From positions 248,001 to 312,000 of the forward strand of contig NZ_JAOVZV010000010.1 in the NCBI RefSeq assembly GCF_026460945.1: DNA of 64,000 nt. The letters are read 5' to 3'. A model generated the notes under the pieces. The model was not told where the DNA came from and ran no database searches. It worked only from the letters and a program-made list of their open reading frames with translations. Shown here piece after piece: positions 1-64,000 of the stretch (positions are counted from its first letter, which is position 1; each line of letters starts with the position of its first letter). Position numbers and translations under genes: made by a program. The DNA is from Chryseobacterium luquanense. GTDB lineage: Bacteria; Bacteroidota; Bacteroidia; Flavobacteriales; Weeksellaceae.

Positions 1-156
1 AAAAGCATTTCTGTAAAAGATAATGTATTGTATGTAGAAGTTCCGATGTATGAGTCGGGCGGAATGGAGATTCAGGTACTTTCAAATCCTTGGTTTGTTT
101 TTTCAGTTCCTTCCAGTTACAAATTCACTTCAGTACAATTAAATCCGACAAAATAA
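1..156 (+). CDS. C-terminal end of an unidentified protein (partial)
   Basis: Reading frame 1 is open from the window edge to a TAA at 154-156 and gives 51 residues. The fragment ends in short alternating hydrophobic/polar strands (for example LYVEVPMYESGG) that look like beta structure. No family is recognisable from this piece. It stops three bases before the cysteine desulfurase start, so the two are probably cotranscribed. Confidence 0.6.
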   Translation, partial: KSISVKDNVLYVEVPMYESGGMEIQVLSNPWFVFSVPSSYKFTSVQLNPTK

Positions 157-159
157 AAA

Positions 160-1335
160 ATGAATAAAATATATTTAGATAACGCTGCTACAACACCGCT
201 TTTAGAAGAAGTAATTGACGCAATGGTCGATACAATGAAAATGAATTTCGGAAACCCTTCTTCAACTCACAGTTTCGGACAAGAAGCTAAGATTTTGATA
301 GAAAATGTAAGAAGGCAGGTTGCAGATTATCTACATGTAACTCCGGCTGAGATTATTTTCACATCTTGCGGTACAGAATCCAACAACATGATTATTAAAT
401 CCAGCGTTGAGCATCTTGGCGTTGAAAGAATCATTAGTTCACCGATGGAGCACAAATGTGTTTCTGAGAGTATTTTGGATATGAAAAACAGAAAAGGTGT
501 TGAAGTTGCTTACATTCGTCCCAACGAAAAAGGAGATATTGATTTAAATAAATTAGAAGAATTACTTAAAGGTTCCGATAAAAAAACTTTAGTAAGCTTA
601 ATGCATGCTAATAACGAGATTGGAAATATAGTTGACATTAAAAAAATTGCACAGATTTGTAAAGAAAACAATGCACTTTTCCATTCTGATACCGTTCAGA
701 CAATGGCGCACATGAATCTTGATTTTTCAGATATTCCTGTAGATTTTGCTTCTTGCAGTGCTCATAAATTTCACGGTCCGAAAGGAATTGGTTTTGCATT
801 TATTAGAAAATCAAGCGGATTGAAAGGAATTATTACAGGAGGTCCTCAAGAAAGAAGTTTGAGAGCCGGAACTGAAAATGTTGCTGGTATTGCAGGTTTA
901 GGTAAAGCTTTAGAGCTTTCATTAAATAATATGGAAGCTTATACTCACCATATGCAGGACATTAAACAATATACGATTGATAGAGTGGCTGCAGAAATTC
1001 CAGAAGTTAAATTTAACGGGAGAAGTTCCGAAGCTGATAACAGTTTATATACGGTTGTAAGTCTTTTGCTTCCATACAAAAACCCTTTAATCGGATTGCA
1101 GTTGGATATGAAAGGAATTGCAGTTTCGCAAGGAAGTGCATGTTCATCAGGAGCTTCAAAACCATCTATGGTAATGATGATGGTTTTATCTGAAGATGAA
1201 ATGGATAACGGGACACCTTTAAGAGTATCATTCAGTCACAAAACGACTAAAAATGAGATTGATGCTTTTGTGGATGCTTTAAAAGAAATCTCTAAAGACT
1301 TCGTTATAGAAAATACAAATGTTGAGCATAGATAG
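160..1335 (+). CDS. Cysteine desulfurase (NifS/IscS-like class V aminotransferase)
   Basis: This PLP enzyme should remove sulfur from cysteine as a protein-bound persulfide for Fe-S cluster or tRNA thiolation. At 391 aa it has the usual family length. The N-terminus IYLDNAATTP is the family signature. The PLP lysine is K203 in SAHKFHGPKG and the catalytic cysteine is C328 in SQGSACSSGASKPS. The ATG at 160 follows the upstream stop by 3 bp. Thioredoxin follows after 71 bp, a plausible partner because persulfide chemistry consumes reducing equivalents. No isc or suf scaffold genes are present in the window, so whether it serves Fe-S assembly or another sulfur acceptor cannot be decided. Confidence 0.93.
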   Translation: MNKIYLDNAATTPLLEEVIDAMVDTMKMNFGNPSSTHSFGQEAKILIENVRRQVADYLHVTPAEIIFTSCGTESNNMIIKSSVEHLGVERIISSPMEHKCVSESILDMKNRKGVEVAYIRPNEKGDIDLNKLEELLKGSDKKTLVSLMHANNEIGNIVDIKKIAQICKENNALFHSDTVQTMAHMNLDFSDIPVDFASCSAHKFHGPKGIGFAFIRKSSGLKGIITGGPQERSLRAGTENVAGIAGLGKALELSLNNMEAYTHHMQDIKQYTIDRVAAEIPEVKFNGRSSEADNSLYTVVSLLLPYKNPLIGLQLDMKGIAVSQGSACSSGASKPSMVMMMVLSEDEMDNGTPLRVSFSHKTTKNEIDAFVDALKEISKDFVIENTNVEHR

Positions 1336-1406
1336 GCTTTTCATTTTAAAGTGGTAATTTTGAATTAGGAAAACAATAAGAATATTAATAATTAAAAGAT
1401 AAAAAA

Positions 1407-1724
1407 ATGGCTTTAGAAATTACAGATAGCTCGTTTCAGGAAACGGTTTTAAAATCAGACAAACCAGTATTGGTAGACTTTTGGGCAGTATGGTGCGGAC
1501 CTTGTAGAACTTTAGGACCAATCATCGAAGAAGTTGCAACAGATTTTGAAGGAAAAGCTGTAGTAGGAAAAGTAGATGTAGATAACAATCAGGAGATTTC
1601 TATGCAATATGGAATCAGAAATATCCCTACAGTTCTTATTTTCAAGAATGGTGAAGTAGTAGATAAATTGGTTGGTGTAACTCCAAAAGAGGTAATCGCT
1701 GAGAAATTAAGCGCACACTTATAA
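1407..1724 (+). CDS. trxA: Thioredoxin
   Basis: A 105-residue, single-domain cytosolic thioredoxin. The redox motif WCGPC supplies C30 and C33. It is preceded by the FWAVW strand and followed by the cis-proline region RNIPTVLIFKNGE. There is no signal peptide or membrane anchor, so it is the cytoplasmic form that reduces protein disulfides. It follows the cysteine desulfurase in the same direction and ends at a hairpin with a T-run, so it is probably the last gene of that unit. Confidence 0.95.
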   Translation: MALEITDSSFQETVLKSDKPVLVDFWAVWCGPCRTLGPIIEEVATDFEGKAVVGKVDVDNNQEISMQYGIRNIPTVLIFKNGEVVDKLVGVTPKEVIAEKLSAHL

Positions 1725-1743
1725 AAAAATCACTTTGATAATG

Positions 1744-1772
1744 AATGCTTTCCGTTTTGGGAAGCATTTTTT
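1744..1772 (+). terminator. Rho-independent terminator after trxA
   Basis: Stem AATGCTTTCC pairs with GGGAAGCATT (one T-G wobble) around a 5-base loop and runs into six T residues. It lies 19 bp after the trxA stop codon. Confidence 0.8.
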
Positions 1773-1783
1773 GTCTCGAAAGA

Positions 1784-1814
1784 TTTGCAAAATTAGTAAA
1801 AAGTTGTATTTTTG
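1784..1814 (+). promoter_or_regulatory. Promoter of the first tRNA-Asp gene
   Basis: TTTG at 1784-1787, a 19-bp spacer, then TATTTTTG at 1807-1814. This matches the Bacteroidetes sigma-A consensus TTTG / TAnnTTTG. The mature tRNA begins 38 bp downstream. The same arrangement precedes the tRNA-Asp array at 6064. Confidence 0.8.
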
Positions 1815-1852
1815 CAACCACAATAACAGAAGATAATTCTTGAATTGTAAAA

Positions 1853-1926
1853 GATCCGGTAGTTCAGCTGGTTAGAATGCCGCCCTGTCACGGCGGAGGT
1901 CGCGGGTTCGAGTCCCGTCCGGATCG
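1853..1926 (+). tRNA. tRNA-Asp (anticodon GTC)
   Basis: A 74-nt cloverleaf. The acceptor stem GATCCGG pairs with CCGGATC, with discriminator G at 1926. The D stem is GTTC/GAAT, the anticodon stem CCGCC/GGCGG and the T loop TTCGAGT. GTC lies at 1887-1889. CCA is not encoded. It has the standard U11-A24 pair and T54-T55, so it is the reference copy for the variant array at 6064-6470. Confidence 0.97.
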
Positions 1927-1933
1927 CCTGAAT

Positions 1934-1962
1934 AAAAAAGTCGCCAATTGGCGACTTTTTTC
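1934..1962 (+). terminator. Rho-independent terminator after tRNA-Asp
   Basis: Inverted repeat AAAAAAGTCGCC / GGCGACTTTTTT with an AATT loop, eight bases after the tRNA. T-runs on both strands would let it work in either direction. Confidence 0.85.
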
Positions 1963-2604
1963 GTTTGTAACTATTTGATAAACAAAGCTATATTAGCTTA
2001 CAGGCGGTTTCGATAAGTACAAAATAAAATTTTGAGTTTTTTGAGACAGTTCTCGAACTGCTTTTTTATAATTCCTTTAAGTGGCAAATAACCAATTGGT
2101 TAGCTTGGATTGAATTCAAATTTCTTGATGTTTTAATAACAAATATTAACAATTTATATTGTTAAACATTCCGAAAAAGATTGTTTTAAATCCCCAAAAA
2201 GCAACTTGATCTTTTGTGATGCTGGCAGGAAAATCTTCCGTAAGTAAATCTTCTCCGGTTATATGTTTCAAGGCAGGGAAAATAGACTTGTCAAACAGTG
2301 GTAATGTCAATCATTTGCCAGAACACTGGGAAAATGGCAACATAGTACTCCAAATAACTTGGTATAGGCTCGCTATCTCCTCGATGATAATACTTGTACT
2401 GTTACATTCTGTTTAAAATCTCCCCAACTACCCATTATACCGGTCAGAACTGCTTTACAAATTTTTATCGGCCAGATTGGAGCGGAATTCATCTTTTGTA
2501 AAATTCGCAATGTGGTGTTGGCCACTCAATCTCCAAGGATAATAAACTGCAGCACAAGTCTTCTTAGCATCAAATCAATTAAAATATGCTTCGAACCAAC
2601 GAAG
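1963..2604. other. Decayed non-coding region
   Basis: No gene can be supported here. Short open frames on both strands are unrelated to each other and carry no recognisable motifs. A strongly T-rich segment at about 2020-2070 and the IS3 orfA remnant immediately to the right suggest this is eroded mobile DNA, possibly the former orfB part of the same element. Its minus-strand frames show no clear DDE integrase motif. Confidence 0.4.
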
Positions 2605-3028
2605 TTACAGGTCTGAACTATCTTTTCTCATCAAAATGAGATCCGAATACCCGTCTCTAGTGGAGAAGATGCCTACTTCCTTTTTTAAGATGTCACGTTC
2701 TAGCTTTGTTTCTTCAAGTTCTTTTCGAAGTCCAAGTAACTCTTCCCATATAGGATCGGAGGAAATTTGCTTTTCCTTCGTAAGCTTATCTTCTTTGTGA
2801 AGCTTTCTCCAAATGACTAATTCTTTGCAAATCCCCAATACTTGAGCTACTAAGGATACATTGCCTCGCTGTTCGCTTAAAGATACTGGTGCAACGAAAA
2901 GAGAAAAACGAAATTTCGAACCATTCTTCAGAGTTACACTGTAATTCAATGATATGATTGATGATTCGAAAAGTTTTACTATTTGTTTTGACGAATGCAG
3001 AAATCTTAATAATAAAGATGCTATTCAT
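2605..3028 (-). pseudogene. IS3-family transposase OrfA remnant, frameshifted
   Basis: Minus-strand translation from about 2880 to 2605 gives SEQRGNVSLVAQVLGICKEL, the helix-turn-helix of IS3-family OrfA. A leucine-zipper-like stretch LRKELEETKLERDILKKEVG and FSTRDG follow, all typical of OrfA. The expected N-terminus (a Y-S-E-E-F-like strand) appears only in the other frame, as NSEEW, so at least one frameshift lies near 2900. No intact OrfB or terminal inverted repeats were found. It is therefore a dead element. Family assignment is firm, subgroup unknown. Confidence 0.65.
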
Positions 3029-3222
3029 CTCAAATACAAATGAAGACTTGAAAGCAAATTATTTTACAACAGCTACATCCCTGTCTGTGAGTTTTTAAAA
3101 GGATACCACATTATTTAATTTTAATTAATAAAAATTATGGGTAAAAAAATAAGAACATATTTGAAAATTAATATTTTAAATAATATATTCGTTCGAAGTT
3201 TTCACAAATAGAAAAAAAATAC

Positions 3223-4833
3223 ATGCATCATTCTTTACTCCTTATTTTAGGGCTTTTATTTTCCATTTTTTTATTGGTTATGTTGGCTCAGCGAATCAAA
3301 ATCGCTTATCCCATTTTTCTCGTGATTGCAGGTTTGGGAATCAGTTTTGTTCCTGGTGTTCCTCACATGAGCTTAGATCCTGAAATAATATTTCTAATAT
3401 TTTTACCACCATTGTTATATGAAGCAGCTTGGTATACTTCATGGACAGATTTTTGGAAATGGAAACGCCCAATCGCTTTATTAGCATTTGGTTTGGTATT
3501 TTTCACGTCGACAATTGTGGCCTATTTTACTTCATCATTTATTCCAGGATTTACCATTGCTTTAGGATTTCTTTTAGGTGGAATCGTTTCTCCGCCAGAT
3601 GCAGTGGCAGCAGCGACTGTCCTGAAGGGAATGGGTGTTCCGAAAAGATTAATGACTATTTTGGAAGGAGAGAGTTTGGTTAACGATGCATCTTCATTAA
3701 TCGTATTTAAATTTGCTTTATTAGCCGTAATCACAGGTACTTTCTCAATGCAGGAAGCTACCGGACAGTTTTTCCTAGTTGCAGGAATGGGAATCGTAGT
3801 TGGTCTTGTAGGAGCACATATTATGTATTTTATTCATCGATTTTTACCGACAACTCCGGCAATTGATGCGGCTTTAACGGTAATGACTCCCTATATTTTA
3901 TTTCTTGCAGCAGAACAGTTTCATTTTTCGGGAGTAATGGCAGTCGTTACAGGCGGATTGTTTATTTCTTGGCGCTCTCATGAGATTTTCCAAACGGGAA
4001 GTACAAGATTAAATATGCTTGGAGTATGGACGACGATGATTTTCGTGATGAATGCTCTTGTTTTCGTATTAATCGGATTAGAACTTCCTGAAATTGTTGC
4101 AGCTTTAGGAAAATATTCTGTTTGGCAGGGCATAAAATATGGAGCAATTGTGAGCTTAATTGTTATTTTACTGAGATTTTTATGGGTTTTCCCTTCAGCA
4201 CATATTCCGAGATGGTTTAGCTCAAAAGCCCGACAAGACCCCTCTCCGGGTTGGAAGGGGCCTTTGGTAATCAGTTGGGCAGGAATGAGAGGAGTTGTTT
4301 CTTTGGCGACGGCACTTTCTATCCCACTTTATTTAGATGATAAAGGAACTGTTTTTCCGGAGCGTAACCTCATTATTTTTATAACTTTTGTTGTGATTTT
4401 CATTACGTTGGTTTTTCAGGGATTGACTTTACCTTTTATCATTAAATTAATTAAACTTAAAGAAATTGATAATTTGGTTCCTGAAGAAGAGCAACAGACA
4501 GGAATTCAATTAATTTTAGATAATACGGCACTACAGTTAGTTAATGACAAATATTCATCTGATATAAATGATAATGAGTTAATTACTTTCTATAAATCTA
4601 ATTTGGAATCTGATATTAATTTGGCTAATAAACGTCTTGAATCCTTAGAATGTGATGAAACAGAGCATCAGGAAATTGAAAAATACCATCACGTATTATT
4701 GGATATTTATTCGATTCAACGGAAAGAATTGTTCAGAATGAGAAAAGAAAAACTTTTTTCAGACGAAGAAATTCGTAAAGCTGAATTGCAATTAGATTTA
4801 AATGAATTGAAAATTACCGGAGCAGGACATTAA
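3223..4833 (+). CDS. CPA1-family Na+(K+)/H+ antiporter (NhaP-like)
   Basis: 536 residues with about 12 hydrophobic segments up to residue ~410 and a polar, helical cytoplasmic tail of ~125 residues. The CPA1 core is intact: VSPPDAVAAATVLKGMGVP (D126) and LEGESLVNDASS with the ion-binding N154-D155 pair. WAGMRGVVSLA is also family-typical. It should exchange cytoplasmic Na+ or K+ for protons across the inner membrane, serving pH and salt homeostasis. The bestrophin-like gene begins 13 bp downstream, so an ion-handling operon is likely. A GC-rich patch at 4231-4266 encodes the DPSPGWKG insertion before the WAGMRG helix. Confidence 0.9.
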   Translation: MHHSLLLILGLLFSIFLLVMLAQRIKIAYPIFLVIAGLGISFVPGVPHMSLDPEIIFLIFLPPLLYEAAWYTSWTDFWKWKRPIALLAFGLVFFTSTIVAYFTSSFIPGFTIALGFLLGGIVSPPDAVAAATVLKGMGVPKRLMTILEGESLVNDASSLIVFKFALLAVITGTFSMQEATGQFFLVAGMGIVVGLVGAHIMYFIHRFLPTTPAIDAALTVMTPYILFLAAEQFHFSGVMAVVTGGLFISWRSHEIFQTGSTRLNMLGVWTTMIFVMNALVFVLIGLELPEIVAALGKYSVWQGIKYGAIVSLIVILLRFLWVFPSAHIPRWFSSKARQDPSPGWKGPLVISWAGMRGVVSLATALSIPLYLDDKGTVFPERNLIIFITFVVIFITLVFQGLTLPFIIKLIKLKEIDNLVPEEEQQTGIQLILDNTALQLVNDKYSSDINDNELITFYKSNLESDINLANKRLESLECDETEHQEIEKYHHVLLDIYSIQRKELFRMRKEKLFSDEEIRKAELQLDLNELKITGAGH

Positions 4834-4846
4834 TTTCAGCTAAACT

Positions 4847-5863
4847 ATGAATACAAATTCTCATTATAAATTAAAACATTTCATTCCTTGGACACGCACT
4901 AAAATCTACAAAATGTTGATTTTAAGTATAATTCCTACACTTCTTTTCTGTTTTTTAGGATGGACTTGGCTTGCTATTCCGTGGGTTCCAGTCGCTTTAT
5001 TGGGTACAGCAACTGCTTTCATTTCTGGATTTAAAAATACACAAACTTATAATCGAACTTGGGAAGCCAGACAAATTTATGGAGCCATTATCAACAGCAG
5101 TCGTGCTTTTGGAATAATGGTGAAAGATTTTGTAAGAACAAATGACAAAACTGAAGAATCTAAGCTTCACAAAGAAATTATTTACCGTCATTTTGCATGG
5201 TTAACTGCAATGAGATTTCAATTGAGAGAAATAAAAAGCTGGGAAAACGTTAAAACCAGAAGCTATTATAGAGAATATTTGCAGTATTACAAAGTTCCAG
5301 AGTGGGAGAGTAGCATCTCTGATGAGCTTAAACATTTTCTGTCTGAAAAGGAGTTTAATTATATTTTATCAACTAAAAACCGAGCGACACAGATTTTGGC
5401 GACTCAATCTGAACATTTGAGAAAATTTAATGAGGAGGGTTTGATTTCAGATTATAATTACGTAGCTCTAGAAAATCAACTGAAAGATTTGTACGACCAA
5501 CAAGGGAAATGCGAAAGAATCAAGAATTTCCCTTATCCGAGACAGTTTACGAGTATCAATTTGTATTTTACCAATATGTTGTGCTTCTTGTTGCCTTTAG
5601 GCTTTTTAGGAGAATTTTCAAAGATGGTTGAGAAGTTTGGGGAGAATATTATTTGGCTTGCTATTCCATTTAGTGTTTTATTGGGCTGGGTTTTCCTTGT
5701 TTTGGAGCAAATTGGTGAAAGTACAGAAAATCCTTTTGAAGGGAATCCGAATGATGTTCCGATTACCCAAATTACCAGAAATATTGAGATTGATCTTCGG
5801 GAAATGATTGGTGAAACCGATCTTCCACCTGCATTGCAGCCTGTCAATAATATTTTAATGTAA
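4847..5863 (+). CDS. Bestrophin-family ion channel (UPF0187)
   Basis: 338 residues with hydrophobic segments near residues 25-65 and 235-285. This is the two-pair layout of bacterial bestrophins. Supporting features are FKNTQTYNRTWEARQIYG and the C-terminal ENPFEGNPNDVP loop, equivalent to the calcium-clasp region of the animal proteins. Bacterial homologues form pentameric channels, and at least one studied example is cation (Na+) selective rather than anion selective. Its position 13 bp behind an antiporter gene suggests coupled ion homeostasis. Ion selectivity is inference. Confidence 0.85.
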   Translation: MNTNSHYKLKHFIPWTRTKIYKMLILSIIPTLLFCFLGWTWLAIPWVPVALLGTATAFISGFKNTQTYNRTWEARQIYGAIINSSRAFGIMVKDFVRTNDKTEESKLHKEIIYRHFAWLTAMRFQLREIKSWENVKTRSYYREYLQYYKVPEWESSISDELKHFLSEKEFNYILSTKNRATQILATQSEHLRKFNEEGLISDYNYVALENQLKDLYDQQGKCERIKNFPYPRQFTSINLYFTNMLCFLLPLGFLGEFSKMVEKFGENIIWLAIPFSVLLGWVFLVLEQIGESTENPFEGNPNDVPITQITRNIEIDLREMIGETDLPPALQPVNNILM

Positions 5864-5987
5864 TGTGTAAGTTTTGAGTTTTAGACTAAACTCATAATTG
5901 TTAATCAAAACTTAAGATGTTTATTTAAATAAATACAATTGATAATCTGTAATTTATATTTAATTTGAATAAATTTCCTACATAAAG

Positions 5988-6018
5988 TTTGCAGGTAATG
6001 AAAAAAGCTATATATTTG
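5988..6018 (+). promoter_or_regulatory. Promoter of the tRNA-Asp array
   Basis: TTTG at 5988-5991, a 19-bp spacer, then TATATTTG at 6011-6018. Spacing is identical to the promoter at 1784-1814, and similarity continues downstream (TTTGCAACCACAATAA). The whole promoter-tRNA unit was therefore duplicated. It is the only promoter-like sequence seen before the four copies, which are probably transcribed together. Confidence 0.75.
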
Positions 6019-6063
6019 CAACCACAATAAAAGAGGGTAATACTTCTGGAAATTGTGGGAAAA

Positions 6064-6137
6064 GATCCGGTAGTTCAGCTGGTTAGAATGCCGCCCTGTC
6101 ACGGCGGAGGTCGCGGGGACGAGTCCCGTCCGGATCG
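6064..6137 (+). tRNA. tRNA-Asp (GTC), array copy 1, altered T loop
   Basis: Identical to the copy at 1853 except in the T loop, where TTCGAGT is replaced by GACGAGT (6118-6119 changed from TT to GA). This removes the near-universal T54 and T55, the ribothymidine and pseudouridine sites needed for the D-loop/T-loop contact. All stems are intact. It may be poorly folded or a decaying pseudo-tRNA. Confidence 0.85.
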
Positions 6138-6174
6138 CAAAAAGTTTTAACAATTTTAACTTTAAAAGAAAATT

Positions 6175-6248
6175 GATCCGGTAGGTCAGCTGGTTAGACT
6201 GCCGCCCTGTCACGGCGGAGGTCGCGGGTTCGAGTCCCGTCCGGATCG
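6175..6248 (+). tRNA. tRNA-Asp (GTC), array copy 2, G11-C24 D stem
   Basis: Differs from the 1853 reference at two paired positions of the D stem: T11 to G and A24 to C (GGTC/GACT instead of GTTC/GAAT). The helix is kept by a compensatory change. The pair becomes purine-11/pyrimidine-24, an orientation associated with bacterial initiator tRNA and rare in elongators. T loop and anticodon are normal. Confidence 0.92.
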
Positions 6249-6285
6249 CAAAAAGTTTTTACAATTTTAACTTTAAAAGAAAATT

Positions 6286-6359
6286 GATCCGGTAGTTCAG
6301 CTGGTTAGAATGCCGCCCTGTCACGGCGGAGGTCGCGGGTTCGAGTCCCGTCCGGATCG
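6286..6359 (+). tRNA. tRNA-Asp (GTC), array copy 3, reference sequence
   Basis: Identical in all 74 positions to the gene at 1853. It is the only array copy with both the normal D stem and the normal T loop, so it is the most likely functional member. Confidence 0.97.
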
Positions 6360-6396
6360 CAAAAAGATTTTACAATTTTAACTTTAAAAGAAAATT

Positions 6397-6470
6397 GATC
6401 CGGTAGGTCAGCTGGTTAGAATGCCGCCCTGTCACGGCGGAGGTCGCGGGTTCGAGTCCCGTCCGGATCG
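6397..6470 (+). tRNA. tRNA-Asp (GTC), array copy 4, G11/A24 mismatch
   Basis: Carries the T11-to-G change seen in copy 2 but keeps A24. The D stem therefore contains a G-A mismatch (GGTC/GAAT). Everything else matches the reference. It may be an intermediate in the exchange between copies 2 and 3, or a gene-conversion product. Confidence 0.9.
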
Positions 6471-6471
6471 C

Positions 6472-6504
6472 AATCCTGTTTCATTACGAGACAGGATTTT
6501 TTTT
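6472..6504 (+). terminator. Rho-independent terminator after the tRNA-Asp array
   Basis: Stem AATCCTGTTTC / GAGACAGGATT (one T-G wobble) with loop ATTAC, followed by eight T residues. It begins two bases after the last tRNA. Confidence 0.9.
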
Positions 6505-6725
6505 ATATATAGTTTTATTTCTCTTTCATCTAAAATTTTCATTTTTTAGATCAATGGAAAGCAGAATAAGATCGTTTCATATTCTGTACAAATTGTTGTA
6601 TAATTCAAACTTTAGCTTACTCTACCTTTTTCCAACATAAATTAAATTTATGTTTTATTTAACAGGCTTTAAGAAGATTAAAAATCAAAATTTCGATATG
6701 TTTGCCGAAATTTAATCACTTTAAA

Positions 6726-7274
6726 ATGAATAAAATAAGCCTTTTTTTAATGACTCTATTGTCATTTTCTTTTTTTAATGCTCAAACCAATGAAACGAAT
6801 GCTGAAACCTCTGAGGTAAATAATGAAATTAAACTGAATCTGATTACTCCTTTATTGGGTGCCTTTGAAGTAGGTTATGAAAGGTTTTTAAACAAAAATT
6901 CATCATTGGGGATTTCTGCATTTATGGTATATGAGCTTTCTAAAAATGATGATATGAATTACTATATTTCCCCCTATTACAGATATTACTTTGGAAAAAA
7001 ATATGCTTCCGGAATTTTTGTCGAAGGATTTGGAATGCTCACTTCCATAGATGGAAAAAAAATATATGATGCAACGGATAAGTTGACTTTCACAGAAGGT
7101 AAAGATATTTATGATCTTGCATTAGGCGCCGGTCTCGGTTGGAAATTGATGACGAAGAAAGGAATTGTTTTCGAAGCCAATATTGCGTATGGAAAATTGA
7201 TGTTTAATGCAGATAAAACAGATCATAATCAAGTTATAAAACTTGGATTGAGTGTAGGATATCGATTTAAATAA
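6726..7274 (+). CDS. Small outer-membrane beta-barrel protein
   Basis: The ATG at 6726 starts MNKISLFLMTLLSFSFFNAQ, a clear signal peptide ending at AQ. The frame is open upstream only to a TTG at 6702. The mature part (~160 aa) has alternating strands with aromatic ends (YYISPYYRYYFGKKY) and terminates in LGLSVGYRFK, the aromatic C-terminal strand typical of outer-membrane barrels. Length suits an eight-stranded barrel. Function is unknown. It stands alone, following the tRNA array. Confidence 0.7.
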   Translation: MNKISLFLMTLLSFSFFNAQTNETNAETSEVNNEIKLNLITPLLGAFEVGYERFLNKNSSLGISAFMVYELSKNDDMNYYISPYYRYYFGKKYASGIFVEGFGMLTSIDGKKIYDATDKLTFTEGKDIYDLALGAGLGWKLMTKKGIVFEANIAYGKLMFNADKTDHNQVIKLGLSVGYRFK

Positions 7275-7904
7275 TGAAATGAAATTAATGAAAAGCAGTA
7301 TTTACGGTTGATCATAAATATTATTTAATAAAAATATTAACTATGTTTTTTTAAAATTAGCCTTTATTTTCTTCTACAATTGTCAATTTCTAAGACACAA
7401 TATGATGATTTTTGTTCTATAATTAGCTTTTTTTAGGATATAAATCTATTTTACTGAATTAATTTTTTTTATTAATGATGATTTGTTTTATTGGTTGTAA
7501 TGCTTTGATAATTAAGTTTTTGAGGTTTAGTTATTCCGATGCATTTTGCAAATTTTTACGTCATTATTTATAAATGGTTCCCACAAAAACTTGCTGATGA
7601 AATTTTGTGATTATATATTTGACACAGTTAAACAAGACACCAAATCATTATATAAATAAATTTTCATCATTCAGTTTTCTTGTAGAATATCAGGGTTCAA
7701 ATTATCTAGGGAAATGAACCCTGTTCTCTACAATTTTAGAAAACACTTTGAATGAATAGGAATTAAGGTAGACACCATCATTCACATTATTAATAGAAAA
7801 ACAGAATCTTCATTGAAGATTCTGTTTTCATTTGTAGAATAGCTAAGAACTTTTAAATGCAGAAAGGGATTGTTAACTCTTAACTTGTGAGAAAAATAAT
7901 ATAA
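7275..7904. other. 630-bp intergenic region with a possible small RNA
   Basis: No protein gene is supported. The left half is plain AT-rich DNA. The right part holds a promoter-like sequence, a long hairpin and a terminator-like hairpin, described separately as a candidate small RNA. Confidence 0.6.
7614..7831 (+). ncRNA. Candidate intergenic small RNA
   Basis: TATATTTG at 7614-7621 with TTG 20 bp upstream (7591-7593) fits the sigma-A consensus, so a transcript could start near 7627. It would contain a two-part hairpin at 7681-7732, with outer stem TGTAGA/TCTACA and inner stem CAGGGTTCA/TGAACCCTG. It would end at the 15-bp inverted repeat 7798-7828 (AAAACAGAATCTTCA and its complement). No open frame of useful length lies between. 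No RNA family is recognised. Expression is inference. Confidence 0.35.
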
Positions 7905-8222
7905 TTACTTTATGTTCAATCTTCTCCATTTACTCACTGTATTCCTGCTTAATTTAAAATGATTGGCAAGCTGAAGATTACTCAACTTGTGATTTTCCTG
8001 ATAAGCTAATATTTTTAAAATAGTTTCGCTATCGTAAGATTTATGTCGTTGATTGAAATCTAGTGTTTCTTTATCAGCCGATCCAAAAATCTTTTTATTT
8101 AGATCAATAACCTCCAGAATTGAAAAGCTGTCTTTACTTAAATAATAACTTAATTCTGATTGTCTTTCCGGGCATTTCTCCAAAATAATATCTTCGAATA
8201 TTTTCTTATAATTAGGTTTCAT
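7905..8222 (-). CDS. Small helix-turn-helix protein
   Basis: 105 residues. The last ~45 (YDSETILKILAYQENHKLSNLQLANHFKLSRNTVSKWRR) form a helix-turn-helix like those of transposase OrfA and insert-element regulators. The N-terminal ~60 residues are unknown. It lies 11 bp behind the 8234 gene, which also ends in a helix-turn-helix, so the two form one unit. No DDE domain is present, so it is not a complete transposase. Pairs of this kind are often loosely annotated as transposase. A DNA-binding role is likely, the target unknown. Confidence 0.65.
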   Translation of the reverse strand: MKPNYKKIFEDIILEKCPERQSELSYYLSKDSFSILEVIDLNKKIFGSADKETLDFNQRHKSYDSETILKILAYQENHKLSNLQLANHFKLSRNTVSKWRRLNIK

Positions 8223-8233
8223 GGTTTCAAAAT

Positions 8234-8677
8234 CTATTTTTGTTGAGTTGGAGTATTGTATTTACTAATCCATTTATAAAGGGTAGTTTTTGGTATTTTA
8301 TAAGTCTCGATTATTTCTGTCGTTGTCATTTTACCTGAGTTGAGAGCGTTTAAAATAAAATCAATAATTTCTTTGGTGTAAACATTTTTTCTGAATGACG
8401 GTAGAGTTGTTTGTAATGTACCGGCTTTATGTTTTGTATCTTTTTGTTGAGCTGAGAATAATATTAAATGTTGACTGTAAATCCTGAAAAAATCATACTC
8501 TAGTAGTTTACTCCAGCTTAAAAGTATTTTAGTATCCAAGTGTTCACTATTATACATCTTGCGAATATCATTTTCATTACACTTAAAAAAATTACAAATA
8601 CGGGGAAAGTCTAGCTCACATTCTTTAACTCTTTGTTGTATTAAGCTTCCTATATGAATTTGTTTGAAGTTCATCAC
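8234..8677 (-). CDS. Helix-turn-helix protein with two DNA-binding-like regions
   Basis: 147 residues. The N-terminal ~75 residues (IGSLIQQRVKECELDFPRIC ... LLSWSKLLEYDFFRIYSQHL) resemble an XRE-like fold and include ICNFFKCNENDIRKMY. The C-terminus (YTKEIIDFILNALNSGKMTT, then TEIIETYKIPKTTLYKWISK) is a second helix-turn-helix of OrfA type. MM at the start leaves a choice of ATG at 8677 or 8674. It is the first gene of a two-gene unit. Similar proteins recur in Chryseobacterium and Elizabethkingia (from memory). Function is unknown. Confidence 0.65.
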   Translation of the reverse strand: MMNFKQIHIGSLIQQRVKECELDFPRICNFFKCNENDIRKMYNSEHLDTKILLSWSKLLEYDFFRIYSQHLILFSAQQKDTKHKAGTLQTTLPSFRKNVYTKEIIDFILNALNSGKMTTTEIIETYKIPKTTLYKWISKYNTPTQQK

Positions 8678-8809
8678 ATATTGTATTAAAATTATTTATG
8701 ATAAATTATTTCTCAGAAACTATGTCTGATAAAATATTTTTCTGTAATAAAGGTGATTGGGTGATAATGTTTTTCTGAGGGTAAACCATTAAGAGGGAAT
8801 TTTAAATTT

Positions 8810-8845
8810 ACAGATGCGGGGGCTTGTGTAAACCCCGCTTTCTGT
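8810..8845. repeat. Hairpin of the ACAGA-GCGG type (copy 1)
   Basis: ACAGA pairs with TCTGT and GCGGGG with CCCCGC, separated by a small internal loop. The same architecture recurs at 9541-9575 and partly at 9452-9475. They may be REP-like elements or transcript-end structures. Confidence 0.55.
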
Positions 8846-8944
8846 AAAGATCATTTTCATCATTTGCCCTTTCGGGCGTTAATTTTCATTTGTTGTTTCT
8901 AGAATCTATCTTTTTATAATAAAAAGATTTGAGGACGTTTTTGT

Positions 8945-9023
8945 AAACTCTTGCGCAGGAGTTTGGGAAAAGATGCGCAAGAGTTTGGTAAATGATGCGC
9001 AAGAGTTGAGGGAGTCATGCGCA
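8945..9023. repeat. Four TGCGCA palindromes in a 22-bp phased repeat
   Basis: TGCGCA begins at 8952, 8974, 8996 and 9018, exactly 22 bp apart. The first three units share TGCGCA(A/G)GAGTT. The first is embedded in a 20-bp near-palindrome, AAACTCT-TGCGCA-GGAGTTT. It lies just past the stop codon of the HU-like gene, so it could be a 3'-UTR structure, a protein-binding array, or both. Confidence 0.75.
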
Positions 9024-9035
9024 TCATTTTTGTTG

Positions 9036-9422
9036 TTAATCTGCTTTTTTAAATGTTACTGTTTTTAATGTATCGTCGATGCGTTTTCCGGGGCGGTAGT
9101 TTACATGAGCACCTTTGATGAAGCTTGTGTTAAACTCATCTTTAGTGGCGGCACCACTGCTGCTCAGGCTGGGGTAAAAGCTTCCCAGTTTATCCATTCT
9201 GATGATTTTTCCGTTGGCAATGCTATCTGTAATCACGTTTTCAAGGGCAATGATTACACCTCTGATATCTGCTTCAGATAAGGCTGAGAATTTTTCAATT
9301 TGTTTAGAAAGATCATCTACGCTCAGCTCTCCATCATTGACGGCTACGGCATACCATTTTTTTGTTCCGCCTCCGCTTACGCCGGGTTCCGCTCTTTCAA
9401 TTAAATTGTATTTGATCGGCAT
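9036..9422 (-). CDS. HU-family DNA-binding protein (Bacteroidetes HU-like type)
   Basis: 128 residues. It begins with PIKYNLIERAEPG, then helices (LSVDDLSKQIEKFSALSEAD), and has the HU-like arm region IIRMDKLGSFYPSLSSSG followed by FIKGAHVNYRPGKRIDDTLK. This longer HU variant is common in Bacteroidetes, often near repeats or surface-protein loci. It should bend or coat DNA in the nucleoid. It is the last minus-strand gene before the phased repeat. Confidence 0.85.
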   Translation of the reverse strand: MPIKYNLIERAEPGVSGGGTKKWYAVAVNDGELSVDDLSKQIEKFSALSEADIRGVIIALENVITDSIANGKIIRMDKLGSFYPSLSSSGAATKDEFNTSFIKGAHVNYRPGKRIDDTLKTVTFKKAD

Positions 9423-9540
9423 AATTAATTTTTGTTTTTTAATCGCTGGTAACAGAAGCGGAAATTACTTTCCGCCTGCTATGCACCAACTGTTAATATG
9501 AATAAAGTATAAATGTTTTTGTAAATGCTGATTTTGAAAT

Positions 9541-9575
9541 ACAGAAGCGGAAGCAGAATTGTTTCCGCATTCTGT
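9541..9575. repeat. Hairpin of the ACAGA-GCGG type (copy 2)
   Basis: ACAGAA/TTCTGT and GCGGAA/TTCCGC pair, with one bulged A. It lies 21 bp beyond the stop of the secreted protein gene 9597-10112. A shorter relative, GCGGAAA/TTTCCGC, sits at 9458-9475 just upstream of the HU-like gene. Confidence 0.55.
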
Positions 9576-9596
9576 AAAAACACAAATCACAAGTTA

Positions 9597-10112
9597 TTAT
9601 CTCCAAAAAGACCAAACTGTTCCATTATACACTGCAACCAAATGGTTAAAAGTATCATATACCATCATTCCGGCTGCGGGATTAATAATATTCAGATGCG
9701 GGCTTGCCACTTTGGGAAGCACCATCGCTTTGTCTGTATCTGTAAGAACCAATATTCCCGGGGTATTATCAGCAGCACCATCGCTACCTATTGCAGCTTT
9801 GGCAGAAGTACTTTCCTGAAGAGTGTCCTGAATAGTAGTATCTACTACTCCGGTATTATTTATACTGAGATCAAACCAACTTCCTCCTTTTAGGTATTTT
9901 ACTTTTTTATCTGCAGTGTCATAAATAATGGTTCCGTTTACAGCTCCTGTTACGGCTCCCTGCGAAGTTACCCAAGGTAAAATGATTCCTTTATTAGCAT
10001 TACCAAATTCCAATGAAACCGATGTGTTGCTTACACTTGATTTTCCGATAGCAATTTGAGAAAAAGCCAATGAGGAAACCAGAGCCAATGTTATTGTGAA
10101 TATATTTTTCAT
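9597..10112 (-). CDS. Secreted protein of unknown function
   Basis: 171 residues beginning MKNIFTITLALVSSLAFSQ, a signal peptide. Two copies of a short motif follow a hydrophobic turn: GTIIYDTADKKVKYLKGGSW and MMVYDTFNHLVAVYNGTVW. The same MMVYNT...GTAAGW motif ends the large VWA protein encoded 19 bp upstream. This repeat is widespread at the ends of flavobacterial surface proteins. The short spacing and shared motif imply one operon and a common surface location. No catalytic motif is seen. Confidence 0.75.
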   Translation of the reverse strand: MKNIFTITLALVSSLAFSQIAIGKSSVSNTSVSLEFGNANKGIILPWVTSQGAVTGAVNGTIIYDTADKKVKYLKGGSWFDLSINNTGVVDTTIQDTLQESTSAKAAIGSDGAADNTPGILVLTDTDKAMVLPKVASPHLNIINPAAGMMVYDTFNHLVAVYNGTVWSFWR

Positions 10113-10131
10113 AATAAATTAATTAAAAGTT

Positions 10132-13100
10132 TTAGTTTGACGGGCAGACTTGGTTAGTAAGACAAGTCCATCCGGCAGCTGTGCCTGTGGTATTTATCTG
10201 TAAGCAGTTAAGATTTGTATTATAAACCATCATACCTTCTATAAGGTTTGCAACAGGGATATTTGCAATCTGTGATGTAGAAAGTCTATTGATTACAAAA
10301 CCTTTCGTCTTTGCTTCCAGTGCAGTCCATGCCCCTTTTCTTACCATTGGCCAGTTGCCATTATCTGTGCCTGCTCTTCCGAGAGCAGAAATACCGTGTT
10401 GGGTATCAAGAGTTATTCCTGTTGTAATAGCTGGCTTGTAACATACTCCAAACGTATCTGTGTCTGTCGCTGTGTTATTCGCTGTGTTGGTATCCGTTAT
10501 ATTTGAAGGTGCATTTACTGTAGCTGTATTTACGAGATTACCACTGAAGGTCATCGGAATATTTACAACAATGGTATAGGTAACAGAGCCGTTAACTGGC
10601 AAACCTACAAAGTCATTGATTGCTCCTGTCTGAGTTCCCGAAACTGTAGTTGTAGAACCCGATGAAGCAATTGCAGTGTAACTTACATTTGCTGCCGGAA
10701 TGCCTGCAGGAACAGGATCTGAAACAACAGCATTTAATACACCATAAGGCCCGCTATTGGTAACAGTTACAGTATATGTGGTGGTGCTACCTGGAGTGTA
10801 CGTTACTGTATTGTCTGTTTTGGTTATCTGAAGATCTGCAGTAAAGGTAATAGGCATTGTAACACAATGTGCCCCATCGTTTCCGCTGCTTGGAGAAGCT
10901 CCTGAGATAAGTACTCTTTCGCCTGTTGTAAGATTGAACTGATAGAAACCTCCGTCATTTCTTACCCCAAAAACCTCGCCCGTGCTAGATGTATACATCG
11001 CTCCGAAGTTTTGACTTACTCCAGGTGCTGTCCCAATTCTTGTAACAATGCCTGTTGAACTGATTGAAACAAGTTGGCCTGTAGGTCCGTGGACACCATA
11101 TAAAAGTCCTGTAGTGATACTGTATGACATATCAGGAAGGTATAGTGTAGCAACTGAATTATTTGCATATTTTAATGAGATTGCTGTAGCTACTTTTGTC
11201 GTCAGATTGATTCTGTACATGGTACTGACCCCACCTGTTAAATTAGCTATAACATAATAATTACCTGCATCGTCTATTTCACCGCCAAAGTATGTTCCTG
11301 CCGCTAAGCCGGTAACCGAGCCTAGATTGGTAGTTGAGCCGTCAGTATTGATTGACAATAAATTGGTTGTTCCAGCCTGAATAGCGTAAATTCTACCATC
11401 AAGAGGATTCAGCCCCATAGCATTGTAAGAAACTGCTTCTGTTCCCACAGTTGGATATGTAAAAGGATTGGTAGAAGTTCCTATTGTGTAAAGCGTTGTA
11501 CTTCCCGGTACAGACTGAGAAAGGTACATATTGTTATTACATCCAAATGCAGCTACTACCGTAAATTTCACTTCAGCAATAGCACAACTCGTTTGCGATA
11601 CAACATCAGGATCTTTGTCACAGATTTTATAGTAATATGTGTAAGTTCCTGGAGGTGTAGTTGCGGGAATGATTAAATTCCCGTTTCCGTCTACGGTAGC
11701 ATTTGCAGTAGTCCACATTTCATAAAAGAAGTCTACCGAATTGGCAGGCATTGTCGAAATTATTGTTCCGCTATACGTATCATTACCAAAAATAGAAGGG
11801 AGTGTGCCTCCAACACCTGCAATAATTGGTGTAGAAGTATAATCATCATCTACTGCACAGATGGGTGCTACAATGGTCACCATCTTAGTTGAAGAATAAC
11901 AGGGACCTGTTGAATTGTAGAATGCAGCGTATAATTTTGTGGTTCCCGACACTGCAGTAACAGGGGTCACTCTGTTTGCCGCAGTAGCAATTGGGTCTGT
12001 ATGCCATGTAATTATACTACCTATAGGTGTATTCGATGCAGTTAATGTAGATAAATTTGCAGTCGCACTTCCGCATTGTATGGTATAAAGTCCTGTTGAA
12101 TTGGAATAAGCGGTTGTATTATTAATATTAGGAACCAGAGTAGCAGATAAGCTGCTAACAGTTACTGAAACAATTGGTGACGTAGTTTTACCTTCACAGT
12201 AAGAATCGGATACGACTACATAATAATATCTTGTTCCTGCTGCTGATGTTGGCGGGTTGTAAGAAGCTGATGTTGCTCCGGCAATAAGTGTACCTCCAGT
12301 TGTGCTATTTACTGTATTGCTATACCATTGATATGTAAGTGTACCTGTTCCTGTAGCAGTTGAAACCAAAGGTTGAGCCGTTCCATTAAGACAGACACCT
12401 TGTGCAGGTGGTGTTACTGCTGAAATTTCTACTACTGGTGCACAAGATTGACAAATACCTTGAGCAATTGTACTGATATCAAGCGTAGAAATATCGAAAG
12501 TTGGACTGCCTATTATTTTTCTAGGTTTAACTCCACTACCTTGTGGATCACCTAGGTTTGCATCCAATGCTCCTGTATAAGATCCTCCTACAGATGCAAT
12601 CGCTGCTGATGTTTTTAAAGCTGCTGTATAGTCTGCGGCCACAGTATTTGGAGGGGCCTGCAAAACTACGAAAGTAGCATTTTTAGATGTTTTTAAAACA
12701 TTATAATTATCAAAATTACCTCCAGTGCCCTCCCAAATAGTTTTTCTTATTTGATCTGATGACAGTCCATCAGTAAATAAAAACACCACTAACTTATTTG
12801 TAGAATTCTGAGTTAACGTTTTTGTAGGACTTAATACTTTAGGGTTAATAATATTGCTCAAAATATCTTTTAAAACTCCCGCCGCCTGATGTGTATTGGT
12901 ATTACCTCCCATTGGAGAAGCAGCTACCCCACCTCTTCTGATAAAATTCTTTGCTGATACTGCATCTGGAGTGAAAGCAGATTCAATATAAAGTCGTGAT
13001 TCCCTTTGGTTTGGAAAGCCGTCAGCAATATGCGAATAGTGTACTACCGATACTCTATTAGCCGGATTACAGTTTAATACTTGATCGATAAGGTTTTTTG

Positions 13101-13272
13101 TAGAATTAGACATGTCTGTCCATTCTGTATCATCAATAGAGCTGGAGTTATCTAAGAAGAATACAGCATCTACACCCTGTGCTTTTGCAGTATTTATCCA
13201 TGTTGTAAGGATCAATAAAAGTATGGGCAGTACTTTTAAAAATATAATATTTTTACGTTTCATCGTTTTCAA
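10132..13272 (-). CDS. Large secreted VWA-Ig-DUF11 surface protein
   Basis: 1046 residues. A signal peptide ends near residue 32 (TAKAQ). A von Willebrand A domain (~34-275) carries an intact MIDAS triad: D41, S43 and S45 in FLDNSSSID. Ig/PKD-like repeats follow (~280-470), then a DUF6923-like propeller region (~575-800). A DUF11 repeat (~812-940, beginning TKTDNTVTYTPGSTTTYTVT) precedes a C-terminal MMVYNT motif tail. The architecture fits a cell-surface adhesin or filament protein binding through the metal site. The last 100 residues do not resemble a standard type IX sorting domain, so the export route is unclear. ATG at 13272 is chosen, and 13263 is an alternative. Confidence 0.85.
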   Translation of the reverse strand: MKTMKRKNIIFLKVLPILLLILTTWINTAKAQGVDAVFFLDNSSSIDDTEWTDMSNSTKNLIDQVLNCNPANRVSVVHYSHIADGFPNQRESRLYIESAFTPDAVSAKNFIRRGGVAASPMGGNTNTHQAAGVLKDILSNIINPKVLSPTKTLTQNSTNKLVVFLFTDGLSSDQIRKTIWEGTGGNFDNYNVLKTSKNATFVVLQAPPNTVAADYTAALKTSAAIASVGGSYTGALDANLGDPQGSGVKPRKIIGSPTFDISTLDISTIAQGICQSCAPVVEISAVTPPAQGVCLNGTAQPLVSTATGTGTLTYQWYSNTVNSTTGGTLIAGATSASYNPPTSAAGTRYYYVVVSDSYCEGKTTSPIVSVTVSSLSATLVPNINNTTAYSNSTGLYTIQCGSATANLSTLTASNTPIGSIITWHTDPIATAANRVTPVTAVSGTTKLYAAFYNSTGPCYSSTKMVTIVAPICAVDDDYTSTPIIAGVGGTLPSIFGNDTYSGTIISTMPANSVDFFYEMWTTANATVDGNGNLIIPATTPPGTYTYYYKICDKDPDVVSQTSCAIAEVKFTVVAAFGCNNNMYLSQSVPGSTTLYTIGTSTNPFTYPTVGTEAVSYNAMGLNPLDGRIYAIQAGTTNLLSINTDGSTTNLGSVTGLAAGTYFGGEIDDAGNYYVIANLTGGVSTMYRINLTTKVATAISLKYANNSVATLYLPDMSYSITTGLLYGVHGPTGQLVSISSTGIVTRIGTAPGVSQNFGAMYTSSTGEVFGVRNDGGFYQFNLTTGERVLISGASPSSGNDGAHCVTMPITFTADLQITKTDNTVTYTPGSTTTYTVTVTNSGPYGVLNAVVSDPVPAGIPAANVSYTAIASSGSTTTVSGTQTGAINDFVGLPVNGSVTYTIVVNIPMTFSGNLVNTATVNAPSNITDTNTANNTATDTDTFGVCYKPAITTGITLDTQHGISALGRAGTDNGNWPMVRKGAWTALEAKTKGFVINRLSTSQIANIPVANLIEGMMVYNTNLNCLQINTTGTAAGWTCLTNQVCPSN

Positions 13273-13344
13273 TTTTAATGTGTTTTAGAAAATTAATTTT
13301 CTATTGTGTATTTTAATTTGCCTTATGATAAGGCTATATTGATA

Positions 13345-13914
13345 TTAAATGAATGATGAGGGAGGAGGTCTTATTTTATGCTTTTTAGAATAATCATAAT
13401 GTGTTTTTAAATGATATGCGAGTGCTAATTTGAAGTCTTTCGAAAAGTGAAAAACTTCAGAAAGTTCTAGTTTTGTTAAAGTAGCATCCTTTTTTATATG
13501 ATAATTGTTTCCAGTACAAACAAAACCTTTTGAAATTTGAACATTAAAAAAAACTTCAGAGCTGCTACCTGTATAATATCTTAGTTGGCTAGCTTTAGGA
13601 TGTTCTCTTTTTTTGACTGTTGTTTTCTTAGAGGATTGGTTTTTTTTTGGTTTTTTAGCAATAGCTAAAATGGTCTTGCTTTCTTTTTTGTTCCTGTTTT
13701 CAGTAATATTATAAATGTATGTTCCTGAGGTGACAGACAGGTAATCTATTCTCTTATTATGCAATTCTTCATCAATGATAACAACGCTTCCCTGTAAGCT
13801 CATCTGACCATAAATTGTATAAAAAGCTTGCAGAAAAAGCAAAACGAACAGAATCTTCACCCGACAAAAGAGTGGGGCAGTTTGAAAGATTGTTGTTACT
13901 GGAGTTTTGCTCAT
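13345..13914 (-). CDS. Exported hypothetical protein with lysine-rich linker
   Basis: 189 residues. A hydrophobic segment at ~19-36 (ILFVLLFLQAFYTIYGQ) serves as signal peptide or anchor. A basic low-complexity stretch (residues ~85-105, KKPKKNQSSKKTTVKKRE) separates two beta-rich parts. The end KIRPPPSSFI is a short proline-rich tail seen in other small flavobacterial exported proteins. It lies 72 bp upstream of the VWA gene on the same strand, so it is probably the first gene of that unit. Function is unknown. Confidence 0.6.
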   Translation of the reverse strand: MSKTPVTTIFQTAPLFCRVKILFVLLFLQAFYTIYGQMSLQGSVVIIDEELHNKRIDYLSVTSGTYIYNITENRNKKESKTILAIAKKPKKNQSSKKTTVKKREHPKASQLRYYTGSSSEVFFNVQISKGFVCTGNNYHIKKDATLTKLELSEVFHFSKDFKLALAYHLKTHYDYSKKHKIRPPPSSFI

Positions 13915-14085
13915 GTTTTTGGTTTGAATATCTACTTGAGTAGATGAAATGTGATGAAAAATAAAATTGAAATGTTTATCAGTTTAAATAATTTCTAAAA
14001 GGAAAATTTAAAAATGTGATAGGTATTGTCTCTTCGGAAATCTTTGGCAAATGAATAAATAAAAGAACTGGCAGAAAAAATAACA

Positions 14086-14106
14086 GACCCTACATGGATG
14101 CTACAT
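14086..14106. promoter_or_regulatory. CTACAT direct-repeat element (copy 1)
   Basis: A 21-bp element with CTACAT at 14090 and 14101 (11 bp apart) preceded by GACC. It matches the element at 14707-14727 in 19 of 21 positions. It lies 172 bp upstream of the 13914 start codon and just beyond the 14160 gene end. It could be an operator for the neighbouring regulators. Confidence 0.4.
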
Positions 14107-14159
14107 TTGCTTAATTCGTTATTTTTCAGGTGATTATTGGTTTTCTGGCTTTGTTTGTA

Positions 14160-14597
14160 TTACAATTTTTTGAACCAGATATATAGGTCTTCTTCTGAAG
14201 GAATATTAAACTTTTTTCGCAGCCTGCTTTTCCTTACCTGAACAGCTTTTTGGGTGACAAATGTATATTTGGCAATTTCTTTTGTTGAAAAATTGAGTTT
14301 GATGTAAGCACAAAAAATAAGCTCAGAATTTAGAATATCCGGACAAAGAGAAATAACCTTGTTGCAAAATTCTGGATAGATTTTTTTGAATTTTGCGAGA
14401 AAGAAGGGATCATTAATTTTTGCTAGCTGAAAAACTTCATCAAGATCGTCATTGATAAAATAACGGGTTTTTGGTTTTTCATTTTTTTTTTGTTGACCGT
14501 TGTCAGTGGACTTCTTTTGTTTGTTCTTTAAATAGAAGTAAAGTCCACCGAAAACAACAGCAATCTGAAGGAAATTGATGAGTACTTTTTTTTTCAT
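14160..14597 (-). CDS. Membrane-anchored helix-turn-helix regulator lacking a TPR domain
   Basis: 145 residues. One N-terminal membrane segment (~5-22) is followed by a basic linker, then the same C-terminal DNA-binding region as the next two upstream genes: LNFSTKEIAKYTFVTQKAVQ, then VRKSRLRKKFNIPSEEDLYI. It looks like a paralogue of the 490-residue proteins that has lost the TPR sensor part. It could be a constitutive or competing regulator of the same targets. A CTACAT element lies ~110 bp upstream. Confidence 0.75.
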   Translation of the reverse strand: MKKKVLINFLQIAVVFGGLYFYLKNKQKKSTDNGQQKKNEKPKTRYFINDDLDEVFQLAKINDPFFLAKFKKIYPEFCNKVISLCPDILNSELIFCAYIKLNFSTKEIAKYTFVTQKAVQVRKSRLRKKFNIPSEEDLYIWFKKL

Positions 14598-14905
14598 TAT
14601 GTATGTTTTTTAGAATCAACAGAATATGACCTTAAAGAGTCTGATATTATATTCTGAATTTTCTGCTACAAATGAATCAATAAATAAACTATATGCAAAA
14701 AAAAGTGACCCTACATAGATACTACATAGGGTTTAAGTGGTTGATTTTAAGTGCTTAAAATTTATATAAATGTTTTGGGAATTTGATTTTAATAGTAAAA
14801 TAACCTGTTAAATAATAACAGAATTATATAGATTAATGGGATATGGATTTATGGTGAAGTATAGAAACAAGATCTCTTATCAATAATAATAGATATCAAA
14901 AATCT
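14598..14905. other. 308-bp intergenic region with CTACAT element
   Basis: No gene. The only feature noticed is the repeat element at 14707-14727. The rest is AT-rich, and no match to the TAnnTTTG promoter consensus was found on the minus strand. Confidence 0.5.
14707..14727. promoter_or_regulatory. CTACAT direct-repeat element (copy 2)
   Basis: Two CTACAT half-sites (14711 and 14722) 11 bp apart, preceded by GACC and followed by AGGG so that CCCTA/TAGGG flanks the whole. It is 110 bp upstream of the 14597 start codon. The flanking DNA (AATAAATAAA, A-run) also resembles that of copy 1, so a whole upstream region may have been duplicated. Confidence 0.4.
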
Positions 14906-16378
14906 TTAATGTGTATTCAAATTACGCATCCAAACATTAAAATCTTCATCAGAAGGGATCGTATATTTTTTCCGAATTCGATATTTTCTCAACTGTACTG
15001 CCGAAACAGTAACAAAAGTAAAATCTGCAATTTCTTTTGTAGTGAAATTCAGAAAAGCCAAGCCCAAAAAGTGTAGTTCGGAATTACTTATTTTGGGATT
15101 AATGACTTTTATATTTTTTATAAAATTTGGGTAGATTTCTTCAAAAAGAATAGTGAATTCGGGACTGTTTTTTTTGGCAAGCTCAATCAGTTCTGCAAGT
15201 TTGTTTTCATTAGCTTTTTTATTCAGAAGATCCTTTTCTTTTTCCAATTCTGATTTTTCAGTAATTAAAACCTGATTTTGCTGTAAAATGTTTCTCTTTC
15301 TTCGTTTTGTTTTTTTAATTTTAAAATAAAAGTATAATGCCAATGTAACTGAAAATAACATCAGAAAAACAATCCATTTGTTTTTGGTATTTAAATTTTC
15401 ATTTTTCTCTTCCTGTTCATTCAGAATATTGTCGATGGTCTGCTTCAGACCTTCGTTTTTTCTTTCCTTTAAATGGTCGTTGTATTTCTGATATTTTTCT
15501 CTAAACTCTTTTTCCTTAGCTTTATCGCCCAATATCGTATAAATATCTGCAAGTTTGGCTGTAGTATTTGTTAGGCAAAAAAAGTCATCAATTTTCATCG
15601 AATCGATTTCTGCTAAAGTCTTTTGAAAGGCAATAACGGCTTTATCATAGTCTTTTATCTTAAAATAATAATCTCCCTGAAGCTCGTATGCAGCGTACTT
15701 ATAAGTAATATGTTCTTTAAGTTTGGTTTCTTCAAATGCTTTCGAGATATAAATCTGAGCAGAATCCATCTGATTGAGCCCCATACAAATAGAAGCCTTT
15801 ATCATATAAGTATTTAATGTCTCATTAAGTTTCAGGGTTTTGCCGATTTGCAAAGCTTTATCAATGTAATTGTTAGCTTTTTTTAAATCATTATCCTGAA
15901 GTCTGTAAGCATAATAAAAATATCCTTTTACGAGTTCCTGCTTTGCGGAATCAGAAGGGACTTTTTTCAAAATGTTTATATATTCATCAAGCGATTTTAT
16001 TGCTAGATCTTCCAGACCCAATACATTATAATTAACATATTTGATTTCTACAATTTTACTTTTAAGAATTTCATTATCAACAGATATAGTCTTCTCAAGA
16101 TCAGAGATTTGGTATAAACTTTTTTTATAATCTTCAAGTATAAACAATTGATACGCAATGCTGATTTTACTTTTTGCGATAAGTTCATCATTTTTTAATT
16201 CTTTAGACATATTGTATGCTTTCTTAGCATATTCCAAAGATTTTATTCCGTTTTGGTACCTGCTCAGCTCAGAAAGTCTAAGCAAACGGTTTACGTTCTC
16301 TGAGCTTTTTTGTTGAGAATATGTACAATTGAAAACAAATGAAGCGAAAAGTATAAATAATAATCCTTTCAAAACCAA
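14906..16378 (-). CDS. TPR-transmembrane-HTH transcriptional regulator
   Basis: 490 residues. It has a signal-like N-terminus (1-21) and about seven TPR-like helices pairs (~30-310). A charged coil precedes a single membrane span (~332-350, IVFLMLFSVTLALYFYF), and a second coiled coil follows. The C-terminal helix-turn-helix of LuxR-like type lies at ~430-485: FTTKEIADFTFVTVSAVQLR. The TPR part would sit in the periplasm and the DNA-binding part in the cytoplasm. This is a one-component membrane-tethered regulator. It is paralogous to the 16402 gene. Confidence 0.82.
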   Translation of the reverse strand: MVLKGLLFILFASFVFNCTYSQQKSSENVNRLLRLSELSRYQNGIKSLEYAKKAYNMSKELKNDELIAKSKISIAYQLFILEDYKKSLYQISDLEKTISVDNEILKSKIVEIKYVNYNVLGLEDLAIKSLDEYINILKKVPSDSAKQELVKGYFYYAYRLQDNDLKKANNYIDKALQIGKTLKLNETLNTYMIKASICMGLNQMDSAQIYISKAFEETKLKEHITYKYAAYELQGDYYFKIKDYDKAVIAFQKTLAEIDSMKIDDFFCLTNTTAKLADIYTILGDKAKEKEFREKYQKYNDHLKERKNEGLKQTIDNILNEQEEKNENLNTKNKWIVFLMLFSVTLALYFYFKIKKTKRRKRNILQQNQVLITEKSELEKEKDLLNKKANENKLAELIELAKKNSPEFTILFEEIYPNFIKNIKVINPKISNSELHFLGLAFLNFTTKEIADFTFVTVSAVQLRKYRIRKKYTIPSDEDFNVWMRNLNTH

Positions 16379-16401
16379 TAATTTATTATTATAAATTAAA
16401 T

Positions 16402-17874
16402 TTATAAATCTTTATTCTGAAACCACATATAAAGATCTTCATCAGAAGAAATGTCAAACTTTTTTCGGATTCTGCTTTTTCTTGTTTGCACAGCTTTTTC
16501 GGTTACGAAAGTATATGCAGCTATTTCTTTTGTGGAGAAATTAAGTTTCAAATAAGCACAAAATGTCAATTCAGAATTCAAAAGATCCGGCTGTAATGCA
16601 ATGATTTTTTGACAAAATTCGGGATATACTTGTTTGAATCGTACCAAAAAATGAGGGCTGTTTCTTTTCGCCAGATGCATTATTTCTTCAAAAGCATAGT
16701 TTACTTTAAATTCAAGATTTTTATTCTCTGCTTCTTTTTTTTGAATTAGACCTTTCTGATCATTGATTAAAATTTCTTTTTCCCGTTTTTTTCTTACATA
16801 AAAAAGATATCCTGATGTGATAATAAGCACGGTTATGAAAATCACAGTTACGAGGATGTAACGATTTTTCTTCCTGAGCGTCTCTGCTTCTTTCAGCTTT
16901 TCGCTTTCCTTTTCTTTAATAAGCTTCTCAACCGATAAATCTAATGCAACATTGTTTATTATTTTTAAGCTGTCTGAAAGATCTGCCTGCATTTTCAAAT
17001 ACACAGCAGATTTTTGTGGATTTTGTAATTTTGAGTAAATCTTGGAAATAAATGCATAAGCCTCCACTCGTACATCTGGTCTTTTTAATTGAGCAGACAT
17101 CTTTTCGGTTTCCAAATATTTTTCTAAAGATTTATTATAGTCTGCTTTCTGAAAATAGTATTCTCCGTAGACCAATAAATAAGCAAGTTTTTGAAAAGAA
17201 TCGTATTCTTTTTGTTGATAATTTATTTCGGCAGCTTTAAGGTAATATTCTGCAGAATCTATGTGCTCTTTTTTATATTTTATAAAATAGTCAGCGATAT
17301 TAGCTCCTGTTATAGGGTCAGGATCGAGTGCATAAGCTTTTTTGAAATAGATATATGTGGAATCATATTGTGAAATAAGTTTAGAACTTTCAGCTTTACA
17401 GGCATATGCAATTTGTAGATTTAGTATTTTAAGACGAGAATCTTTTACTTTTTTATTTTCATTAATTGCTTTATCAAAGGAATCAATTGCTCTTTGATGA
17501 AGATTCAGCATTCCGTAAATTTTGCCATATTCTGTGTAAATCTCAGATCTTGTAAGATAATCTTCAGTTTCAAGATTATTTTTTTCGGCAATTTCGAGAT
17601 AAATAAGCGCTTCTTTGTATCGGTTTAAATTAACCAGAAAATTGCCAATATTTAAACTTCCTTTTGCAATTCCTTTTTTATAATTAAGTTTTTTAGACTC
17701 GTTAATCAGTTTTGTACTTTCTCTAATCCCATTAATAAAATCAAATGTGTTTATCGATTGGAAATAAATACGGGAAAGTGCAGTATCGATTTTTGGATAA
17801 TTCTTTTTTTGTCCTTTGTTTAAGGGATAACTGACAATAAAGATAAGAACAAGGAAGTACTTAAAAATTTTCAT
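16402..17874 (-). CDS. TPR-transmembrane-HTH transcriptional regulator (paralogue)
   Basis: 490 residues, the same length and layout as its neighbour. A signal peptide (1-21) and TPR repeats (~50-310, for example YKEALIYLEIAEKNNLETED) lead to a membrane span ~339-360 (ILVTVIFITVLIITSGYLFY). The HTH is at ~430-488: FSTKEIAAYTFVTEKAVQTR. The HTH is closer to the short 14160 protein than to the 14906 protein, so the short gene probably arose from this one. The gap to 16378 is 23 bp, indicating cotranscription. It may control the downstream surface-protein genes or the divergent SusC/SusD pair. Confidence 0.82.
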   Translation of the reverse strand: MKIFKYFLVLIFIVSYPLNKGQKKNYPKIDTALSRIYFQSINTFDFINGIRESTKLINESKKLNYKKGIAKGSLNIGNFLVNLNRYKEALIYLEIAEKNNLETEDYLTRSEIYTEYGKIYGMLNLHQRAIDSFDKAINENKKVKDSRLKILNLQIAYACKAESSKLISQYDSTYIYFKKAYALDPDPITGANIADYFIKYKKEHIDSAEYYLKAAEINYQQKEYDSFQKLAYLLVYGEYYFQKADYNKSLEKYLETEKMSAQLKRPDVRVEAYAFISKIYSKLQNPQKSAVYLKMQADLSDSLKIINNVALDLSVEKLIKEKESEKLKEAETLRKKNRYILVTVIFITVLIITSGYLFYVRKKREKEILINDQKGLIQKKEAENKNLEFKVNYAFEEIMHLAKRNSPHFLVRFKQVYPEFCQKIIALQPDLLNSELTFCAYLKLNFSTKEIAAYTFVTEKAVQTRKSRIRKKFDISSDEDLYMWFQNKDL

Positions 17875-18226
17875 AATCAGCTTTCATTCAAGTTAATAGT
17901 TTTTCAAATATACAAATATCAACCTGATCATTTTATGCTTTTAATCAATTACGAAAAATTTCGATAAAAATTTTAAATATGAGGATGCATTTTTACAAAA
18001 TTTACTTCAAATTCATAGATGTTATGATTAAATTAATAAATAATTATTCATAACGAAACATTGGCAGGTAACCACAGGATAGCAGAAATTTCCGATAAGT
18101 ATACTTTTATGAAATAGAAATATGAGAAATATCATGTCTTTCAGATTTAACTTTTCTTATGTTTTGATTTTAAGAGAAAGTATATATAAAGTAAATGTCA
18201 AATAATTAATAATCACCAATCAGAGA
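17875..18226. other. Divergent intergenic region between the regulators and susC
   Basis: 352 bp separate the divergent regulator and TonB-receptor genes, so promoters for both must lie here. I see no clear TAnnTTTG box or inverted repeat. It lacks the CTACAT and ACTTGGT elements found elsewhere in the window. Confidence 0.5.
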
Positions 18227-21139
18227 ATGAAGAAATCAATAGTGACTCTGGGTATTTTGCTAAGTACCACAAGTTTTATCTTTGCACAGGAAAAACAAAA
18301 CACGGGTACAGTAAAAGATACGGTACAATCTAAAAATAAAACCAAAGAGATTGAGGAAGTAGTCATTATTGCCTATGGTACTCAAAAAAAAGGTGAAGTT
18401 ACTGGTTCTGTAGGTAGAGTAAGTGCGGAAAGCTTCAAAGATCGTCCTATTGCGAGAGTAGATCAAGCTTTAACGGGACAGATTGCCGGGGTTAAAACAC
18501 GTTCTACAACAGGAAAACCGGGAGAACCTTTAGAAATCAGAGTTCGTGGTACTGCTTCTATTTCTGCTAGTAATTCTCCTCTTTATGTCATCGATGGAAT
18601 AGTTGCCGATGACATGGCAAATATTTCTCCTGATGATGTGCAATCGATTGAAGTGCTAAAAGATGCTGCATCTACAGCGATGTATGGATCCAGAGGTTCG
18701 AACGGTATTGTGATTGTTACCACAAAAAAAGGGAATACAGGAAAACCTTCATTCACATTTTCTCAATATTATGGTGTACAAACCATTGAGAAAAAGCTGG
18801 ATATTATGAGCAGCTCAGAATGGATTGATTATGCTACTGAAGCCATTAATAAAAGATGGGTGGCTTTAGCTCCCGGTAATTCTGCTTCTGATAGTTACGC
18901 AGTAAGAGCAAATTATTATAATTTACCAAATACGACCGATTATAATCTGGCAAACATCAATACGATGCTTGACCCAAGATGGGGAACCAATCAGGTAGCA
19001 TACATTGATTGGCAGGACGCATTTTATCGTCCGGCTGCGATTCAAAACTACCAATTATCAGTAAGAGGAGGAAGCAGTAATGTGAAATATGCGATTTCTG
19101 CGGCATATTTTGATCAGGAAGGTATGGCATTGAATACCGGTTTTAATAGATTTAATTTAAGTGCAGTAGTTGATGTTAATATTTCCAGTAAATGGAAAGC
19201 AGGAATTGCATTAAGACCAAGTTACTCACAAAGCTACGGTGCTGCAGTTGACGGAAAAGACAATGAAGCACACAAAATGCTTTCTATGGTTCCTGTTGCA
19301 GAATTAGGAGCAGGGCTTTATACCAATTTCTGGAACAATATAAGATACAGATGGGCTGGTTCTACAGTGAGTCCGATTGGTACTTTAGAGAATACTACCA
19401 ATAACACCAACGAGTTTAGAATGTTATCCAGTATGTATATGTCTTATGACATTTTACCGGATTTAAATTTTAAAATTTCGGGAGCGGCAACCAATAATTT
19501 TAACATAAATAACGGATATACGCCGACTTTCAACTTAGTTACTAATATTCCGGGGCAAGTAAGTATTGCAAGCCGAAGAACGGTAAATTACAACAGATAT
19601 TTAGGAGAAGCTTTATTAAACTATAAAAAGACTTTCGGCTCTCATACTATTACTGCTCTTGCAGGATACAGTGCGGAAAATTACAGAACAACAGCGCAGT
19701 ATAACCGTAACAAAGGTTTTGCGAATGATGACTTGAAAACTTTCAACTTTACGCAATCGGCTTCTGTGTTAAATTCAGAATATACCGCTTCAGAATGGAT
19801 GTTGACTTCGCTATTTGGGCGTGTAAACTATGATTACCAAAAAAAATATATGGTATTTGCGAGTATTCGTAGAGACGGTTCTTCCAGATTTAGTTGGAAT
19901 CATCTTTATGGAGATTTCGCCGCATTTGGTGCAGCTTGGAAAGTAGATAAAGAAAACTTCTTAAAGGATAGATCGTGGCTGAGTAATCTAAAGCTGAGAT
20001 ACAGCTGGGGGGAAAATGGAAATAATGCGATTGGTGAATACAGACATTTTGGAACTTTGGCAGGAGGGAACTATTCTTTCGGAGGTGCTTTATCGAATGG
20101 TTTGGTACCGAACAGTATTGAAAGTACTGAATTGACATGGGAGAAAACACAATCATCAGATTTCGGTCTTGAATTGGGATTATTCAACAGAATCGATTTC
20201 TCAGCAGATTATTATATCAAAAAAACAAACGATCTTCTTCTTCAGGAACCTATCGCTTCAGCAACGGGTTATACAACAGCATGGAGGAATGTTGGTTCTG
20301 TTGAGAATAAAGGTTTAGAATTGGAATTAAGCACAAAAAACTTAACAGGGCAATTCAAATGGAATACCTCAGCCAACATTGCATTCAATAACAATAAGGT
20401 ATTGAAGTTAGGGAATAACAACAAGCCTATTTATACAGGTTTCAGCAATTTAACGAATATTATACAGGTAGGTGAGGAGCTGAACTCTTTTTATCTGTAT
20501 GAAGCGATAGGTGTACTTTCAACAGCAGATATCAACAATGCAGGTGTTGCAAAAACAACAGGTGCAATTGCAGGAGACGTGAAGTATAGAGATTCTAACG
20601 GAGATGGTAAAATTGACGACAATGACCGTCATATCATCGGAAGTCCGACTCCGGATTATTATTGGGGATTCACCAACACTTTTTCATATAAAGGATTTGA
20701 TCTTTCTGTGTTTTTTCAAGGTCAGAAAGGAGGTTATAGCTATGCATTGTTAGGTCGTGCAATCGATCGACCGGGAATGGGAACTACTACTAACGTAATG
20801 GGAAATTGGGCAAACCGTTGGCGTTCTGACGCAGATCCGGGAGACGGAAAAACTCCAAGATTAGATGGTACTACAGGAGGTCTTTTAGATACAAGATGGT
20901 TATATGATGCTACTTATATTCAGCTTAAAAATGTGACTTTAGGATATAATTTCCCTCAGGAATTGGTAAGCAAATTAAAAATTTCCAACCTTAGACTCTA
21001 TGTGAGTTTAGAAAATGTTTGGAGAAAAGATAATTATTACGGTGGTTACAACCCTGAATCTGTACAGTCAGACGGTACCGATTACGGAGCATATCCTAAT
21101 GCAAAAGTGTATATGATGGGCTTAAACTTTAATTTCTAA
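18227..21139 (+). CDS. SusC/RagA-type TonB-dependent outer-membrane transporter
   Basis: 970 residues. A signal peptide ends at IFAQ (residue ~21). A plug domain (~42-170) follows EEVVIIAYGTQKKGEVTGSV, the standard SusC entry motif, and includes PLYVIDGIV and YGSRGSNGIVIVTTKKG. The rest is a beta barrel ending in VYMMGLNFNF. The N-terminal carboxypeptidase-regulatory-like domain of many SusC proteins is absent; a short linker replaces it. With the SusD gene 10 bp downstream it forms a glycan or peptide uptake pair powered by TonB. No hydrolase, sulfatase, anti-sigma or hybrid sensor flanks it, so the substrate cannot be guessed. Confidence 0.95.
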   Translation: MKKSIVTLGILLSTTSFIFAQEKQNTGTVKDTVQSKNKTKEIEEVVIIAYGTQKKGEVTGSVGRVSAESFKDRPIARVDQALTGQIAGVKTRSTTGKPGEPLEIRVRGTASISASNSPLYVIDGIVADDMANISPDDVQSIEVLKDAASTAMYGSRGSNGIVIVTTKKGNTGKPSFTFSQYYGVQTIEKKLDIMSSSEWIDYATEAINKRWVALAPGNSASDSYAVRANYYNLPNTTDYNLANINTMLDPRWGTNQVAYIDWQDAFYRPAAIQNYQLSVRGGSSNVKYAISAAYFDQEGMALNTGFNRFNLSAVVDVNISSKWKAGIALRPSYSQSYGAAVDGKDNEAHKMLSMVPVAELGAGLYTNFWNNIRYRWAGSTVSPIGTLENTTNNTNEFRMLSSMYMSYDILPDLNFKISGAATNNFNINNGYTPTFNLVTNIPGQVSIASRRTVNYNRYLGEALLNYKKTFGSHTITALAGYSAENYRTTAQYNRNKGFANDDLKTFNFTQSASVLNSEYTASEWMLTSLFGRVNYDYQKKYMVFASIRRDGSSRFSWNHLYGDFAAFGAAWKVDKENFLKDRSWLSNLKLRYSWGENGNNAIGEYRHFGTLAGGNYSFGGALSNGLVPNSIESTELTWEKTQSSDFGLELGLFNRIDFSADYYIKKTNDLLLQEPIASATGYTTAWRNVGSVENKGLELELSTKNLTGQFKWNTSANIAFNNNKVLKLGNNNKPIYTGFSNLTNIIQVGEELNSFYLYEAIGVLSTADINNAGVAKTTGAIAGDVKYRDSNGDGKIDDNDRHIIGSPTPDYYWGFTNTFSYKGFDLSVFFQGQKGGYSYALLGRAIDRPGMGTTTNVMGNWANRWRSDADPGDGKTPRLDGTTGGLLDTRWLYDATYIQLKNVTLGYNFPQELVSKLKISNLRLYVSLENVWRKDNYYGGYNPESVQSDGTDYGAYPNAKVYMMGLNFNF

Positions 21140-21149
21140 AATTTTTACA

Positions 21150-22688
21150 ATGAAGACAACTATTATAAATAGAAACAGATTACAATTTAATATGAGAAAT
21201 TTAGGCAAAGCATTAATTTTTGGAGCATTAACATTGGGAACAATAAGTTGTAGCCGAGAAGATTTGATGCTTGAACCTGAAAACAATATCACGCAAACTT
21301 CTTTTTATACCACAGAATTACAGATTCAGCAGGCGGTTTCGGGAGTATATTCAGCGATGATTAATGCTTCTTCAAGAGGTGGTTTTGATGTTAATTTCTA
21401 TTTACTGGCATCGGAAGTTCGTTCTAATAATTATACCGCACTTTCACAAAACGGAAACAGAGATTATTACGCAATCAACCGTTTTCAGGATAATTCTTCA
21501 ACTGAAGAAATGGAAATTCTTTGGGAAGATGCCTATCAAATGGTAACATATGCCAATAATATTTTATCAAGAATCGATAACGTTCCTTTTACAAGTGAAT
21601 CGACTAAAGAGCAATATCGTTCTGAAACCCGTTTCTTAAGAGCTTATGCTTATTTTGAATTGATGCGTGCTTTTGGGAAAGTTCCTTTAATCGAAAAACC
21701 GGTGAGTCCTACAGAAGCTGCTGCAATACCAAGAACAGATTTAGCAACACTTTATAACTTCGTTACCTCAGAACTTGAAGCCTCTGTAGAAGGATTGAAA
21801 AATACATATGATGCAGCTAACAAAGGAAGAGTGACAAAATCTGCAGCTCATGCCATGTTAGGGAGGATTTATCTTACAGGATCAGGTTATCCTTTAAACA
21901 ACAGCTCGTATGTTGCGAAAGCAAAAGATCATTTGTTTGCAGTAATTCAGGCAGAGGGTCAGTTTGTTACCTGGTCGCCGAATTATGCAGATTTGTTTAA
22001 AAGTGTCAATGATAATAAATACCACATCTTCGAAATCCAGCATATAAGCGGAGGTTTGTCACAAGGTTCTTATTTGCCGAGTTATGTTTCACCGAATTTT
22101 GGAACTGCAGATCCTTTGTATAATGCACAGGGAAGTTTGTTTACTTCAAGTGAATTGGGAGTTTCTCAATCGTTGATTGATGCTTACGAACCAGGAGATT
22201 TAAGAAAAGCTGTGACCGTTAAAACTCAATTTATTGCTCAAAACGGATTAGTAGACAATGGAAATTATTTTATCAAATTCCGTGAGCCTGGAAAAGTAAT
22301 TACCAACCGTTATGATTGGCCAATTAATTTCCCGATTATCCGTTATGAAGATGTTCTTTTGATGTATGCAGAAGTTTTAAATACTCAGGGAAGTACAAGT
22401 ACAGCTGTTCCTTATTTGAATAGAATTCGTCAGAGAGCAGGTCTTCCAGCGGTTTCTACATCAATTTCTGCTGCAGATTTCACAACGGCACTTCGTAAAG
22501 AAAGAAGAATCGAGTTTGCAGGAGAAGGTATTTATTGGCATGATTTAGTACGTTGGAATACAGGAGTTGCAGTTATCAATCAGGCTGCAGCGGCTTTAAA
22601 TTACAACTTTACAATTACAGCCAACGATTATTTATACCAAGTTCCTTTATCTCAGATTCAGATTGCTGGTTATGACCAAAATCCTTAG
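21150..22688 (+). CDS. SusD/RagB-family substrate-binding lipoprotein
   Basis: 512 residues from the first ATG. A second ATG at 21192 gives MRNLGKALIFGALTLGTISC, a cleaner lipoprotein signal with the lipobox cysteine, and may be the true start. The N-terminal SusD-like TPR part includes SGVYSAMINASSRGGFDVN and WEDAYQMVTYANNILSRID. The C-terminal part carries NFPIIRYEDVLLMYAEVLN, LNRIRQRAGLP and LRKERRIEFAGEGIYWHDLV, all SusD signatures. It caps the SusC barrel at the cell surface and binds the substrate. A terminator follows. Confidence 0.94.
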   Translation: MKTTIINRNRLQFNMRNLGKALIFGALTLGTISCSREDLMLEPENNITQTSFYTTELQIQQAVSGVYSAMINASSRGGFDVNFYLLASEVRSNNYTALSQNGNRDYYAINRFQDNSSTEEMEILWEDAYQMVTYANNILSRIDNVPFTSESTKEQYRSETRFLRAYAYFELMRAFGKVPLIEKPVSPTEAAAIPRTDLATLYNFVTSELEASVEGLKNTYDAANKGRVTKSAAHAMLGRIYLTGSGYPLNNSSYVAKAKDHLFAVIQAEGQFVTWSPNYADLFKSVNDNKYHIFEIQHISGGLSQGSYLPSYVSPNFGTADPLYNAQGSLFTSSELGVSQSLIDAYEPGDLRKAVTVKTQFIAQNGLVDNGNYFIKFREPGKVITNRYDWPINFPIIRYEDVLLMYAEVLNTQGSTSTAVPYLNRIRQRAGLPAVSTSISAADFTTALRKERRIEFAGEGIYWHDLVRWNTGVAVINQAAAALNYNFTITANDYLYQVPLSQIQIAGYDQNP

Positions 22689-22727
22689 AATTTAAACTTA
22701 TTTTAAACTTATATTTTAAATCTCAAG

Positions 22728-22757
22728 AAATCTTCCCGAAACGGAAGGTTTTTTGTT
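22728..22757 (+). terminator. Rho-independent terminator after susD
   Basis: Stem AAATCTTCC / GGAAGGTTT (one T-G wobble) around CGAAAC, followed by a T-rich run. Confidence 0.8.
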
Positions 22758-22968
22758 TTTATGTAATCATATTCTTAAATTTTCTGTAATTAATTATTTA
22801 CAGATTAAAAAAATTGTGAACTTTTATAAGTGAAACGACCTTGTGTAACTTAAAAAATTATAGTCGTTAAAAATCTTAGCGAAATTTGCGTTTAAAATTA
22901 AAACCAACAAATATCAAAAGCTTGTATTGCAGAAATTCATTATTTTTAAATAATTCAAATTACACAAT

Positions 22969-23388
22969 ATGAAAAGATTTATTTTCTTGTCTATTTTTAA
23001 AACCTGGTTGTTTTCAACTTTCACCTCTATTATATTTCTGTATTTATATATGCAGTCAGCAAAAAATCCTACTGATGAATATGGAAATTGTGATATGGGC
23101 GGTTTGGCTTACGGATTAATTATTATGTGGATCCTTTTTTTAAGCTTGATTTCGTTTTTCGCTTTGTTGAGTTTAAACAAAATTTTTCAAAATTCAATTT
23201 TAAGATTACTGTGTTGGTTTTTATTTCCTTTTCTCTTTTCCGTTACCTTTTTTCTTGCAGTTTCAGAAGAGACTTTTGATAAGGAAATTATATTGATTTC
23301 AATGATTTCTGTTGTACCTTGGTTTTCAATTTGGGGATTCTATTACTATCAATTCAATAAAAAATTATTCAGAAATGAAAACGTTTAA
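22969..23388 (+). CDS. Small multi-spanning membrane protein, unknown
   Basis: 139 residues with about four hydrophobic spans (~10-28, 45-68, 80-98, 108-126). Two cysteines are few and no motif is recognised. The gene overlaps the start of the next by 14 bp, so translation may be coupled. Start ATG at 22969 is the only in-frame choice that keeps the first span. Confidence 0.6.
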   Translation: MKRFIFLSIFKTWLFSTFTSIIFLYLYMQSAKNPTDEYGNCDMGGLAYGLIIMWILFLSLISFFALLSLNKIFQNSILRLLCWFLFPFLFSVTFFLAVSEETFDKEIILISMISVVPWFSIWGFYYYQFNKKLFRNENV

Positions 23389-24211
23389 AATATTATTTCT
23401 CCTCACATTATTTTTTAATTTAAAAATTAATGCTCAACCATTTACCTTAAAATCTATGGGTAAAGCAAAGCCATTTAGCCTAAAAATTTATTATGGAACC
23501 AAAGGAAAAGGAGCTTTTGTACAGTATAAAAACCAGAAAGGAATTATTCCTTTAATAATAAAAAAATACCATGTCGATAAAAGTGGGAGAGAAGAGGGGC
23601 AACCAGATTTTACTTCTTATGTTTGGGATGAAATTATTGACGGAAAAATCAATGGAACGTATTATCTTACAGAAGGTCTGAGAGATTTGTTTGAGATAAA
23701 ATATATTCGTAAAAAGGACAATCGCACCTTTAAATTTGAAGAAGATAGATCTGAAAAATTTGATGGAATATCTAAGTTTTTACTTCATGATGTGATGATT
23801 GATTACAACATTTTCTATGATAATCGTCTGAAATTTATTTATCCTGACAAACAAATTGCCAATGTAGAATTAGCCGATGTTGACAGCCCAGATTTCTCGA
23901 GACATGCAATTATTGATGATTATAATTTTGATGGTTTTGATGATATTTCGTTTTCAATTCCTGATGCAGGAATGGGAGTTTACAGAACGTTTACAGTTTT
24001 TCTTTTTGATCCTAAAAATAGAAAATTTAAAGAATTGAAAGAACCTGATTTCGGAAAATCAAAGTGTGAATGTTTTTGCGATTTAAAATTAGATAAAACT
24101 AAAAAAATAATTTCCAGCGAATGCAGAGGCGGAGCAAGATGGTGGAGAGATTTTTATCAATATAAAAACGGAAATCTGGTTTGGATGAGTTCCAAGCAAG
24201 TTAATGAGTAG
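23375..24211 (+). CDS. Secreted XAC2610-like protein
   Basis: The ATG at 23375 gives MKTFKILFLLTLFFNLKINA, a signal peptide; the frame is open further upstream but inside the preceding gene. 278 residues. The C-terminal half has DYNFDGFDDISFS, an FG-GAP/EF-hand-like acidic turn, followed by TVFLFDPKNRKFKELKEPD and a cysteine pair CECFCD. This resembles the XAC2610 family of periplasmic proteins related to lysozyme inhibitors. Assignment is by overall pattern, not by an unmistakable motif. Confidence 0.6.
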   Translation: MKTFKILFLLTLFFNLKINAQPFTLKSMGKAKPFSLKIYYGTKGKGAFVQYKNQKGIIPLIIKKYHVDKSGREEGQPDFTSYVWDEIIDGKINGTYYLTEGLRDLFEIKYIRKKDNRTFKFEEDRSEKFDGISKFLLHDVMIDYNIFYDNRLKFIYPDKQIANVELADVDSPDFSRHAIIDDYNFDGFDDISFSIPDAGMGVYRTFTVFLFDPKNRKFKELKEPDFGKSKCECFCDLKLDKTKKIISSECRGGARWWRDFYQYKNGNLVWMSSKQVNE

Positions 24212-24331
24212 ATTTAATTTAAATTTTTAAAATAAAAGATTTTTTTGTAGATTTAATCAAGACTTGTAGAATTAATATTCCTGAATTTTTTTAATTTAGG
24301 TCTGATATTTGTAACTATATATCAAACTCAG

Positions 24332-25375
24332 ATGAGCCATTTATTTATGAAAAACCGAACTTTGAAAAAATCAATTCTTTACACTTTATTTTTCGCTTTA
24401 ATTCTGACTTCATGTAAAAAAGATGAGGTCACACAAAACGAGCAACCTCAACAAAGTCAAACAGCCGGTGAAATTGCAAAAAATGCTGCAGATCCGGATT
24501 CTATAAAAGTTAAACCAGTGGAAGAATCTGCACCTCCAATGATGCAGGAAAATGGTTTCTACAATGCTTTTGCAATTCCGAAAGATAAAAAAATGAGAGA
24601 TTCGCTGTATGCGATTTTCAGTAAAAAATACAACGAGAGAGAACGTTATGCGATTTTAGCATTAAACCGGTTAGATTCCAAAAGCAAATGGAATTCTGAC
24701 ACATTGGTTGTTCCCGCAAAAATTGACACAACTTTGATGTCTTATTCGCCTTTTCCTTTACAGCTTGATGTGTTGAGCGATGTGAAAAAATTTGTGGTAT
24801 TTTCATACCCAATTCAGGCTTATGGAGTGTATTCAAACGGAGCTTTGGTAAAATGGGGACCTACAAGTATGGGTAAAAAAGCAGCTCAGACAGACCGAGG
24901 TTTAATGTTTGCCAACTGGAAAAAGAAATTAGCAATTTCAACCGTAAAAAGTGAATGGAAGCTTCCTTATAACTTCAATATTCACAATACACACGGAATT
25001 GGATGGCATCAGTATGATCTTCCCGGTTATCCTGCATCGCATTCTTGTTTAAGATTATTGATGAAAGATGCAATCTGGTTATATAATTATGCCGATACTT
25101 GGGTTTTAAATCCAGGTGGAGCAACAACCAAAGCAAAAGGAACACCGGTAATGGTTTTCGGAGATTATGGTTGGGGGAAAAGAAAGCCTTGGAGAAATCT
25201 TCTGAACGATCCCAATGCAAACAATATTTCGGTAGAAGAAATGACGAAACTAATTCAACCAAACGTTGAGAAAATGATTTTCGAACAAACCAATCGTGAA
25301 AAAGTTGCCGATTCTATTAAATCAGCAAAAGCTTCGCATGCCGCTCTTCAGGAAACTGAAGTTTCAGATAATTAA
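24332..25375 (+). CDS. L,D-transpeptidase-like lipoprotein (YkuD fold)
   Basis: 347 residues. A lipoprotein signal ends at LILTSC (C28); ATG at 24347 is an equally good start. The acidic/glutamine-rich linker to residue ~75 suits a surface or periplasmic tether. The catalytic domain (~155-285) has GWHQYDLPGYPASHSCLRL, where H238?-S-C is replaced by SHSC with C239 as nucleophile and H226 upstream. The usual SHGC glycine is serine here. It would crosslink or attach proteins to peptidoglycan at diaminopimelate. It overlaps the convergent 25372 gene by 4 bp. Confidence 0.8.
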   Translation: MSHLFMKNRTLKKSILYTLFFALILTSCKKDEVTQNEQPQQSQTAGEIAKNAADPDSIKVKPVEESAPPMMQENGFYNAFAIPKDKKMRDSLYAIFSKKYNERERYAILALNRLDSKSKWNSDTLVVPAKIDTTLMSYSPFPLQLDVLSDVKKFVVFSYPIQAYGVYSNGALVKWGPTSMGKKAAQTDRGLMFANWKKKLAISTVKSEWKLPYNFNIHNTHGIGWHQYDLPGYPASHSCLRLLMKDAIWLYNYADTWVLNPGGATTKAKGTPVMVFGDYGWGKRKPWRNLLNDPNANNISVEEMTKLIQPNVEKMIFEQTNREKVADSIKSAKASHAALQETEVSDN

Positions 25376-25896
25376 AGAGTTTTTTCAAATTTTAAAGTAG
25401 ATTCCTCCGCAAATTTGCGGAGTTTTTGCATTTCATCCTTTGCTTTACTTTGCCCGAATCTTGCTGCTGCATACGTTGCTGCAATAAAAATTAACATTAG
25501 AAAAGAAGCATTCAAAGCCCAAGGAAATTCATGACTGTTGATTTGATTTTCAACATAATACATCGTGAAAAAAGTCATCCAACAAATTGAGAAAAGGAAA
25601 TAGAGAAACATGAAAAACGTCCAAACTGCTGAACTCGGACCGAAAACTCCTCTTACAACCGTAATTTCTTCATCAAGCTCAGTTCGTAAAGCTAAACATG
25701 GTTTCCAGTAATTATCATCTGAAGTTTTTACCGAAATTGTTGCGACTTCAGTGTTTACATTTCCGTTGAACTCGTCTTTATGTTCGATTAAATATTTTTT
25801 TAAATTTTCAGCATAAGATTCTTTCGTGAGATGGGTGTACATTTTAAATCTCGGGCGGTTTCTTATCTTATCTAAAGTTGTTTCTTTGGTTTCCAT
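25372..25896 (-). CDS. Two-span membrane protein, unknown
   Basis: 174 residues. A soluble N-terminal ~85 residues with beta strands (YWKPCLALRTELDEEITVVR) precedes two membrane spans (~92-115 and 125-148) and a charged C-terminal helix. No family function is known to me. It is 1 bp behind the PDZ-protease gene on the same strand, suggesting the protein works with it at the inner membrane. The 3' end overlaps the transpeptidase gene by 4 bp. Confidence 0.6.
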   Translation of the reverse strand: METKETTLDKIRNRPRFKMYTHLTKESYAENLKKYLIEHKDEFNGNVNTEVATISVKTSDDNYWKPCLALRTELDEEITVVRGVFGPSSAVWTFFMFLYFLFSICWMTFFTMYYVENQINSHEFPWALNASFLMLIFIAATYAAARFGQSKAKDEMQKLRKFAEESTLKFEKTL

Positions 25897-25897
25897 A

Positions 25898-27223
25898 TTA
25901 TTCTTGATAAGGGATTGGATCTTCTAAGATAAAGGAAAATTTCAATTCTACACCTTTTCTTTTTACTGTCATGTTAATTGTTTTACCTTCATCAGATTTC
26001 ATCATTTCCATGATTTGGTTTAAAGTCATATCAAAAGTTTTTTTTCCGTTGATAATGATTAAATCATCATTTTTTTTCAAACCGGCTTTATCAGCAGGAG
26101 AATCTTTTCTTACTCCGGCAATCGAAAACAAAGGTTTTAAAACAAATTTGTATTGAAGATTACTGTTGTAAGTCTCGTTGTTTCCTGAAGCTGATTTTTC
26201 GTTTAAAGTTCTGAAAGTCAGATAATCTTTTTCCCATTGCAATCCATCTTGTTTAAAATCAAGTCCGCTCATGTTAAAATGAAAAGGGTCTTCGTAATAT
26301 TTGTTTTTTTTCAGATATAATTTTTCATTAGGATAATCAAAAGCAACGGTAAACCTCCTCATAATTTCAGAACCAAGCGAACCTTTCCTGTCTTTTACCA
26401 AGCTTAAATGCTGAATAGAATATTCATCCGGCATTGCAGTTAGAGGTTTATTAAATTTAAATTTTCCAAAATAAAAATTGTGAATACGACTGCGTTTTCC
26501 GAAAATATCTCCATTAAAACCCCTTCCTAAAAAATCTTCAATATTCGGTCGGTTGTAAACAAAGTCTTTAATTAAAACCGGGAAAAGCCAGATTGCATCA
26601 CTGTTTCCGAGGTCAATCAAAAGTTTTGAATCTTTCTTTATATTCGTCATTTCAACATCAGTATTGATGTAAGGTTTATTTTTCTCGACAGAAATAGGAA
26701 GCTGATCAAATTTTTTAATCTTTTTTCTGAATAATTCTAAATCTTTAAAAACAGTAATATTCTTTAAGTTATAGTCAATAATAATCGGATGATCTTTAAA
26801 AAAATGATAGCCGATAATACCGTTAACAGGAATTCCTACGTGTGACGAAATATTGAAGCTTTCATCAAGAATAATATAAAGTGATAAGGAATTATTCACA
26901 AAATGATTGCCAATTTTTCCAATATTTTTATCAGATTTAAAACCCTCGATACTTGCATTGCCTCCCAATCCTGAAAATTTCATTTTTTCCATTGAATTAA
27001 TAGCCATTTCTTTGTTTTCAAGACTGAAAATTGTGTTTTCTGCAACTCCAGTGTCGAGAAGAAATGTAAGTTCAACACCATTTACATTCAACGGAATGAA
27101 AATCAGATTATTGATAAACTTAAATGGGATAACGACTTTTTTGGCATCTTTAATTTCAAAATTATCCTGCGCATTCATTAAAATGCTAAAAAATAAAATC
27201 GATATAAAAATCCAAATTTTCAT
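25898..27223 (-). CDS. Retropepsin-like aspartyl protease with PDZ domain
   Basis: 441 residues with a signal peptide (1-18, MKIWIFISILFFSILMNA). Two pepsin-like halves follow. The first has LTFLLDTGVAENTIFSL, the DTG catalytic aspartate. The second has LLIDLGNSDAIW, in which the position equivalent to DTG/DSG is DLG. A C-terminal PDZ domain (~355-430) contains SPADKAGLKKNDDLIIINGK. Periplasmic location is likely. Many such flavobacterial proteins are uncharacterised. The altered second motif leaves it open whether it is active. Confidence 0.82.
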   Translation of the reverse strand: MKIWIFISILFFSILMNAQDNFEIKDAKKVVIPFKFINNLIFIPLNVNGVELTFLLDTGVAENTIFSLENKEMAINSMEKMKFSGLGGNASIEGFKSDKNIGKIGNHFVNNSLSLYIILDESFNISSHVGIPVNGIIGYHFFKDHPIIIDYNLKNITVFKDLELFRKKIKKFDQLPISVEKNKPYINTDVEMTNIKKDSKLLIDLGNSDAIWLFPVLIKDFVYNRPNIEDFLGRGFNGDIFGKRSRIHNFYFGKFKFNKPLTAMPDEYSIQHLSLVKDRKGSLGSEIMRRFTVAFDYPNEKLYLKKNKYYEDPFHFNMSGLDFKQDGLQWEKDYLTFRTLNEKSASGNNETYNSNLQYKFVLKPLFSIAGVRKDSPADKAGLKKNDDLIIINGKKTFDMTLNQIMEMMKSDEGKTINMTVKRKGVELKFSFILEDPIPYQE

Positions 27224-27254
27224 AAACTGAAATTAGTGAATTATATCATACATA

Positions 27255-27284
27255 ACAAAAAAAACATTCTTACTGAAGAATGTT
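27255..27284 (-). terminator. Terminator of the esterase gene (minus strand)
   Basis: AACATTCTT / AAGAATGTT with a four-base loop. Read on the minus strand it is followed by a run of eight or more T. It lies 33 bp past the 27317 stop. Confidence 0.8.
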
Positions 27285-27316
27285 AGTATTTTGAGAATTG
27301 AAAAGAGTAAGATTTC

Positions 27317-27955
27317 TTATTTAGAAAAGAATTCCATCAAATCAATATAATTTTTTTGGTTAACGCCATGACCGCTCATATATTCTCTGAAAGTAAAATA
27401 ACAGCTCAGATCATAAAGTAAATCGGCTGCTTTTTTTCCCCATTCAAAAGGAATAATAGCATCATCTGTTCCGTGAGAAACAAAAAATCTGAGATTTTCT
27501 AATTTCTTTTTTTCTTTTACGATATCGGTCAATAATTTTTCTTCAGGATAACAGCTCAAACAAGCAACCAGATTGAATAATTGCGGATATTTTAAAGCCA
27601 AAGCATAACACAAAATTCCTCCCTGACTGAAACCGCACAAATGTGTTTTTCCGTTAGTAAGTCCATATTTGTTTACAATTGCCATAATATTTTCTGTAAC
27701 TGCAGTTAGCGATTCTTTGGCTTGGTCAATATCAATAAATTGTTCAGGATTATTAAAATCGATATCGTACCAAGAATATCCTTCAAACTGAGTGTCTTTT
27801 GGTGCTCTGAAACTTACAATAATCCAATCCGCTGGAAGGCTTTCTCTGAAGCTGAAAAGATCCTGCTCATTGCTGCCATAACCATGAAGCATAAAAAGGA
27901 TGGAGGTGTCGGGTGTAATATTTTCGGGTTCCCTTACGATGTAATCTAAATTCAT
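27317..27955 (-). CDS. Serine esterase (phospholipase/carboxylesterase family)
   Basis: The ATG at 27955 gives MNLDYIVREP and 212 residues, the usual family size; the upstream extension to 28003 adds an unlikely hydrophobic lead. LFMLHGYGSNEQDLFSF is the oxyanion loop and GFSQGG holds the nucleophile S110. The aspartate is in DDAIIPFEWG and the histidine in MSGHGVNQKN, completing the triad. No signal peptide is present, so it is cytoplasmic. It would hydrolyse short esters or acyl-thioester substrates. Confidence 0.88.
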   Translation of the reverse strand: MNLDYIVREPENITPDTSILFMLHGYGSNEQDLFSFRESLPADWIIVSFRAPKDTQFEGYSWYDIDFNNPEQFIDIDQAKESLTAVTENIMAIVNKYGLTNGKTHLCGFSQGGILCYALALKYPQLFNLVACLSCYPEEKLLTDIVKEKKKLENLRFFVSHGTDDAIIPFEWGKKAADLLYDLSCYFTFREYMSGHGVNQKNYIDLMEFFSK

Positions 27956-28178
27956 AAAGCAAATATAATTAATAATGAGCGATTTTAAATTGATAATTTT
28001 CAACTGAAATGATTTAAAATTCAGAAGAATAATTTGTTGAATAATAATGCAGATAAGTATTGTGACTGTTTTATTGATTTGATATTATTTAGAAATCTTT
28101 GTTGGAAAATTTTCATAAAAGTTATTTTTATATTGATAAAAAACCTATATTTGAAACATTAAAAATCTATTTGGAGAA

Positions 28179-28628
28179 ATGAAGCAATTTTACAAATCAA
28201 AAAATTTACTTAGACTTTCGTTTTTAGCAGTGATATTATTTTCAGTAGCTTCTGTTTTTAATTCTTGTAAAGACGATGATGATGAAGAACAGTTTCAAGA
28301 TCATTTGGTGAAATTTGAAGCAAAAATAATTCCTGGAACACCTGCTCCAACACCACCGATTCATATTTTTAAAACTATCGTGACTCAGGTTGGGACTGTA
28401 CAAAATACAATTTTTGATCATGTAGGTTTAGTTTGGTCAAGCGACGAATTTTTTGTGAATTCTAGCCAATCTCAGCTGAATCTTGATGCAAATGCAGAGC
28501 TTCCAAATGCAAATTCTCAATTGGAATTAACGTTATATATTGACGGAGAAGTTGCCAAAACTGTTAAAACAACTCCAGGAGCGGGAACTAAAAGCGCTTC
28601 AATTGATTACAGTTTCCTTGAATTATAA
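28179..28628 (+). CDS. Small lipoprotein, paralogue of the 28928 gene
   Basis: 149 residues. Signal peptide with lipobox SVFNSC, then an acidic stretch KDDDDEEQ that in Bacteroidota favours surface display. The mature part is a single beta-rich domain (LVKFEAKIIPG ... ELTLYIDGEVAKTVKTTPGA) resembling the 28928 product. TATATTTG at 28146-28153 fits a promoter 25 bp upstream of the start. Function is unknown. Confidence 0.65.
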   Translation: MKQFYKSKNLLRLSFLAVILFSVASVFNSCKDDDDEEQFQDHLVKFEAKIIPGTPAPTPPIHIFKTIVTQVGTVQNTIFDHVGLVWSSDEFFVNSSQSQLNLDANAELPNANSQLELTLYIDGEVAKTVKTTPGAGTKSASIDYSFLEL

Positions 28629-28651
28629 TCGAATATTAAAATTCTACATAT

Positions 28652-28680
28652 AAACCTCTGAAATTCTCAGAGGTTTTTTT
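28652..28680 (+). terminator. Rho-independent terminator
   Basis: AAACCTCTGA / TCAGAGGTTT with a five-base loop and a run of T. It separates the two small lipoprotein genes, so they are not one operon. Confidence 0.85.
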
Positions 28681-28927
28681 GTTCCCAAATCTTTACGTAA
28701 TAAAATTCAAGCTCATCGGAATGGAAATATTTACAATAAATATTATTTATTCCATTTTTGAATCTACTTCATTATTATACTTTTTCATAGTTTTTAGCCA
28801 AATCACAATAATGATTTTACTTTATTTAAAAGAATATCCGAAAACACCTAAAATTCAGTAGAATATTTTTCTTATTTTTGAGAATTAACTGTTGTTTTGA
28901 GCTGTTAATATTTTAACAAAAGAAATT

Positions 28928-29338
28928 ATGAAAAGAATGAAATTGAAAAACATATTAAAAGGGTCGTTTTTAATGCTAATAACAGCATTTATTTTTGGTT
29001 TTGTAATATCTTGTAAGAATGATGATGATGTTTCTGAAACCGAAAATACTCATAAAGTAATTTTCAAAGCTGAAGCCTCATCCGGAAGTACTATTAATAC
29101 AGCCGTTTATGGAATTGATGGAAATCCTATCACCGAAAATGGTTTAAGCGGAACAACTTGGACGAGCCCTGAAATAACAACTGAAACACAAGTTTATAAT
29201 TCTAATGTCGTTGTAAATGCAACCGGAGCAAATAGTTCTTCTACTTTAAAAGTTCAAATTTGGGTTGATGGTGAACTTAAAAAAGAAAGTACTGTAACCG
29301 GTCAGGCTTTATCAGCCTCTACAAGCTACTCTTTTTAA
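28928..29338 (+). CDS. Small lipoprotein with MmpS-like fold (tentative)
   Basis: 136 residues. The signal peptide ends FGFVISC, then KNDDD. The mature domain has the strand order seen in MmpS-like proteins: HKVIFKAEASSGSTINTAVY, then TWTSPEITTE, then VQIWVDGELKKESTV near the end. TATTTTTG at 28873-28880 is a promoter candidate with a ~45-nt leader. No transporter gene neighbours it. MmpS-like assignment rests on pattern only. Confidence 0.6.
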   Translation: MKRMKLKNILKGSFLMLITAFIFGFVISCKNDDDVSETENTHKVIFKAEASSGSTINTAVYGIDGNPITENGLSGTTWTSPEITTETQVYNSNVVVNATGANSSSTLKVQIWVDGELKKESTVTGQALSASTSYSF

Positions 29339-29352
29339 AAATAATCATATTG

Positions 29353-29384
29353 AAAAAATCCGGCTCATGTTTTTGAGCCGGATT
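29353..29384 (-). terminator. Terminator of tyrS (minus strand)
   Basis: AATCCGGCTCA / TGAGCCGGATT. The A-run at 29353-29358 becomes the T-run on the minus strand, nine bases past the tyrS stop. Confidence 0.8.
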
Positions 29385-29392
29385 CTTTATGT

Positions 29393-30688
29393 TTAAATTA
29401 CTTTTACTATAAAGTAACTTTTCTTTCCTTTTTGAAGTAATAAAAATTTACCGTCAATTAAATCGCTTTCATTGGCTGTATAAAATTCATTTGCTTTTTC
29501 TTTATTGACAGAAATTGAATTTCCTTTCAATTCTCTTGTAGCCTCACTTTTGGATTTTAAAAAGCCTGATTTTTCAGAAAGTAAATCAACGATATTAATT
29601 CCTAAAACATCATCTTTAGCCACTTCTTTTTGCGGAACTCCATCAAAAATTTCTAGGAAAATTTCTTCATCAAGACTTACTAAATCTTCTGCAGTCGACT
29701 TTCCGAATAGGATTTCTGAAGCTTTTAAAGCTCTTTCATATTCTTCTCTTCCGTGAACCCAAACGGTGACTTCTTCAGCCAGTTTCTTCTGTAATTTTCT
29801 TTCGTGCGGAGCGGTTTTATGCTCTTCAATTAAGGCTTCGATTTCTTCTTTTGCTAAGAAAGTATAGAATTTAATAAATCTTTCAGCATCAGAATCAGTT
29901 GCATTTAGCCAGAATTGGTAAAATTTGTAAGGTGAAGTTTTCTTTTTGTCTAACCAATAGTTTTCTCCGCTTTCAGACTTTCCGAATTTTGAACCGTCTG
30001 CTTTTGTAATCAAAGGAACTGTTAAAGCAAATGCTTCTCCTTGCGCTTTTCTACGGATTAATTCTGTTCCTGTAGTAATATTTCCCCATTGATCCGAACC
30101 TCCCATCTGAAGTTTGACCCCATTATTTTGGTATAGATGAAGGAAATCATATCCCTGAATTAATTGGTACGTAAATTCTGTAAAACTCATTCCGTCAACA
30201 CCAGCTTCTCCGGAAAGTCTTTTCTTTACAGAATCTTTCGCCATCATATAGTTAACCGTGATGTTTTTACCAACATTTTTAGCAAAATCAAGGAATGAAA
30301 TTTTCTTCATCCAATCATAATTGTTCACCAGTTCTGCATTGTTGGTTTCATTTCCTTCAAAATTTAAAAATCTTGAAAGTTGATTTTTTAGGCATTCTAC
30401 ATAATGAAGAAGCGTTTCTTCATCCAAAAGATTTCTCTCTGCAGACTTTCCTGAAGGATCGCCAATCATTCCGGTTGCACCACCCACCAAAGCAATTGGT
30501 TTGTGACCGTGGTGCTGAAAGTGAGCCAAAATTTTAATCTGAATAAGACTTCCGATATGCAAAGAATCTGCGGTAGGATCAAAACCAATATAAGCAGTTG
30601 TCATTTCCTTATTCAGTTGTTCGTCTGTTCCGGGCATCATGTCAGAAAAAAGACCACGCCATTTTAATTCTTCTATAAAGGAATTCAT
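29393..30688 (-). CDS. tyrS: Tyrosyl-tRNA synthetase
   Basis: 431 residues, normal bacterial length. The class I signature HIGSL is at 44-48 and the KMSKS loop is KFGKS (234-238). The tyrosine-pocket motif [14 protein letters not shown] lies between them. The C-terminal ~65 residues ([20 protein letters not shown], then GNSISVN) are the S4 RNA-binding domain. It charges tRNA-Tyr in the cytoplasm. No T-box or leader element is visible upstream. Confidence 0.97.
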
Positions 30689-30820
30689 TATTTTTTCAGT
30701 TTAAAATTTAAGCTGCAAAGATAAGTAAATATAGAATGCGAAAAAATGTCCTTCTTTTACGCAGAAATCTCCCAACCTCTAAATTTTTAAATGTTTTAAT
30801 TCTATATCTTTTAATTTTAA

Positions 30821-30828
30821 TAAATTTG
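30821..30828 (+). promoter_or_regulatory. TAnnTTTG box of the sigma-factor gene
   Basis: TAAATTTG ends six bases before the ATG at 30835. Transcription would begin within a few bases of the start codon, implying a leaderless or nearly leaderless mRNA. No convincing TTTG is seen at -33. Confidence 0.5.
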
Positions 30829-30834
30829 TTAATA

Positions 30835-31395
30835 ATGAAAGACGAGCAATTATTTCCTCTCATCCAGAAGGCAAAGGAAAAAGACCAGAAAGCACAAACC
30901 AAACTCATCAATATTTTTTGGGTTGATGTTTTTTCTTTTGTGATGAAAAAGGTTCATGATGAAAATGATGCAGATGAAATTACCGTCAATGTCTTTTCGA
31001 AAGTGTTATCCAAATTGGAAATGTATGATCCGCATTTTCAGTTTAAAACCTGGATTCTGACGATTGCTCAAAATACGATTATTGATTTTTGGCGTAGAAA
31101 AAGCCGGGAAAATCAAGATCCTACGGAGAATTTAGATGAAGTAAAAAATCATTATGCAAAATCACCTGAAGAATTGATGATTTCGGATGAAGAACAAAAG
31201 AAAATCATTAAAACCATTGAATCTTTAGATGCCAATTATCAGGATATTATTAAATTAAGATTTTTTGAAGAAAAAAGTATTAAAGAAATTGCTGAAGAAT
31301 TGGGCATTTCCGTCGCCAACACAAAAGTTCGGGTGATGCGCGCCAAAAAAGTTTTAGCGGAATTGTTGAAAAATAATGAGTTTGGAGAGGATTGA
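30835..31395 (+). CDS. RNA polymerase sigma factor, ECF type
   Basis: The ATG at 30835 (MKDEQLFPLIQKAKEKDQ) gives 186 residues. The frame upstream to 30736 adds a hydrophobic stretch unlikely in a sigma factor. Region 2 includes DADEITVNVFSKVLSKLEMY and FKTWILTIAQNTIIDFWRRK. Region 4 includes DANYQDIIKLRFFEEKSIKE, then LGISVANTKVRVMRAKKVLA. No anti-sigma gene is adjacent; the next gene is convergent and abuts its stop. Confidence 0.9.
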   Translation: MKDEQLFPLIQKAKEKDQKAQTKLINIFWVDVFSFVMKKVHDENDADEITVNVFSKVLSKLEMYDPHFQFKTWILTIAQNTIIDFWRRKSRENQDPTENLDEVKNHYAKSPEELMISDEEQKKIIKTIESLDANYQDIIKLRFFEEKSIKEIAEELGISVANTKVRVMRAKKVLAELLKNNEFGED

Positions 31396-32028
31396 TTATA
31401 AATACACCTCTTCTTTGGTTTGTGGAAGAATAATTTTTCTCTGTTTTTCCTGATTTCTATTTTGAAGATTAATTTTTACTCCTTTTTTAATAAAAGTTTC
31501 CTTTTTAGATTTTCCATATTCCTTAGTATTTACAACTTCTTTGTCGAAAACCAGTTTTCCTGTTGAAAGATTGAAATCTACGGTTGTCCAATATTCCTCA
31601 GGTTTTCCGCTTTCAGAAGAATATCCGATTAATTCAAAATGCCCGTTCTGAAATCTGTATTTATCTGTACCGCCCCATTTCCAGCTGCTTCCTCCATAAT
31701 GACTGATGTTTAAAATACCTTTCTCAATGGTGGTACTCATGTAAGGATCACCCATCATTCCGCCATCTTTACTTCCCAAAATTGCCTTTCTGGATTTTTC
31801 TAAAACCGTCCACTTATTATTAACTTTCTTTAAAATCTGAATTTCACGAATATCTCCCAATTCCGATCCGGAAGGAATATTATAAACAATTACCTTTTCA
31901 GGGATTTTATCGCCATCTAAATCTCCATCAACGGTTTCATTAATTGTAGAACCTTTCGGCTGAAATTCTTTTTGAGCAAAACAAAATGTGCTTAAAATAA
32001 GAGTGAGAAAGCAAAATGTCGTCTTCAT
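31396..32028 (-). CDS. Secreted protein of unknown function
   Basis: 210 residues with signal peptide MKTTFCFLTLILSTFCFAQ. An acidic loop DGDLDGDKIPEKVIVYN looks like an FG-GAP/calcium-binding turn, as in the 23375 protein. W-rich GGSSWKWGGTDKYRF and YWTTVDFNLSTGKL follow. The basic C-terminal tail is unusual. The stop codon directly abuts that of the sigma gene (convergent), with no room for separate terminators. Confidence 0.6.
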   Translation of the reverse strand: MKTTFCFLTLILSTFCFAQKEFQPKGSTINETVDGDLDGDKIPEKVIVYNIPSGSELGDIREIQILKKVNNKWTVLEKSRKAILGSKDGGMMGDPYMSTTIEKGILNISHYGGSSWKWGGTDKYRFQNGHFELIGYSSESGKPEEYWTTVDFNLSTGKLVFDKEVVNTKEYGKSKKETFIKKGVKINLQNRNQEKQRKIILPQTKEEVYL

Positions 32029-32082
32029 AAAAATATTTTGGTTTTTAAAATTACGAAATTATATGTTTCATCAATGTCTGTC

Positions 32083-32116
32083 TTTGATTGTTTCGATAAA
32101 AAAATCACTAACTTTG
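32083..32116 (+). promoter_or_regulatory. lipA promoter
   Basis: TTTG at 32083-32086, a 22-bp spacer and TAACTTTG at 32109-32116. The predicted transcript starts about 15 bases before the lipA ATG. Confidence 0.65.
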
Positions 32117-32136
32117 AACCTCAATTTGAGAAATAA

Positions 32137-33003
32137 ATGGAGAATTTAGTTCAAGATACTACCGTTCAAAAGCCAAAATGGATTCGTGTAAAACTTCCTA
32201 CCGGAAAGAATTACAGAGAATTAAGAACTTTGGTAGATAAATATAAATTAAATACAATTTGCCAAAGCGGAAGCTGCCCAAACATGGGAGAATGTTGGGG
32301 TGAAGGAACGGCAACTTTCATGATTTTAGGAAATATCTGTACCAGAAGCTGCGGATTTTGCGGTGTAAAAACCGGAAAACCAATGGATGTAAACTGGGAC
32401 GAACCTGAAAAAGTAGCGCGTTCTATCAAATTAATGAAGATTAAACACGCCGTTTTAACTTCAGTTGACCGTGATGATTTGAAAGATATGGGATCGATTC
32501 TTTGGGGGGAAACTGTAAATGCTGTAAGAAGAATTTCTCCGGGAACAACGATGGAAACTTTAATTCCCGACTTTCAAGGTTTAACAAAACATTTGGACAG
32601 AATGGTGGATGTAGCTCCTGAAGTGATTTCTCACAATATGGAAACCGTGAAACGTTTGACGAGAGAAGTGAGAATTCAGGCGAAGTATGAAAGAAGTCTT
32701 GAAGTTTTAAGATATTTAAAAGAGGCAGGACAAAATAGAACGAAAACTGGATTAATGCTTGGTTTGGGTGAAGAAAAGCATGAAGTTTTCCAAACGATTG
32801 AAGACATTAGAAATGCCAATGTCGATGTTATTACGATGGGACAATATCTTCAGCCAACGAAAAAACATCTTCCCGTAAAGAAATTTATCACTCCGGAAGA
32901 ATTTGATGAATTTGGGGATTTTGCGAGAAGCTTAGGTTTCAGACATGTAGAAAGTTCGCCTTTGGTAAGAAGTTCTTATCACGCCGAAAAACATATTCAT
33001 TAA
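32137..33003 (+). CDS. lipA: Lipoyl synthase
   Basis: 288 residues. This radical SAM enzyme inserts two sulfurs into protein-bound octanoyl groups. The auxiliary cluster cysteines C42, C47 and C53 are in [12 protein letters not shown]. The radical SAM triad is CTRSCGFC (C68, C72, C75). The C-terminal [12 protein letters not shown] supplies the conserved serine ligand region (RSSY). It is monocistronic, with its own promoter and terminator. No lipB is seen in the window. Confidence 0.97.
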
Positions 33004-33008
33004 AAATA

Positions 33009-33040
33009 AAAATCGCTTCAAATTTGGAGCGATTTTTTAT
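33009..33040 (+). terminator. Rho-independent terminator after lipA
   Basis: A 13-bp stem centred on AAATTT (AAATCGCTTC / GGAGCGATTT) followed by six T residues. Confidence 0.85.
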
Positions 33041-33167
33041 TGTAGTTGTGGTGAATTGGAGTTACAAAACTCTCGCAGATTTTACAAATAACGCAGATAC
33101 TTGCGCTATATTTTTAAAATCAAGACAATCTATGTAAGCTGCTAGATCTGCAAACAAAAAATTAAAC

Positions 33168-34019
33168 TTATTCAACTTTACTCAAATGCTTTTTCTTAAA
33201 TGCAGACGGAGTTTCGCCAATGTATTTTTTAAATAATTTATTGAAATAGGAAAGGCTTTCAAAACCAACCTGAAAACAGACTTCCGTCACACATTCATTT
33301 TGAAGAAGCAGTAATTTTGCTTGATTGAGCCTGTAATTATTCACAAAATCGGTGAACGTCATATTGGTTTGCTTTTTGAAATATCTGCAAAAAGCTGGAG
33401 TACTTAAATTTACAATTTCAGCAATAACGTTGACATTCGGGTTTTTATCATAATTTTCATGGATATAGTCATAAATTGTTCCCATCCTGATTTTGTCATT
33501 CAAAAACCACTTTATTCTCGTGTCTTCACTGTTCAGTTCTTTCACTTCACTTGAGTTGGCTAAGGTTTGCAGAATTTCAATTAAACCCATAAAAGAAACA
33601 AAAGAATTTTCATTTTTAATATGATGAAGTTTTTCGACAACAATTGCTTTGGTTTCTCCTGAAAATGATAACCCAAGATAAGAACGTTCCAGCAATTTTT
33701 TAATATTATCAAATTCAGGAATTGGGAAAATAAGTTCCTGAAGGAAATTTTCTCTCATCTGCAAAACGAGTTGCTTGCACTCTGTTTGAATTTTATAATC
33801 AAAATTGAGATGCGGAACATTTGAACCAATCAATAACAATTCACTGTCTTTAAAATCTGAAATATTTTTACCGACATGACGGATTCCTTTGCAGGCTTCT
33901 ACATAAACGAGCTCTATTTCGGGATGATAATGCCAAAAGAAGCAATCTTTCAACGAGGGTGAAAATAATTTAAAAGATTTTCCCTCTTCAAACTGAATAA
34001 GTTCTTTCTGTATTTTCAT
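33168..34019 (-). CDS. AraC-family transcriptional regulator
   Basis: 283 residues. The N-terminal cupin sensor has FFWHYHPEIELVYVEA and a later PHLNFDYKI. The C-terminal ~100 residues hold two helix-turn-helices: VNVIAEIVNLSTPAFCRYFK and ECVTEVCFQVGFESLSYFNK, then the family ending FKKYIGETPSAFKKKH. It is transcribed divergently from the MFS gene (169 bp apart), which it probably controls. A small ligand bound by the cupin is likely. Confidence 0.92.
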   Translation of the reverse strand: MKIQKELIQFEEGKSFKLFSPSLKDCFFWHYHPEIELVYVEACKGIRHVGKNISDFKDSELLLIGSNVPHLNFDYKIQTECKQLVLQMRENFLQELIFPIPEFDNIKKLLERSYLGLSFSGETKAIVVEKLHHIKNENSFVSFMGLIEILQTLANSSEVKELNSEDTRIKWFLNDKIRMGTIYDYIHENYDKNPNVNVIAEIVNLSTPAFCRYFKKQTNMTFTDFVNNYRLNQAKLLLLQNECVTEVCFQVGFESLSYFNKLFKKYIGETPSAFKKKHLSKVE

Positions 34020-34188
34020 TAGGTTCTCTTTTGATTAATATTTGGTTTAAATTAAACTAAAAAAGTTAATAGAGAGCAAATTTATATCATTTCTGTTAAA
34101 GTTTAAATGATTTATTCTATCGAATTTTGTGCTTTCAAAAGAAGCATAGATAATTGCTTCAATTAAGGTTTATTTTAAAGAATTTAAA

Positions 34189-35391
34189 ATGCAGATTGAT
34201 AAAAGAATTATTCCGCTTGCCATTGGCGGTTTAGGAATTGGAACAACGGAATTTACCATTATGGGATTGCTTCCCGACTTGGCAAGAAGCTTACAAATCA
34301 GTATTCCCGAAGCGGGGCATTTGATTTCGGCTTATGCCTTCGGAGTTGTTGTGGGAGCGCCAATCTTGATTGGATATTCGGTAAAGTTTCCGCCAAAAAA
34401 AGTTTTGATTGTATTGATGATGATTTTCACATTGTTTAATGCATTATCTGCTATTGCACCAGATTATAATTCGATGATGATTATCCGTTTCTTATCAGGA
34501 CTTCCTCATGGAGCATTTTTCGGAGTCGGAACGGTGGTTGCTACAAGAATGGCAGCAAAAGGGAAGGAGGCATTTTATATTTCCTTAATGTTTACGGGAC
34601 TTACCGTAGCCAATTTAGCGATGGTTCCTTTAGTAACTTATATCGGCCATGAATTTCATTGGCGATGGTATTTTGCAATTGTTGGTGTTATCGGTTTAGT
34701 TGCTTTGTTATTTTTAAAACTTTGGCTTCCTGCAATGGAGGCGAATCAGGATACCCATTTTAAAGAAGAAATTAAATTTCTTAAAAGAAAACAAGCTTGG
34801 TTGGTTTTGGCGATTACAGCAATTGGTTTTGGTGGACTGTTCACATGGTTTAGTTATATTACTCCGTTAATGACGGTCGTTTCGGGGATTGCAGAAAGCA
34901 GTATGGCTTATGTGATGGTTCTTGCCGGAGCAGGAATGGTTCTTGGAAATCTTGTCGGAGGTTATTTATCTGATCGATTAAGCCCTGAAAAAACGTGTAT
35001 TTTATTGTTGGCTTTAATGATGTTTTCTTTATCGGGCGTATTTTTCCTTTCAGAATATCAGTATGTTTCTTTAGGATTAACTTTCATTTGTGGTGCTTTG
35101 TCAATGTCTGTTGCGGCTCCAATCAATATTATGATGATGAAAGCTGCCCCAAAAAGCGAAATGATGGCTGCAGCATTTATGCAGGCTGCTTTTAATATTG
35201 CCAATGCAATGGGAGCATTTTTGGGAGGAATTCCTTTAGAAAGCGGGATGTCATATAATTATCCATCGTTAGTTGGAGTATTTATGACTTTGATTGGTTT
35301 GATTATCAGTATTCGATATATGTATCTCTACCGTTCAAATGAAGTTTCGGCGAAAGATTTAGAATTAAAAACTGTGAATTGCGATAAATAA
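34189..35391 (+). CDS. MFS drug/sugar efflux transporter (DHA1/AraJ-like)
   Basis: 400 residues with 12 predicted spans. The N-terminus LAIGGLGIGTTEFTIMGLLP is typical of the AraJ/YdhP branch, and the second half includes GNLVGGYLSDRLSPEKTC (MFS loop motif). The proteins of this branch export drugs or sugars by proton antiport. It faces the divergent AraC-type gene. A terminator lies just after. Confidence 0.88.
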   Translation: MQIDKRIIPLAIGGLGIGTTEFTIMGLLPDLARSLQISIPEAGHLISAYAFGVVVGAPILIGYSVKFPPKKVLIVLMMIFTLFNALSAIAPDYNSMMIIRFLSGLPHGAFFGVGTVVATRMAAKGKEAFYISLMFTGLTVANLAMVPLVTYIGHEFHWRWYFAIVGVIGLVALLFLKLWLPAMEANQDTHFKEEIKFLKRKQAWLVLAITAIGFGGLFTWFSYITPLMTVVSGIAESSMAYVMVLAGAGMVLGNLVGGYLSDRLSPEKTCILLLALMMFSLSGVFFLSEYQYVSLGLTFICGALSMSVAAPINIMMMKAAPKSEMMAAAFMQAAFNIANAMGAFLGGIPLESGMSYNYPSLVGVFMTLIGLIISIRYMYLYRSNEVSAKDLELKTVNCDK

Positions 35392-35395
35392 AATT

Positions 35396-35426
35396 AAAAA
35401 AGAGAAGTGTAATGCTTCTCTTTTTT
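35396..35426. terminator. Bidirectional terminator between convergent genes
   Basis: AAAAAAGAGAAG / CTTCTCTTTTTT with a seven-base loop, between the MFS gene and the convergent 35432 gene. Confidence 0.85.
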
Positions 35427-35431
35427 GTTAA

Positions 35432-35812
35432 CTAACTTTCAACTTCGTTACCGTTTTGACACCAGTACAAAGCGTTATAAAGGTTTTCTTTCGGGAAAGA
35501 TTTAAATTCTCCGGGCATTAAAACGCTGAAAATATCTGTGAAATTTTGTACACCTTCTTTATCGGTTACAATCGCGGCACGATTCCATTTTGATAGATTT
35601 TTAATTCCTAAAAGCGCATCTTGAAGCCAGGCTCCCATTGTGAAATTACTCAAATCTGTATCCAAATAAAGAAGATAGTTCAGTTCATCAAATTGTTCAA
35701 CTTTATTTTTGACATAAGGAACAACTAGATTTTCAAAATCCTCTTTTGTTACGTCGCCTGTAGCATTGAATGCCGCTACATTTTCTGGAGCATCATTAAT
35801 AATCGTTATCAT
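35432..35812 (-). CDS. STAS/SpoIIAA-like protein
   Basis: 126 residues, no signal peptide. The sequence VAAFNATGDVTKEDFENLVV and LNYLLYLDTDLSNFTMGAWL follows the SpoIIAA-like (DUF3478) pattern. GIKNLSKWNRAAIVTDKEGV and the C-terminal LYNALYWCQ continue it. Homologues are small cytosolic proteins of unknown role, sometimes membrane-associated. It is divergent from the FAD oxidoreductase gene. Confidence 0.75.
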   Translation of the reverse strand: MITIINDAPENVAAFNATGDVTKEDFENLVVPYVKNKVEQFDELNYLLYLDTDLSNFTMGAWLQDALLGIKNLSKWNRAAIVTDKEGVQNFTDIFSVLMPGEFKSFPKENLYNALYWCQNGNEVES

Positions 35813-35925
35813 AATTTATATTTTAAATGGTTTAGGTGTAATTAATTTATCAATAATTAAACCATAAATAGGAAAATACAATGTTTAAGGCGCAATTCTT
35901 GATGAGCTTTTGAAAATAATTTTCT

Positions 35926-37131
35926 ATGGACTTGAAATCTAACGAACCTTTCTGGCTTTTGAAAAATGGCTTGATCTCTTCCTATCCCTCCCTGAAATCT
36001 GATGAAGAATGCGATGTTCTTATTATCGGCGGCGGAATTACCGGAAGTCTTATTGCTCATCAAATGATAAAAGACGGATACCAAACTATTCTAATTGATA
36101 AAAGAGAAATCTGCAACGGAAGTACTTCAGCAACAACTTCTATGTTGCAATATGAGATTGATACTCCTTTGTATAAATTAATTGAATTGATTGGCGAAAA
36201 AGGTGCGGTAGAAAGCTATAAAGCTTGCTCGAAATCCATAGATGATCTGGAAAAAATCACTAAAGAAATAAAAGCTCGTTCGGGTTTTAAAAGAAAACAG
36301 TCATTATATTTTGCTTCAAAAAAGAAAGATGCAGTTTGGCTTGAAAAAGAGTATGAAGCCAGAAAAAAAGCAGGATTCAATGTAACCTGGCTGGGAATTG
36401 AAGATGTTGAAGAAAGATTTGGCTTCCAAAATACATATGGTGGAATTTTATCTAAACAAGGCGCAAGTATTGATGCATTTAAATTTGCCCATGAGTTATT
36501 GAGATTTAATGTGAATAAAGGTTTAAAAGTTTTCGATAAAACGGAAATGAAGTCTGTGAAATATCTCAGAGATCATAATTTGGCTCTAACCAAAGATAAT
36601 TTTAGTATTAAAGCTAAAAGGATTATTTATTGCGTTGGTTATGAGAGTTCATCGATGATTAAAGAACATTTTGTTAATGTGAAGAGCACATTTGCGATTG
36701 TTTCTGAAGTTGATACGGATAAGTTTAAAAATATCGAACAAACTTTAGTCTGGAATACCGATAAACCTTACATCTATATGCGTTCCACCGATGATGAAAG
36801 ACTTTTGATAGGAGGTGGAGACGAAGATTTTTCTGATCCTGAAAAACGCGATTTACTTTTAACGAAAAAAGAAAAAGATATTCGCCGACATTTAAAAAGA
36901 ATAAAACCTGATTATCATTTTTATACTGATTTTGCTTGGGCAGGAACTTTTGGAGAAACAAAGGATGGACTTCCTTACATTGGAACTCACGACAATTTTA
37001 AAAATTCCTATTTTGTTCTAGGTTTTGGCGGAAATGGAATTACATTTTCAGTAACGGGAATGGAAATGGTTTCTGCGTTTATGAGAAATGAAACACACCA
37101 ACTTTCGGAATATTTTAAATTTGGAAGATGA
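35926..37131 (+). CDS. FAD-dependent oxidoreductase (DAO family)
   Basis: 401 residues. The dinucleotide motif CDVLIIGGGITGSLIAHQMI binds FAD near residue 30, and CNGSTSATTSMLQYEIDT is the second conserved patch. The end (GETKDGLPYIGTHDNFKNSY ... VLGFGGNGITFSVTGMEM) matches the DAO fold. The enzyme would oxidise an amine or amino acid. No Rieske domain follows the oxidase part, unlike some relatives. It stands alone. Confidence 0.87.
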   Translation: MDLKSNEPFWLLKNGLISSYPSLKSDEECDVLIIGGGITGSLIAHQMIKDGYQTILIDKREICNGSTSATTSMLQYEIDTPLYKLIELIGEKGAVESYKACSKSIDDLEKITKEIKARSGFKRKQSLYFASKKKDAVWLEKEYEARKKAGFNVTWLGIEDVEERFGFQNTYGGILSKQGASIDAFKFAHELLRFNVNKGLKVFDKTEMKSVKYLRDHNLALTKDNFSIKAKRIIYCVGYESSSMIKEHFVNVKSTFAIVSEVDTDKFKNIEQTLVWNTDKPYIYMRSTDDERLLIGGGDEDFSDPEKRDLLLTKKEKDIRRHLKRIKPDYHFYTDFAWAGTFGETKDGLPYIGTHDNFKNSYFVLGFGGNGITFSVTGMEMVSAFMRNETHQLSEYFKFGR

Positions 37132-37173
37132 GTATATTTTAAAATTTACCGTTTGAAAAATTGACTGAAAAAA

Positions 37174-37202
37174 TTTCGGGCTCGGCGAAGCCGAGCCCGA
37201 AA
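37174..37202. repeat. GC-rich perfect hairpin, REP-like
   Basis: A 13-bp perfect stem, TTTCGGGCTCGGC and its complement, around GAA. It is conspicuously GC-rich for this genome. An A-run on the left gives T residues on the minus strand, so it may also end minus-strand transcription past the 37341 gene. Confidence 0.7.
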
Positions 37203-37340
37203 CAAAAATAAACAATACTAACATTCACAGTATTTCTACTCTTGGAATAATCATACTTAGGATTTCATCTTATCCTTTATTAAATCGTCCTTTCAGGACT
37301 TTGAATTTCGAATATTGAAACTCAAAATTTATACTTATAA

Positions 37341-38534
37341 CTAAAAACTATACCCGTTTCTCTTGGCAATTTCCGCAATCGATTTTTCAATGGCTTTTCC
37401 AAAATCATCACTTTCTGAATTTCCACGCTTTTTCGTTTCAACATCAATGAATTCTTGTCTTTTTTTCGCTAAAACTTCAATTTCTTTTTGAATTTTTTCC
37501 CGGTCTGAAGATTTTTGAGCAACAATTTTTGTGATTTCAGCTTTGCTTTTTCCTCTTAATTCTGACGGTAATTCCTCTTCTTTTACCGATGAAATATAGC
37601 TTTTGTCTTTCTCAACTCTATCCACCAAATCCCAGTGATCATTTTTATAAGCATTCTTTTTAGATTTGCTCACTGCTCTTTCCACGGCATTGGAAGAAGA
37701 GACCGATTCTGCATTAACATCTTGAATTGCCTGTTTATTTTTCATTTCCGAGCCACGGCTTCCATAGGAAATGTAGGTGTCGTTTAATTGAGAATTGTAC
37801 TGTGAAATTTTAACATCATAAGGGGTTTCAATATAAATTACTTTTTGGTCACTGTCGATATTGAAGAATTTTCCGTCTCCTAAAACGGCTCCGTTTTGCC
37901 AATTTGACTGAATACCTTCATCTCTTCCACCACAGAAAATTGTATTCGTGTAAATGTTCTTTTTCTTCGCCTGAGGAACCGTTTCTTTGTAGTTGATTCT
38001 TCCCTGGTCAAAAGGTTCATTTCCTGCAATGTAAATTAACTTCATACTTTTTTCGTTTCCGTCCCATTTTAAATTGATTGAGGCGTCACGAATGACTGCT
38101 CCGCAATATTCATTTCCGCCATTGGTTTTTAAAGCGAAAAGTTTTTCTGAAACCAAATCCAAATCCTGCGTAAGCGGAGTAACTTGTCTGATGAAATTTT
38201 CATCGCTCAAACCATCGTTTCCGTATTCATACAAAGCAATTTCTACTTGTGGCGCTTTTCCGTTGTATTTTAAAGTGGTTAAAGTATTGACAATATTCCA
38301 AAGTCTGGATTTTGCCTGATCTATTAAGCCATCCATACTGTTAGACGTGTCCAAAAGCAAAGCCACCTGAATTTTATTATCCTTTGAAACCGAAATTTGC
38401 GGTTCTGCAGAAATATTACTTTCCATCACTTCTCTATCGTTGGCCTTGCTGCTGCAACGATTATCTGAAATTTTACCTGTACTCAAAAAAGCAATTACAC
38501 TTGCTGTTACTGTTAAAATTTTCAATGTGTACAT
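37341..38534 (-). CDS. Exported VWA-domain protein of the LytTR gene block
   Basis: 397 residues. A signal-like N-terminus (1-22) precedes a VWA domain (~55-235) with MIDAS residues D62, S64 and S66 in LLLDTSNSMDGL. The C-terminal ~150 residues are charged and helical (KAEITKIVAQKSSDREKIQK). It starts 46 bp after the MuiA-like gene and is probably in its operon. VWA domains bind partners through a divalent metal; the partner is unknown. Confidence 0.85.
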   Translation of the reverse strand: MYTLKILTVTASVIAFLSTGKISDNRCSSKANDREVMESNISAEPQISVSKDNKIQVALLLDTSNSMDGLIDQAKSRLWNIVNTLTTLKYNGKAPQVEIALYEYGNDGLSDENFIRQVTPLTQDLDLVSEKLFALKTNGGNEYCGAVIRDASINLKWDGNEKSMKLIYIAGNEPFDQGRINYKETVPQAKKKNIYTNTIFCGGRDEGIQSNWQNGAVLGDGKFFNIDSDQKVIYIETPYDVKISQYNSQLNDTYISYGSRGSEMKNKQAIQDVNAESVSSSNAVERAVSKSKKNAYKNDHWDLVDRVEKDKSYISSVKEEELPSELRGKSKAEITKIVAQKSSDREKIQKEIEVLAKKRQEFIDVETKKRGNSESDDFGKAIEKSIAEIAKRNGYSF

Positions 38535-38580
38535 ATTATATGTTTTTAATGATTAATTAAGATTTTGATTGATTCTAAAA

Positions 38581-40176
38581 CTATCTGCTGTAATATTGAA
38601 TCTGCATCTCTTTAGGATACTTTACTTCATAAGAGAAATTGATTTTATCTGAACTTCCGCTGGAAATATTTCTGTTCCAAAGAATGCTTCCGGTTTTTTC
38701 ATCATAAATTCCGTTACCGATTTCTAAAGATTTTACCGTGATTTTTGAGTTTTCACTTAGAGGAAGCTGGTCAAGAATTTCCAATTCGATATTTTCTTTC
38801 GTATTGTTTCTCACGGTTATTTGATAAGATTCGGTTTCCCATTTATTTGAGTTGAGTGCTTTCTGTGAAGTTTTATCTTCAAGCTTGATTCTTTTCACCA
38901 CAATTCTTTCATCAACACCAAGAGAAATCGGGAACTCATCTTTTACATAATTGCTTGTGATATTCGTTTTTCCGATGTAATTATCTTCAAAATAAATATT
39001 CGCTTCGCCAGAAATAAGATTTAAATTCTGCCAGTTTTTCACGAAAGCCATTAAGAAAACCTGATTGTTAAGTTTCGGAACCGTATGATATTTATAAGTA
39101 GATTCTACATTTTTCTTATCTAAAATCACATATTGCTCTTTTTCCTGACTTACAATGGTTTGGTTAAATTTCAATTCATACAAAACATTCATCTGATTAT
39201 CAGAAACCGTTGCAACAGGAATCTGACTTGGTGCAGCAACCTCAGCTCGCATTTGATAAGAATTTGACATATCAGCCTTCGCTTTTTGCATATATCCAAC
39301 TTTTGCATCATCATAATTATGAGGCGAATATTCTGCTACATACAATGGCGATAAAATAGGTCTGTTTTGGTTATAAGAAGGTTTGTAAGTAGACACGAAA
39401 AGTTTCACATTGTTCCAGTCTTGTCCTGTTTTTTGGTAAATTTTCCCTTTGTAGACAATTTCCAGAGGTTTTTTGGTGGATAAAGCCCGCAAATCATAAG
39501 AAGGAACCCAACCTGCATTAGAAACAATATAGCTTACGCCGAGATTGAGATTCATTTCATTGTCAGCAAGAATTTCGAGGATCAATTCTTTTGTGTTGGT
39601 ATTTTTATGAGTCTGTTCTTCGGCAAATTGTTTGTTGATTTTGGCAATGCTTTCATCAAGGGTAGTTTTTTGTTCATTCAGAAGAAAAGCCTGATTGTCG
39701 ATTTCCAGCATTCTCTTTCTGTAAAATTCTGTCAGTTTAATAAGTTGTTCCTGCGGAGTCGATTTATCGTTCGTTGAAACTTTAATATTATCATTAATGA
39801 TATTTTGTTCGCCTGCTAAATTTTTAATCTGAATATTTAATAAATTGACCTGTCTCTGAAATTTTTTTCTTTCATCATCCAGTTTTTTTTCGCCATCGGT
39901 CATTTCATCATTTTTAAGATAATTGCTTTGTGGAGTGATAGACAAAAGGGTTGTGTTTTTCTCAAGATTGATTTTGTAGGTATTTTCATCCAAATCATTA
40001 GGGAGATTGATGATTTTTATGGTGTTTCTTCCTTTTTGAAGAGTAATGTTCGTGCTTCCGAAAACTTTTGCTCCCTGCAAAAATACAGTGGCTTGTTTCA
40101 CATCGATTTCTTTTTTAATTTCCTGAGATTTAAAAAACGAAACCATAAAAATGAATATAAAAAAAGAGTGTCGCAT
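38581..40176 (-). CDS. DUF4139 / MuiA-like exported protein
   Basis: 531 residues with signal peptide (1-17). An N-terminal DUF4140-like strand region (VKQATVFLQGAKVFGSTNIT) precedes a long coiled coil (~90-195). The C-terminal DUF4139 domain includes VSYIVSNAGWVPSYDLRALS and ILWNRNISSGSSDKINFSYE. The family is called mucoidy-inhibitor-like after a Rhizobium-type protein, but its molecular role is unknown. A two-half-site element lies 61-91 bp upstream. Confidence 0.9.
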   Translation of the reverse strand: MRHSFFIFIFMVSFFKSQEIKKEIDVKQATVFLQGAKVFGSTNITLQKGRNTIKIINLPNDLDENTYKINLEKNTTLLSITPQSNYLKNDEMTDGEKKLDDERKKFQRQVNLLNIQIKNLAGEQNIINDNIKVSTNDKSTPQEQLIKLTEFYRKRMLEIDNQAFLLNEQKTTLDESIAKINKQFAEEQTHKNTNTKELILEILADNEMNLNLGVSYIVSNAGWVPSYDLRALSTKKPLEIVYKGKIYQKTGQDWNNVKLFVSTYKPSYNQNRPILSPLYVAEYSPHNYDDAKVGYMQKAKADMSNSYQMRAEVAAPSQIPVATVSDNQMNVLYELKFNQTIVSQEKEQYVILDKKNVESTYKYHTVPKLNNQVFLMAFVKNWQNLNLISGEANIYFEDNYIGKTNITSNYVKDEFPISLGVDERIVVKRIKLEDKTSQKALNSNKWETESYQITVRNNTKENIELEILDQLPLSENSKITVKSLEIGNGIYDEKTGSILWNRNISSGSSDKINFSYEVKYPKEMQIQYYSR

Positions 40177-40236
40177 TGTTTATTATTTTAAAGTTCTACA
40201 GTAAAATTACCCCGATTAGAAACCGGAAATTTGAAG

Positions 40237-40267
40237 ACTTGGTGAACTTAGGTTTTCACTTGGTGGA
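40237..40267. promoter_or_regulatory. LytTR-type operator, site A (upstream of the MuiA-like gene)
   Basis: ACTTGGTGAA at 40237 and ACTTGGTGGA at 40258, 21 bp apart, with GGTTTTC before the second half. It begins 61 bp upstream of the 40176 start codon. A minus-strand TAATTTTA box (40209-40202) places it at about -41 to -71, an activator position. No TTTG is present at -33. Confidence 0.7.
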
Positions 40268-40278
40268 AGTTTTTAGAT

Positions 40279-40310
40279 AAAAAAAAGACAGCCATTTCAG
40301 ACTGTCTTTT
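40279..40310 (-). terminator. Terminator of the SIMPL gene (minus strand)
   Basis: AAAAGACAG / CTGTCTTTT with a ten-base loop; on the minus strand a T-run follows. It sits seven bases past the 40317 stop. Confidence 0.75.
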
Positions 40311-40316
40311 CACCTA

Positions 40317-40991
40317 TTAAAGAATTTCGTATCTTGTTTTGATGCTGAATTTCAGCTTAATGTTTTCGATGTTATCAAAAGCAAAATCAACACTTTGGTC
40401 TGCTGCTTCCATCTGTACGTTGGCCATTTTGCTTCTGTAAGCAACGGGAAGAATAGAATCACTCATATAATCTTCAATTTCTGTAATCTCTATCGCATCA
40501 CCTGTCTTTTTGTTAATACTTCCCAAAATATAATCTGCTTTTTCTTTCGCTGCTATCAAGGCATTGATTTTAACGGTTTTTCTGAAATCTGCAATTTTTG
40601 TGTTTTTAATTTCTGCAATATTCAGATTGCTTACCCATTTTTGATTTAAATCTTCAAAAAGCTTACTCACATTGGTTTTTGCATTTACTTTAAACTGAAA
40701 ACTCTTAGTAAATTTTGTCGTTTTCGAATATAAATTCTGGTACATCGATTTGAATTTAATGTCTTCATTTTTCACGCTGTTGTTTTTCAGGGTTTCAAAT
40801 AAAAGTTTTTCGCTGTCTGCCAATTGGTTTTTATTGTCGGCTTTTATTCCGATATTAAAAATGATTTCATCCGGTTCTACTTCCATTTCGGCAACTCCCG
40901 TTACTTCAATTGCGTTTTTTTTGATTTCCTGCGCATTCACCAAGCTTCCTGCTGCAAAAATCCCTACTAATAAAAGGTGTTTCAATTTCAT
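40317..40991 (-). CDS. SIMPL-domain (DUF541) periplasmic protein
   Basis: 224 residues with a signal peptide (MKLKHLLLVGIFAAGSLVNA). The SIMPL pattern is clear: IEVTGVAEMEVEPDEIIFNI near the start of the mature part, VNALIAAKEKADYIL in the middle. Family members (for example E. coli YggE) are envelope proteins linked to oxidative-stress tolerance. Operator site B begins exactly 61 bp upstream of its start codon, the same distance as site A from its gene. Confidence 0.9.
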   Translation of the reverse strand: MKLKHLLLVGIFAAGSLVNAQEIKKNAIEVTGVAEMEVEPDEIIFNIGIKADNKNQLADSEKLLFETLKNNSVKNEDIKFKSMYQNLYSKTTKFTKSFQFKVNAKTNVSKLFEDLNQKWVSNLNIAEIKNTKIADFRKTVKINALIAAKEKADYILGSINKKTGDAIEITEIEDYMSDSILPVAYRSKMANVQMEAADQSVDFAFDNIENIKLKFSIKTRYEIL

Positions 40992-41051
40992 AATGTTTTA
41001 TTTTAAATTTCTAAAGTAAAATTACTGCGAATAGAAACTGAAATTTTGTAA

Positions 41052-41082
41052 ACTTGGTAAACAGAGGTTTTCACTTGGTGGA
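41052..41082. promoter_or_regulatory. LytTR-type operator, site B (upstream of the SIMPL gene)
   Basis: ACTTGGTAAA at 41052 and ACTTGGTGGA at 41073, 21 bp apart with GGTTTTC between. A minus-strand TAATTTTA box lies at 41024-41017. The DNA between box and site resembles that of site A (TTTCTA, TCG, GTAATTTTACT), so the whole promoter is conserved. Confidence 0.7.
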
Positions 41083-41089
41083 ATAATTG

Positions 41090-42241
41090 TCAATCAACAA
41101 AAACATGAAATCTGTCCTGTAGTGCATTCATTTCTTTGTAAGGAATAAGCTTAGCATAAATTGTCTGATGATTAAAAGAAAAAGCAATGGAAGCATCTTT
41201 CTCATTTTTTACGAATAAGTGTTTGGAAATATTCTTTTGATAATCTTCAATGATAATTTGATTATCAAAAGAAATATCATAATGAAATGCAGTCATCTTC
41301 TCTGAAGATTTTTCCATGAAAATCAAATATTGGTCTTTATGAAAGAATACATATTGGTATGGACTTTCGGAAGATGTGATTTGATAAACTCCTTTTAATT
41401 GTGTTGAATTAATTTTGTCATCGGTGTGAAAATTTTCATCTAAATACGGCATCCCAATTTTGATAAATGCGATTCCTAGAATCAGAATCTTTAAAAAAGT
41501 TTTATACGGAAGAACTGAAGTTTTGTCAAGAAAAGTTTCTTTCGGAAGTTTAATCATTTTCAGAAAGAGTTTCCAGCCTTTTTTTCTTAACAGAAAAATA
41601 CTCATCAAAAGTAAAATCAATGAAAAGAATTTCACCGAAATATCAAAACTGATATTGATAATTAATATTTGACTAAAACAAATCATTGCTATCAATAATC
41701 CCAAAAACTGAGATCGCTTAAATAACAATAAAATGCCGGAAAAAATCTCAATTGAACCAGTAATATTATTATATATTTTAGACGTTCCAATCGTACTCCA
41801 GAATAAAATGTCTTTGTCTAAATTTCCAAATTTTGTAAACAGAATATTCGATTCAGGCTCTGGAAATTGTGTTTTGAAAATTTTATCAACGCCGTATTTT
41901 ATCAGAATTACAGAAATGTAAATTACACAAACATATTCTGTTATTAATAAAAAACTTTTTGTCCATTTTTTCTTTATCAGAAAACTGAAAATTGTCGAAG
42001 TGATCAATAAAATAATAATTAAAATCAACATGGAACAACTATCCGAACTGTAATCTATTCTGTTGTTCTTTTTATTAAGTAAATTCTCTAAAAGAAATTG
42101 AGTAAAATCTCCAAATATAAAATAAGTAGCTTTTAACTGTAAATTAGTTAGAAAACCCAATGGGAAAAACAGAATAAACTGAAGAAGAAAAATACCAGAA
42201 AAAGTAGCAATCTTTCTGAAAAATATTGATTTGAATTCCAC
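41090..42241 (-). CDS. DoxX-like multi-spanning membrane protein
   Basis: 383 residues with about seven or eight hydrophobic spans in the first ~275 residues. It resembles the DoxX-like family, including a G-x-x-x-I/L-x-x-x-G bundle (ITGSIEIFSGILLLFKRSQF). The C-terminal ~115 residues (from DENFHTDDKINS) are soluble. The function of flavobacterial members is unknown. It begins 11 bp after the 42253 gene and shares its promoter with operator site C. Confidence 0.65.
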   Translation of the reverse strand: MEFKSIFFRKIATFSGIFLLQFILFFPLGFLTNLQLKATYFIFGDFTQFLLENLLNKKNNRIDYSSDSCSMLILIIILLITSTIFSFLIKKKWTKSFLLITEYVCVIYISVILIKYGVDKIFKTQFPEPESNILFTKFGNLDKDILFWSTIGTSKIYNNITGSIEIFSGILLLFKRSQFLGLLIAMICFSQILIINISFDISVKFFSLILLLMSIFLLRKKGWKLFLKMIKLPKETFLDKTSVLPYKTFLKILILGIAFIKIGMPYLDENFHTDDKINSTQLKGVYQITSSESPYQYVFFHKDQYLIFMEKSSEKMTAFHYDISFDNQIIIEDYQKNISKHLFVKNEKDASIAFSFNHQTIYAKLIPYKEMNALQDRFHVFVD

Positions 42242-42252
42242 AGAAATGCTTT

Positions 42253-42828
42253 TTAGCGATTTTTTCTATAAATAGATAAAGAAGCAAAAACAGCAATTGT
42301 TAGTACAAAAAGACACATCATTTCCTCTTTGGATTTTGAACTTTTTACTTCAGCAGTTTTTATTTTTCTCTTCGTAGAAATGGGTTTGTATTCTTTCGTT
42401 TTCTTGTCATATTTCAGGAAAACAGTACTGTCGATGTCATTCTGAAAGTTGTATGTTTCTTTGAGCGTTTTTTTCATACCTTCTATGTTATCATTAGAAA
42501 AAACTTGATGATTGTAAACGGTATCTCTTCCCGGTTTCCATTTTTCTGGGGTTTCGCTTCTTCGGGTTTTGCAGAATGTTGAGGTTACAATTACGCTTTT
42601 TTTATCGTCAATGATAATGACGCTATCCAATTTTGAATTGGTTACGTATCTTTCCGGCAAAACTCCAAGATTAGAATAATTGGTGTTGTAACGGTCTTCT
42701 ACAATACTTTTTTCAAAATATTTCATATCTCCGCTGTGACTTTTATAGGAGATTAATTTGGTTTGAGCAGAAATCTGAAAATTAGAAAATACCAATACAA
42801 TAGGTAATAAAAAAGATAATTTTTTCAT
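42253..42828 (-). CDS. Exported protein with C-terminal membrane span, unknown
   Basis: 191 residues. Signal peptide (1-21, ending ISAQ), a polar beta-rich middle (KSVIVTSTFCKTRRSETPEK) and a C-terminal span (~165-185, MMCLFVLTIAVFASLS) with basic end. No family recognised. It is the first gene of a two-gene unit, whose promoter (TAAGTTTG, minus strand, 42861-42854) faces operator site C. Confidence 0.6.
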   Translation of the reverse strand: MKKLSFLLPIVLVFSNFQISAQTKLISYKSHSGDMKYFEKSIVEDRYNTNYSNLGVLPERYVTNSKLDSVIIIDDKKSVIVTSTFCKTRRSETPEKWKPGRDTVYNHQVFSNDNIEGMKKTLKETYNFQNDIDSTVFLKYDKKTKEYKPISTKRKIKTAEVKSSKSKEEMMCLFVLTIAVFASLSIYRKNR

Positions 42829-42889
42829 GAGAATTAAGTTTAAAATTATACTGCAAACTTAATAGCCTTTCAAAAACAATATAAAGTCA

Positions 42890-42920
42890 ACTTGGTGAAT
42901 GAAGATTTTCACTTGGTGAA
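42890..42920. promoter_or_regulatory. LytTR-type operator, site C (between divergent operons)
   Basis: Two ACTTGGTGAA half-sites at 42890 and 42911, both perfect, 21 bp apart. It is 62 bp from the 42828 start (minus) and 40 bp from the kinase start (plus). From TAAGTTTG (minus) and TATCTTTG (plus) it falls at about -42/-72 and -41/-71, so it could serve both promoters and close an autoregulatory loop. Confidence 0.75.
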
Positions 42921-42947
42921 TCATTTTTCGTACATCAATTATATGTA

Positions 42948-42955
42948 TATCTTTG
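42948..42955 (+). promoter_or_regulatory. TAnnTTTG box of the histidine kinase gene
   Basis: TATCTTTG ends four bases before the ATG at 42960, so the transcript should start at or next to the start codon. Operator site C occupies the region immediately upstream in place of a TTTG -33 element. Confidence 0.6.
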
Positions 42956-42959
42956 TTTT

Positions 42960-44732
42960 ATGAAATTTATTAGGCTTTTTGCGTTTTTTTTGATCTTGTT
43001 TTCTGCGAATAATTTGTATTCGCAAAGCAGCAGAGACACAAAAGAAATTGTAGCCGAATCTTCAAAGCTTAAAAAAGCAGTTGATACTAAAAATGAATCT
43101 GCAGAAGCTGATTCGTATTACAATATTGGCGAAACCTATTTCAACAGCGGAAATTTTCCAAAAAGTGAAGAGTATTTTATTAAATCTAAAAATATCTACG
43201 AAAAGCTCAATGACAAGCAAAACTTTGAAAAGGTAACCCGAAAACTGGCTCAAACTCAAGAGAGACAAAACAAAACGAAAGACGCCATCAGTAATTATCA
43301 GGCGGCATCCAAAGAAAGCTTTTCTAAAAAAAGCAGGGCTTTAAATTCTAATGACGCTTCAAGACTTTCTTCACCTTCAGTTGCTCAAAAAGCGGAAGCG
43401 ATTCAGAATAATATAGAAATCAGCAAAAAGGAAAATGAAAATGCTGACTTAGCCGCAAGTTACAGCCAAATGGCAGAAGTGAATATTGAACAAAAAAATA
43501 TTCCCAAAGCGGAAGAAAACTTCACAAATGCGTACAAAATTTCGAAAGATAATGCGCCACAACAAGCCTTAGCAATTAATCAGAAACTGACGGATTTGTA
43601 TGTTGGAAATAAAGATTTTGACAAAGCTATTAAAGCTAAAAAAGAAGTTTTAAAAGAAGATTTTGTAAAAGATAATTCTCAGAAAAAAGTTGAGCAGATT
43701 CAAGAGCTTGCAGATATTTACATTAAAAAAAATGATCCGAAAGAAGCCATAATTTTATTAAAAAATGCTTACGATATCGCTTTGAATAAGGGTCACACTT
43801 TGGAAGCGCAAAAAAGTGTCAAAAGACTCGATAGTTTGTACGCAATTTCTCAAAACACCGATGCTTCTGTGCAATTGTACCGTGATTTTCTAGGGAAATT
43901 ACCTGATTTGGTTTCGAAAGACAGAAGTTTGGTGGATAATAAAATTCTTGAAGATACTGAACAAAAAATTTCCCAGCTTCTACAGGAAAAGAAACTGAAA
44001 GACGAGTTGATTCGCAAGAAAAATCTATTCAATTATAGTTTAATTGGAGCTTTACTGATTTTAATTGGTTTGATGTTTTTCATTTTCAGAACGTTGAAAA
44101 AAGTCAAGATCAAAAACAAAAAAATTGCTTTGCAGTCGCTTCGTCGGGAGATGAATCCGCATTTTATTTTTAATAGTTTAAATTCTGTCAATCATTTTAT
44201 TGCGACAAATAACGAATTAGAGGCTAATCAATATTTAACCAAATTTTCAAAATTGATGCGTGGCGTGATGGAAAATTCTACAGAAGATTTTATTCCGTTT
44301 CAGCAGGAATTAGATTTGCTCCAAAACTATTTAGCTTTAGAAAAAACCCGTTTTGCAGATAAGTTTGATTACGAAATTGAAGTTGACGAAAGTTTAAATA
44401 CCCAAAGCTTAAAAGTTCCCGGCATGTTGATACAGCCGTTTCTTGAAAATGCAATCTGGCACGGCTTAAGATACAGAACAGAAAAAGGATTTTTGAGCTT
44501 AAAATTTGAAAAAAATAACGATTCTCTAAACATCTTCATAGAAGATAATGGTATTGGAATTGAAGAAAGTAAAAAACAAAAAACCGAACATCAGAAAACC
44601 CGAAAAGGCCGCGGAATGAAAAATACTTTAGAAAGGATTGCGCTGTTGAATGATTTGTATAAAAAAGATATTTCGTGTTCTGTAAAAGATTCTGAAAATG
44701 GGGTTTTTGTAAAGATTATAATGAATTTCTAA
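42960..44732 (+). CDS. TPR sensor histidine kinase, LytS/YpdA type
   Basis: 590 residues. Signal peptide ending YSQ (~21), periplasmic TPR repeats (~45-330), one membrane span (~356-376, LIGALLILIGLMFFIF) and a His_kinase domain. The phosphoacceptor is H401 in REMNPHFIFNSLNSVNH; the ATP-binding domain has PGMLIQPFLENAIWHGL and DNGIGIEESK. It phosphorylates the response regulator encoded 35 bp downstream. The TPR region suggests it senses protein-protein contact or envelope state rather than a small molecule. Confidence 0.93.
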   Translation: MKFIRLFAFFLILFSANNLYSQSSRDTKEIVAESSKLKKAVDTKNESAEADSYYNIGETYFNSGNFPKSEEYFIKSKNIYEKLNDKQNFEKVTRKLAQTQERQNKTKDAISNYQAASKESFSKKSRALNSNDASRLSSPSVAQKAEAIQNNIEISKKENENADLAASYSQMAEVNIEQKNIPKAEENFTNAYKISKDNAPQQALAINQKLTDLYVGNKDFDKAIKAKKEVLKEDFVKDNSQKKVEQIQELADIYIKKNDPKEAIILLKNAYDIALNKGHTLEAQKSVKRLDSLYAISQNTDASVQLYRDFLGKLPDLVSKDRSLVDNKILEDTEQKISQLLQEKKLKDELIRKKNLFNYSLIGALLILIGLMFFIFRTLKKVKIKNKKIALQSLRREMNPHFIFNSLNSVNHFIATNNELEANQYLTKFSKLMRGVMENSTEDFIPFQQELDLLQNYLALEKTRFADKFDYEIEVDESLNTQSLKVPGMLIQPFLENAIWHGLRYRTEKGFLSLKFEKNNDSLNIFIEDNGIGIEESKKQKTEHQKTRKGRGMKNTLERIALLNDLYKKDISCSVKDSENGVFVKIIMNF

Positions 44733-44767
44733 AAACAAAACCTCAACCTTAATCTCAACCTAAAAAG

Positions 44768-45502
44768 ATGAAAATAAAATCGGTAATCGTAGACGACGAA
44801 AAAATTGCAAGAGAAGTTCTGAGGAATTATCTCACAAAATACTGTCCTCAAATTGAGATTTTGGGCGAAGCGGAAAACATCAAAGAAGCCGTTCCTCTGA
44901 TTGCAGAAACGCAACCTCAACTCGTTTTTCTGGATGTTGAAATGCCTTTCGGAAACGCCTTTGATGTTCTGGAAGCGACCAAAGAGTTTTCTTACGAAAC
45001 CATTTTCATTACGGCATTTTCGCAATATTCACTTCAGGCTTTAAACAAATCTGCGAGTTATTATATTTTAAAACCAATTGACATTCAGGAATTGATTTTG
45101 GCGGTTAATAAAGTGGCTGAAAGTTTAGAAAAGAAAGACGAACTCAACCGAAACAAAATTCTCCTCGAAAATTTAAAGTTAAAACCTGAAAAACAACAGC
45201 TTATTCTCCCGACTTTGCAAGGTTTTGATGTGGTGAAAACGGAAGATATCGTACGGCTTCAGGCAGATGGGAATTTTACGCAGGTCTATCTTACAGACGG
45301 TTCCAAGAAAATGGTTTGCAGGTTTTTAAAGCATTTCGATGACTTGCTGGAGAATCCTTTTGTAAGAGTTCATCGTTCCCATATCATCAACACCGGTTTT
45401 GTGAAATCTTACCATAAAAGCGGAACAGCAACACTCTCTGACAATACTGAGATCGAAGTTTCCGGAAGTTTTAAAGATCAGTTTTTGAAAGTTTTTTCAT
45501 GA
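44768..45502 (+). CDS. LytTR-family response regulator
   Basis: 244 residues. Receiver domain (1-~120) with acidic pair D9-D10, phosphorylation site D56 (FLDVEMP) and the TAFSQYS and LKPID motifs. The LytTR DNA-binding domain (~140-244) has EDIVRLQADGNFTQVYLTDG and NPFVRVHRSHIINTGFVKSY. Such regulators bind direct repeats with ~21-bp start-to-start spacing; sites A-C have that geometry. The regulator is probably the activator of the neighbouring envelope genes. Confidence 0.95.
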   Translation: MKIKSVIVDDEKIAREVLRNYLTKYCPQIEILGEAENIKEAVPLIAETQPQLVFLDVEMPFGNAFDVLEATKEFSYETIFITAFSQYSLQALNKSASYYILKPIDIQELILAVNKVAESLEKKDELNRNKILLENLKLKPEKQQLILPTLQGFDVVKTEDIVRLQADGNFTQVYLTDGSKKMVCRFLKHFDDLLENPFVRVHRSHIINTGFVKSYHKSGTATLSDNTEIEVSGSFKDQFLKVFS

Positions 45503-45647
45503 TTTTTTGGGCAGCTTTTCCGCCTTCCACTCCCGCTTTTTTGTTTCACAAAAAGAGCTCCGTTCAAGTCGGGCTGCAGCAATTCGACGTTAAAATTATA
45601 TTGAAAGGCATCATTTTTGAATTTTTGTACAAATAAAACATTTCAAC

Positions 45648-46187
45648 ATGAAAACCTTACACAAAATAACCATTCCCGTTTCTTTAGGTATTATCGGATT
45701 TTTAATATTCAATTCGTGTTCAGTCGGAATTCCAAAAGGCGCAACAGCCATCAAAAATTTCAATTCAGAAAAATACCTTGGAAAATGGTACGAAATTGCC
45801 CGTTTCGATTATAAATTCGAAAAAAATATGGATAATGTTTCTGCCAACTATTCACTCAATCCCGATAGCACAATTCAGGTCCAAAACCGAGGCTATGATT
45901 ACGTCAAAAAAGAATGGAAAGAGTCAATTGGTGAAGCAAGATTTGTTAATGACAAGTCTGAAGCGAGATTAAAGGTTTCGTTTTTCAAACCAATTTGGGC
46001 GGGTTATAATGTGATTGACATTGATGATGATTATCAAAATGCTTTGGTTGTAGGAAACAGCACAAAATACATTTGGATTTTATCGAGAAACAAAGAAATT
46101 CCAAACAGCATCAGAGAACGATTTTTAGCAAAGGCCCAAAAATTGGGCTATAATACTGATGATTTAATCTGGGTAAAGCATAATTAG
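45648..46187 (+). CDS. Lipocalin-family lipoprotein (Blc-like)
   Basis: 179 residues. The signal/lipobox is LIFNSC (C24). The lipocalin signature YLGKWYEIARFDYKFEKN contains the G-x-W motif (G45, W47). VSANYSLNPDSTIQVQNRGY, FKPIWAGYNVIDIDDDYQNA and YIWILSRN follow the family pattern. It is probably anchored in the outer membrane and binds lipids or membrane repair products. A repeat sequence abuts its stop codon. Confidence 0.9.
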   Translation: MKTLHKITIPVSLGIIGFLIFNSCSVGIPKGATAIKNFNSEKYLGKWYEIARFDYKFEKNMDNVSANYSLNPDSTIQVQNRGYDYVKKEWKESIGEARFVNDKSEARLKVSFFKPIWAGYNVIDIDDDYQNALVVGNSTKYIWILSRNKEIPNSIRERFLAKAQKLGYNTDDLIWVKHN

Positions 46188-46220
46188 TCATTGCGAGGAG
46201 CGAAGCGACGAAGCAATCTC
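46188..46220. repeat. Interspersed GC-rich repeat with GCGAGGAGCGAAGCGACG core
   Basis: Starts directly after the lipocalin TAG. ATTGC and GCAAT at its ends can pair. A sequence of this kind is a familiar interspersed repeat in Bacteroidetes and other genomes, though only one copy lies in the window. Confidence 0.6.
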
Positions 46221-46244
46221 AATAAACATAACTTAAGAATTCAG

Positions 46245-46279
46245 ACCTAAGAGGTTTTTAAAAACTGTTAGGTTTTTTT
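46245..46279 (+). terminator. Terminator-like hairpin after the lipocalin gene
   Basis: ACCTAAGAGGTTTTT pairs imperfectly with AAAAACTGTTAGGT, followed by a run of T. Confidence 0.65.
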
Positions 46280-46321
46280 GTGTATGAATTTTTGTCTCTT
46301 TTATTTCAAGACAAAAGAGAA

Positions 46322-46798
46322 TTATCTTAAATTTTTATATTCTTTCCATTCCACAAAACGATGATCAATAATCTGCTTCATCAAATCATAGTTTTCATAA
46401 GTATCTTCAATATGATAAAAAGTTTCATATTCAAAATCACTTTCTTCGGCTACAGAATCAAAAATATTAATGTAATCTGTCGCAAATGAACTGAATTTAT
46501 TTACAAAATCTGTTTCATCAACATAATAATCTTTTGCAAAAGCATTTCCTAAATCATTCAAATCATATTCAGAAAATTTTCCGTCTAATGCATCGATGAC
46601 AAAGTCGGCACCGGTTATTTCTCTTCGTATTAATTTTTCGATTTCATCTTCGGAATCTTCTTTCAATTCTTCTGAAACCAAATCGTTAGCAACACACCAA
46701 TTAAGGAACATTCCGGTGTGAGTTGCGCCGTTTTTCTCTGGAATTCCTTCGGGAAAATCTCCGCCATAATGCCATGAAGCATCATCATATTTAGTCAT
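46322..46798 (-). CDS. Acidic cytosolic protein, unknown (possible DUF7832)
   Basis: 158 residues, strongly acidic, no signal peptide. Begins MTKYDDASWHYGGDFPEGIP and contains THTGMFLNWCVANDLVSEEL. I associate this pattern with an uncharacterised domain (DUF7832). Some relatives are found near toxin-immunity loci, but no toxin gene adjoins it here. Function unknown. Confidence 0.55.
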   Translation of the reverse strand: MTKYDDASWHYGGDFPEGIPEKNGATHTGMFLNWCVANDLVSEELKEDSEDEIEKLIRREITGADFVIDALDGKFSEYDLNDLGNAFAKDYYVDETDFVNKFSSFATDYINIFDSVAEESDFEYETFYHIEDTYENYDLMKQIIDHRFVEWKEYKNLR

Positions 46799-46911
46799 AA
46801 TCTTTATTATAGTTGTAGACAGTTCAAATCAAAGATATAAAAAATCATTTTCTTTTGTTCACTACAGAGATTTTCACGTCATTTGTAGGGAATTTATTCA
46901 AAATTAAACGC

Positions 46912-48162
46912 ATGCAAAACGCAGTTCTTGTCACCATTGGTGACGAAATTCTTTCCGGAAATACGGTCGATACAAATTCAAATTTTATCGCCACCGAACT
47001 CAAAAATATCGGAATCAAAGTAGTACAGATTTTTACCATATCAGATGAAATAGAAATTATTAAAAATACCCTGAAATCTGCTTTTGAATTGGGAGATTTA
47101 GTGATTACAACGGGAGGTTTGGGACCGACAAGAGATGATAAAACCAAAAAAGCTTTAGCTGAATTTTTTGATGACGAAATTGCTTTGGATGAGGTTACTT
47201 TTGAACATTTGAAAGGATATATGGAACGACGCGGCCGCATAGAAATTCTAGAAAGAAACCGTGAACAGGCTTTTGTTCCTACAAAATCAACCGTTTTTCA
47301 AAACCATTACGGAACGGCACCTTGTATGATGATGGAACAAAACGCAAAACTATCTTTCAGTCTGCCGGGCGTACCTTACGAAGTAAAACCTTTGATTAAA
47401 GACCAGATTATTCCTTATTTAAAAGATAAATTTAATTTAAATTATATTTCCACAAGAATCGTTTCTGTCGTAGGAATTCCGGAAAGTATTTTAGCAGATC
47501 AAATTGAAGAGTGGGAACTCGCGTTGCCGGAAAACCTTGCCTTGTCTTATCTTCCCGTCGGAACCAGAGTGAAACTTAGACTTACAGCAACCGGAACTGA
47601 TGAAAATCTATTGCAAATTCAATTGGAGAATGAAATTCAAAAACTATTTCCGATTATCGGAGACAATATTATTGCGACTTCAGAAGATAAAATAGAGAAG
47701 ATTTTAGGGGAGATTTTAAGCGAGAAAGAATTGACTATTTCAACAGCAGAAAGTTGTACTGGCGGACATTTGGCACAAATGCTTACTTCAAATCCGGGAA
47801 GTTCTAAATATTTTATCGGTGGAGTAGTCGCCTACGCAACACAAAAAAAGACAGATATTCTTCATGTTTCAGAAGGTACTATCGAAAGATTTACGGTGGT
47901 AAGCAGAGAAGTTTCGCGTGAAATGGCGGATGGGTGTCAGAATTTATTTAAATCTGATATTTCTCTTTCTACGACAGGAGTTGCCGGTCCGGGAAAAGGC
48001 GAAGATGGCAAAGATGTAGGCTTGGTATATTACACAATAAATGTCAACAACGAATCTGAAACTTTCAAACTTCATCTTCCGCATTTAGACCGTCAGGATT
48101 TTATTTATTTCGTCTCACAGAAAATTATTCAGGATTTGGCAGGGATTTTAATTGAGAAATGA
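46912..48162 (+). CDS. cinA: CinA-family protein (NMN amidase / pyrophosphatase-like)
   Basis: The ATG at 46912 (MQNAVLVTIGDEILSGNTVD) gives 416 residues, normal family length; the frame upstream to 46855 lacks family support. The N-terminal MoaB-like domain shows DLVITTGGLGPTRDDKTKKA. The C-terminal CinA domain has STAESCTGGHLAQMLTSNPG, YFIGGVVAYATQKKTDIL and TTGVAGPGKGEDGKDVGLVY. It probably acts in NAD salvage by deamidating nicotinamide mononucleotide. Confidence 0.93.
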   Translation: MQNAVLVTIGDEILSGNTVDTNSNFIATELKNIGIKVVQIFTISDEIEIIKNTLKSAFELGDLVITTGGLGPTRDDKTKKALAEFFDDEIALDEVTFEHLKGYMERRGRIEILERNREQAFVPTKSTVFQNHYGTAPCMMMEQNAKLSFSLPGVPYEVKPLIKDQIIPYLKDKFNLNYISTRIVSVVGIPESILADQIEEWELALPENLALSYLPVGTRVKLRLTATGTDENLLQIQLENEIQKLFPIIGDNIIATSEDKIEKILGEILSEKELTISTAESCTGGHLAQMLTSNPGSSKYFIGGVVAYATQKKTDILHVSEGTIERFTVVSREVSREMADGCQNLFKSDISLSTTGVAGPGKGEDGKDVGLVYYTINVNNESETFKLHLPHLDRQDFIYFVSQKIIQDLAGILIEK

Positions 48163-48380
48163 TGAAATTCTTTTACCGCAAAAGTCACAAAGAAATTATT
48201 GAAAAAAGCTAATTTCAAAAGTGCACAAAATACAAAACGTTATTTTGTAAACTTTTAAATATTTAATTCATCGAAAAATCTTTTGATTCTTTTGCGGTTA
48301 AAAATTTGATTTCAAAATAAATTAACTTTACCGTAACAAAATTTAAATTAAATATACATATTGTATAAATTATTATTACA

Positions 48381-50435
48381 ATGAAAAAATTAACGCTTTC
48401 TTTGTTTTTATTGGCTGGAATTTGTTCGCAAAATACGTTGAACGCTCAGGCTAAAACTACTAAAACATCAACTGCAGCAGATAAAGGTTTAGACATCAGC
48501 TTGATGGATAAATCTGTTCGTCCACAAGATGATTTCTACAACTACGTGAGTGGAACTTGGATGAAAACTGCTAAAATTCCTTCTGATAAACCAACTTGGG
48601 GAAGTTTCAACAAATTGGCTGATGATACAGACAATAATTCGATGACGATTTTAAATTCTCTTCTGAAAGATAAGTTTACAGATGGAAGTGAAGGTAAAAA
48701 AATCCAGGATTTGTATGCGACGTATATGAATATGGCGAAGAGAAATGCAGACGGAATCAAACCAATTCAGGAAAATATCAATAAGATTGATGCTATTAAA
48801 AATATTACAGATTTGCAGAATTATTTAGCATCTGTAACGAAAGACGGAGAAAATAATTTCTACGGATGGGGAGTTTATGCAGATCTTAAAGATTCTAATA
48901 TGAATGCAGTTTATCTTGGTGACGCTTCATTAGGTATGGGTAGAGATTACTATCAGAAAGTTGATGCTAAAAACACAGAAGCACTTGCAGAATACCAAAA
49001 GTATGTAGCTTCTATGTTGAAAGAATTAGGCTACAAAAACGCTGATGCAGCTGCAAAAGGAATTGTAGATTACGAAAAAAGTATTGCTAAACATTTGTTG
49101 ACAAACGAACAAAGCCGTGATAATACGCTTCAGTACAATCCGAAAACGATGGCGGAACTAAAAACTTTGGTTAAAAATGTAGATCTTCCTGCTTATCTTA
49201 AAAAAGTTGGAGTAAATACAGATAAAGTAATTATCGGGGAATTAGGATATTACAAGAACTTTGACCAACTGGTAAATGCCCAAACACTTCCAGTGATTAA
49301 AGATTATCTGAAATTTCACATGATCAGCGGAAGTGCTTCTTATCTAAGTGAGAAATTAGGAGACATGAAGTTTGCTTTCTATGGTAAATATTTAAGAGGG
49401 CAGCAAGAGCAGAGAGCTTTAAACAAAAGAGGGTATGAATTAATCAACGGATCTCTTGGTGAGGCTTTCGGTAAATTATATGTTGAAAAATATTTCCCGG
49501 CTTCAGCAAAAGCTCAAATGGTTGAGTTAATTGATTATTTAAAGAAAAGTTTCGCAGTTCACATCAACGGTTTGACGTGGATGTCTTCTACAACAAAAGA
49601 AAAAGCAATGATGAAGCTGAATAAATTCGCTGTAAAAGTTGCTTATCCTGATACTTGGAAAGACTATTCTAAATTGGTCATTACTCCGGAATCTAAAGGT
49701 GGAAATTTATATCAAAACCTTCAGAATATTGGTGAATGGCAATACAACAAAGAGTTGGCAAAAATCGGAAAACCGGTTGACAAAACAGAATGGGGAATGA
49801 CTCCTCAAACGGTGAATGCATATTATAACCCTGTGTATAACGAAATCGTTTTCCCTGCTGCAATTCTTCAGCCGCCTTTCTTTAATCCTCAAGCGGATGC
49901 TGCTGTGAATTTTGGTGGAATTGGTGCTGTTATCGGTCACGAAATCTCTCACGGATTTGATGATTCCGGCGCTCAGTTTGACGCAGATGGTAACTTGGTA
50001 GATTGGTGGACTCCTGAAGATAAAGCCAACTTCGAAAAAGCAACTAAAGCTTTAGCTGCTCAATACGACAAATATGAGCCGGTAAAAGGGACTTTCGTAA
50101 ACGGAACTTTTACAAACGGTGAAAATATTGCAGATTTAGGAGGTGTAAATATCGCTTACGATGCACTTCAAATGTATTTGAAAGATAAAGGAAACCCTGG
50201 AACAATCAGTGGTTATACACAAGATCAAAGATTTTTCTTAAGCTGGGCAACCGTTTGGAGAACCTTATCAAGTGAAAAATACATGATCAATCAAGTGAAA
50301 ACAGATCCGCATTCTCCTGGATATTTCAGAAGTTTTGCGCCTCTAATGAATGTTGATGCTTTCTATAAAGCGTTCGACGTGAAACCAGGTGACAAATTAT
50401 ACAAAAAACCGGAAGAAAGAATTAAAATCTGGTAA
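48381..50435 (+). CDS. M13-family metallopeptidase (copy 1)
   Basis: 684 residues with a signal peptide (1-23). The zinc motif HEISH is at 520-524 in GAVIGHEISHGFDDSGAQFD; the third ligand lies in GENIADLGG (E581, with D585). VNAYYNPVYNEIVFPAAILQ is the substrate-binding NAYY segment and the end YKKPEERIKIW is the neprilysin-type C-terminus. It is a periplasmic or surface oligopeptidase. The 50602 gene is a close tandem paralogue. Confidence 0.95.
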   Translation: MKKLTLSLFLLAGICSQNTLNAQAKTTKTSTAADKGLDISLMDKSVRPQDDFYNYVSGTWMKTAKIPSDKPTWGSFNKLADDTDNNSMTILNSLLKDKFTDGSEGKKIQDLYATYMNMAKRNADGIKPIQENINKIDAIKNITDLQNYLASVTKDGENNFYGWGVYADLKDSNMNAVYLGDASLGMGRDYYQKVDAKNTEALAEYQKYVASMLKELGYKNADAAAKGIVDYEKSIAKHLLTNEQSRDNTLQYNPKTMAELKTLVKNVDLPAYLKKVGVNTDKVIIGELGYYKNFDQLVNAQTLPVIKDYLKFHMISGSASYLSEKLGDMKFAFYGKYLRGQQEQRALNKRGYELINGSLGEAFGKLYVEKYFPASAKAQMVELIDYLKKSFAVHINGLTWMSSTTKEKAMMKLNKFAVKVAYPDTWKDYSKLVITPESKGGNLYQNLQNIGEWQYNKELAKIGKPVDKTEWGMTPQTVNAYYNPVYNEIVFPAAILQPPFFNPQADAAVNFGGIGAVIGHEISHGFDDSGAQFDADGNLVDWWTPEDKANFEKATKALAAQYDKYEPVKGTFVNGTFTNGENIADLGGVNIAYDALQMYLKDKGNPGTISGYTQDQRFFLSWATVWRTLSSEKYMINQVKTDPHSPGYFRSFAPLMNVDAFYKAFDVKPGDKLYKKPEERIKIW

Positions 50436-50440
50436 AATAT

Positions 50441-50470
50441 AAACCGCTCAGCAATGAGCGGTTTTTTTTT
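50441..50470 (+). terminator. Rho-independent terminator after M13 copy 1
   Basis: AAACCGCTCA / TGAGCGGTTT around GCAA, with a nine-T tail. It separates the two peptidase genes transcriptionally. Confidence 0.9.
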
Positions 50471-50601
50471 ATGAATATCAATTATTTAAAAACCAACAAC
50501 TAACAACCAATCACCAACAACATTTAACAAGAATTCAATGATTCAGATTTAACATAAATTCTTATATTTGATCAAACGGATTACAATTCAAAATTAATTT
50601 A

Positions 50602-52701
50602 ATGAAAAAACTAAATATTGCAGTACTTGCATTCTCAGGTATTGTATTTCTAAATTCTTGTGGAACTGCAAAAAAAATTACTGAAAAACCCGAAGAAAAA
50701 ATCAACTTAGTTCGTGCTGAACCGGTGAAAAATATAGAACAAAAAGAAGAAGGTTTGAATCTTGCTTACATGGACAAGTCTGTTCGTCCGCAGGATGATT
50801 TCTTCAGTTATGTAAACGGAAATTGGGTAAAAGAAACTCAGATTCCTTCTGATAAAGCAAGTTGGGGATCTTTCAATGCATTGAGAGAAAATGTAGACGA
50901 TGCTTCACTTGATATTTTGAATAAAATTTTGACTGAAAAGTATGAAGTGGGTTCAGAAGGACAAAAAATCCAGAATCTGTACGCATCTTTCATGGATGTC
51001 GAAAAAAGAAATGCAGCAGGAATTACTCCTATTAAATCAGATTTGGCTAAAATCGATGCCATCAAAAATGTAAATGACCTTCAGAAATATCTTTTAGAAG
51101 CAACCAAACTGGGAGATAATTCATTTTATGGATGGAGAGTTGGTGCAGATATGAAGAATTCCAATATGAATGCGGTTTACTTAGGCGGTCCGGATCTTGG
51201 TTTAGGAAGAGATTATTACCAAAAAGTAAACGAAGCCAACACGAAAACTTTAGCAGAATATCAAAAATATGTTGCGCAGTTATTCGGAGTTTTAGGTTAT
51301 AAAAATTCTGATTCCGCTGCGAAAAATGTTGTAGATTTTGAAAAACAATTGGCCAATTATTTATTGACTTTAGAGCAAAACAGAGATGCCAATTTAAGAT
51401 ATAATCCTAAAAATGTATCTGAACTTTCAGGGTTGGTGAAAAATGTAAATCTCGCTAAATATCTTACAGATGCAGGTGTAAAAACAGATAAAGTGATTGT
51501 TGGAGAACTGAAATATTATCAAAATATGGATCAGTTTATCAATCAGAAGAACCTTCCTTTGCTGAAAGATTACTTGAAATATCATGTAATCAACGGCAAT
51601 GCAAGTAATTTAGGTGACAATTTAGATAATATCAGATTTGATTTTTATTCTAAATATCTTCAGGGACAAAAAGAACAACGTGCAATGAACAAAAGAGGTT
51701 TGGCGTTGGTGAATAGTGTGTTGGGGGAAGCTTTCGGTAAATTGTATGTTGATGAGTATTTCAGCCCGGAATCTAAAAAACAGATGGAAATGTACATTGA
51801 TTACATTTTAAAATCATTCAAAAAACATATCAATGATATGGATTGGATGTCTGCTGAAACCAAAGTAAAAGCTCAGGAAAAACTTTCAAAATTCTCAGTG
51901 AAAATTGCTTATCCTGATCAGTGGAAAGATTATTCTAAATTAAAAGTAGAATCTCCTTCTCAAGGTGCGAGTTTGTATTCAAACTTACAGAATGTTTCGG
52001 CGTGGCAATATCAGAAAAGTTTAGAAAAAGTAGGGAAACCTGTTGATAAAACAGAATGGGGAATGTCTCCTCAAACGGTCAACGCATATTACAGTGGTTC
52101 AAATAACGAAATTGTTTTCCCTGCAGCAATTTTGCAACCTCCTTTTTACAATCCAAAAGCTGATGCAGCCGTTAATTTTGGCGGAATCGGAGCAGTAATC
52201 GGTCACGAAATTTCTCATGGATTTGATGATAGCGGCTCAAGATTCGATGGTGATGGAAACCTTAATAATTGGTGGACAGATCAGGATCGTAAGAACTTTG
52301 ATGCAAAAGTAGGTCAATTGGCTGCTCAATACAACGCTTACGAACCTGTAAAAGGAAGTTTTGTGAACGGTAAATTCACAAGTGGTGAAAATATCGGAGA
52401 TTTAGGTGGAGTAGCGGTTGCTTACGATGCCCTTCAAATGTATCTTAAAGACAAAGGGAATCCGGGATTGATTTCAGGATTTAACCAAGATCAGAGATTT
52501 TTTATGAGTTGGGCAACGGTTTGGAGAACGAAGTCTACCGATCAGTACATGATAAATCAGGTGAAAACAGATCCGCATTCTCCTGGATATTTCAGAGCTT
52601 TCGGTCCTTTGGTAAATCAGGATTCTTTCATGAAAGCATTTGATATTAAACAAGGAGATAAATTATATAAAGCCCCTGCTGAAAGAATTAAAATTTGGTA
52701 A
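50602..52701 (+). CDS. M13-family metallopeptidase lipoprotein (copy 2)
   Basis: 699 residues. Here the leader is a lipoprotein signal with lipobox FLNSC followed by a charged linker. HEISH is at 535-539, GENIGDLGG supplies E596 and D600, and the NAYY and KIW motifs are intact. It is colinear with copy 1 over the whole catalytic part, so the two arose by tandem duplication and then diverged in anchoring: soluble versus lipid-bound. Confidence 0.95.
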   Translation: MKKLNIAVLAFSGIVFLNSCGTAKKITEKPEEKINLVRAEPVKNIEQKEEGLNLAYMDKSVRPQDDFFSYVNGNWVKETQIPSDKASWGSFNALRENVDDASLDILNKILTEKYEVGSEGQKIQNLYASFMDVEKRNAAGITPIKSDLAKIDAIKNVNDLQKYLLEATKLGDNSFYGWRVGADMKNSNMNAVYLGGPDLGLGRDYYQKVNEANTKTLAEYQKYVAQLFGVLGYKNSDSAAKNVVDFEKQLANYLLTLEQNRDANLRYNPKNVSELSGLVKNVNLAKYLTDAGVKTDKVIVGELKYYQNMDQFINQKNLPLLKDYLKYHVINGNASNLGDNLDNIRFDFYSKYLQGQKEQRAMNKRGLALVNSVLGEAFGKLYVDEYFSPESKKQMEMYIDYILKSFKKHINDMDWMSAETKVKAQEKLSKFSVKIAYPDQWKDYSKLKVESPSQGASLYSNLQNVSAWQYQKSLEKVGKPVDKTEWGMSPQTVNAYYSGSNNEIVFPAAILQPPFYNPKADAAVNFGGIGAVIGHEISHGFDDSGSRFDGDGNLNNWWTDQDRKNFDAKVGQLAAQYNAYEPVKGSFVNGKFTSGENIGDLGGVAVAYDALQMYLKDKGNPGLISGFNQDQRFFMSWATVWRTKSTDQYMINQVKTDPHSPGYFRAFGPLVNQDSFMKAFDIKQGDKLYKAPAERIKIW

Positions 52702-52723
52702 TTCCCAATATGAAATTACAGTT

Positions 52724-52750
52724 AAAACGCATCATTTTGGTGCGTTTTTT
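52724..52750 (+). terminator. Rho-independent terminator after M13 copy 2
   Basis: AACGCATCA / TGGTGCGTT (one T-G wobble) followed by a run of T. Confidence 0.8.
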
Positions 52751-52852
52751 TATTTGTTTTTCATAGATTAGTGATATCGAAAAGTATTAATAATCATCGG
52801 ATTATCTTAAGCAATCTGATTTATTTAAAGAAAAACCATCACAAAATTTTTT

Positions 52853-53389
52853 ATGTTACAGTTTTTTTATAAATTTAAACAATGGATTGGTCAAAAATTT
52901 GCTAATTCAAACCAAAATCAACAATCACAAAATAATAATAATATGGCAATGTTCAATTATGGCGTTGGTGGTAACGAAGTAAAAGTTGACGCTAATGAAG
53001 CTATTCAGGAAATTCAGGAGAACAAATCTCTTATTGTAAGCCAGCTTACGACCGACGAATCTTATGTTCCCGAAATTGTTACAGGATTAAAAACAGTAGA
53101 TGATGTTTTCAGACATTTTCAGCCTTCAGTTGCTGTACAGCACGAATCCGAAGACGGAAATGTAGTGGAAGAAGAATTTCGCTTTCAAAATCTTGCAGAC
53201 TTCACTCCCAAAAATCTTACGCAAAAATCAAATTACCTTCAGCAGCTAAGCATGGAGCAAGAGCAGTACAACAAAATTGTACGTCAGCTGAAAAATAATA
53301 AAATTTTACGCAATATGCTTGAAAACGAGCAGACAAGAGCTGCTTTTATTGAGGCATTAAAGGATGTGGCACAAGAACTTGAAAAATAA
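52853..53389 (+). CDS. tssB: Type VI secretion sheath protein TssB (Bacteroidetes subtype iii)
   Basis: 178 residues from the first ATG; an ATG at 52943 (MAMFNYGVGGNEVKV) matches the usual family start. The intervening N-terminus is Gln/Asn-rich and may be an extension or untranslated. The domain has VPEIVTGLKTVDDVFRHFQP, RFQNLADFTPKNL and a long C-terminal helix (NKIVRQLKNNKILRNMLENE), as in subtype-iii TssB. It forms the contractile sheath with TssC, encoded 24 bp downstream. No other T6SS genes are in the window. Confidence 0.9.
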   Translation: MLQFFYKFKQWIGQKFANSNQNQQSQNNNNMAMFNYGVGGNEVKVDANEAIQEIQENKSLIVSQLTTDESYVPEIVTGLKTVDDVFRHFQPSVAVQHESEDGNVVEEEFRFQNLADFTPKNLTQKSNYLQQLSMEQEQYNKIVRQLKNNKILRNMLENEQTRAAFIEALKDVAQELEK

Positions 53390-53413
53390 ATTTAACAAAA
53401 TCACACTAAAATC

Positions 53414-54775
53414 ATGGATAGTAAATTACAGGCTGCAGAAAGCCAACAACATAATCAACAGCAGCAAGCCGGAAGACCAAAAGGTAATCCTCTTGAAGAA
53501 TTAAGCAAAATCGGAGGTTTCGGTTTTATAGAATCTGTCGTTGACGGAATCGCAAACATGAACCCAACCAGAAAAGCGAGAAAAGAAATTTTCTTGAATG
53601 ATGGTAATAAAGCAGACGAAAGAAAAGAGCTTCTTCAAAAAATCAATCTTTGGGTTGATCTTTTAAGCACAAATGAGCCTGCAGAAAAGATGGCAGATAC
53701 TTGCAAAAGCAAAGCTCAAAATGCCGAACAAAACCTGAAGCAAAATCTTAAAAACACTCTAGACTCTGTTCGTCAGTTGGAGACTTCATACAGAACGGTA
53801 GCCCAGTTCTATAAAAATACAGAATTAGATAAAGTAGATAACGTAAGTATTGTGAATGCTACTTTAGAGCAGGTTTCAGATTTAGATAACCCTCTGTTTA
53901 TTGATGCCGTTGCTGAAGAATTTAAACAATATTATGACCGTTTAGATTTAAGAGATAACTATTCTATTTTGGCGATTCCAGGTTATTTGGGATCAAATAA
54001 GGTTATTGAAAAATGGGCTAAAATATGTAACGAAAATAAAGTAATGATGGTTACCGATTTTGCCAATCTTGATAAACCGGATGATGTGGTAGATTTATTC
54101 CACTCGGCGAATCTTACAGGTGGTGAACTGCACAGAAGTAATGTGATCATGACTTGCAACTGGTTAGTTGGTCGTGGAAGAGCAGAAGAAGTAGGTGAAG
54201 AGGAAAATGTAGAACTTCCGCCTTCAACTTCGTTGGCAGGAAAAATCCATAAAACATTAATGTCTCAGGTTGCAGCCGGTAAAAAACACGGTAATATCAA
54301 CGAAGTAGACGCCGTAAAATTTGAGTTGAAGAAAAGTGAAATTTCCCAGTTAGAAAAAATGGGATTAGTTCCTATGGTCAACGAATACGGGAAAATTATG
54401 GCATTCTCTGCAAAAACATTGTTTACAGGAGATAACATCGGTCTTCAGACATATTCTGTAGTTCGTGTATTTGATTATGTAACTAAAGTTCTATTGGATT
54501 TCCTAAACAGGAGAGCCTTCGAGAACTGGAATGCAAGAAACGAAGATGATTTGAGAAGACAGATTGTAAGTTTCTTAGACGGTATTAAAGGTGCAGATAA
54601 ATTGATTGAAAAGTTTAAAATTGTACGTTTTGAACAGGATAAAGTAAATAAAGACAGAGTTTGGTTAGACATCAGACTGACTCCTTATTTCCCGACAAAA
54701 AGTTTTGTTATCAAACTTGACGGTCACAAAGGTGATGACGGAAATGAGTGGGATGCAGAATACATTCAGGATTAA
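53414..54775 (+). CDS. tssC: Type VI secretion sheath protein TssC (Bacteroidetes subtype iii)
   Basis: 453 residues, normal length. GFGFIESVVDGIANMNPTRK near the N-terminus, DRLDLRDNYSILAIPGYLGS in the middle and DIRLTPYFPTKSFVIKLDGH near the end match subtype-iii TssC. It polymerises with TssB in the cytoplasm around the Hcp tube. Only the sheath pair is present here; tube, baseplate and membrane-complex genes must lie elsewhere or be missing. Confidence 0.93.
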   Translation: MDSKLQAAESQQHNQQQQAGRPKGNPLEELSKIGGFGFIESVVDGIANMNPTRKARKEIFLNDGNKADERKELLQKINLWVDLLSTNEPAEKMADTCKSKAQNAEQNLKQNLKNTLDSVRQLETSYRTVAQFYKNTELDKVDNVSIVNATLEQVSDLDNPLFIDAVAEEFKQYYDRLDLRDNYSILAIPGYLGSNKVIEKWAKICNENKVMMVTDFANLDKPDDVVDLFHSANLTGGELHRSNVIMTCNWLVGRGRAEEVGEEENVELPPSTSLAGKIHKTLMSQVAAGKKHGNINEVDAVKFELKKSEISQLEKMGLVPMVNEYGKIMAFSAKTLFTGDNIGLQTYSVVRVFDYVTKVLLDFLNRRAFENWNARNEDDLRRQIVSFLDGIKGADKLIEKFKIVRFEQDKVNKDRVWLDIRLTPYFPTKSFVIKLDGHKGDDGNEWDAEYIQD

Positions 54776-54795
54776 TTTTCCGATATTTAATATAG

Positions 54796-54825
54796 AAACC
54801 GGTGCGTCAAAAACATCGGTTTTTT
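54796..54825 (+). terminator. Terminator after tssC
   Basis: AAACCGGTG / CATCGGTTT (one wobble) with a T-run. It closes the tssB-tssC unit 20 bp past the stop. Confidence 0.75.
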
Positions 54826-54851
54826 ATTTCTAATTATTTTAAAACTGTTTA

Positions 54852-55325
54852 ATGAAAAATTTTACGTTTTACATTGTTTTGTTTTTTTTTCTGTTTTCAA
54901 TTGTAAGTTGTAAAAAGGAATATGAAAGACCCCGAAAATACGAGATTGATCTTTTCGCCAATGAAAAAAAAGATTCAGCTAAAGCTTACATCATGACAGA
55001 AGATGAAGCTTACGGGATTAGCGATATGGTTGTTGCAAGTTCAGATATTTCTATTTTAGACAGCTCTTCAGGTCGTGGAAAAGCATTTTATATCTACAGT
55101 ATCAATTCCGGAGATTTATTGTTTAGTAAAAGAGATTCTGTGATTCCGTATCCGTATCGTTTTCTTTCCAATCAGAAATTAAATCTCAAAAAAGAAAAAA
55201 ATGATTCTGTGTATGTTTTTTTAGAAATTTTAAAAGGCTATAAATCAATTGCAGAGACGAAAAAATTAAAATATCAATGGTTAAAAGGCGCTCCCGTTTA
55301 TCATCTTAACAAACAGAAAAAATAA
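54852..55325 (+). CDS. Small lipoprotein, unknown
   Basis: 157 residues with lipobox FSIVSC (C ~20) followed by KKEYERP. The rest is polar with a beta-rich centre (AFYIYSINSGDLLFSKRDSV). No family recognised. It lies between the sheath genes, after their terminator, and mutY, and belongs to neither unit with certainty. Confidence 0.55.
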   Translation: MKNFTFYIVLFFFLFSIVSCKKEYERPRKYEIDLFANEKKDSAKAYIMTEDEAYGISDMVVASSDISILDSSSGRGKAFYIYSINSGDLLFSKRDSVIPYPYRFLSNQKLNLKKEKNDSVYVFLEILKGYKSIAETKKLKYQWLKGAPVYHLNKQKK

Positions 55326-55327
55326 AT

Positions 55328-55335
55328 TATCTTTG
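55328..55335 (+). promoter_or_regulatory. TAnnTTTG box of mutY
   Basis: TATCTTTG, predicted to start transcription about 55341, ahead of the out-of-frame ATG at 55347 and the TTG at 55360. Confidence 0.5.
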
Positions 55336-55359
55336 CCTTTATTAAAATGAATTGGTTTT

Positions 55360-56406
55360 TTGGAAAAGAATAAAAATACTTCAGACTTTCATCATATTGG
55401 AAACAAGTTGTTGAAATGGTATGATAAAAATGCGAGAGATTTACCGTTCAGGAAAACCAAAGATCCTTATAAAATCTGGATTTGTGAGATTGTTTTTCAG
55501 CAAACCAGAATTGCTCAGGGATTAAATCATTATAATAATTTTATCGAAAGATTTCCCGACGTACAAACTTTGGCAGAATCTCCTGAAGATGAGGTTTTGT
55601 TGTATTGGAAAGGTTTAGGGTATTATTCCCGTGCGATAAATATTCACAAAGCTTCTCAGCAAATTATCAATGATTATGATGGAGTTTTTCCTTCTGATTA
55701 TGATGAAATTTTAAAACTTAAAGGAATTGGTAAATATACTGCAGCTGCAGTTTCCAGTATTTGTTTTGGTGGAAAAATGCCTGCTGTTGACGGAAATTTT
55801 TATCGAGTTTTAAGTCGGATTTTTGCAGATGATTTTGATATTTCTAATTCTCGAGCATTTAATTATTTTTCAGAATTATCAAATTTAATAATGCCTGAAA
55901 ATGTTGGTGATTTTAATCAGGCGATGATGGATTTAGGCTCGGAAATATGCAAGCCAAAAAATCCTTTGTGTAGAGAATGCCCTGTAAATGACGATTGCCT
56001 GGCTTTTTCGTTAAATAAAGTTTCGGAATTTCCGGTTAAAACGAAAAAAACGAAAGCTCAGGATTTACAATTACAATATTATTTCGTTCACAAAAACGGA
56101 CAATTTTTAATTCAGCAAAGAAAAGATGATTTTATTTGGAAAAAATTGTTTGAATTTCCACCTTTTATTTCTGATGACTTAATTCCGTTCATTAAAAGTG
56201 TAAAAACGGTTAATCATAAACTTACCCACAAAAATTTAAGCATAGAAATTTTTAATGTTGAAGTTGATTCTGAAAGTGTTTGGGAGAATTTTATTGTTAA
56301 TAATAATTATATCATAACAGATGTTGAAGGTTCTCATGAAAGATCATTTCCTAAGCCTTTGGAGAATTATATCCAAAATTATGATACAGCGTACAGAATT
56401 CTTTAA
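55360..56406 (+). CDS. mutY: Adenine DNA glycosylase MutY
   Basis: 348 residues from a TTG at 55360; no in-frame ATG precedes the conserved KLLKWYDKNARDLPFRKTKD, and the next upstream ATG (55347) is out of frame. The glycosylase core has ICEIVFQQTRIAQGLNHYNN, the helix-hairpin-helix LKGIGKYTAAAVSS and PAVDGNFYRVLSRI with the catalytic aspartate. The Fe-S cysteines are spaced C-x6-C-x2-C-x5-C (from CKPKNPLC). A C-terminal NUDIX-like domain recognises 8-oxoG. It removes A mispaired with 8-oxoG. Confidence 0.93.
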   Translation: MEKNKNTSDFHHIGNKLLKWYDKNARDLPFRKTKDPYKIWICEIVFQQTRIAQGLNHYNNFIERFPDVQTLAESPEDEVLLYWKGLGYYSRAINIHKASQQIINDYDGVFPSDYDEILKLKGIGKYTAAAVSSICFGGKMPAVDGNFYRVLSRIFADDFDISNSRAFNYFSELSNLIMPENVGDFNQAMMDLGSEICKPKNPLCRECPVNDDCLAFSLNKVSEFPVKTKKTKAQDLQLQYYFVHKNGQFLIQQRKDDFIWKKLFEFPPFISDDLIPFIKSVKTVNHKLTHKNLSIEIFNVEVDSESVWENFIVNNNYIITDVEGSHERSFPKPLENYIQNYDTAYRIL

Positions 56407-56489
56407 AAATAAATATCAGATTAAATCAATTTCAAATTCAAACTCATTGAAATGCTGAAATTTGTCTCTCAAAATCTAAATCTAATTTG

Positions 56490-56497
56490 TATTTTTG
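56490..56497 (+). promoter_or_regulatory. TAnnTTTG box of gldD
   Basis: TATTTTTG ends four bases before the ATG at 56502, indicating a leaderless transcript. A TTTG at 56461-56464 is at 25 bp, slightly long for the -33 element. Confidence 0.45.
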
Positions 56498-56501
56498 CAA
56501 A

Positions 56502-57059
56502 ATGATTAAAAAAGTCATCTTTATTTTTGTTTCGATGTTGATTATTTCGTGCGCAAAAGAGGCTACTCCAAAACCTTACGGGGAATTGAGATTAGAATAT
56601 CCTGCGCCAAAATATCAGAAATTTGAGCCTAATTGTCTGTATTCTTTTGAAGTTTCAGATTACGCTAAAATTTATAATGCAAAGAAACCTTGTTGGTATT
56701 ATCTGAACTACCCGAAAATGAAAGCGAAGATTTTCCTGACGTATTATCCAATCAACAATGATTTTGCTCAACAAATCATGGAAACCGAAAAAATGGTTTA
56801 CAAGCATACTGTGAAGGCGAGTTCAATTGATACAAAATCTTTTGAATATCCTGTGAAAAGAGTTTATGGAAATTTTTATGAGCTGAAAGGTCAGGCTGCA
56901 TCCAATTTACAGTTTTATGCAACTGATAGTACAAAGCATTTCGTGACAGGATATTTATATTTCAACTCAAGACCAAAACCAGATTCTTTAGCTCCTGCAA
57001 TCGATTATATCAAAAAAGATATGATGCATTTGCTGGATACTTTTGAATGGAAAAAATAA
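56502..57059 (+). CDS. gldD: Gliding motility lipoprotein GldD
   Basis: The ATG at 56502 gives MIKKVIFIFVSMLIISCAKE, a lipoprotein signal with cysteine ~17, and 185 residues in all. The sequence PKPYGELRLEYPAPKYQKFE is the GldD hallmark; CWYYLNYPKMKAKIFLTYYP and FYATDSTKHFVTGYLYFNSR follow. GldD is required for flavobacterial gliding and is linked to type IX secretion. In related genomes it follows mutY (often via ssb and gldE, both absent here). Confidence 0.93.
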   Translation: MIKKVIFIFVSMLIISCAKEATPKPYGELRLEYPAPKYQKFEPNCLYSFEVSDYAKIYNAKKPCWYYLNYPKMKAKIFLTYYPINNDFAQQIMETEKMVYKHTVKASSIDTKSFEYPVKRVYGNFYELKGQAASNLQFYATDSTKHFVTGYLYFNSRPKPDSLAPAIDYIKKDMMHLLDTFEWKK

Positions 57060-57164
57060 ATTTTAAATTAATAAAGAATGTAATCTCAGATTGCATAAAA
57101 AAATAAACATTAAATTATGAAATCGCAAGATTACATATGACCTTTAAAAAAATATAAAATACAT

Positions 57165-58088
57165 ATGAAACTTTTAGTCGTAGGAAGCGTGGCATTTGAT
57201 GCAATTGAGACGCCGTTTGGTAAAACAGATAAAATTTTAGGAGGTGCAGCAACTTATATCGGGATTACATCTTCTATTTTAGGTGTAAAATCAGGAATTG
57301 TATCTGTAGTTGGAGGAGATTTCCCACAAGAATACCTTGATAAATTCACAAACAGAGGGGTAAATATTGAAGGAATTGAAATTGTAAAAGAAGGAAAAAC
57401 GTTTTTTTGGGCAGGAAAATATCATAATGACTTAAATACAAGAGATACTTTAGCAACTGAAGTGAATGTTTTGGAGAATTTTGATCCTAAAATTCCAGAT
57501 TCTATGCAGGATGCAGAGATTTTATTATTAGGAAATCTTCACCCTGGAGTTCAGCTTTCTGTTCTTGAAAAAATGAATCAACGTCCAAAATTGGTAATTC
57601 TAGACACCATGAATTTCTGGATGGATTCTGCAATGGATATTTTAAAAGATATGATTGCTAAAACTGATGTAATCAGTATCAATGACGAGGAAGCAAGACA
57701 GCTTTCAGGAGAATATTCTTTGGTAAAAGCAGCTAAGAAAATTCACACAATGGGACCTGCTTATGTAATCATCAAAAAAGGTGAGCATGGTGCATTATTG
57801 TTCCATGACAATAAAATATTTGCAATTCCTGCACTTCCGTTAGAAGAAGTTTTCGATCCTACTGGTGCTGGAGACACTTTTGCGGGTGGTTTTGCTGCTT
57901 ATTTAGCTAAAAAAGGGAAATTCGATTTCGAAACTATGAAATCTGCATTAATCGTAGGTTCAGCAATGGCTTCTTTCACGGTAGAAAAATTCGGAACTGA
58001 AAGAATTGAAGAAGTAAACGAAGCAGATGTTGAAAGCAGATTGAAACAATTTAAAGAATTGACAACTTTTGACGTAGAACTGCAATAA
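57165..58088 (+). CDS. PfkB-family carbohydrate kinase
   Basis: 307 residues, cytosolic. The N-terminal GGAATYIGITSSILGVKSGI motif binds the sugar. The C-terminal signature DPTGAGDTFAGGFAAYLAKK holds the anion hole and catalytic base D237. ISINDEEARQLSGEYSLV is the ribokinase-like lid region. It phosphorylates a sugar or nucleoside with ATP; the substrate cannot be told from sequence. It is 89 bp upstream of the isomerase gene. Confidence 0.9.
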   Translation: MKLLVVGSVAFDAIETPFGKTDKILGGAATYIGITSSILGVKSGIVSVVGGDFPQEYLDKFTNRGVNIEGIEIVKEGKTFFWAGKYHNDLNTRDTLATEVNVLENFDPKIPDSMQDAEILLLGNLHPGVQLSVLEKMNQRPKLVILDTMNFWMDSAMDILKDMIAKTDVISINDEEARQLSGEYSLVKAAKKIHTMGPAYVIIKKGEHGALLFHDNKIFAIPALPLEEVFDPTGAGDTFAGGFAAYLAKKGKFDFETMKSALIVGSAMASFTVEKFGTERIEEVNEADVESRLKQFKELTTFDVELQ

Positions 58089-58177
58089 ATAATCTCTTTT
58101 TAAGAAATATTTATAATAAAAAATTGAGTGCAATTCATTAAGAATTCTAAATTTGCAACTTGTTTTAAAATAGTATA

Positions 58178-59545
58178 ATGATAAATAAACTAAAAATCAC
58201 TTTCCTTCTTGGAGTCTTCACGATGTTGTTCTCAGGGAATATGAATGCTCAATTGAAGAAAGGACAGTTGATAGACGGTATTGCGGCGGTAATTGGTGAT
58301 GAAATCGTTTTGGAATCTGATGTTGAAGAGCAGATGAATTACGGAAAACAGCAAGGTGCTTCAACAACTGACAGATGTGAGTTTTTGGAAAATCTGGTTA
58401 ATAATAAACTTCTTGTTTACGAAGCAAAAAGAGATACGTTAATTGAAAACCGTTCTGCAGCAATTAAAGATCAGGCAAATGCAAAATACAACAATTTGCT
58501 TTCCCAGTTTCCGGATGAAAAAACAATGCTTGCTGCATATAAATTCAGAAATCAATATGAGATGAAAAATGCCATCGAAAGAATTGATACGGATCAATAT
58601 TACGGGCAGGCAAAATACCAGAGAATTACAGAAAAAGCCGATGTCACGCCAAACGAAGTAACCGATTTTTTCAATATGTACAAATCTCAGTTACCTGAAA
58701 TAAAAGATGAAGTTTCTCTTTCTCAAATTATGATTCATCCTAAATTAACTGAAGCTCACAAAGACGAATTAATTGGGAAATTAAAGAAAATCAAAGCTGA
58801 TATTGCAGGAGGTGAAAGTTTTGAAAGTCAGGCAAGAATTTATTCTGAAGATCCGGGAACAGCTCCAAATGGTGGTTTGATGAAAAATATCTTTAAAGGA
58901 CAAATGGTAAAGCCTTTCGAAGCTGCAGCATTGAATCTTCAGGAAGGTGAAATTTCAGATCCTGTTGAGTCTGAGTTTGGTTATCATATCATTCAGTTGG
59001 TTAAAAAATCGGGTAAAGCTTATGATGCGAGACATATTCTTTTAACGGCAACTCCTACAGCAGAAGAGATTACTACAGCCAAAAAGAAATTAGACAGTAT
59101 CAGAGGTTTAATTTTAGCTGAAAAAATTACGTTTAAAGATGCTGCTTTTAAATATTCTGACGACAAAAGAACTAAATTCAATGCGGGCGTAATTCCTGGA
59201 GGTGATGGTTCTAATAAAATTGAAAGAGAAAGCATTCCGGGAGTTATCAGCTATGAGCTTGCTGGTTTAAATAAAAATGATATTACAACAGCTTTTGATG
59301 ATGAAGACGAAAGAAAAAGAAAAGTTATTAAAATCATCAAAATCGAAGATGTAATTCCATCACACCAAATTACTCTTGAAACCGATTACGACAGAATAAA
59401 GCAGATGGCGCTGAATAAAAGAAAAGGTGAAATGATTGAGAAATTTGTTAATTCAAAACTTCCAACCACATTTATTTCTATTGACGGTCGCTATGACAAC
59501 TGTAATTTTAAAGGGAACTGGAAAAAAGAATCTCTTAGAAAATAA
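58178..59545 (+). CDS. SurA/PpiC-type periplasmic peptidyl-prolyl isomerase
   Basis: 455 residues with a signal peptide (1-25). A SurA-like N-terminal helical domain (IAAVIGDEIVLESDVEEQMN) precedes two parvulin (PpiC) domains. The first contains EVSLSQIMIHPKLTEAHKD and LNLQEGEISDPVESEFGYHI; the second starts at YDARHILLTATPTAEEI. It should act as a chaperone-isomerase for outer-membrane proteins in the periplasm. A terminator follows. Confidence 0.92.
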   Translation: MINKLKITFLLGVFTMLFSGNMNAQLKKGQLIDGIAAVIGDEIVLESDVEEQMNYGKQQGASTTDRCEFLENLVNNKLLVYEAKRDTLIENRSAAIKDQANAKYNNLLSQFPDEKTMLAAYKFRNQYEMKNAIERIDTDQYYGQAKYQRITEKADVTPNEVTDFFNMYKSQLPEIKDEVSLSQIMIHPKLTEAHKDELIGKLKKIKADIAGGESFESQARIYSEDPGTAPNGGLMKNIFKGQMVKPFEAAALNLQEGEISDPVESEFGYHIIQLVKKSGKAYDARHILLTATPTAEEITTAKKKLDSIRGLILAEKITFKDAAFKYSDDKRTKFNAGVIPGGDGSNKIERESIPGVISYELAGLNKNDITTAFDDEDERKRKVIKIIKIEDVIPSHQITLETDYDRIKQMALNKRKGEMIEKFVNSKLPTTFISIDGRYDNCNFKGNWKKESLRK

Positions 59546-59549
59546 AAAA

Positions 59550-59579
59550 AAACCTTCAGAATTTCTGGAGGTTTTTTTT
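59550..59579 (+). terminator. Rho-independent terminator after the isomerase gene
   Basis: ACCTTCAGA / TCTGGAGGT (one wobble) flanked by an A-run and an eight-T tail. Confidence 0.85.
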
Positions 59580-59679
59580 GTGAAAATAGTTAAGAGATGT
59601 ATCATAGAATCTATGTTTTTAGTATTTTTACCTTATGAGTAATTTTATAGATTTCAACTCCGCTAAAAAACTTCATCAA

Positions 59680-60624
59680 ATGAATGAAAGCAGGAATAAA
59701 ATAACAGAGCTTTTCAATATTAAGTATCCTATTATTCAAGCTGGAATGATTTGGCATTCCGGTTGGAAATTGGCTTCTGCAGTTTCAAACTGTGGTGGAT
59801 TAGGATTAATTGGTTCAGCAAGTATGTATCCCGATATTTTACGTGAAAATATTCAGAAGTGTAAGAAGGCTACTGATAAACCTTTTGGTGTAAATGTGGC
59901 ATTGCTCTATCCTAATTTAGATGAAATTATTCAAATTATTTTAGAGGAAGGAGTAAAGATTGTTTTTACTTCTGCCGGAAATCCTAAAAATTATACAGAA
60001 ACGCTTCAGAAAGAAGGTATAAAAGTCGCTCACGTAGTTTCTTCAACCAAGTTTGCTGTAAAATGTGAAGATGCCGGAGTTGATGCGATTGTCGCTGAAG
60101 GTTTTGAAGCGGGAGGTCACAACGGAAGAGATGAAACAACAACTTTATGCCTGATTCCGAATGTTAAAAAGCATATTTCTAAACCATTAATTGCTGCAGG
60201 AGGAATTGCTTTGGGCTCTCAAATGAAAGCTGCCATGATTTTGGGTGCAGATGGAGTTCAGATTGGAAGTCGTTTTGCAGCAACCATAGAAGCAAGTGCT
60301 CATGAAAACTGGAAAAAGAAAATCACGGAGCTCAATGAAGGTGATACTCATCTTACTTTGAAAGAATTGGCGCCCGTAAGAATGGTTAAAAATAAGTTTT
60401 TCAACGAGTTGGAGGAAATCTATAACGTAGGAAGAAATACCGAAGCTTTGGTCGCTTCATTAGGCAGAGCAAGAGCAAAAAAAGGAATGTTTGAAGGCGA
60501 TATGGAAAATGGCGAACTAGAAATAGGTCAGGTTTCTGCTTTGATCAATGAAGTTTTACCCGTAGAAAAAGTCTTTGAAAACCTTCTAAAAGAATTTAAC
60601 CAAACAAATAATTCAACTTTATAA
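59680..60624 (+). CDS. Nitronate monooxygenase-like FMN enzyme
   Basis: 314 residues from ATG 59680 (MNESRNKITELFNIKYPIIQ); an ATG at 59635 would add 15 residues outside the family pattern. The TIM-barrel FMN features are PIIQAGMIWHSGWKLASAVS, NCGGLGLIGS, AEGFEAGGHNGRDETTTL and AAGGIALGSQMKAAMILGAD. It would oxidise nitronates or act as an enoyl reductase-like flavoenzyme. The hydrolase gene starts 3 bp after its stop, so they form an operon. Confidence 0.88.
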   Translation: MNESRNKITELFNIKYPIIQAGMIWHSGWKLASAVSNCGGLGLIGSASMYPDILRENIQKCKKATDKPFGVNVALLYPNLDEIIQIILEEGVKIVFTSAGNPKNYTETLQKEGIKVAHVVSSTKFAVKCEDAGVDAIVAEGFEAGGHNGRDETTTLCLIPNVKKHISKPLIAAGGIALGSQMKAAMILGADGVQIGSRFAATIEASAHENWKKKITELNEGDTHLTLKELAPVRMVKNKFFNELEEIYNVGRNTEALVASLGRARAKKGMFEGDMENGELEIGQVSALINEVLPVEKVFENLLKEFNQTNNSTL

Positions 60625-60627
60625 ATA

Positions 60628-61407
60628 ATGATTGAAGAGGTAATTGATGTAAAAGGCAAAAACTTATTTGTAAAATTTAATAACTCTTTAAAAAACAAAC
60701 CAACAATCGTCTTTCTGCACGATTCTTTAGGTTCTATTCAGCTTTGGCGGGATTTTCCTGAAAAATTGGCTGAAGCGACTCAATGCAATGTTTTGTTATA
60801 TGATCGTTTAGGTTACGGGAAATCATTTCCGATGACGACTCATGAAAGAGAAAACAATTATATGGAATTAGAAGCAGATGTTTTAAACGATTTGCTTTCT
60901 GAATTAAATATCAACGAAACTATTCTTTTCGGACACAGCGACGGAGGAACAATCGCTTCGATTGCCGCTGCAAAATATTCTGAAAAAATAAAAGCTGTCA
61001 TTTGCGAAGCTGGACATATTTTCGTTGAAGAGATTACCATAAAAGGAGTGAAAGAGGCTTTCAATACTTACAATACAACAAACCTTCCCGAACGGTTGAA
61101 AAAATATCACGGTGATAAAGTGGATATGATTGTAAAAGCATGGACAGAAATATGGCTCAGTGAAAAATTCAGAACCTGGAATGTTGAATATCTGCTAAAA
61201 AATATTACAAGCCCACTTTTGTTTATCCAAGGTGAAAATGATGAGTACGGAAGCCTGAATCAGGTTGAAAAAACGGTCTCTCAAGTAGGTGGAGATGCCG
61301 AGAAATTTATCATTCCAAATGTAGGACATACACCACACAAAGACTCTCCGGAAATTGTTTTGAATAAGTCGATTGAATTTATCAATTCAATAATAAGTTC
61401 AATATAA
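60628..61407 (+). CDS. Alpha/beta hydrolase
   Basis: 259 residues, no signal peptide. IVFLHDSLGSIQLWRDFPEK is the oxyanion-hole region (HDSLG instead of the usual HG-x-G). GHSDGG holds the nucleophile S104. The acid is in LLFIQGENDEYG and the histidine in VGHTPHKDSP. It is translationally next to the flavoenzyme gene, 3 bp apart, suggesting sequential steps on one substrate. Confidence 0.88.
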   Translation: MIEEVIDVKGKNLFVKFNNSLKNKPTIVFLHDSLGSIQLWRDFPEKLAEATQCNVLLYDRLGYGKSFPMTTHERENNYMELEADVLNDLLSELNINETILFGHSDGGTIASIAAAKYSEKIKAVICEAGHIFVEEITIKGVKEAFNTYNTTNLPERLKKYHGDKVDMIVKAWTEIWLSEKFRTWNVEYLLKNITSPLLFIQGENDEYGSLNQVEKTVSQVGGDAEKFIIPNVGHTPHKDSPEIVLNKSIEFINSIISSI

Positions 61408-61410
61408 AAA

Positions 61411-61466
61411 TTCCCTCTTCTGGACGGGTGGAATAATTTTCTTAGAAAATTATGACGGGGTAGTTA
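61411..61466. repeat. Interspersed repeat with TCCCTCTTCTGGACGGG core
   Basis: Ends in GACGGGGTAGTT and contains a perfect inverted repeat TAATTTTC-TTA-GAAAATTA. Sequences like it are scattered in flavobacterial genomes. It separates the hydrolase from the convergent HD gene. Confidence 0.55.
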
Positions 61467-61512
61467 AATACTTTTTCAAAATAAAAAAATAAACAAAATC
61501 AATTTAGGCTGC

Positions 61513-62142
61513 TCAATTTTTAATCCCCAAAACTATCAACTCCATTTCAATATTTTTCCTCGCCTGAACTTCATATTTATCTTTAAAATATCCAGTTTTA
61601 AAAATGCTTTCTAATTCCAAAAAATGCTCTAAAACTTTTTTCCTTCCTGGTTTATAAAGAAAATCAGGATAAATTGAATATTCTTTTCGTATCTGTTTTA
61701 TATATTCTAAATAATCTTCATAGCCTTTTCCAAGGATTGATAAATCTGCATCCAAAAGGAAATTGGTGTCTTCATCATCAGATTTTTTGTGAGATTTTGT
61801 GGCTAAAATTTGCTCGTAAACTTTGAGAATCTCTTCGCTATTTAGATCTAAAAGTTCAAGTTTTTCCTTTGAAACTTCAGCACTTTTTTCTTCATTTGAT
61901 TTTGAAGTTACATCGTAAATTACATCATGATAAAAAATAGAATAAGAAATAATATTGACGTTTTCAATCTTATCTTTTACATTCTCAATTTCTCTAAACA
62001 TATTTTCTAAATGCTGAAGATTATGATAATGTCTGCTTTTCGCTGAATATTTTTTCTCAATTTCAAACCATAATTTTTCAATCAAGTTCGAATCATTTGT
62101 GGAATTAAGACAAATCTTTTCAAATTTTTCTTTCAAAATCAT
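61513..62142 (-). CDS. Predicted HD-domain metal-dependent phosphohydrolase
   Basis: 209 residues, cytosolic. RHYHNLQHLENM, YSIFYHDVIYD and LLDADLSILGKG give the H...HD...D metal-binding pattern of the HD superfamily. FLYKPGRKKVLEHFLELESI and FKTGYFKDKYEVQARKNIEM follow. Homologues are poorly characterised; nucleotides are likely substrates. It is convergent with the hydrolase gene. Confidence 0.78.
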   Translation of the reverse strand: MILKEKFEKICLNSTNDSNLIEKLWFEIEKKYSAKSRHYHNLQHLENMFREIENVKDKIENVNIISYSIFYHDVIYDVTSKSNEEKSAEVSKEKLELLDLNSEEILKVYEQILATKSHKKSDDEDTNFLLDADLSILGKGYEDYLEYIKQIRKEYSIYPDFLYKPGRKKVLEHFLELESIFKTGYFKDKYEVQARKNIEMELIVLGIKN

Positions 62143-62161
62143 GATGTGAAATTTATTTAAA

Positions 62162-62187
62162 TAAAAAAAGGAACTTAAAAAGTTCCC
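62162..62187 (-). terminator. Terminator overlapping the end of the rhodanese gene
   Basis: GGAACT / AGTTCC around AAAAA, with the A-run at 62162-62169 giving a T-run on the minus strand. The stem overlaps the stop codon of the rhodanese gene at 62175. Confidence 0.65.
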
Positions 62188-62474
62188 TTATTTGCTTCTA
62201 AATGTGCTTTCAATTCAGCCCAACCGCCGCCGTTGTAACCGTCTTTTAGGCCTTGAGAGTTTAGATATTCTAATGCTTTTCCGCTTCTGTTCCCGCTTCT
62301 GCAGAACAAAATTACAGGCTTTTCAATAGATAAAATCTCATCTTGTCTATCCTCAACTTCTCCCAGAGGAATGTTTTTAGCGCCTTCTATATTTCCGTCC
62401 ATTTCAAGCTCCATTGGCTCACGAACGTCGATTAATTCATAGTTTCCTGATTGTAATACATCTGCTAATGACAT
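62175..62474 (-). CDS. Rhodanese-like sulfurtransferase
   Basis: 99 residues, one rhodanese domain. LIDVREPMELEMDGNIEGAK and the active-site loop LFCRSGNRSGKALEYL with C58. It would carry a persulfide. No signal peptide is present, so it is cytoplasmic. It is near the HD gene on the same strand, with a terminator between, so it is separately ended. Confidence 0.9.
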   Translation of the reverse strand: MSLADVLQSGNYELIDVREPMELEMDGNIEGAKNIPLGEVEDRQDEILSIEKPVILFCRSGNRSGKALEYLNSQGLKDGYNGGGWAELKAHLEANKGTF

Positions 62475-62500
62475 AATAGTAATTTATTTTTATTTTTATT

Positions 62501-63712
62501 TTAAAAAAGAGTATATCCTAAGATAAATGAGAATGTTTGCAATTTAGAACTAAAATCAGCTTCTCTAGGAATCAAATCTTGGTTGCTATGTAGTCTTATT
62601 TCAGCACTGAAATTATTTATATATTGATATCCAATTCCAAATTCGAATTTTTGTTCAGTTCTTTGGGAGTATAAATCAGTATTAAATTCATAGTTGATTT
62701 CTGTTTTTCCTGAAATTGGAATTGTATAAGAGATATTAGTAAATAGTTGAGATTTGGTATTTAAAGGTAAATAATATCTTAGTCCAACAGGAAGTTGGAA
62801 ACCACTATATTCAACTGTCCTTTTTTCAAAAACTGAGGGAGCATATATTCTAGGAGATTCTGTCGTTTTTTCAGTTTTGTAAGAACTAAAATTTGGTTCA
62901 GCAATTATTCTCCAACGACCATTATTGTATGGAAGAATAAATTCTAATTCTAGACCAATTCTAAAGCTGGCCTTAGAATCAAATTGATCACTCATATCTT
63001 TGCGATTGTTGCTACTTAAAGAAAATTTATTTTGATTGATTCCTGATCTTATAGCTATTTTAAACCAGTCTCTTTCAGTCTTCTTTTTAATATCATCAAT
63101 GTACGAACTATCATTGCATTGATTAAATTTTATAAAAATTTTTTCTAAATCTTTGTTTTGATATTTAAGTGAATTAATCTCATTATTGGATAAATTACAA
63201 TTTATATCATTCTTAATTTGATTTTTGAATTCAGTATTGTAAGCAAGAGAAGAATTATCATACTTATAAGCTTTATATATCAATTGAAGAGGATGCGAAC
63301 CATCTATACTATAGAAATATCTAGTCAGGTTTTTTTCTTTATATGAATATAGACTAGCCTTACCAGATATCATTTTTTTTAAAAAAAGAGTTTCAGTATG
63401 AAATATTGGTTTTTCAGTTTCAGATAGGAAATCAAAATTTTCAGAAGACATATCAATATCAACGCTTTTTTTAACGTATATATTAGTTCCTATAGCAAAT
63501 TCAATAATATTTTTAAGATTACCTTTTAGAATTTCACTAGATTCTATTGTCTTGTAATCGAATTCTTTAGGATTATTCATCCAGTCAGAGTTTTTAATAT
63601 ATACAGTTTGTTTTTCACCCGATTCATTTACAATATATCCAAGTTCAAATTTAGTTTGCGAAAAATAAATTCCAGAAATAGATAAAAGAATAAATGAGAT
63701 TATTTTTTTCAT
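62501..63712 (-). CDS. Outer-membrane beta-barrel protein
   Basis: 403 residues, signal peptide (MKKIISFILLSISGIYFSQ). A N-terminal soluble part of ~210 residues precedes a PorT-like barrel beginning at WFKIAIRSGINQNKFSLSSN and ending FSFILGYTLF. Strands such as YSGFQLPVGLRYYLPLNTKS and FGIGYQYINNFSAEIRLHSN alternate as expected. Proteins like this in Chryseobacterium are sometimes misnamed tRNA modification GTPase, but no GTPase motif is present. Confidence 0.8.
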   Translation of the reverse strand: MKKIISFILLSISGIYFSQTKFELGYIVNESGEKQTVYIKNSDWMNNPKEFDYKTIESSEILKGNLKNIIEFAIGTNIYVKKSVDIDMSSENFDFLSETEKPIFHTETLFLKKMISGKASLYSYKEKNLTRYFYSIDGSHPLQLIYKAYKYDNSSLAYNTEFKNQIKNDINCNLSNNEINSLKYQNKDLEKIFIKFNQCNDSSYIDDIKKKTERDWFKIAIRSGINQNKFSLSSNNRKDMSDQFDSKASFRIGLELEFILPYNNGRWRIIAEPNFSSYKTEKTTESPRIYAPSVFEKRTVEYSGFQLPVGLRYYLPLNTKSQLFTNISYTIPISGKTEINYEFNTDLYSQRTEQKFEFGIGYQYINNFSAEIRLHSNQDLIPREADFSSKLQTFSFILGYTLF

Positions 63713-63813
63713 AATTACAGTTTTTTTTAAGTTGCTAAAATATATAATTTTTCTATAATATTTAAATTAGTTTTTTACAATTCATAAGAATAATTTATTA
63801 ATAAAATTAAATC

Positions 63814-63821
63814 TAATTTTG
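63814..63821 (+). promoter_or_regulatory. TAnnTTTG box of queG
   Basis: TAATTTTG ends 12 bases before the ATG at 63834, so the leader is only about seven bases. Confidence 0.45.
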
Positions 63822-63833
63822 CAATGCGAAAAT

Positions 63834-64000
63834 ATGAATTCTACAGCCGAAAAATATTCACAATTAATCAAGTCTAAAGCTAAAAGTTTTGGGTTTCAAA
63901 ATTGTGGAATTTCAAATGCAGATTTTTTGGAAGAAGATGCAAGACATCTCGAAAAATGGTTGAAAAATAATTATCATGGAGAAATGAAATACATGGAGAA
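63834..64000 (+). CDS. queG: Epoxyqueuosine reductase QueG (N-terminal part, cut by window edge)
   Basis: The frame from ATG 63834 runs off the right edge after 55 codons. SFGFQNCGISNADFLEEDAR and HLEKWLKNNYHGEMKYMEN match the conserved N-terminus of QueG, which reduces epoxyqueuosine to queuosine in tRNA anticodons. The catalytic and Fe-S parts lie outside the window. Queuosine occupies position 34 of tRNA-Asp(GTC), five genes of which are in this window. Confidence 0.88.
   Translation, partial: MNSTAEKYSQLIKSKAKSFGFQNCGISNADFLEEDARHLEKWLKNNYHGEMKYME

Follow-up and report, generated by a model that had tools for sequence, protein, structure and literature searches.

The YpdA/YpdB system of E. 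coli (LytS/LytTR) couples a multi-pass sensor, YpdA, to a LytTR regulator, and a kinase and a LytTR regulator likewise stand together at the locus described here. In the kinase here, however, a periplasmic TPR region takes the place of the multi-pass sensor, and the targets differ as well, comprising here several units and the system's own operon. The best NCBIfam match of the regulator is BtsR (YehT), with an E-value of 2e-29, but its 102.6 bits fall short of the NCBIfam equivalog cut-off of 246 and the regulator is therefore not BtsR, whose operator also differs from the one found here. The YpdB operator is given in PMC4847170 as two direct repeats of 10 bp spaced by 11 bp, that is, with a period of 21 bp, which is the geometry of our sites, although its half-site, GGCATTTCAT, differs from ours. 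Activators of the AgrA/LytTR kind are described in PMC11347149 as using a pair of direct repeats of 9 bp, separated by 10-13 bp and in most cases upstream of -35; the repeat pair is similar here, but it accompanies a Bacteroidota-type promoter with a -7 TAnnTTTG element rather than -10/-35. The same source pairs the regulator of LytTR Regulatory Systems (LRS) with an inhibitory membrane protein (PMC11347149). The LytTR DNA-binding domain is common to LRS and to our locus, but a histidine kinase and a receiver domain are present here, and we do not assign it to that class. Finally, five coevolved lines of F. johnsoniae are each reported to carry a mutation in one or other gene of the kinase/LytTR pair FJOH_RS09520/RS09515 (PMC10197871). 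We dropped the identity of that pair with the present system as unsupported, not as disproved: the published changes require C at nucleotide 44 and G at nucleotide 46 of the regulator gene, and both occur in 0 of 11 other-family orthologues as ATG-called, whose start codons may differ.

The window analysed here, 64,000 nucleotides of a Chryseobacterium luquanense contig, holds three paired sites upstream of genes for exported and membrane proteins (Table 1). With a probability of about 0.85, we read the paired site as the operator of the neighbouring response regulator, which would switch three leftward units and its own operon. The site would then very probably be a switch belonging to this regulator itself; the type of switch is a known one, but the job had not been described before.

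Genes and paired sites of the locus

Table 1. Features of the locus, in positions of the window.
Feature	Position	Strand	Description
VWA-like protein	37341..38534	-	behind DUF4139 gene, same strand, 46 bp gap
DUF4139/DUF4140 MuiA family protein	38581..40176	-	signal-peptide-like start; PF13598, PF13600, TIGR02231
-7 box TAATTTTA	40202..40209	-	27 bp from operator 1
Candidate operator 1	40237..40267	-	5' of DUF4139/MuiA-like gene (VWA gene behind); gene-ward reading TCCACCAAGT-N11-TTCACCAAGT
SIMPL (DUF541) protein	40317..40991	-	signal-peptide-like start; PF04402
-7 box TAATTTTA	41017..41024	-	27 bp from operator 2
Candidate operator 2	41052..41082	-	5' of SIMPL gene
Membrane protein, no assigned family	41090..42241	-	second gene of operator-3 leftward unit, GTG start
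Exported protein, no assigned family (42828 gene)	42253..42828	-	first gene of operator-3 leftward unit
-7 box TAAGTTTG	42854..42861	-	28 bp from operator 3, leftward unit
Candidate operator 3	42890..42920	-	between divergent 42828 gene and TPR kinase gene
Kinase-gene -7 box TATCTTTG	42948..42955	+	27 bp from other edge of operator 3
Sensor kinase	42960..44732	+	signal-peptide-like start, TPR region, one TM stretch (by eye), His_kinase PF06580 and HATPase_c
Response regulator, predicted operator-binding	44768..45502	+	receiver PF00072 and LytTR PF04397

The regulator has both domains of a LytTR response regulator, the receiver PF00072 (61.6 bits, cut-off 30.2) and PF04397 (44.3 bits, cut-off 22.6), and its gene lies 35 bp from that of the kinase on the same strand, which makes the two a LytTR two-component system. 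The kinase matches PF06580 with 77 bits (cut-off 25.2), its HATPase_c match being below cut-off. SIMPL and MuiA family assignments are firm (PF04402, 65.8 bits against 25.2; TIGR02231, 254.6 against 112.6), while the gene behind MuiA reaches only 20.5 bits with PF13519 (E 8e-4, cut-off 27) and is called VWA-like only. The 42828-gene protein has no Pfam or NCBIfam match above cut-off. The membrane protein behind it starts 11 bp past the stop of the 42828 gene, and the same 11 loci hold both its family and the 42828 family. It was originally called DoxX-like, a label we abandon: no Pfam or NCBIfam profile, DoxX included, matches it at E<=0.01, and its structure model is poor (mean pLDDT 58.9).

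The three sites are exact 31-bp pairs, ACTTGGTRRA-N11-ACTTGGTRRA, and no exact pair arose in any of 100 shuffles of the window. In the whole genome, pairs without mismatch number three, all of them the window sites; there are none with one or two mismatches and ten with three, and we regard these ten as background because the reversed control pattern yields 9 matches at three or fewer mismatches in the same genome. The motif is thus not equally common elsewhere. Single half-sites (at most one mismatch) show only a slight excess in the window, with 25 where 16.2 would be expected, and 2 of 100 shuffles reach that count; the feature that stands out is the pairing. With 10+11+10 bp upstream of a promoter, the sites have the form of a LytTR-type operator (two repeats of 9-11 bp, a 10-13 bp gap). 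Operators 1, 2 and 3 are separated from the leftward start codons by 60, 60 and 61 bases, in agreement with the 61, 61 and 62 bp of the original prediction, which had also placed site 3 correctly before the 42828 gene but overlooked that this site faces the kinase start, 39 bp away, as well. All three lie within 2.7 kb and in one orientation. The TTTTC linker noted earlier is real as well, and it is conserved: AAA next to it (reverse strand) is kept in 212, 211 and 203 of 213 sites in relatives.

Conservation with the kinase and the predicted target genes

The sites, with their fixed geometry, are conserved and are linked to these genes and to the kinase, even where the genes lie apart. Namely, in a survey of 148 genomes of the genus, the pair (at most one mismatch) and the TPR kinase are both present in 140 and both absent from the same 8 (Fisher 2e-13, a P-value that is overstated because relatives are not independent); the reversed control pattern has matches in 3 of the 148. 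The 8 genomes have no close SIMPL or DUF4139 homologues and still hold 2-9 LytTR genes each, and in a single-gene tree built from 30 selected genomes they require four changes, three of them forced by well-supported branches. That said, co-loss alone is no proof of function, since each loss could be one deletion of the clustered locus. Outside the genus, a scan of the family found the pair in 4 of the 5 genomes that have the kinase and in 3 of the 123 that lack it (Fisher 1.6e-5, again overstated, the genomes being related). The three kinase-less genomes have pairs with one mismatch, two of them (G175, G198) without the T-rich linker and one (G154, an 83% complete genome) with a near-fit linker, and one genome with the kinase, G224, carries the variant AATGGGTAAA-N11-AATGGGTAAA. 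In another family, where the kinase is 42-45% identical, all 11 fetched loci have a pair with 0-2 mismatches; in six of them the pair adjacent to the kinase has three mismatches and a better one lies farther away. A kinase-proximal site is found in 81 of 81 loci, and the period is 21 bp in 211 pairs versus at most 3 at any other spacing. Two genomes (G010, G127) also hold scattered matches with 1-2 mismatches, which are without the linker and look like chance.

The motif is present in orthologous promoters as well, upstream of SIMPL in 75 of 75 cases, of DUF4139 in 43 of 45 and of 42828-family genes in 11 of 11, whereas ten neighbour gene groups have it in 0 of 731. What is more, it stays with genes that lie apart from the kinase: SIMPL genes with the operator are found 2.0 Mb (G142) and 209 kb (G053) away, and DUF4139 genes with the operator 18.6 kb away (G078) and on another contig, at least about 13 kb away by contig ends (G150). 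A SIMPL gene with operator on another contig in G021 was not counted, because both sites are near contig ends in a 360-contig draft and the contigs may adjoin. We also rejected a like site at DUF4139 paralogues elsewhere: four of their promoters, one from this genome and three from genomes lacking the motif, have no 21-bp pair; among these, one A/T-rich 22-bp repeat was seen.

Co-occurrence with the kinase, retention at separated targets and the other-family loci together uphold the proposal of a LytTR-type operator with the neighbouring regulator as its likely owner, and we have little doubt that this regulator would physically bind it. The single regulon originally proposed holds up well for the SIMPL, DUF4139/MuiA and VWA units, but not for a DoxX member.

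Direction of control and alternative readings

As predicted, the -7 boxes stand at practically equal distances from the three operators (Table 1), and the offset is 27 or 28 bp in 167 of 213 sites from 80 relatives. The original prediction had further expected activation on the grounds that TTTG is missing. It is indeed absent at -33 from the three leftward promoters of the window, and also before the kinase-gene -7 box, but we reject this as proof: of 170 gaps, 6 contain TTTG, where shuffling gives 10.4 on average and 1 at the least, so that the depletion is not significant. All 6 of these gaps are kinase-proximal, the other sites having 0 of 133 (related sequences). In the F. johnsoniae survey, too, the -33 motif is described as far less evident than other promoter elements (PMC6847099). 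Activation, which we consider likely, is better argued from the fixed upstream position of the operator.

Repression by the same regulator, under which the exported proteins would stay off until a signal reaches the kinase, is an unlikely reading. It has a LytTR precedent in CoxC, whose direct repeats are described as overlapping -35 (PMC11347149), and the missing TTTG does not require an activator. However, the operator stops about 40 bp short of the inferred start and leaves the promoter uncovered, its 27-28 bp gap to the -7 box is fixed (of 134 sites other than the kinase-proximal ones, 133 have 26-29 bp), and LytTR regulators are said in the same source mostly to bind upstream of -35 and activate (PMC11347149). 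Considerably less probable is another owner, a helix-turn-helix dimer on the inverted repeat TTCAC-TTG-GTGAA formed by the second half and the linker: while the near-invariant linker side does make one half of many copies a 13-bp palindrome, a linker of this kind is missing from the remaining half, hardly any direct period but 21 bp occurs, and the site tracks this kinase across two families, also at separated targets. That the sites are a local repeat or duplicated intergenic DNA with no regulatory role, as their lying within 2.7 kb in the same orientation might suggest, is extremely improbable, given that flanks and linkers vary while half-sites and -7 distance are constant, that sites are kept with genes as far as 2 Mb away from the kinase, and that the ten neighbour groups have none in 731.

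Under activation by the neighbouring regulator, the membrane kinase would sense a periplasmic cue via its TPR region and phosphorylate the regulator, two LytTR domains of which would occupy the two half-sites, two helical turns apart. Bound just upstream of the promoters, roughly between -70 and -40 relative to the inferred start, the regulator would most likely recruit RNA polymerase and turn on three leftward units, namely, the 42828 gene with the membrane protein, SIMPL, and DUF4139/MuiA with VWA. The other side of operator 3 would act on the kinase-regulator operon as feedback. Since operator 3 faces the kinase's own start, such autoregulation appears likely, and the site probably serves both the 42828 gene and the kinase gene. 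With 4 nt between its -7 box and the start codon, the kinase mRNA is possibly leaderless, given the published rule for transcription starts (PMC6847099). Among kinase-proximal sites of relatives, 37 of 82 (the window not among them) show TTTG-N17-19-TAnnTTTG, and 36 of 82 lack, by the patterns used, both a leftward -7 box and a complete rightward promoter.

Biological meaning

The envelope response originally proposed would fit the exported targets; a role in envelope upkeep or stress seems to us somewhat favoured. Only tentatively would we go as far as a dedicated envelope-surveillance system of Flavobacteriales, in which a periplasmic TPR kinase would drive a small regulon of exported and membrane proteins only (one or two SIMPL, MuiA-type DUF4139 and VWA, joined in some species by an exported amidohydrolase or rhodanese) through a direct-repeat operator that is bidirectional at 27-28 bp, turning on the targets to one side and, to the other, the leaderless mRNA of the kinase itself.

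Judged from the sequences, this is a real, conserved LytTR regulon, belonging to a known kind of system; among the open-access literature matches listed, we found no description of the operator or regulon. It provides a predicted LytTR operator in Bacteroidota that is backed across two families. SIMPL and DUF4139/MuiA proteins are widespread and, to our knowledge, without clear function, and the Pfam labels SIMPL and DUF4139 are still those of domains of unknown function. In this sense, a conserved operator tying both to one sensor kinase would offer a direct genetic handle on their role.

The paired site, its geometry and its target genes

The original prediction placed three LytTR-type operators, proposed to define one envelope regulon, in this stretch of DNA, and all three exact ACTTGGTRRA-N11-ACTTGGTRRA pairs were indeed found where it had put them, as compared with none in 100 shuffles. 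In the whole genome, these are the only pairs with 0 mismatches; no pair has 1 or 2, and ten pairs have 3, while a reversed control pattern gives 9 matches at ≤3 mismatches. Single half-sites show only a mild excess in the window (25 vs. 16.2 expected).

Predicted operators, the genes they face and other features (window coordinates)
Feature	Positions	Gene faced (positions, strand)	Gene behind (positions, strand)
Operator 1	40237-40267	DUF4139/MuiA (38581-40176, -)	VWA-like, 46 bp behind (37341-38534, -)
Operator 2	41052-41082	SIMPL (40317-40991, -)	
Operator 3, one side	42890-42920	42828 gene (42253-42828, -)	membrane protein (41090-42241, -)
Operator 3, other side	42890-42920	TPR kinase (42960-44732, +)	LytTR regulator (44768-45502, +)
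Kinase -7 box, TATCTTTG	42948-42955 (start codon to 42962)		
Two M13 family peptidase genes, adjacent, tandem	48381-52701		
Lone exact half-site, inside the first M13 gene	49993-50002		

Given this layout, all five minus-strand genes lie in units preceded by one of the three operators. Operator 3 sits between divergent units and is predicted to be able to act on the operon of the regulator itself as well.

The geometry of the site was analyzed across 1.69 Mb of sequence from 80 named loci, the best 80 of 303 matches, with at most 1 mismatch per half-site: 211 pairs have a spacing of 21 bp, and no other spacing from 11 to 59 occurs more than 3 times. The positions adjoining the distal half, which lie outside the search pattern, are near invariant (212, 211 and 203 of 213), and the distance from the operator edge to the start of a TAnnTTT box is 27 bp in 137 and 28 bp in 30 of 213 sites. 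With the window added (81 loci), 216 sites result, of which 127 are perfect, 84 have one mismatch and 5 have two. All are identically oriented relative to the kinase, and the -7 box lies at 26-29 in 133 of the 134 sites farther than 150 bp from it.

In the same 81 loci (window plus best 80 of 303), a gene was counted as operator-bearing if a site lay ≤130 bp upstream of, or over, its called start. This holds for SIMPL in 75/75 cases, the 42828 family in 11/11, DUF4139 in 43/45, VWA in 12/65 and, by an ATG-only gene caller, the kinase in 59/81; measured from the tblastn match, a site lies within 150 bp of the kinase in 81/81 loci (82 sites). The count is 0/11 for the 41090 family, second in the 42828 unit, and 0/731 for ten neighbour groups including the regulator gene. 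An operator also precedes 42 of 305 genes without a window homologue; 39 such targets comprise an exported amidohydrolase (16), a second SIMPL-like protein (13), VWA (7), a small lipoprotein-like protein (2) and a rhodanese (1), as identified by Pfam on one of each, the one small lipoprotein-like protein tested having no Pfam match. Read by eye, target proteins start with a signal-peptide-like stretch; at the start of the 41090 protein there is a membrane stretch instead.

Homologues of the 42828 gene and the membrane-protein gene occur in the same 11/81 loci, never one alone, and a low-confidence structure model suggests that the product of the latter is a membrane protein of several helices whose C-terminal part forms a beta region. 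In loci L092 (7542), L101 (8064) and similar relatives, the operator and -7 box are kept, the DUF4139 frame stops almost immediately or is not found, and VWA comes next; here, the DUF4139 gene seems to be decaying while its promoter stays. The window's genome has a second DUF4139 gene (L300, G000:C7:142098-143633; 28% identical), with no 21-bp repeat upstream.

Distribution of pair and kinase

The window (G000:C2:248001-312000) stems from a Chryseobacterium-like genome: among the matches listed, the closest named kinase homologues are from Chryseobacterium species, at ≤92% identity over the best segment. The pair (≤1 mismatch; 1-5 copies per genome) is present in 140 of 148 genus genomes, the reversed control in 5. 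The kinase (E ≤ 1e-100) is likewise found in 140, including matches with internal stops in genomes G127 and G062 and partial ones in a few others, and the 8 genomes without it are the same 8 without the pair. In these 8, SIMPL has no match at E ≤ 1e-5 and no close DUF4139 homologue was found, three having a 28-30% paralogue, while LytTR genes remain in all (2-9 each). When 30 chosen genomes, 28 from the 148 plus 2 of other genera, are placed on a tyrosyl-tRNA synthetase tree, 4 changes are needed to account for the 8, and well-supported branches force 3 of these. Note that, as the locus is a gene cluster, a single deletion can remove pair, kinase and targets together.

Among 128 other genomes of the family, the pair occurs in 4 of 5 with the kinase and 3 of 123 without; in the fifth kinase-bearing genome, G224, AATGGGTAAA-N11-AATGGGTAAA lies between the VWA gene and the kinase gene. 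Elsewhere in the order, 36 of 296 genomes of another family matched overall, and 11 genomes of one genus there have the kinase at 42-45% and the regulator at 67-70% identity. All 11 loci have a nearby pair (2 mismatches in 9, none in 2), and six have a second, with 3 mismatches, nearer the kinase. A VWA homologue lies beside the kinase in 11/11, a DUF4139 gene at only 30-32% identity in 9/11, and the single ~320-aa protein examined from these loci is SIMPL.

Targets far from the kinase

That the site belongs to the target genes, and would be read by a diffusible protein, is best supported by separated targets, because operators are kept there. Namely, a SIMPL-VWA unit lies 2.0 Mb from the kinase on the contig in G142 (perfect operator, called start 145 bp away) and 209 kb away in G053 (perfect operator at 61 bp), the kinase retaining its own operator in both, and a DUF4139-VWA unit in G078 lies 18.6 kb away (operator at 59 bp). 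In G150, from another genus, the DUF4139 gene is on a separate contig, at least about 13 kb from the kinase by contig ends, with a perfect pair 150 bp from its called start; the 14 kb around that kinase hold no pair with <4 mismatches. G021 was excluded, since its contigs may adjoin.

Kinase-side promoter and predicted regulation

At 37 of the 82 kinase-proximal sites (window plus best 80 of 303), TTTG-N17-19-TAnnTTTG points toward the kinase. Counted from the operator edge, its -33 element starts at 5-6 nt and its -7 box at 27-28 nt, the latter being the distance also seen on the target side. A leftward -7 box is present at 37 sites, both box and rightward promoter at 28 and neither at 36. 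Operator 3 of the window has both -7 boxes and lacks the rightward TTTG. The kinase -7 box ends 4 nt before the ATG and, by the F. johnsoniae rule of a start 4 or 5 nt past the box, the kinase mRNA may be leaderless; most F. johnsoniae transcripts are not (both from PMC6847099).

The 10+11+10 layout is the one bound by YpdB of E. coli, as described in PMC4847170. According to PMC11347149, most LytTR proteins activate from sites upstream of -35, with one repressor also described. Among the matches listed in the open-access literature searched, no description of such a regulon was found. In our reading, the system is predicted to be driven by the kinase and to activate a small exported regulon, with feedback.
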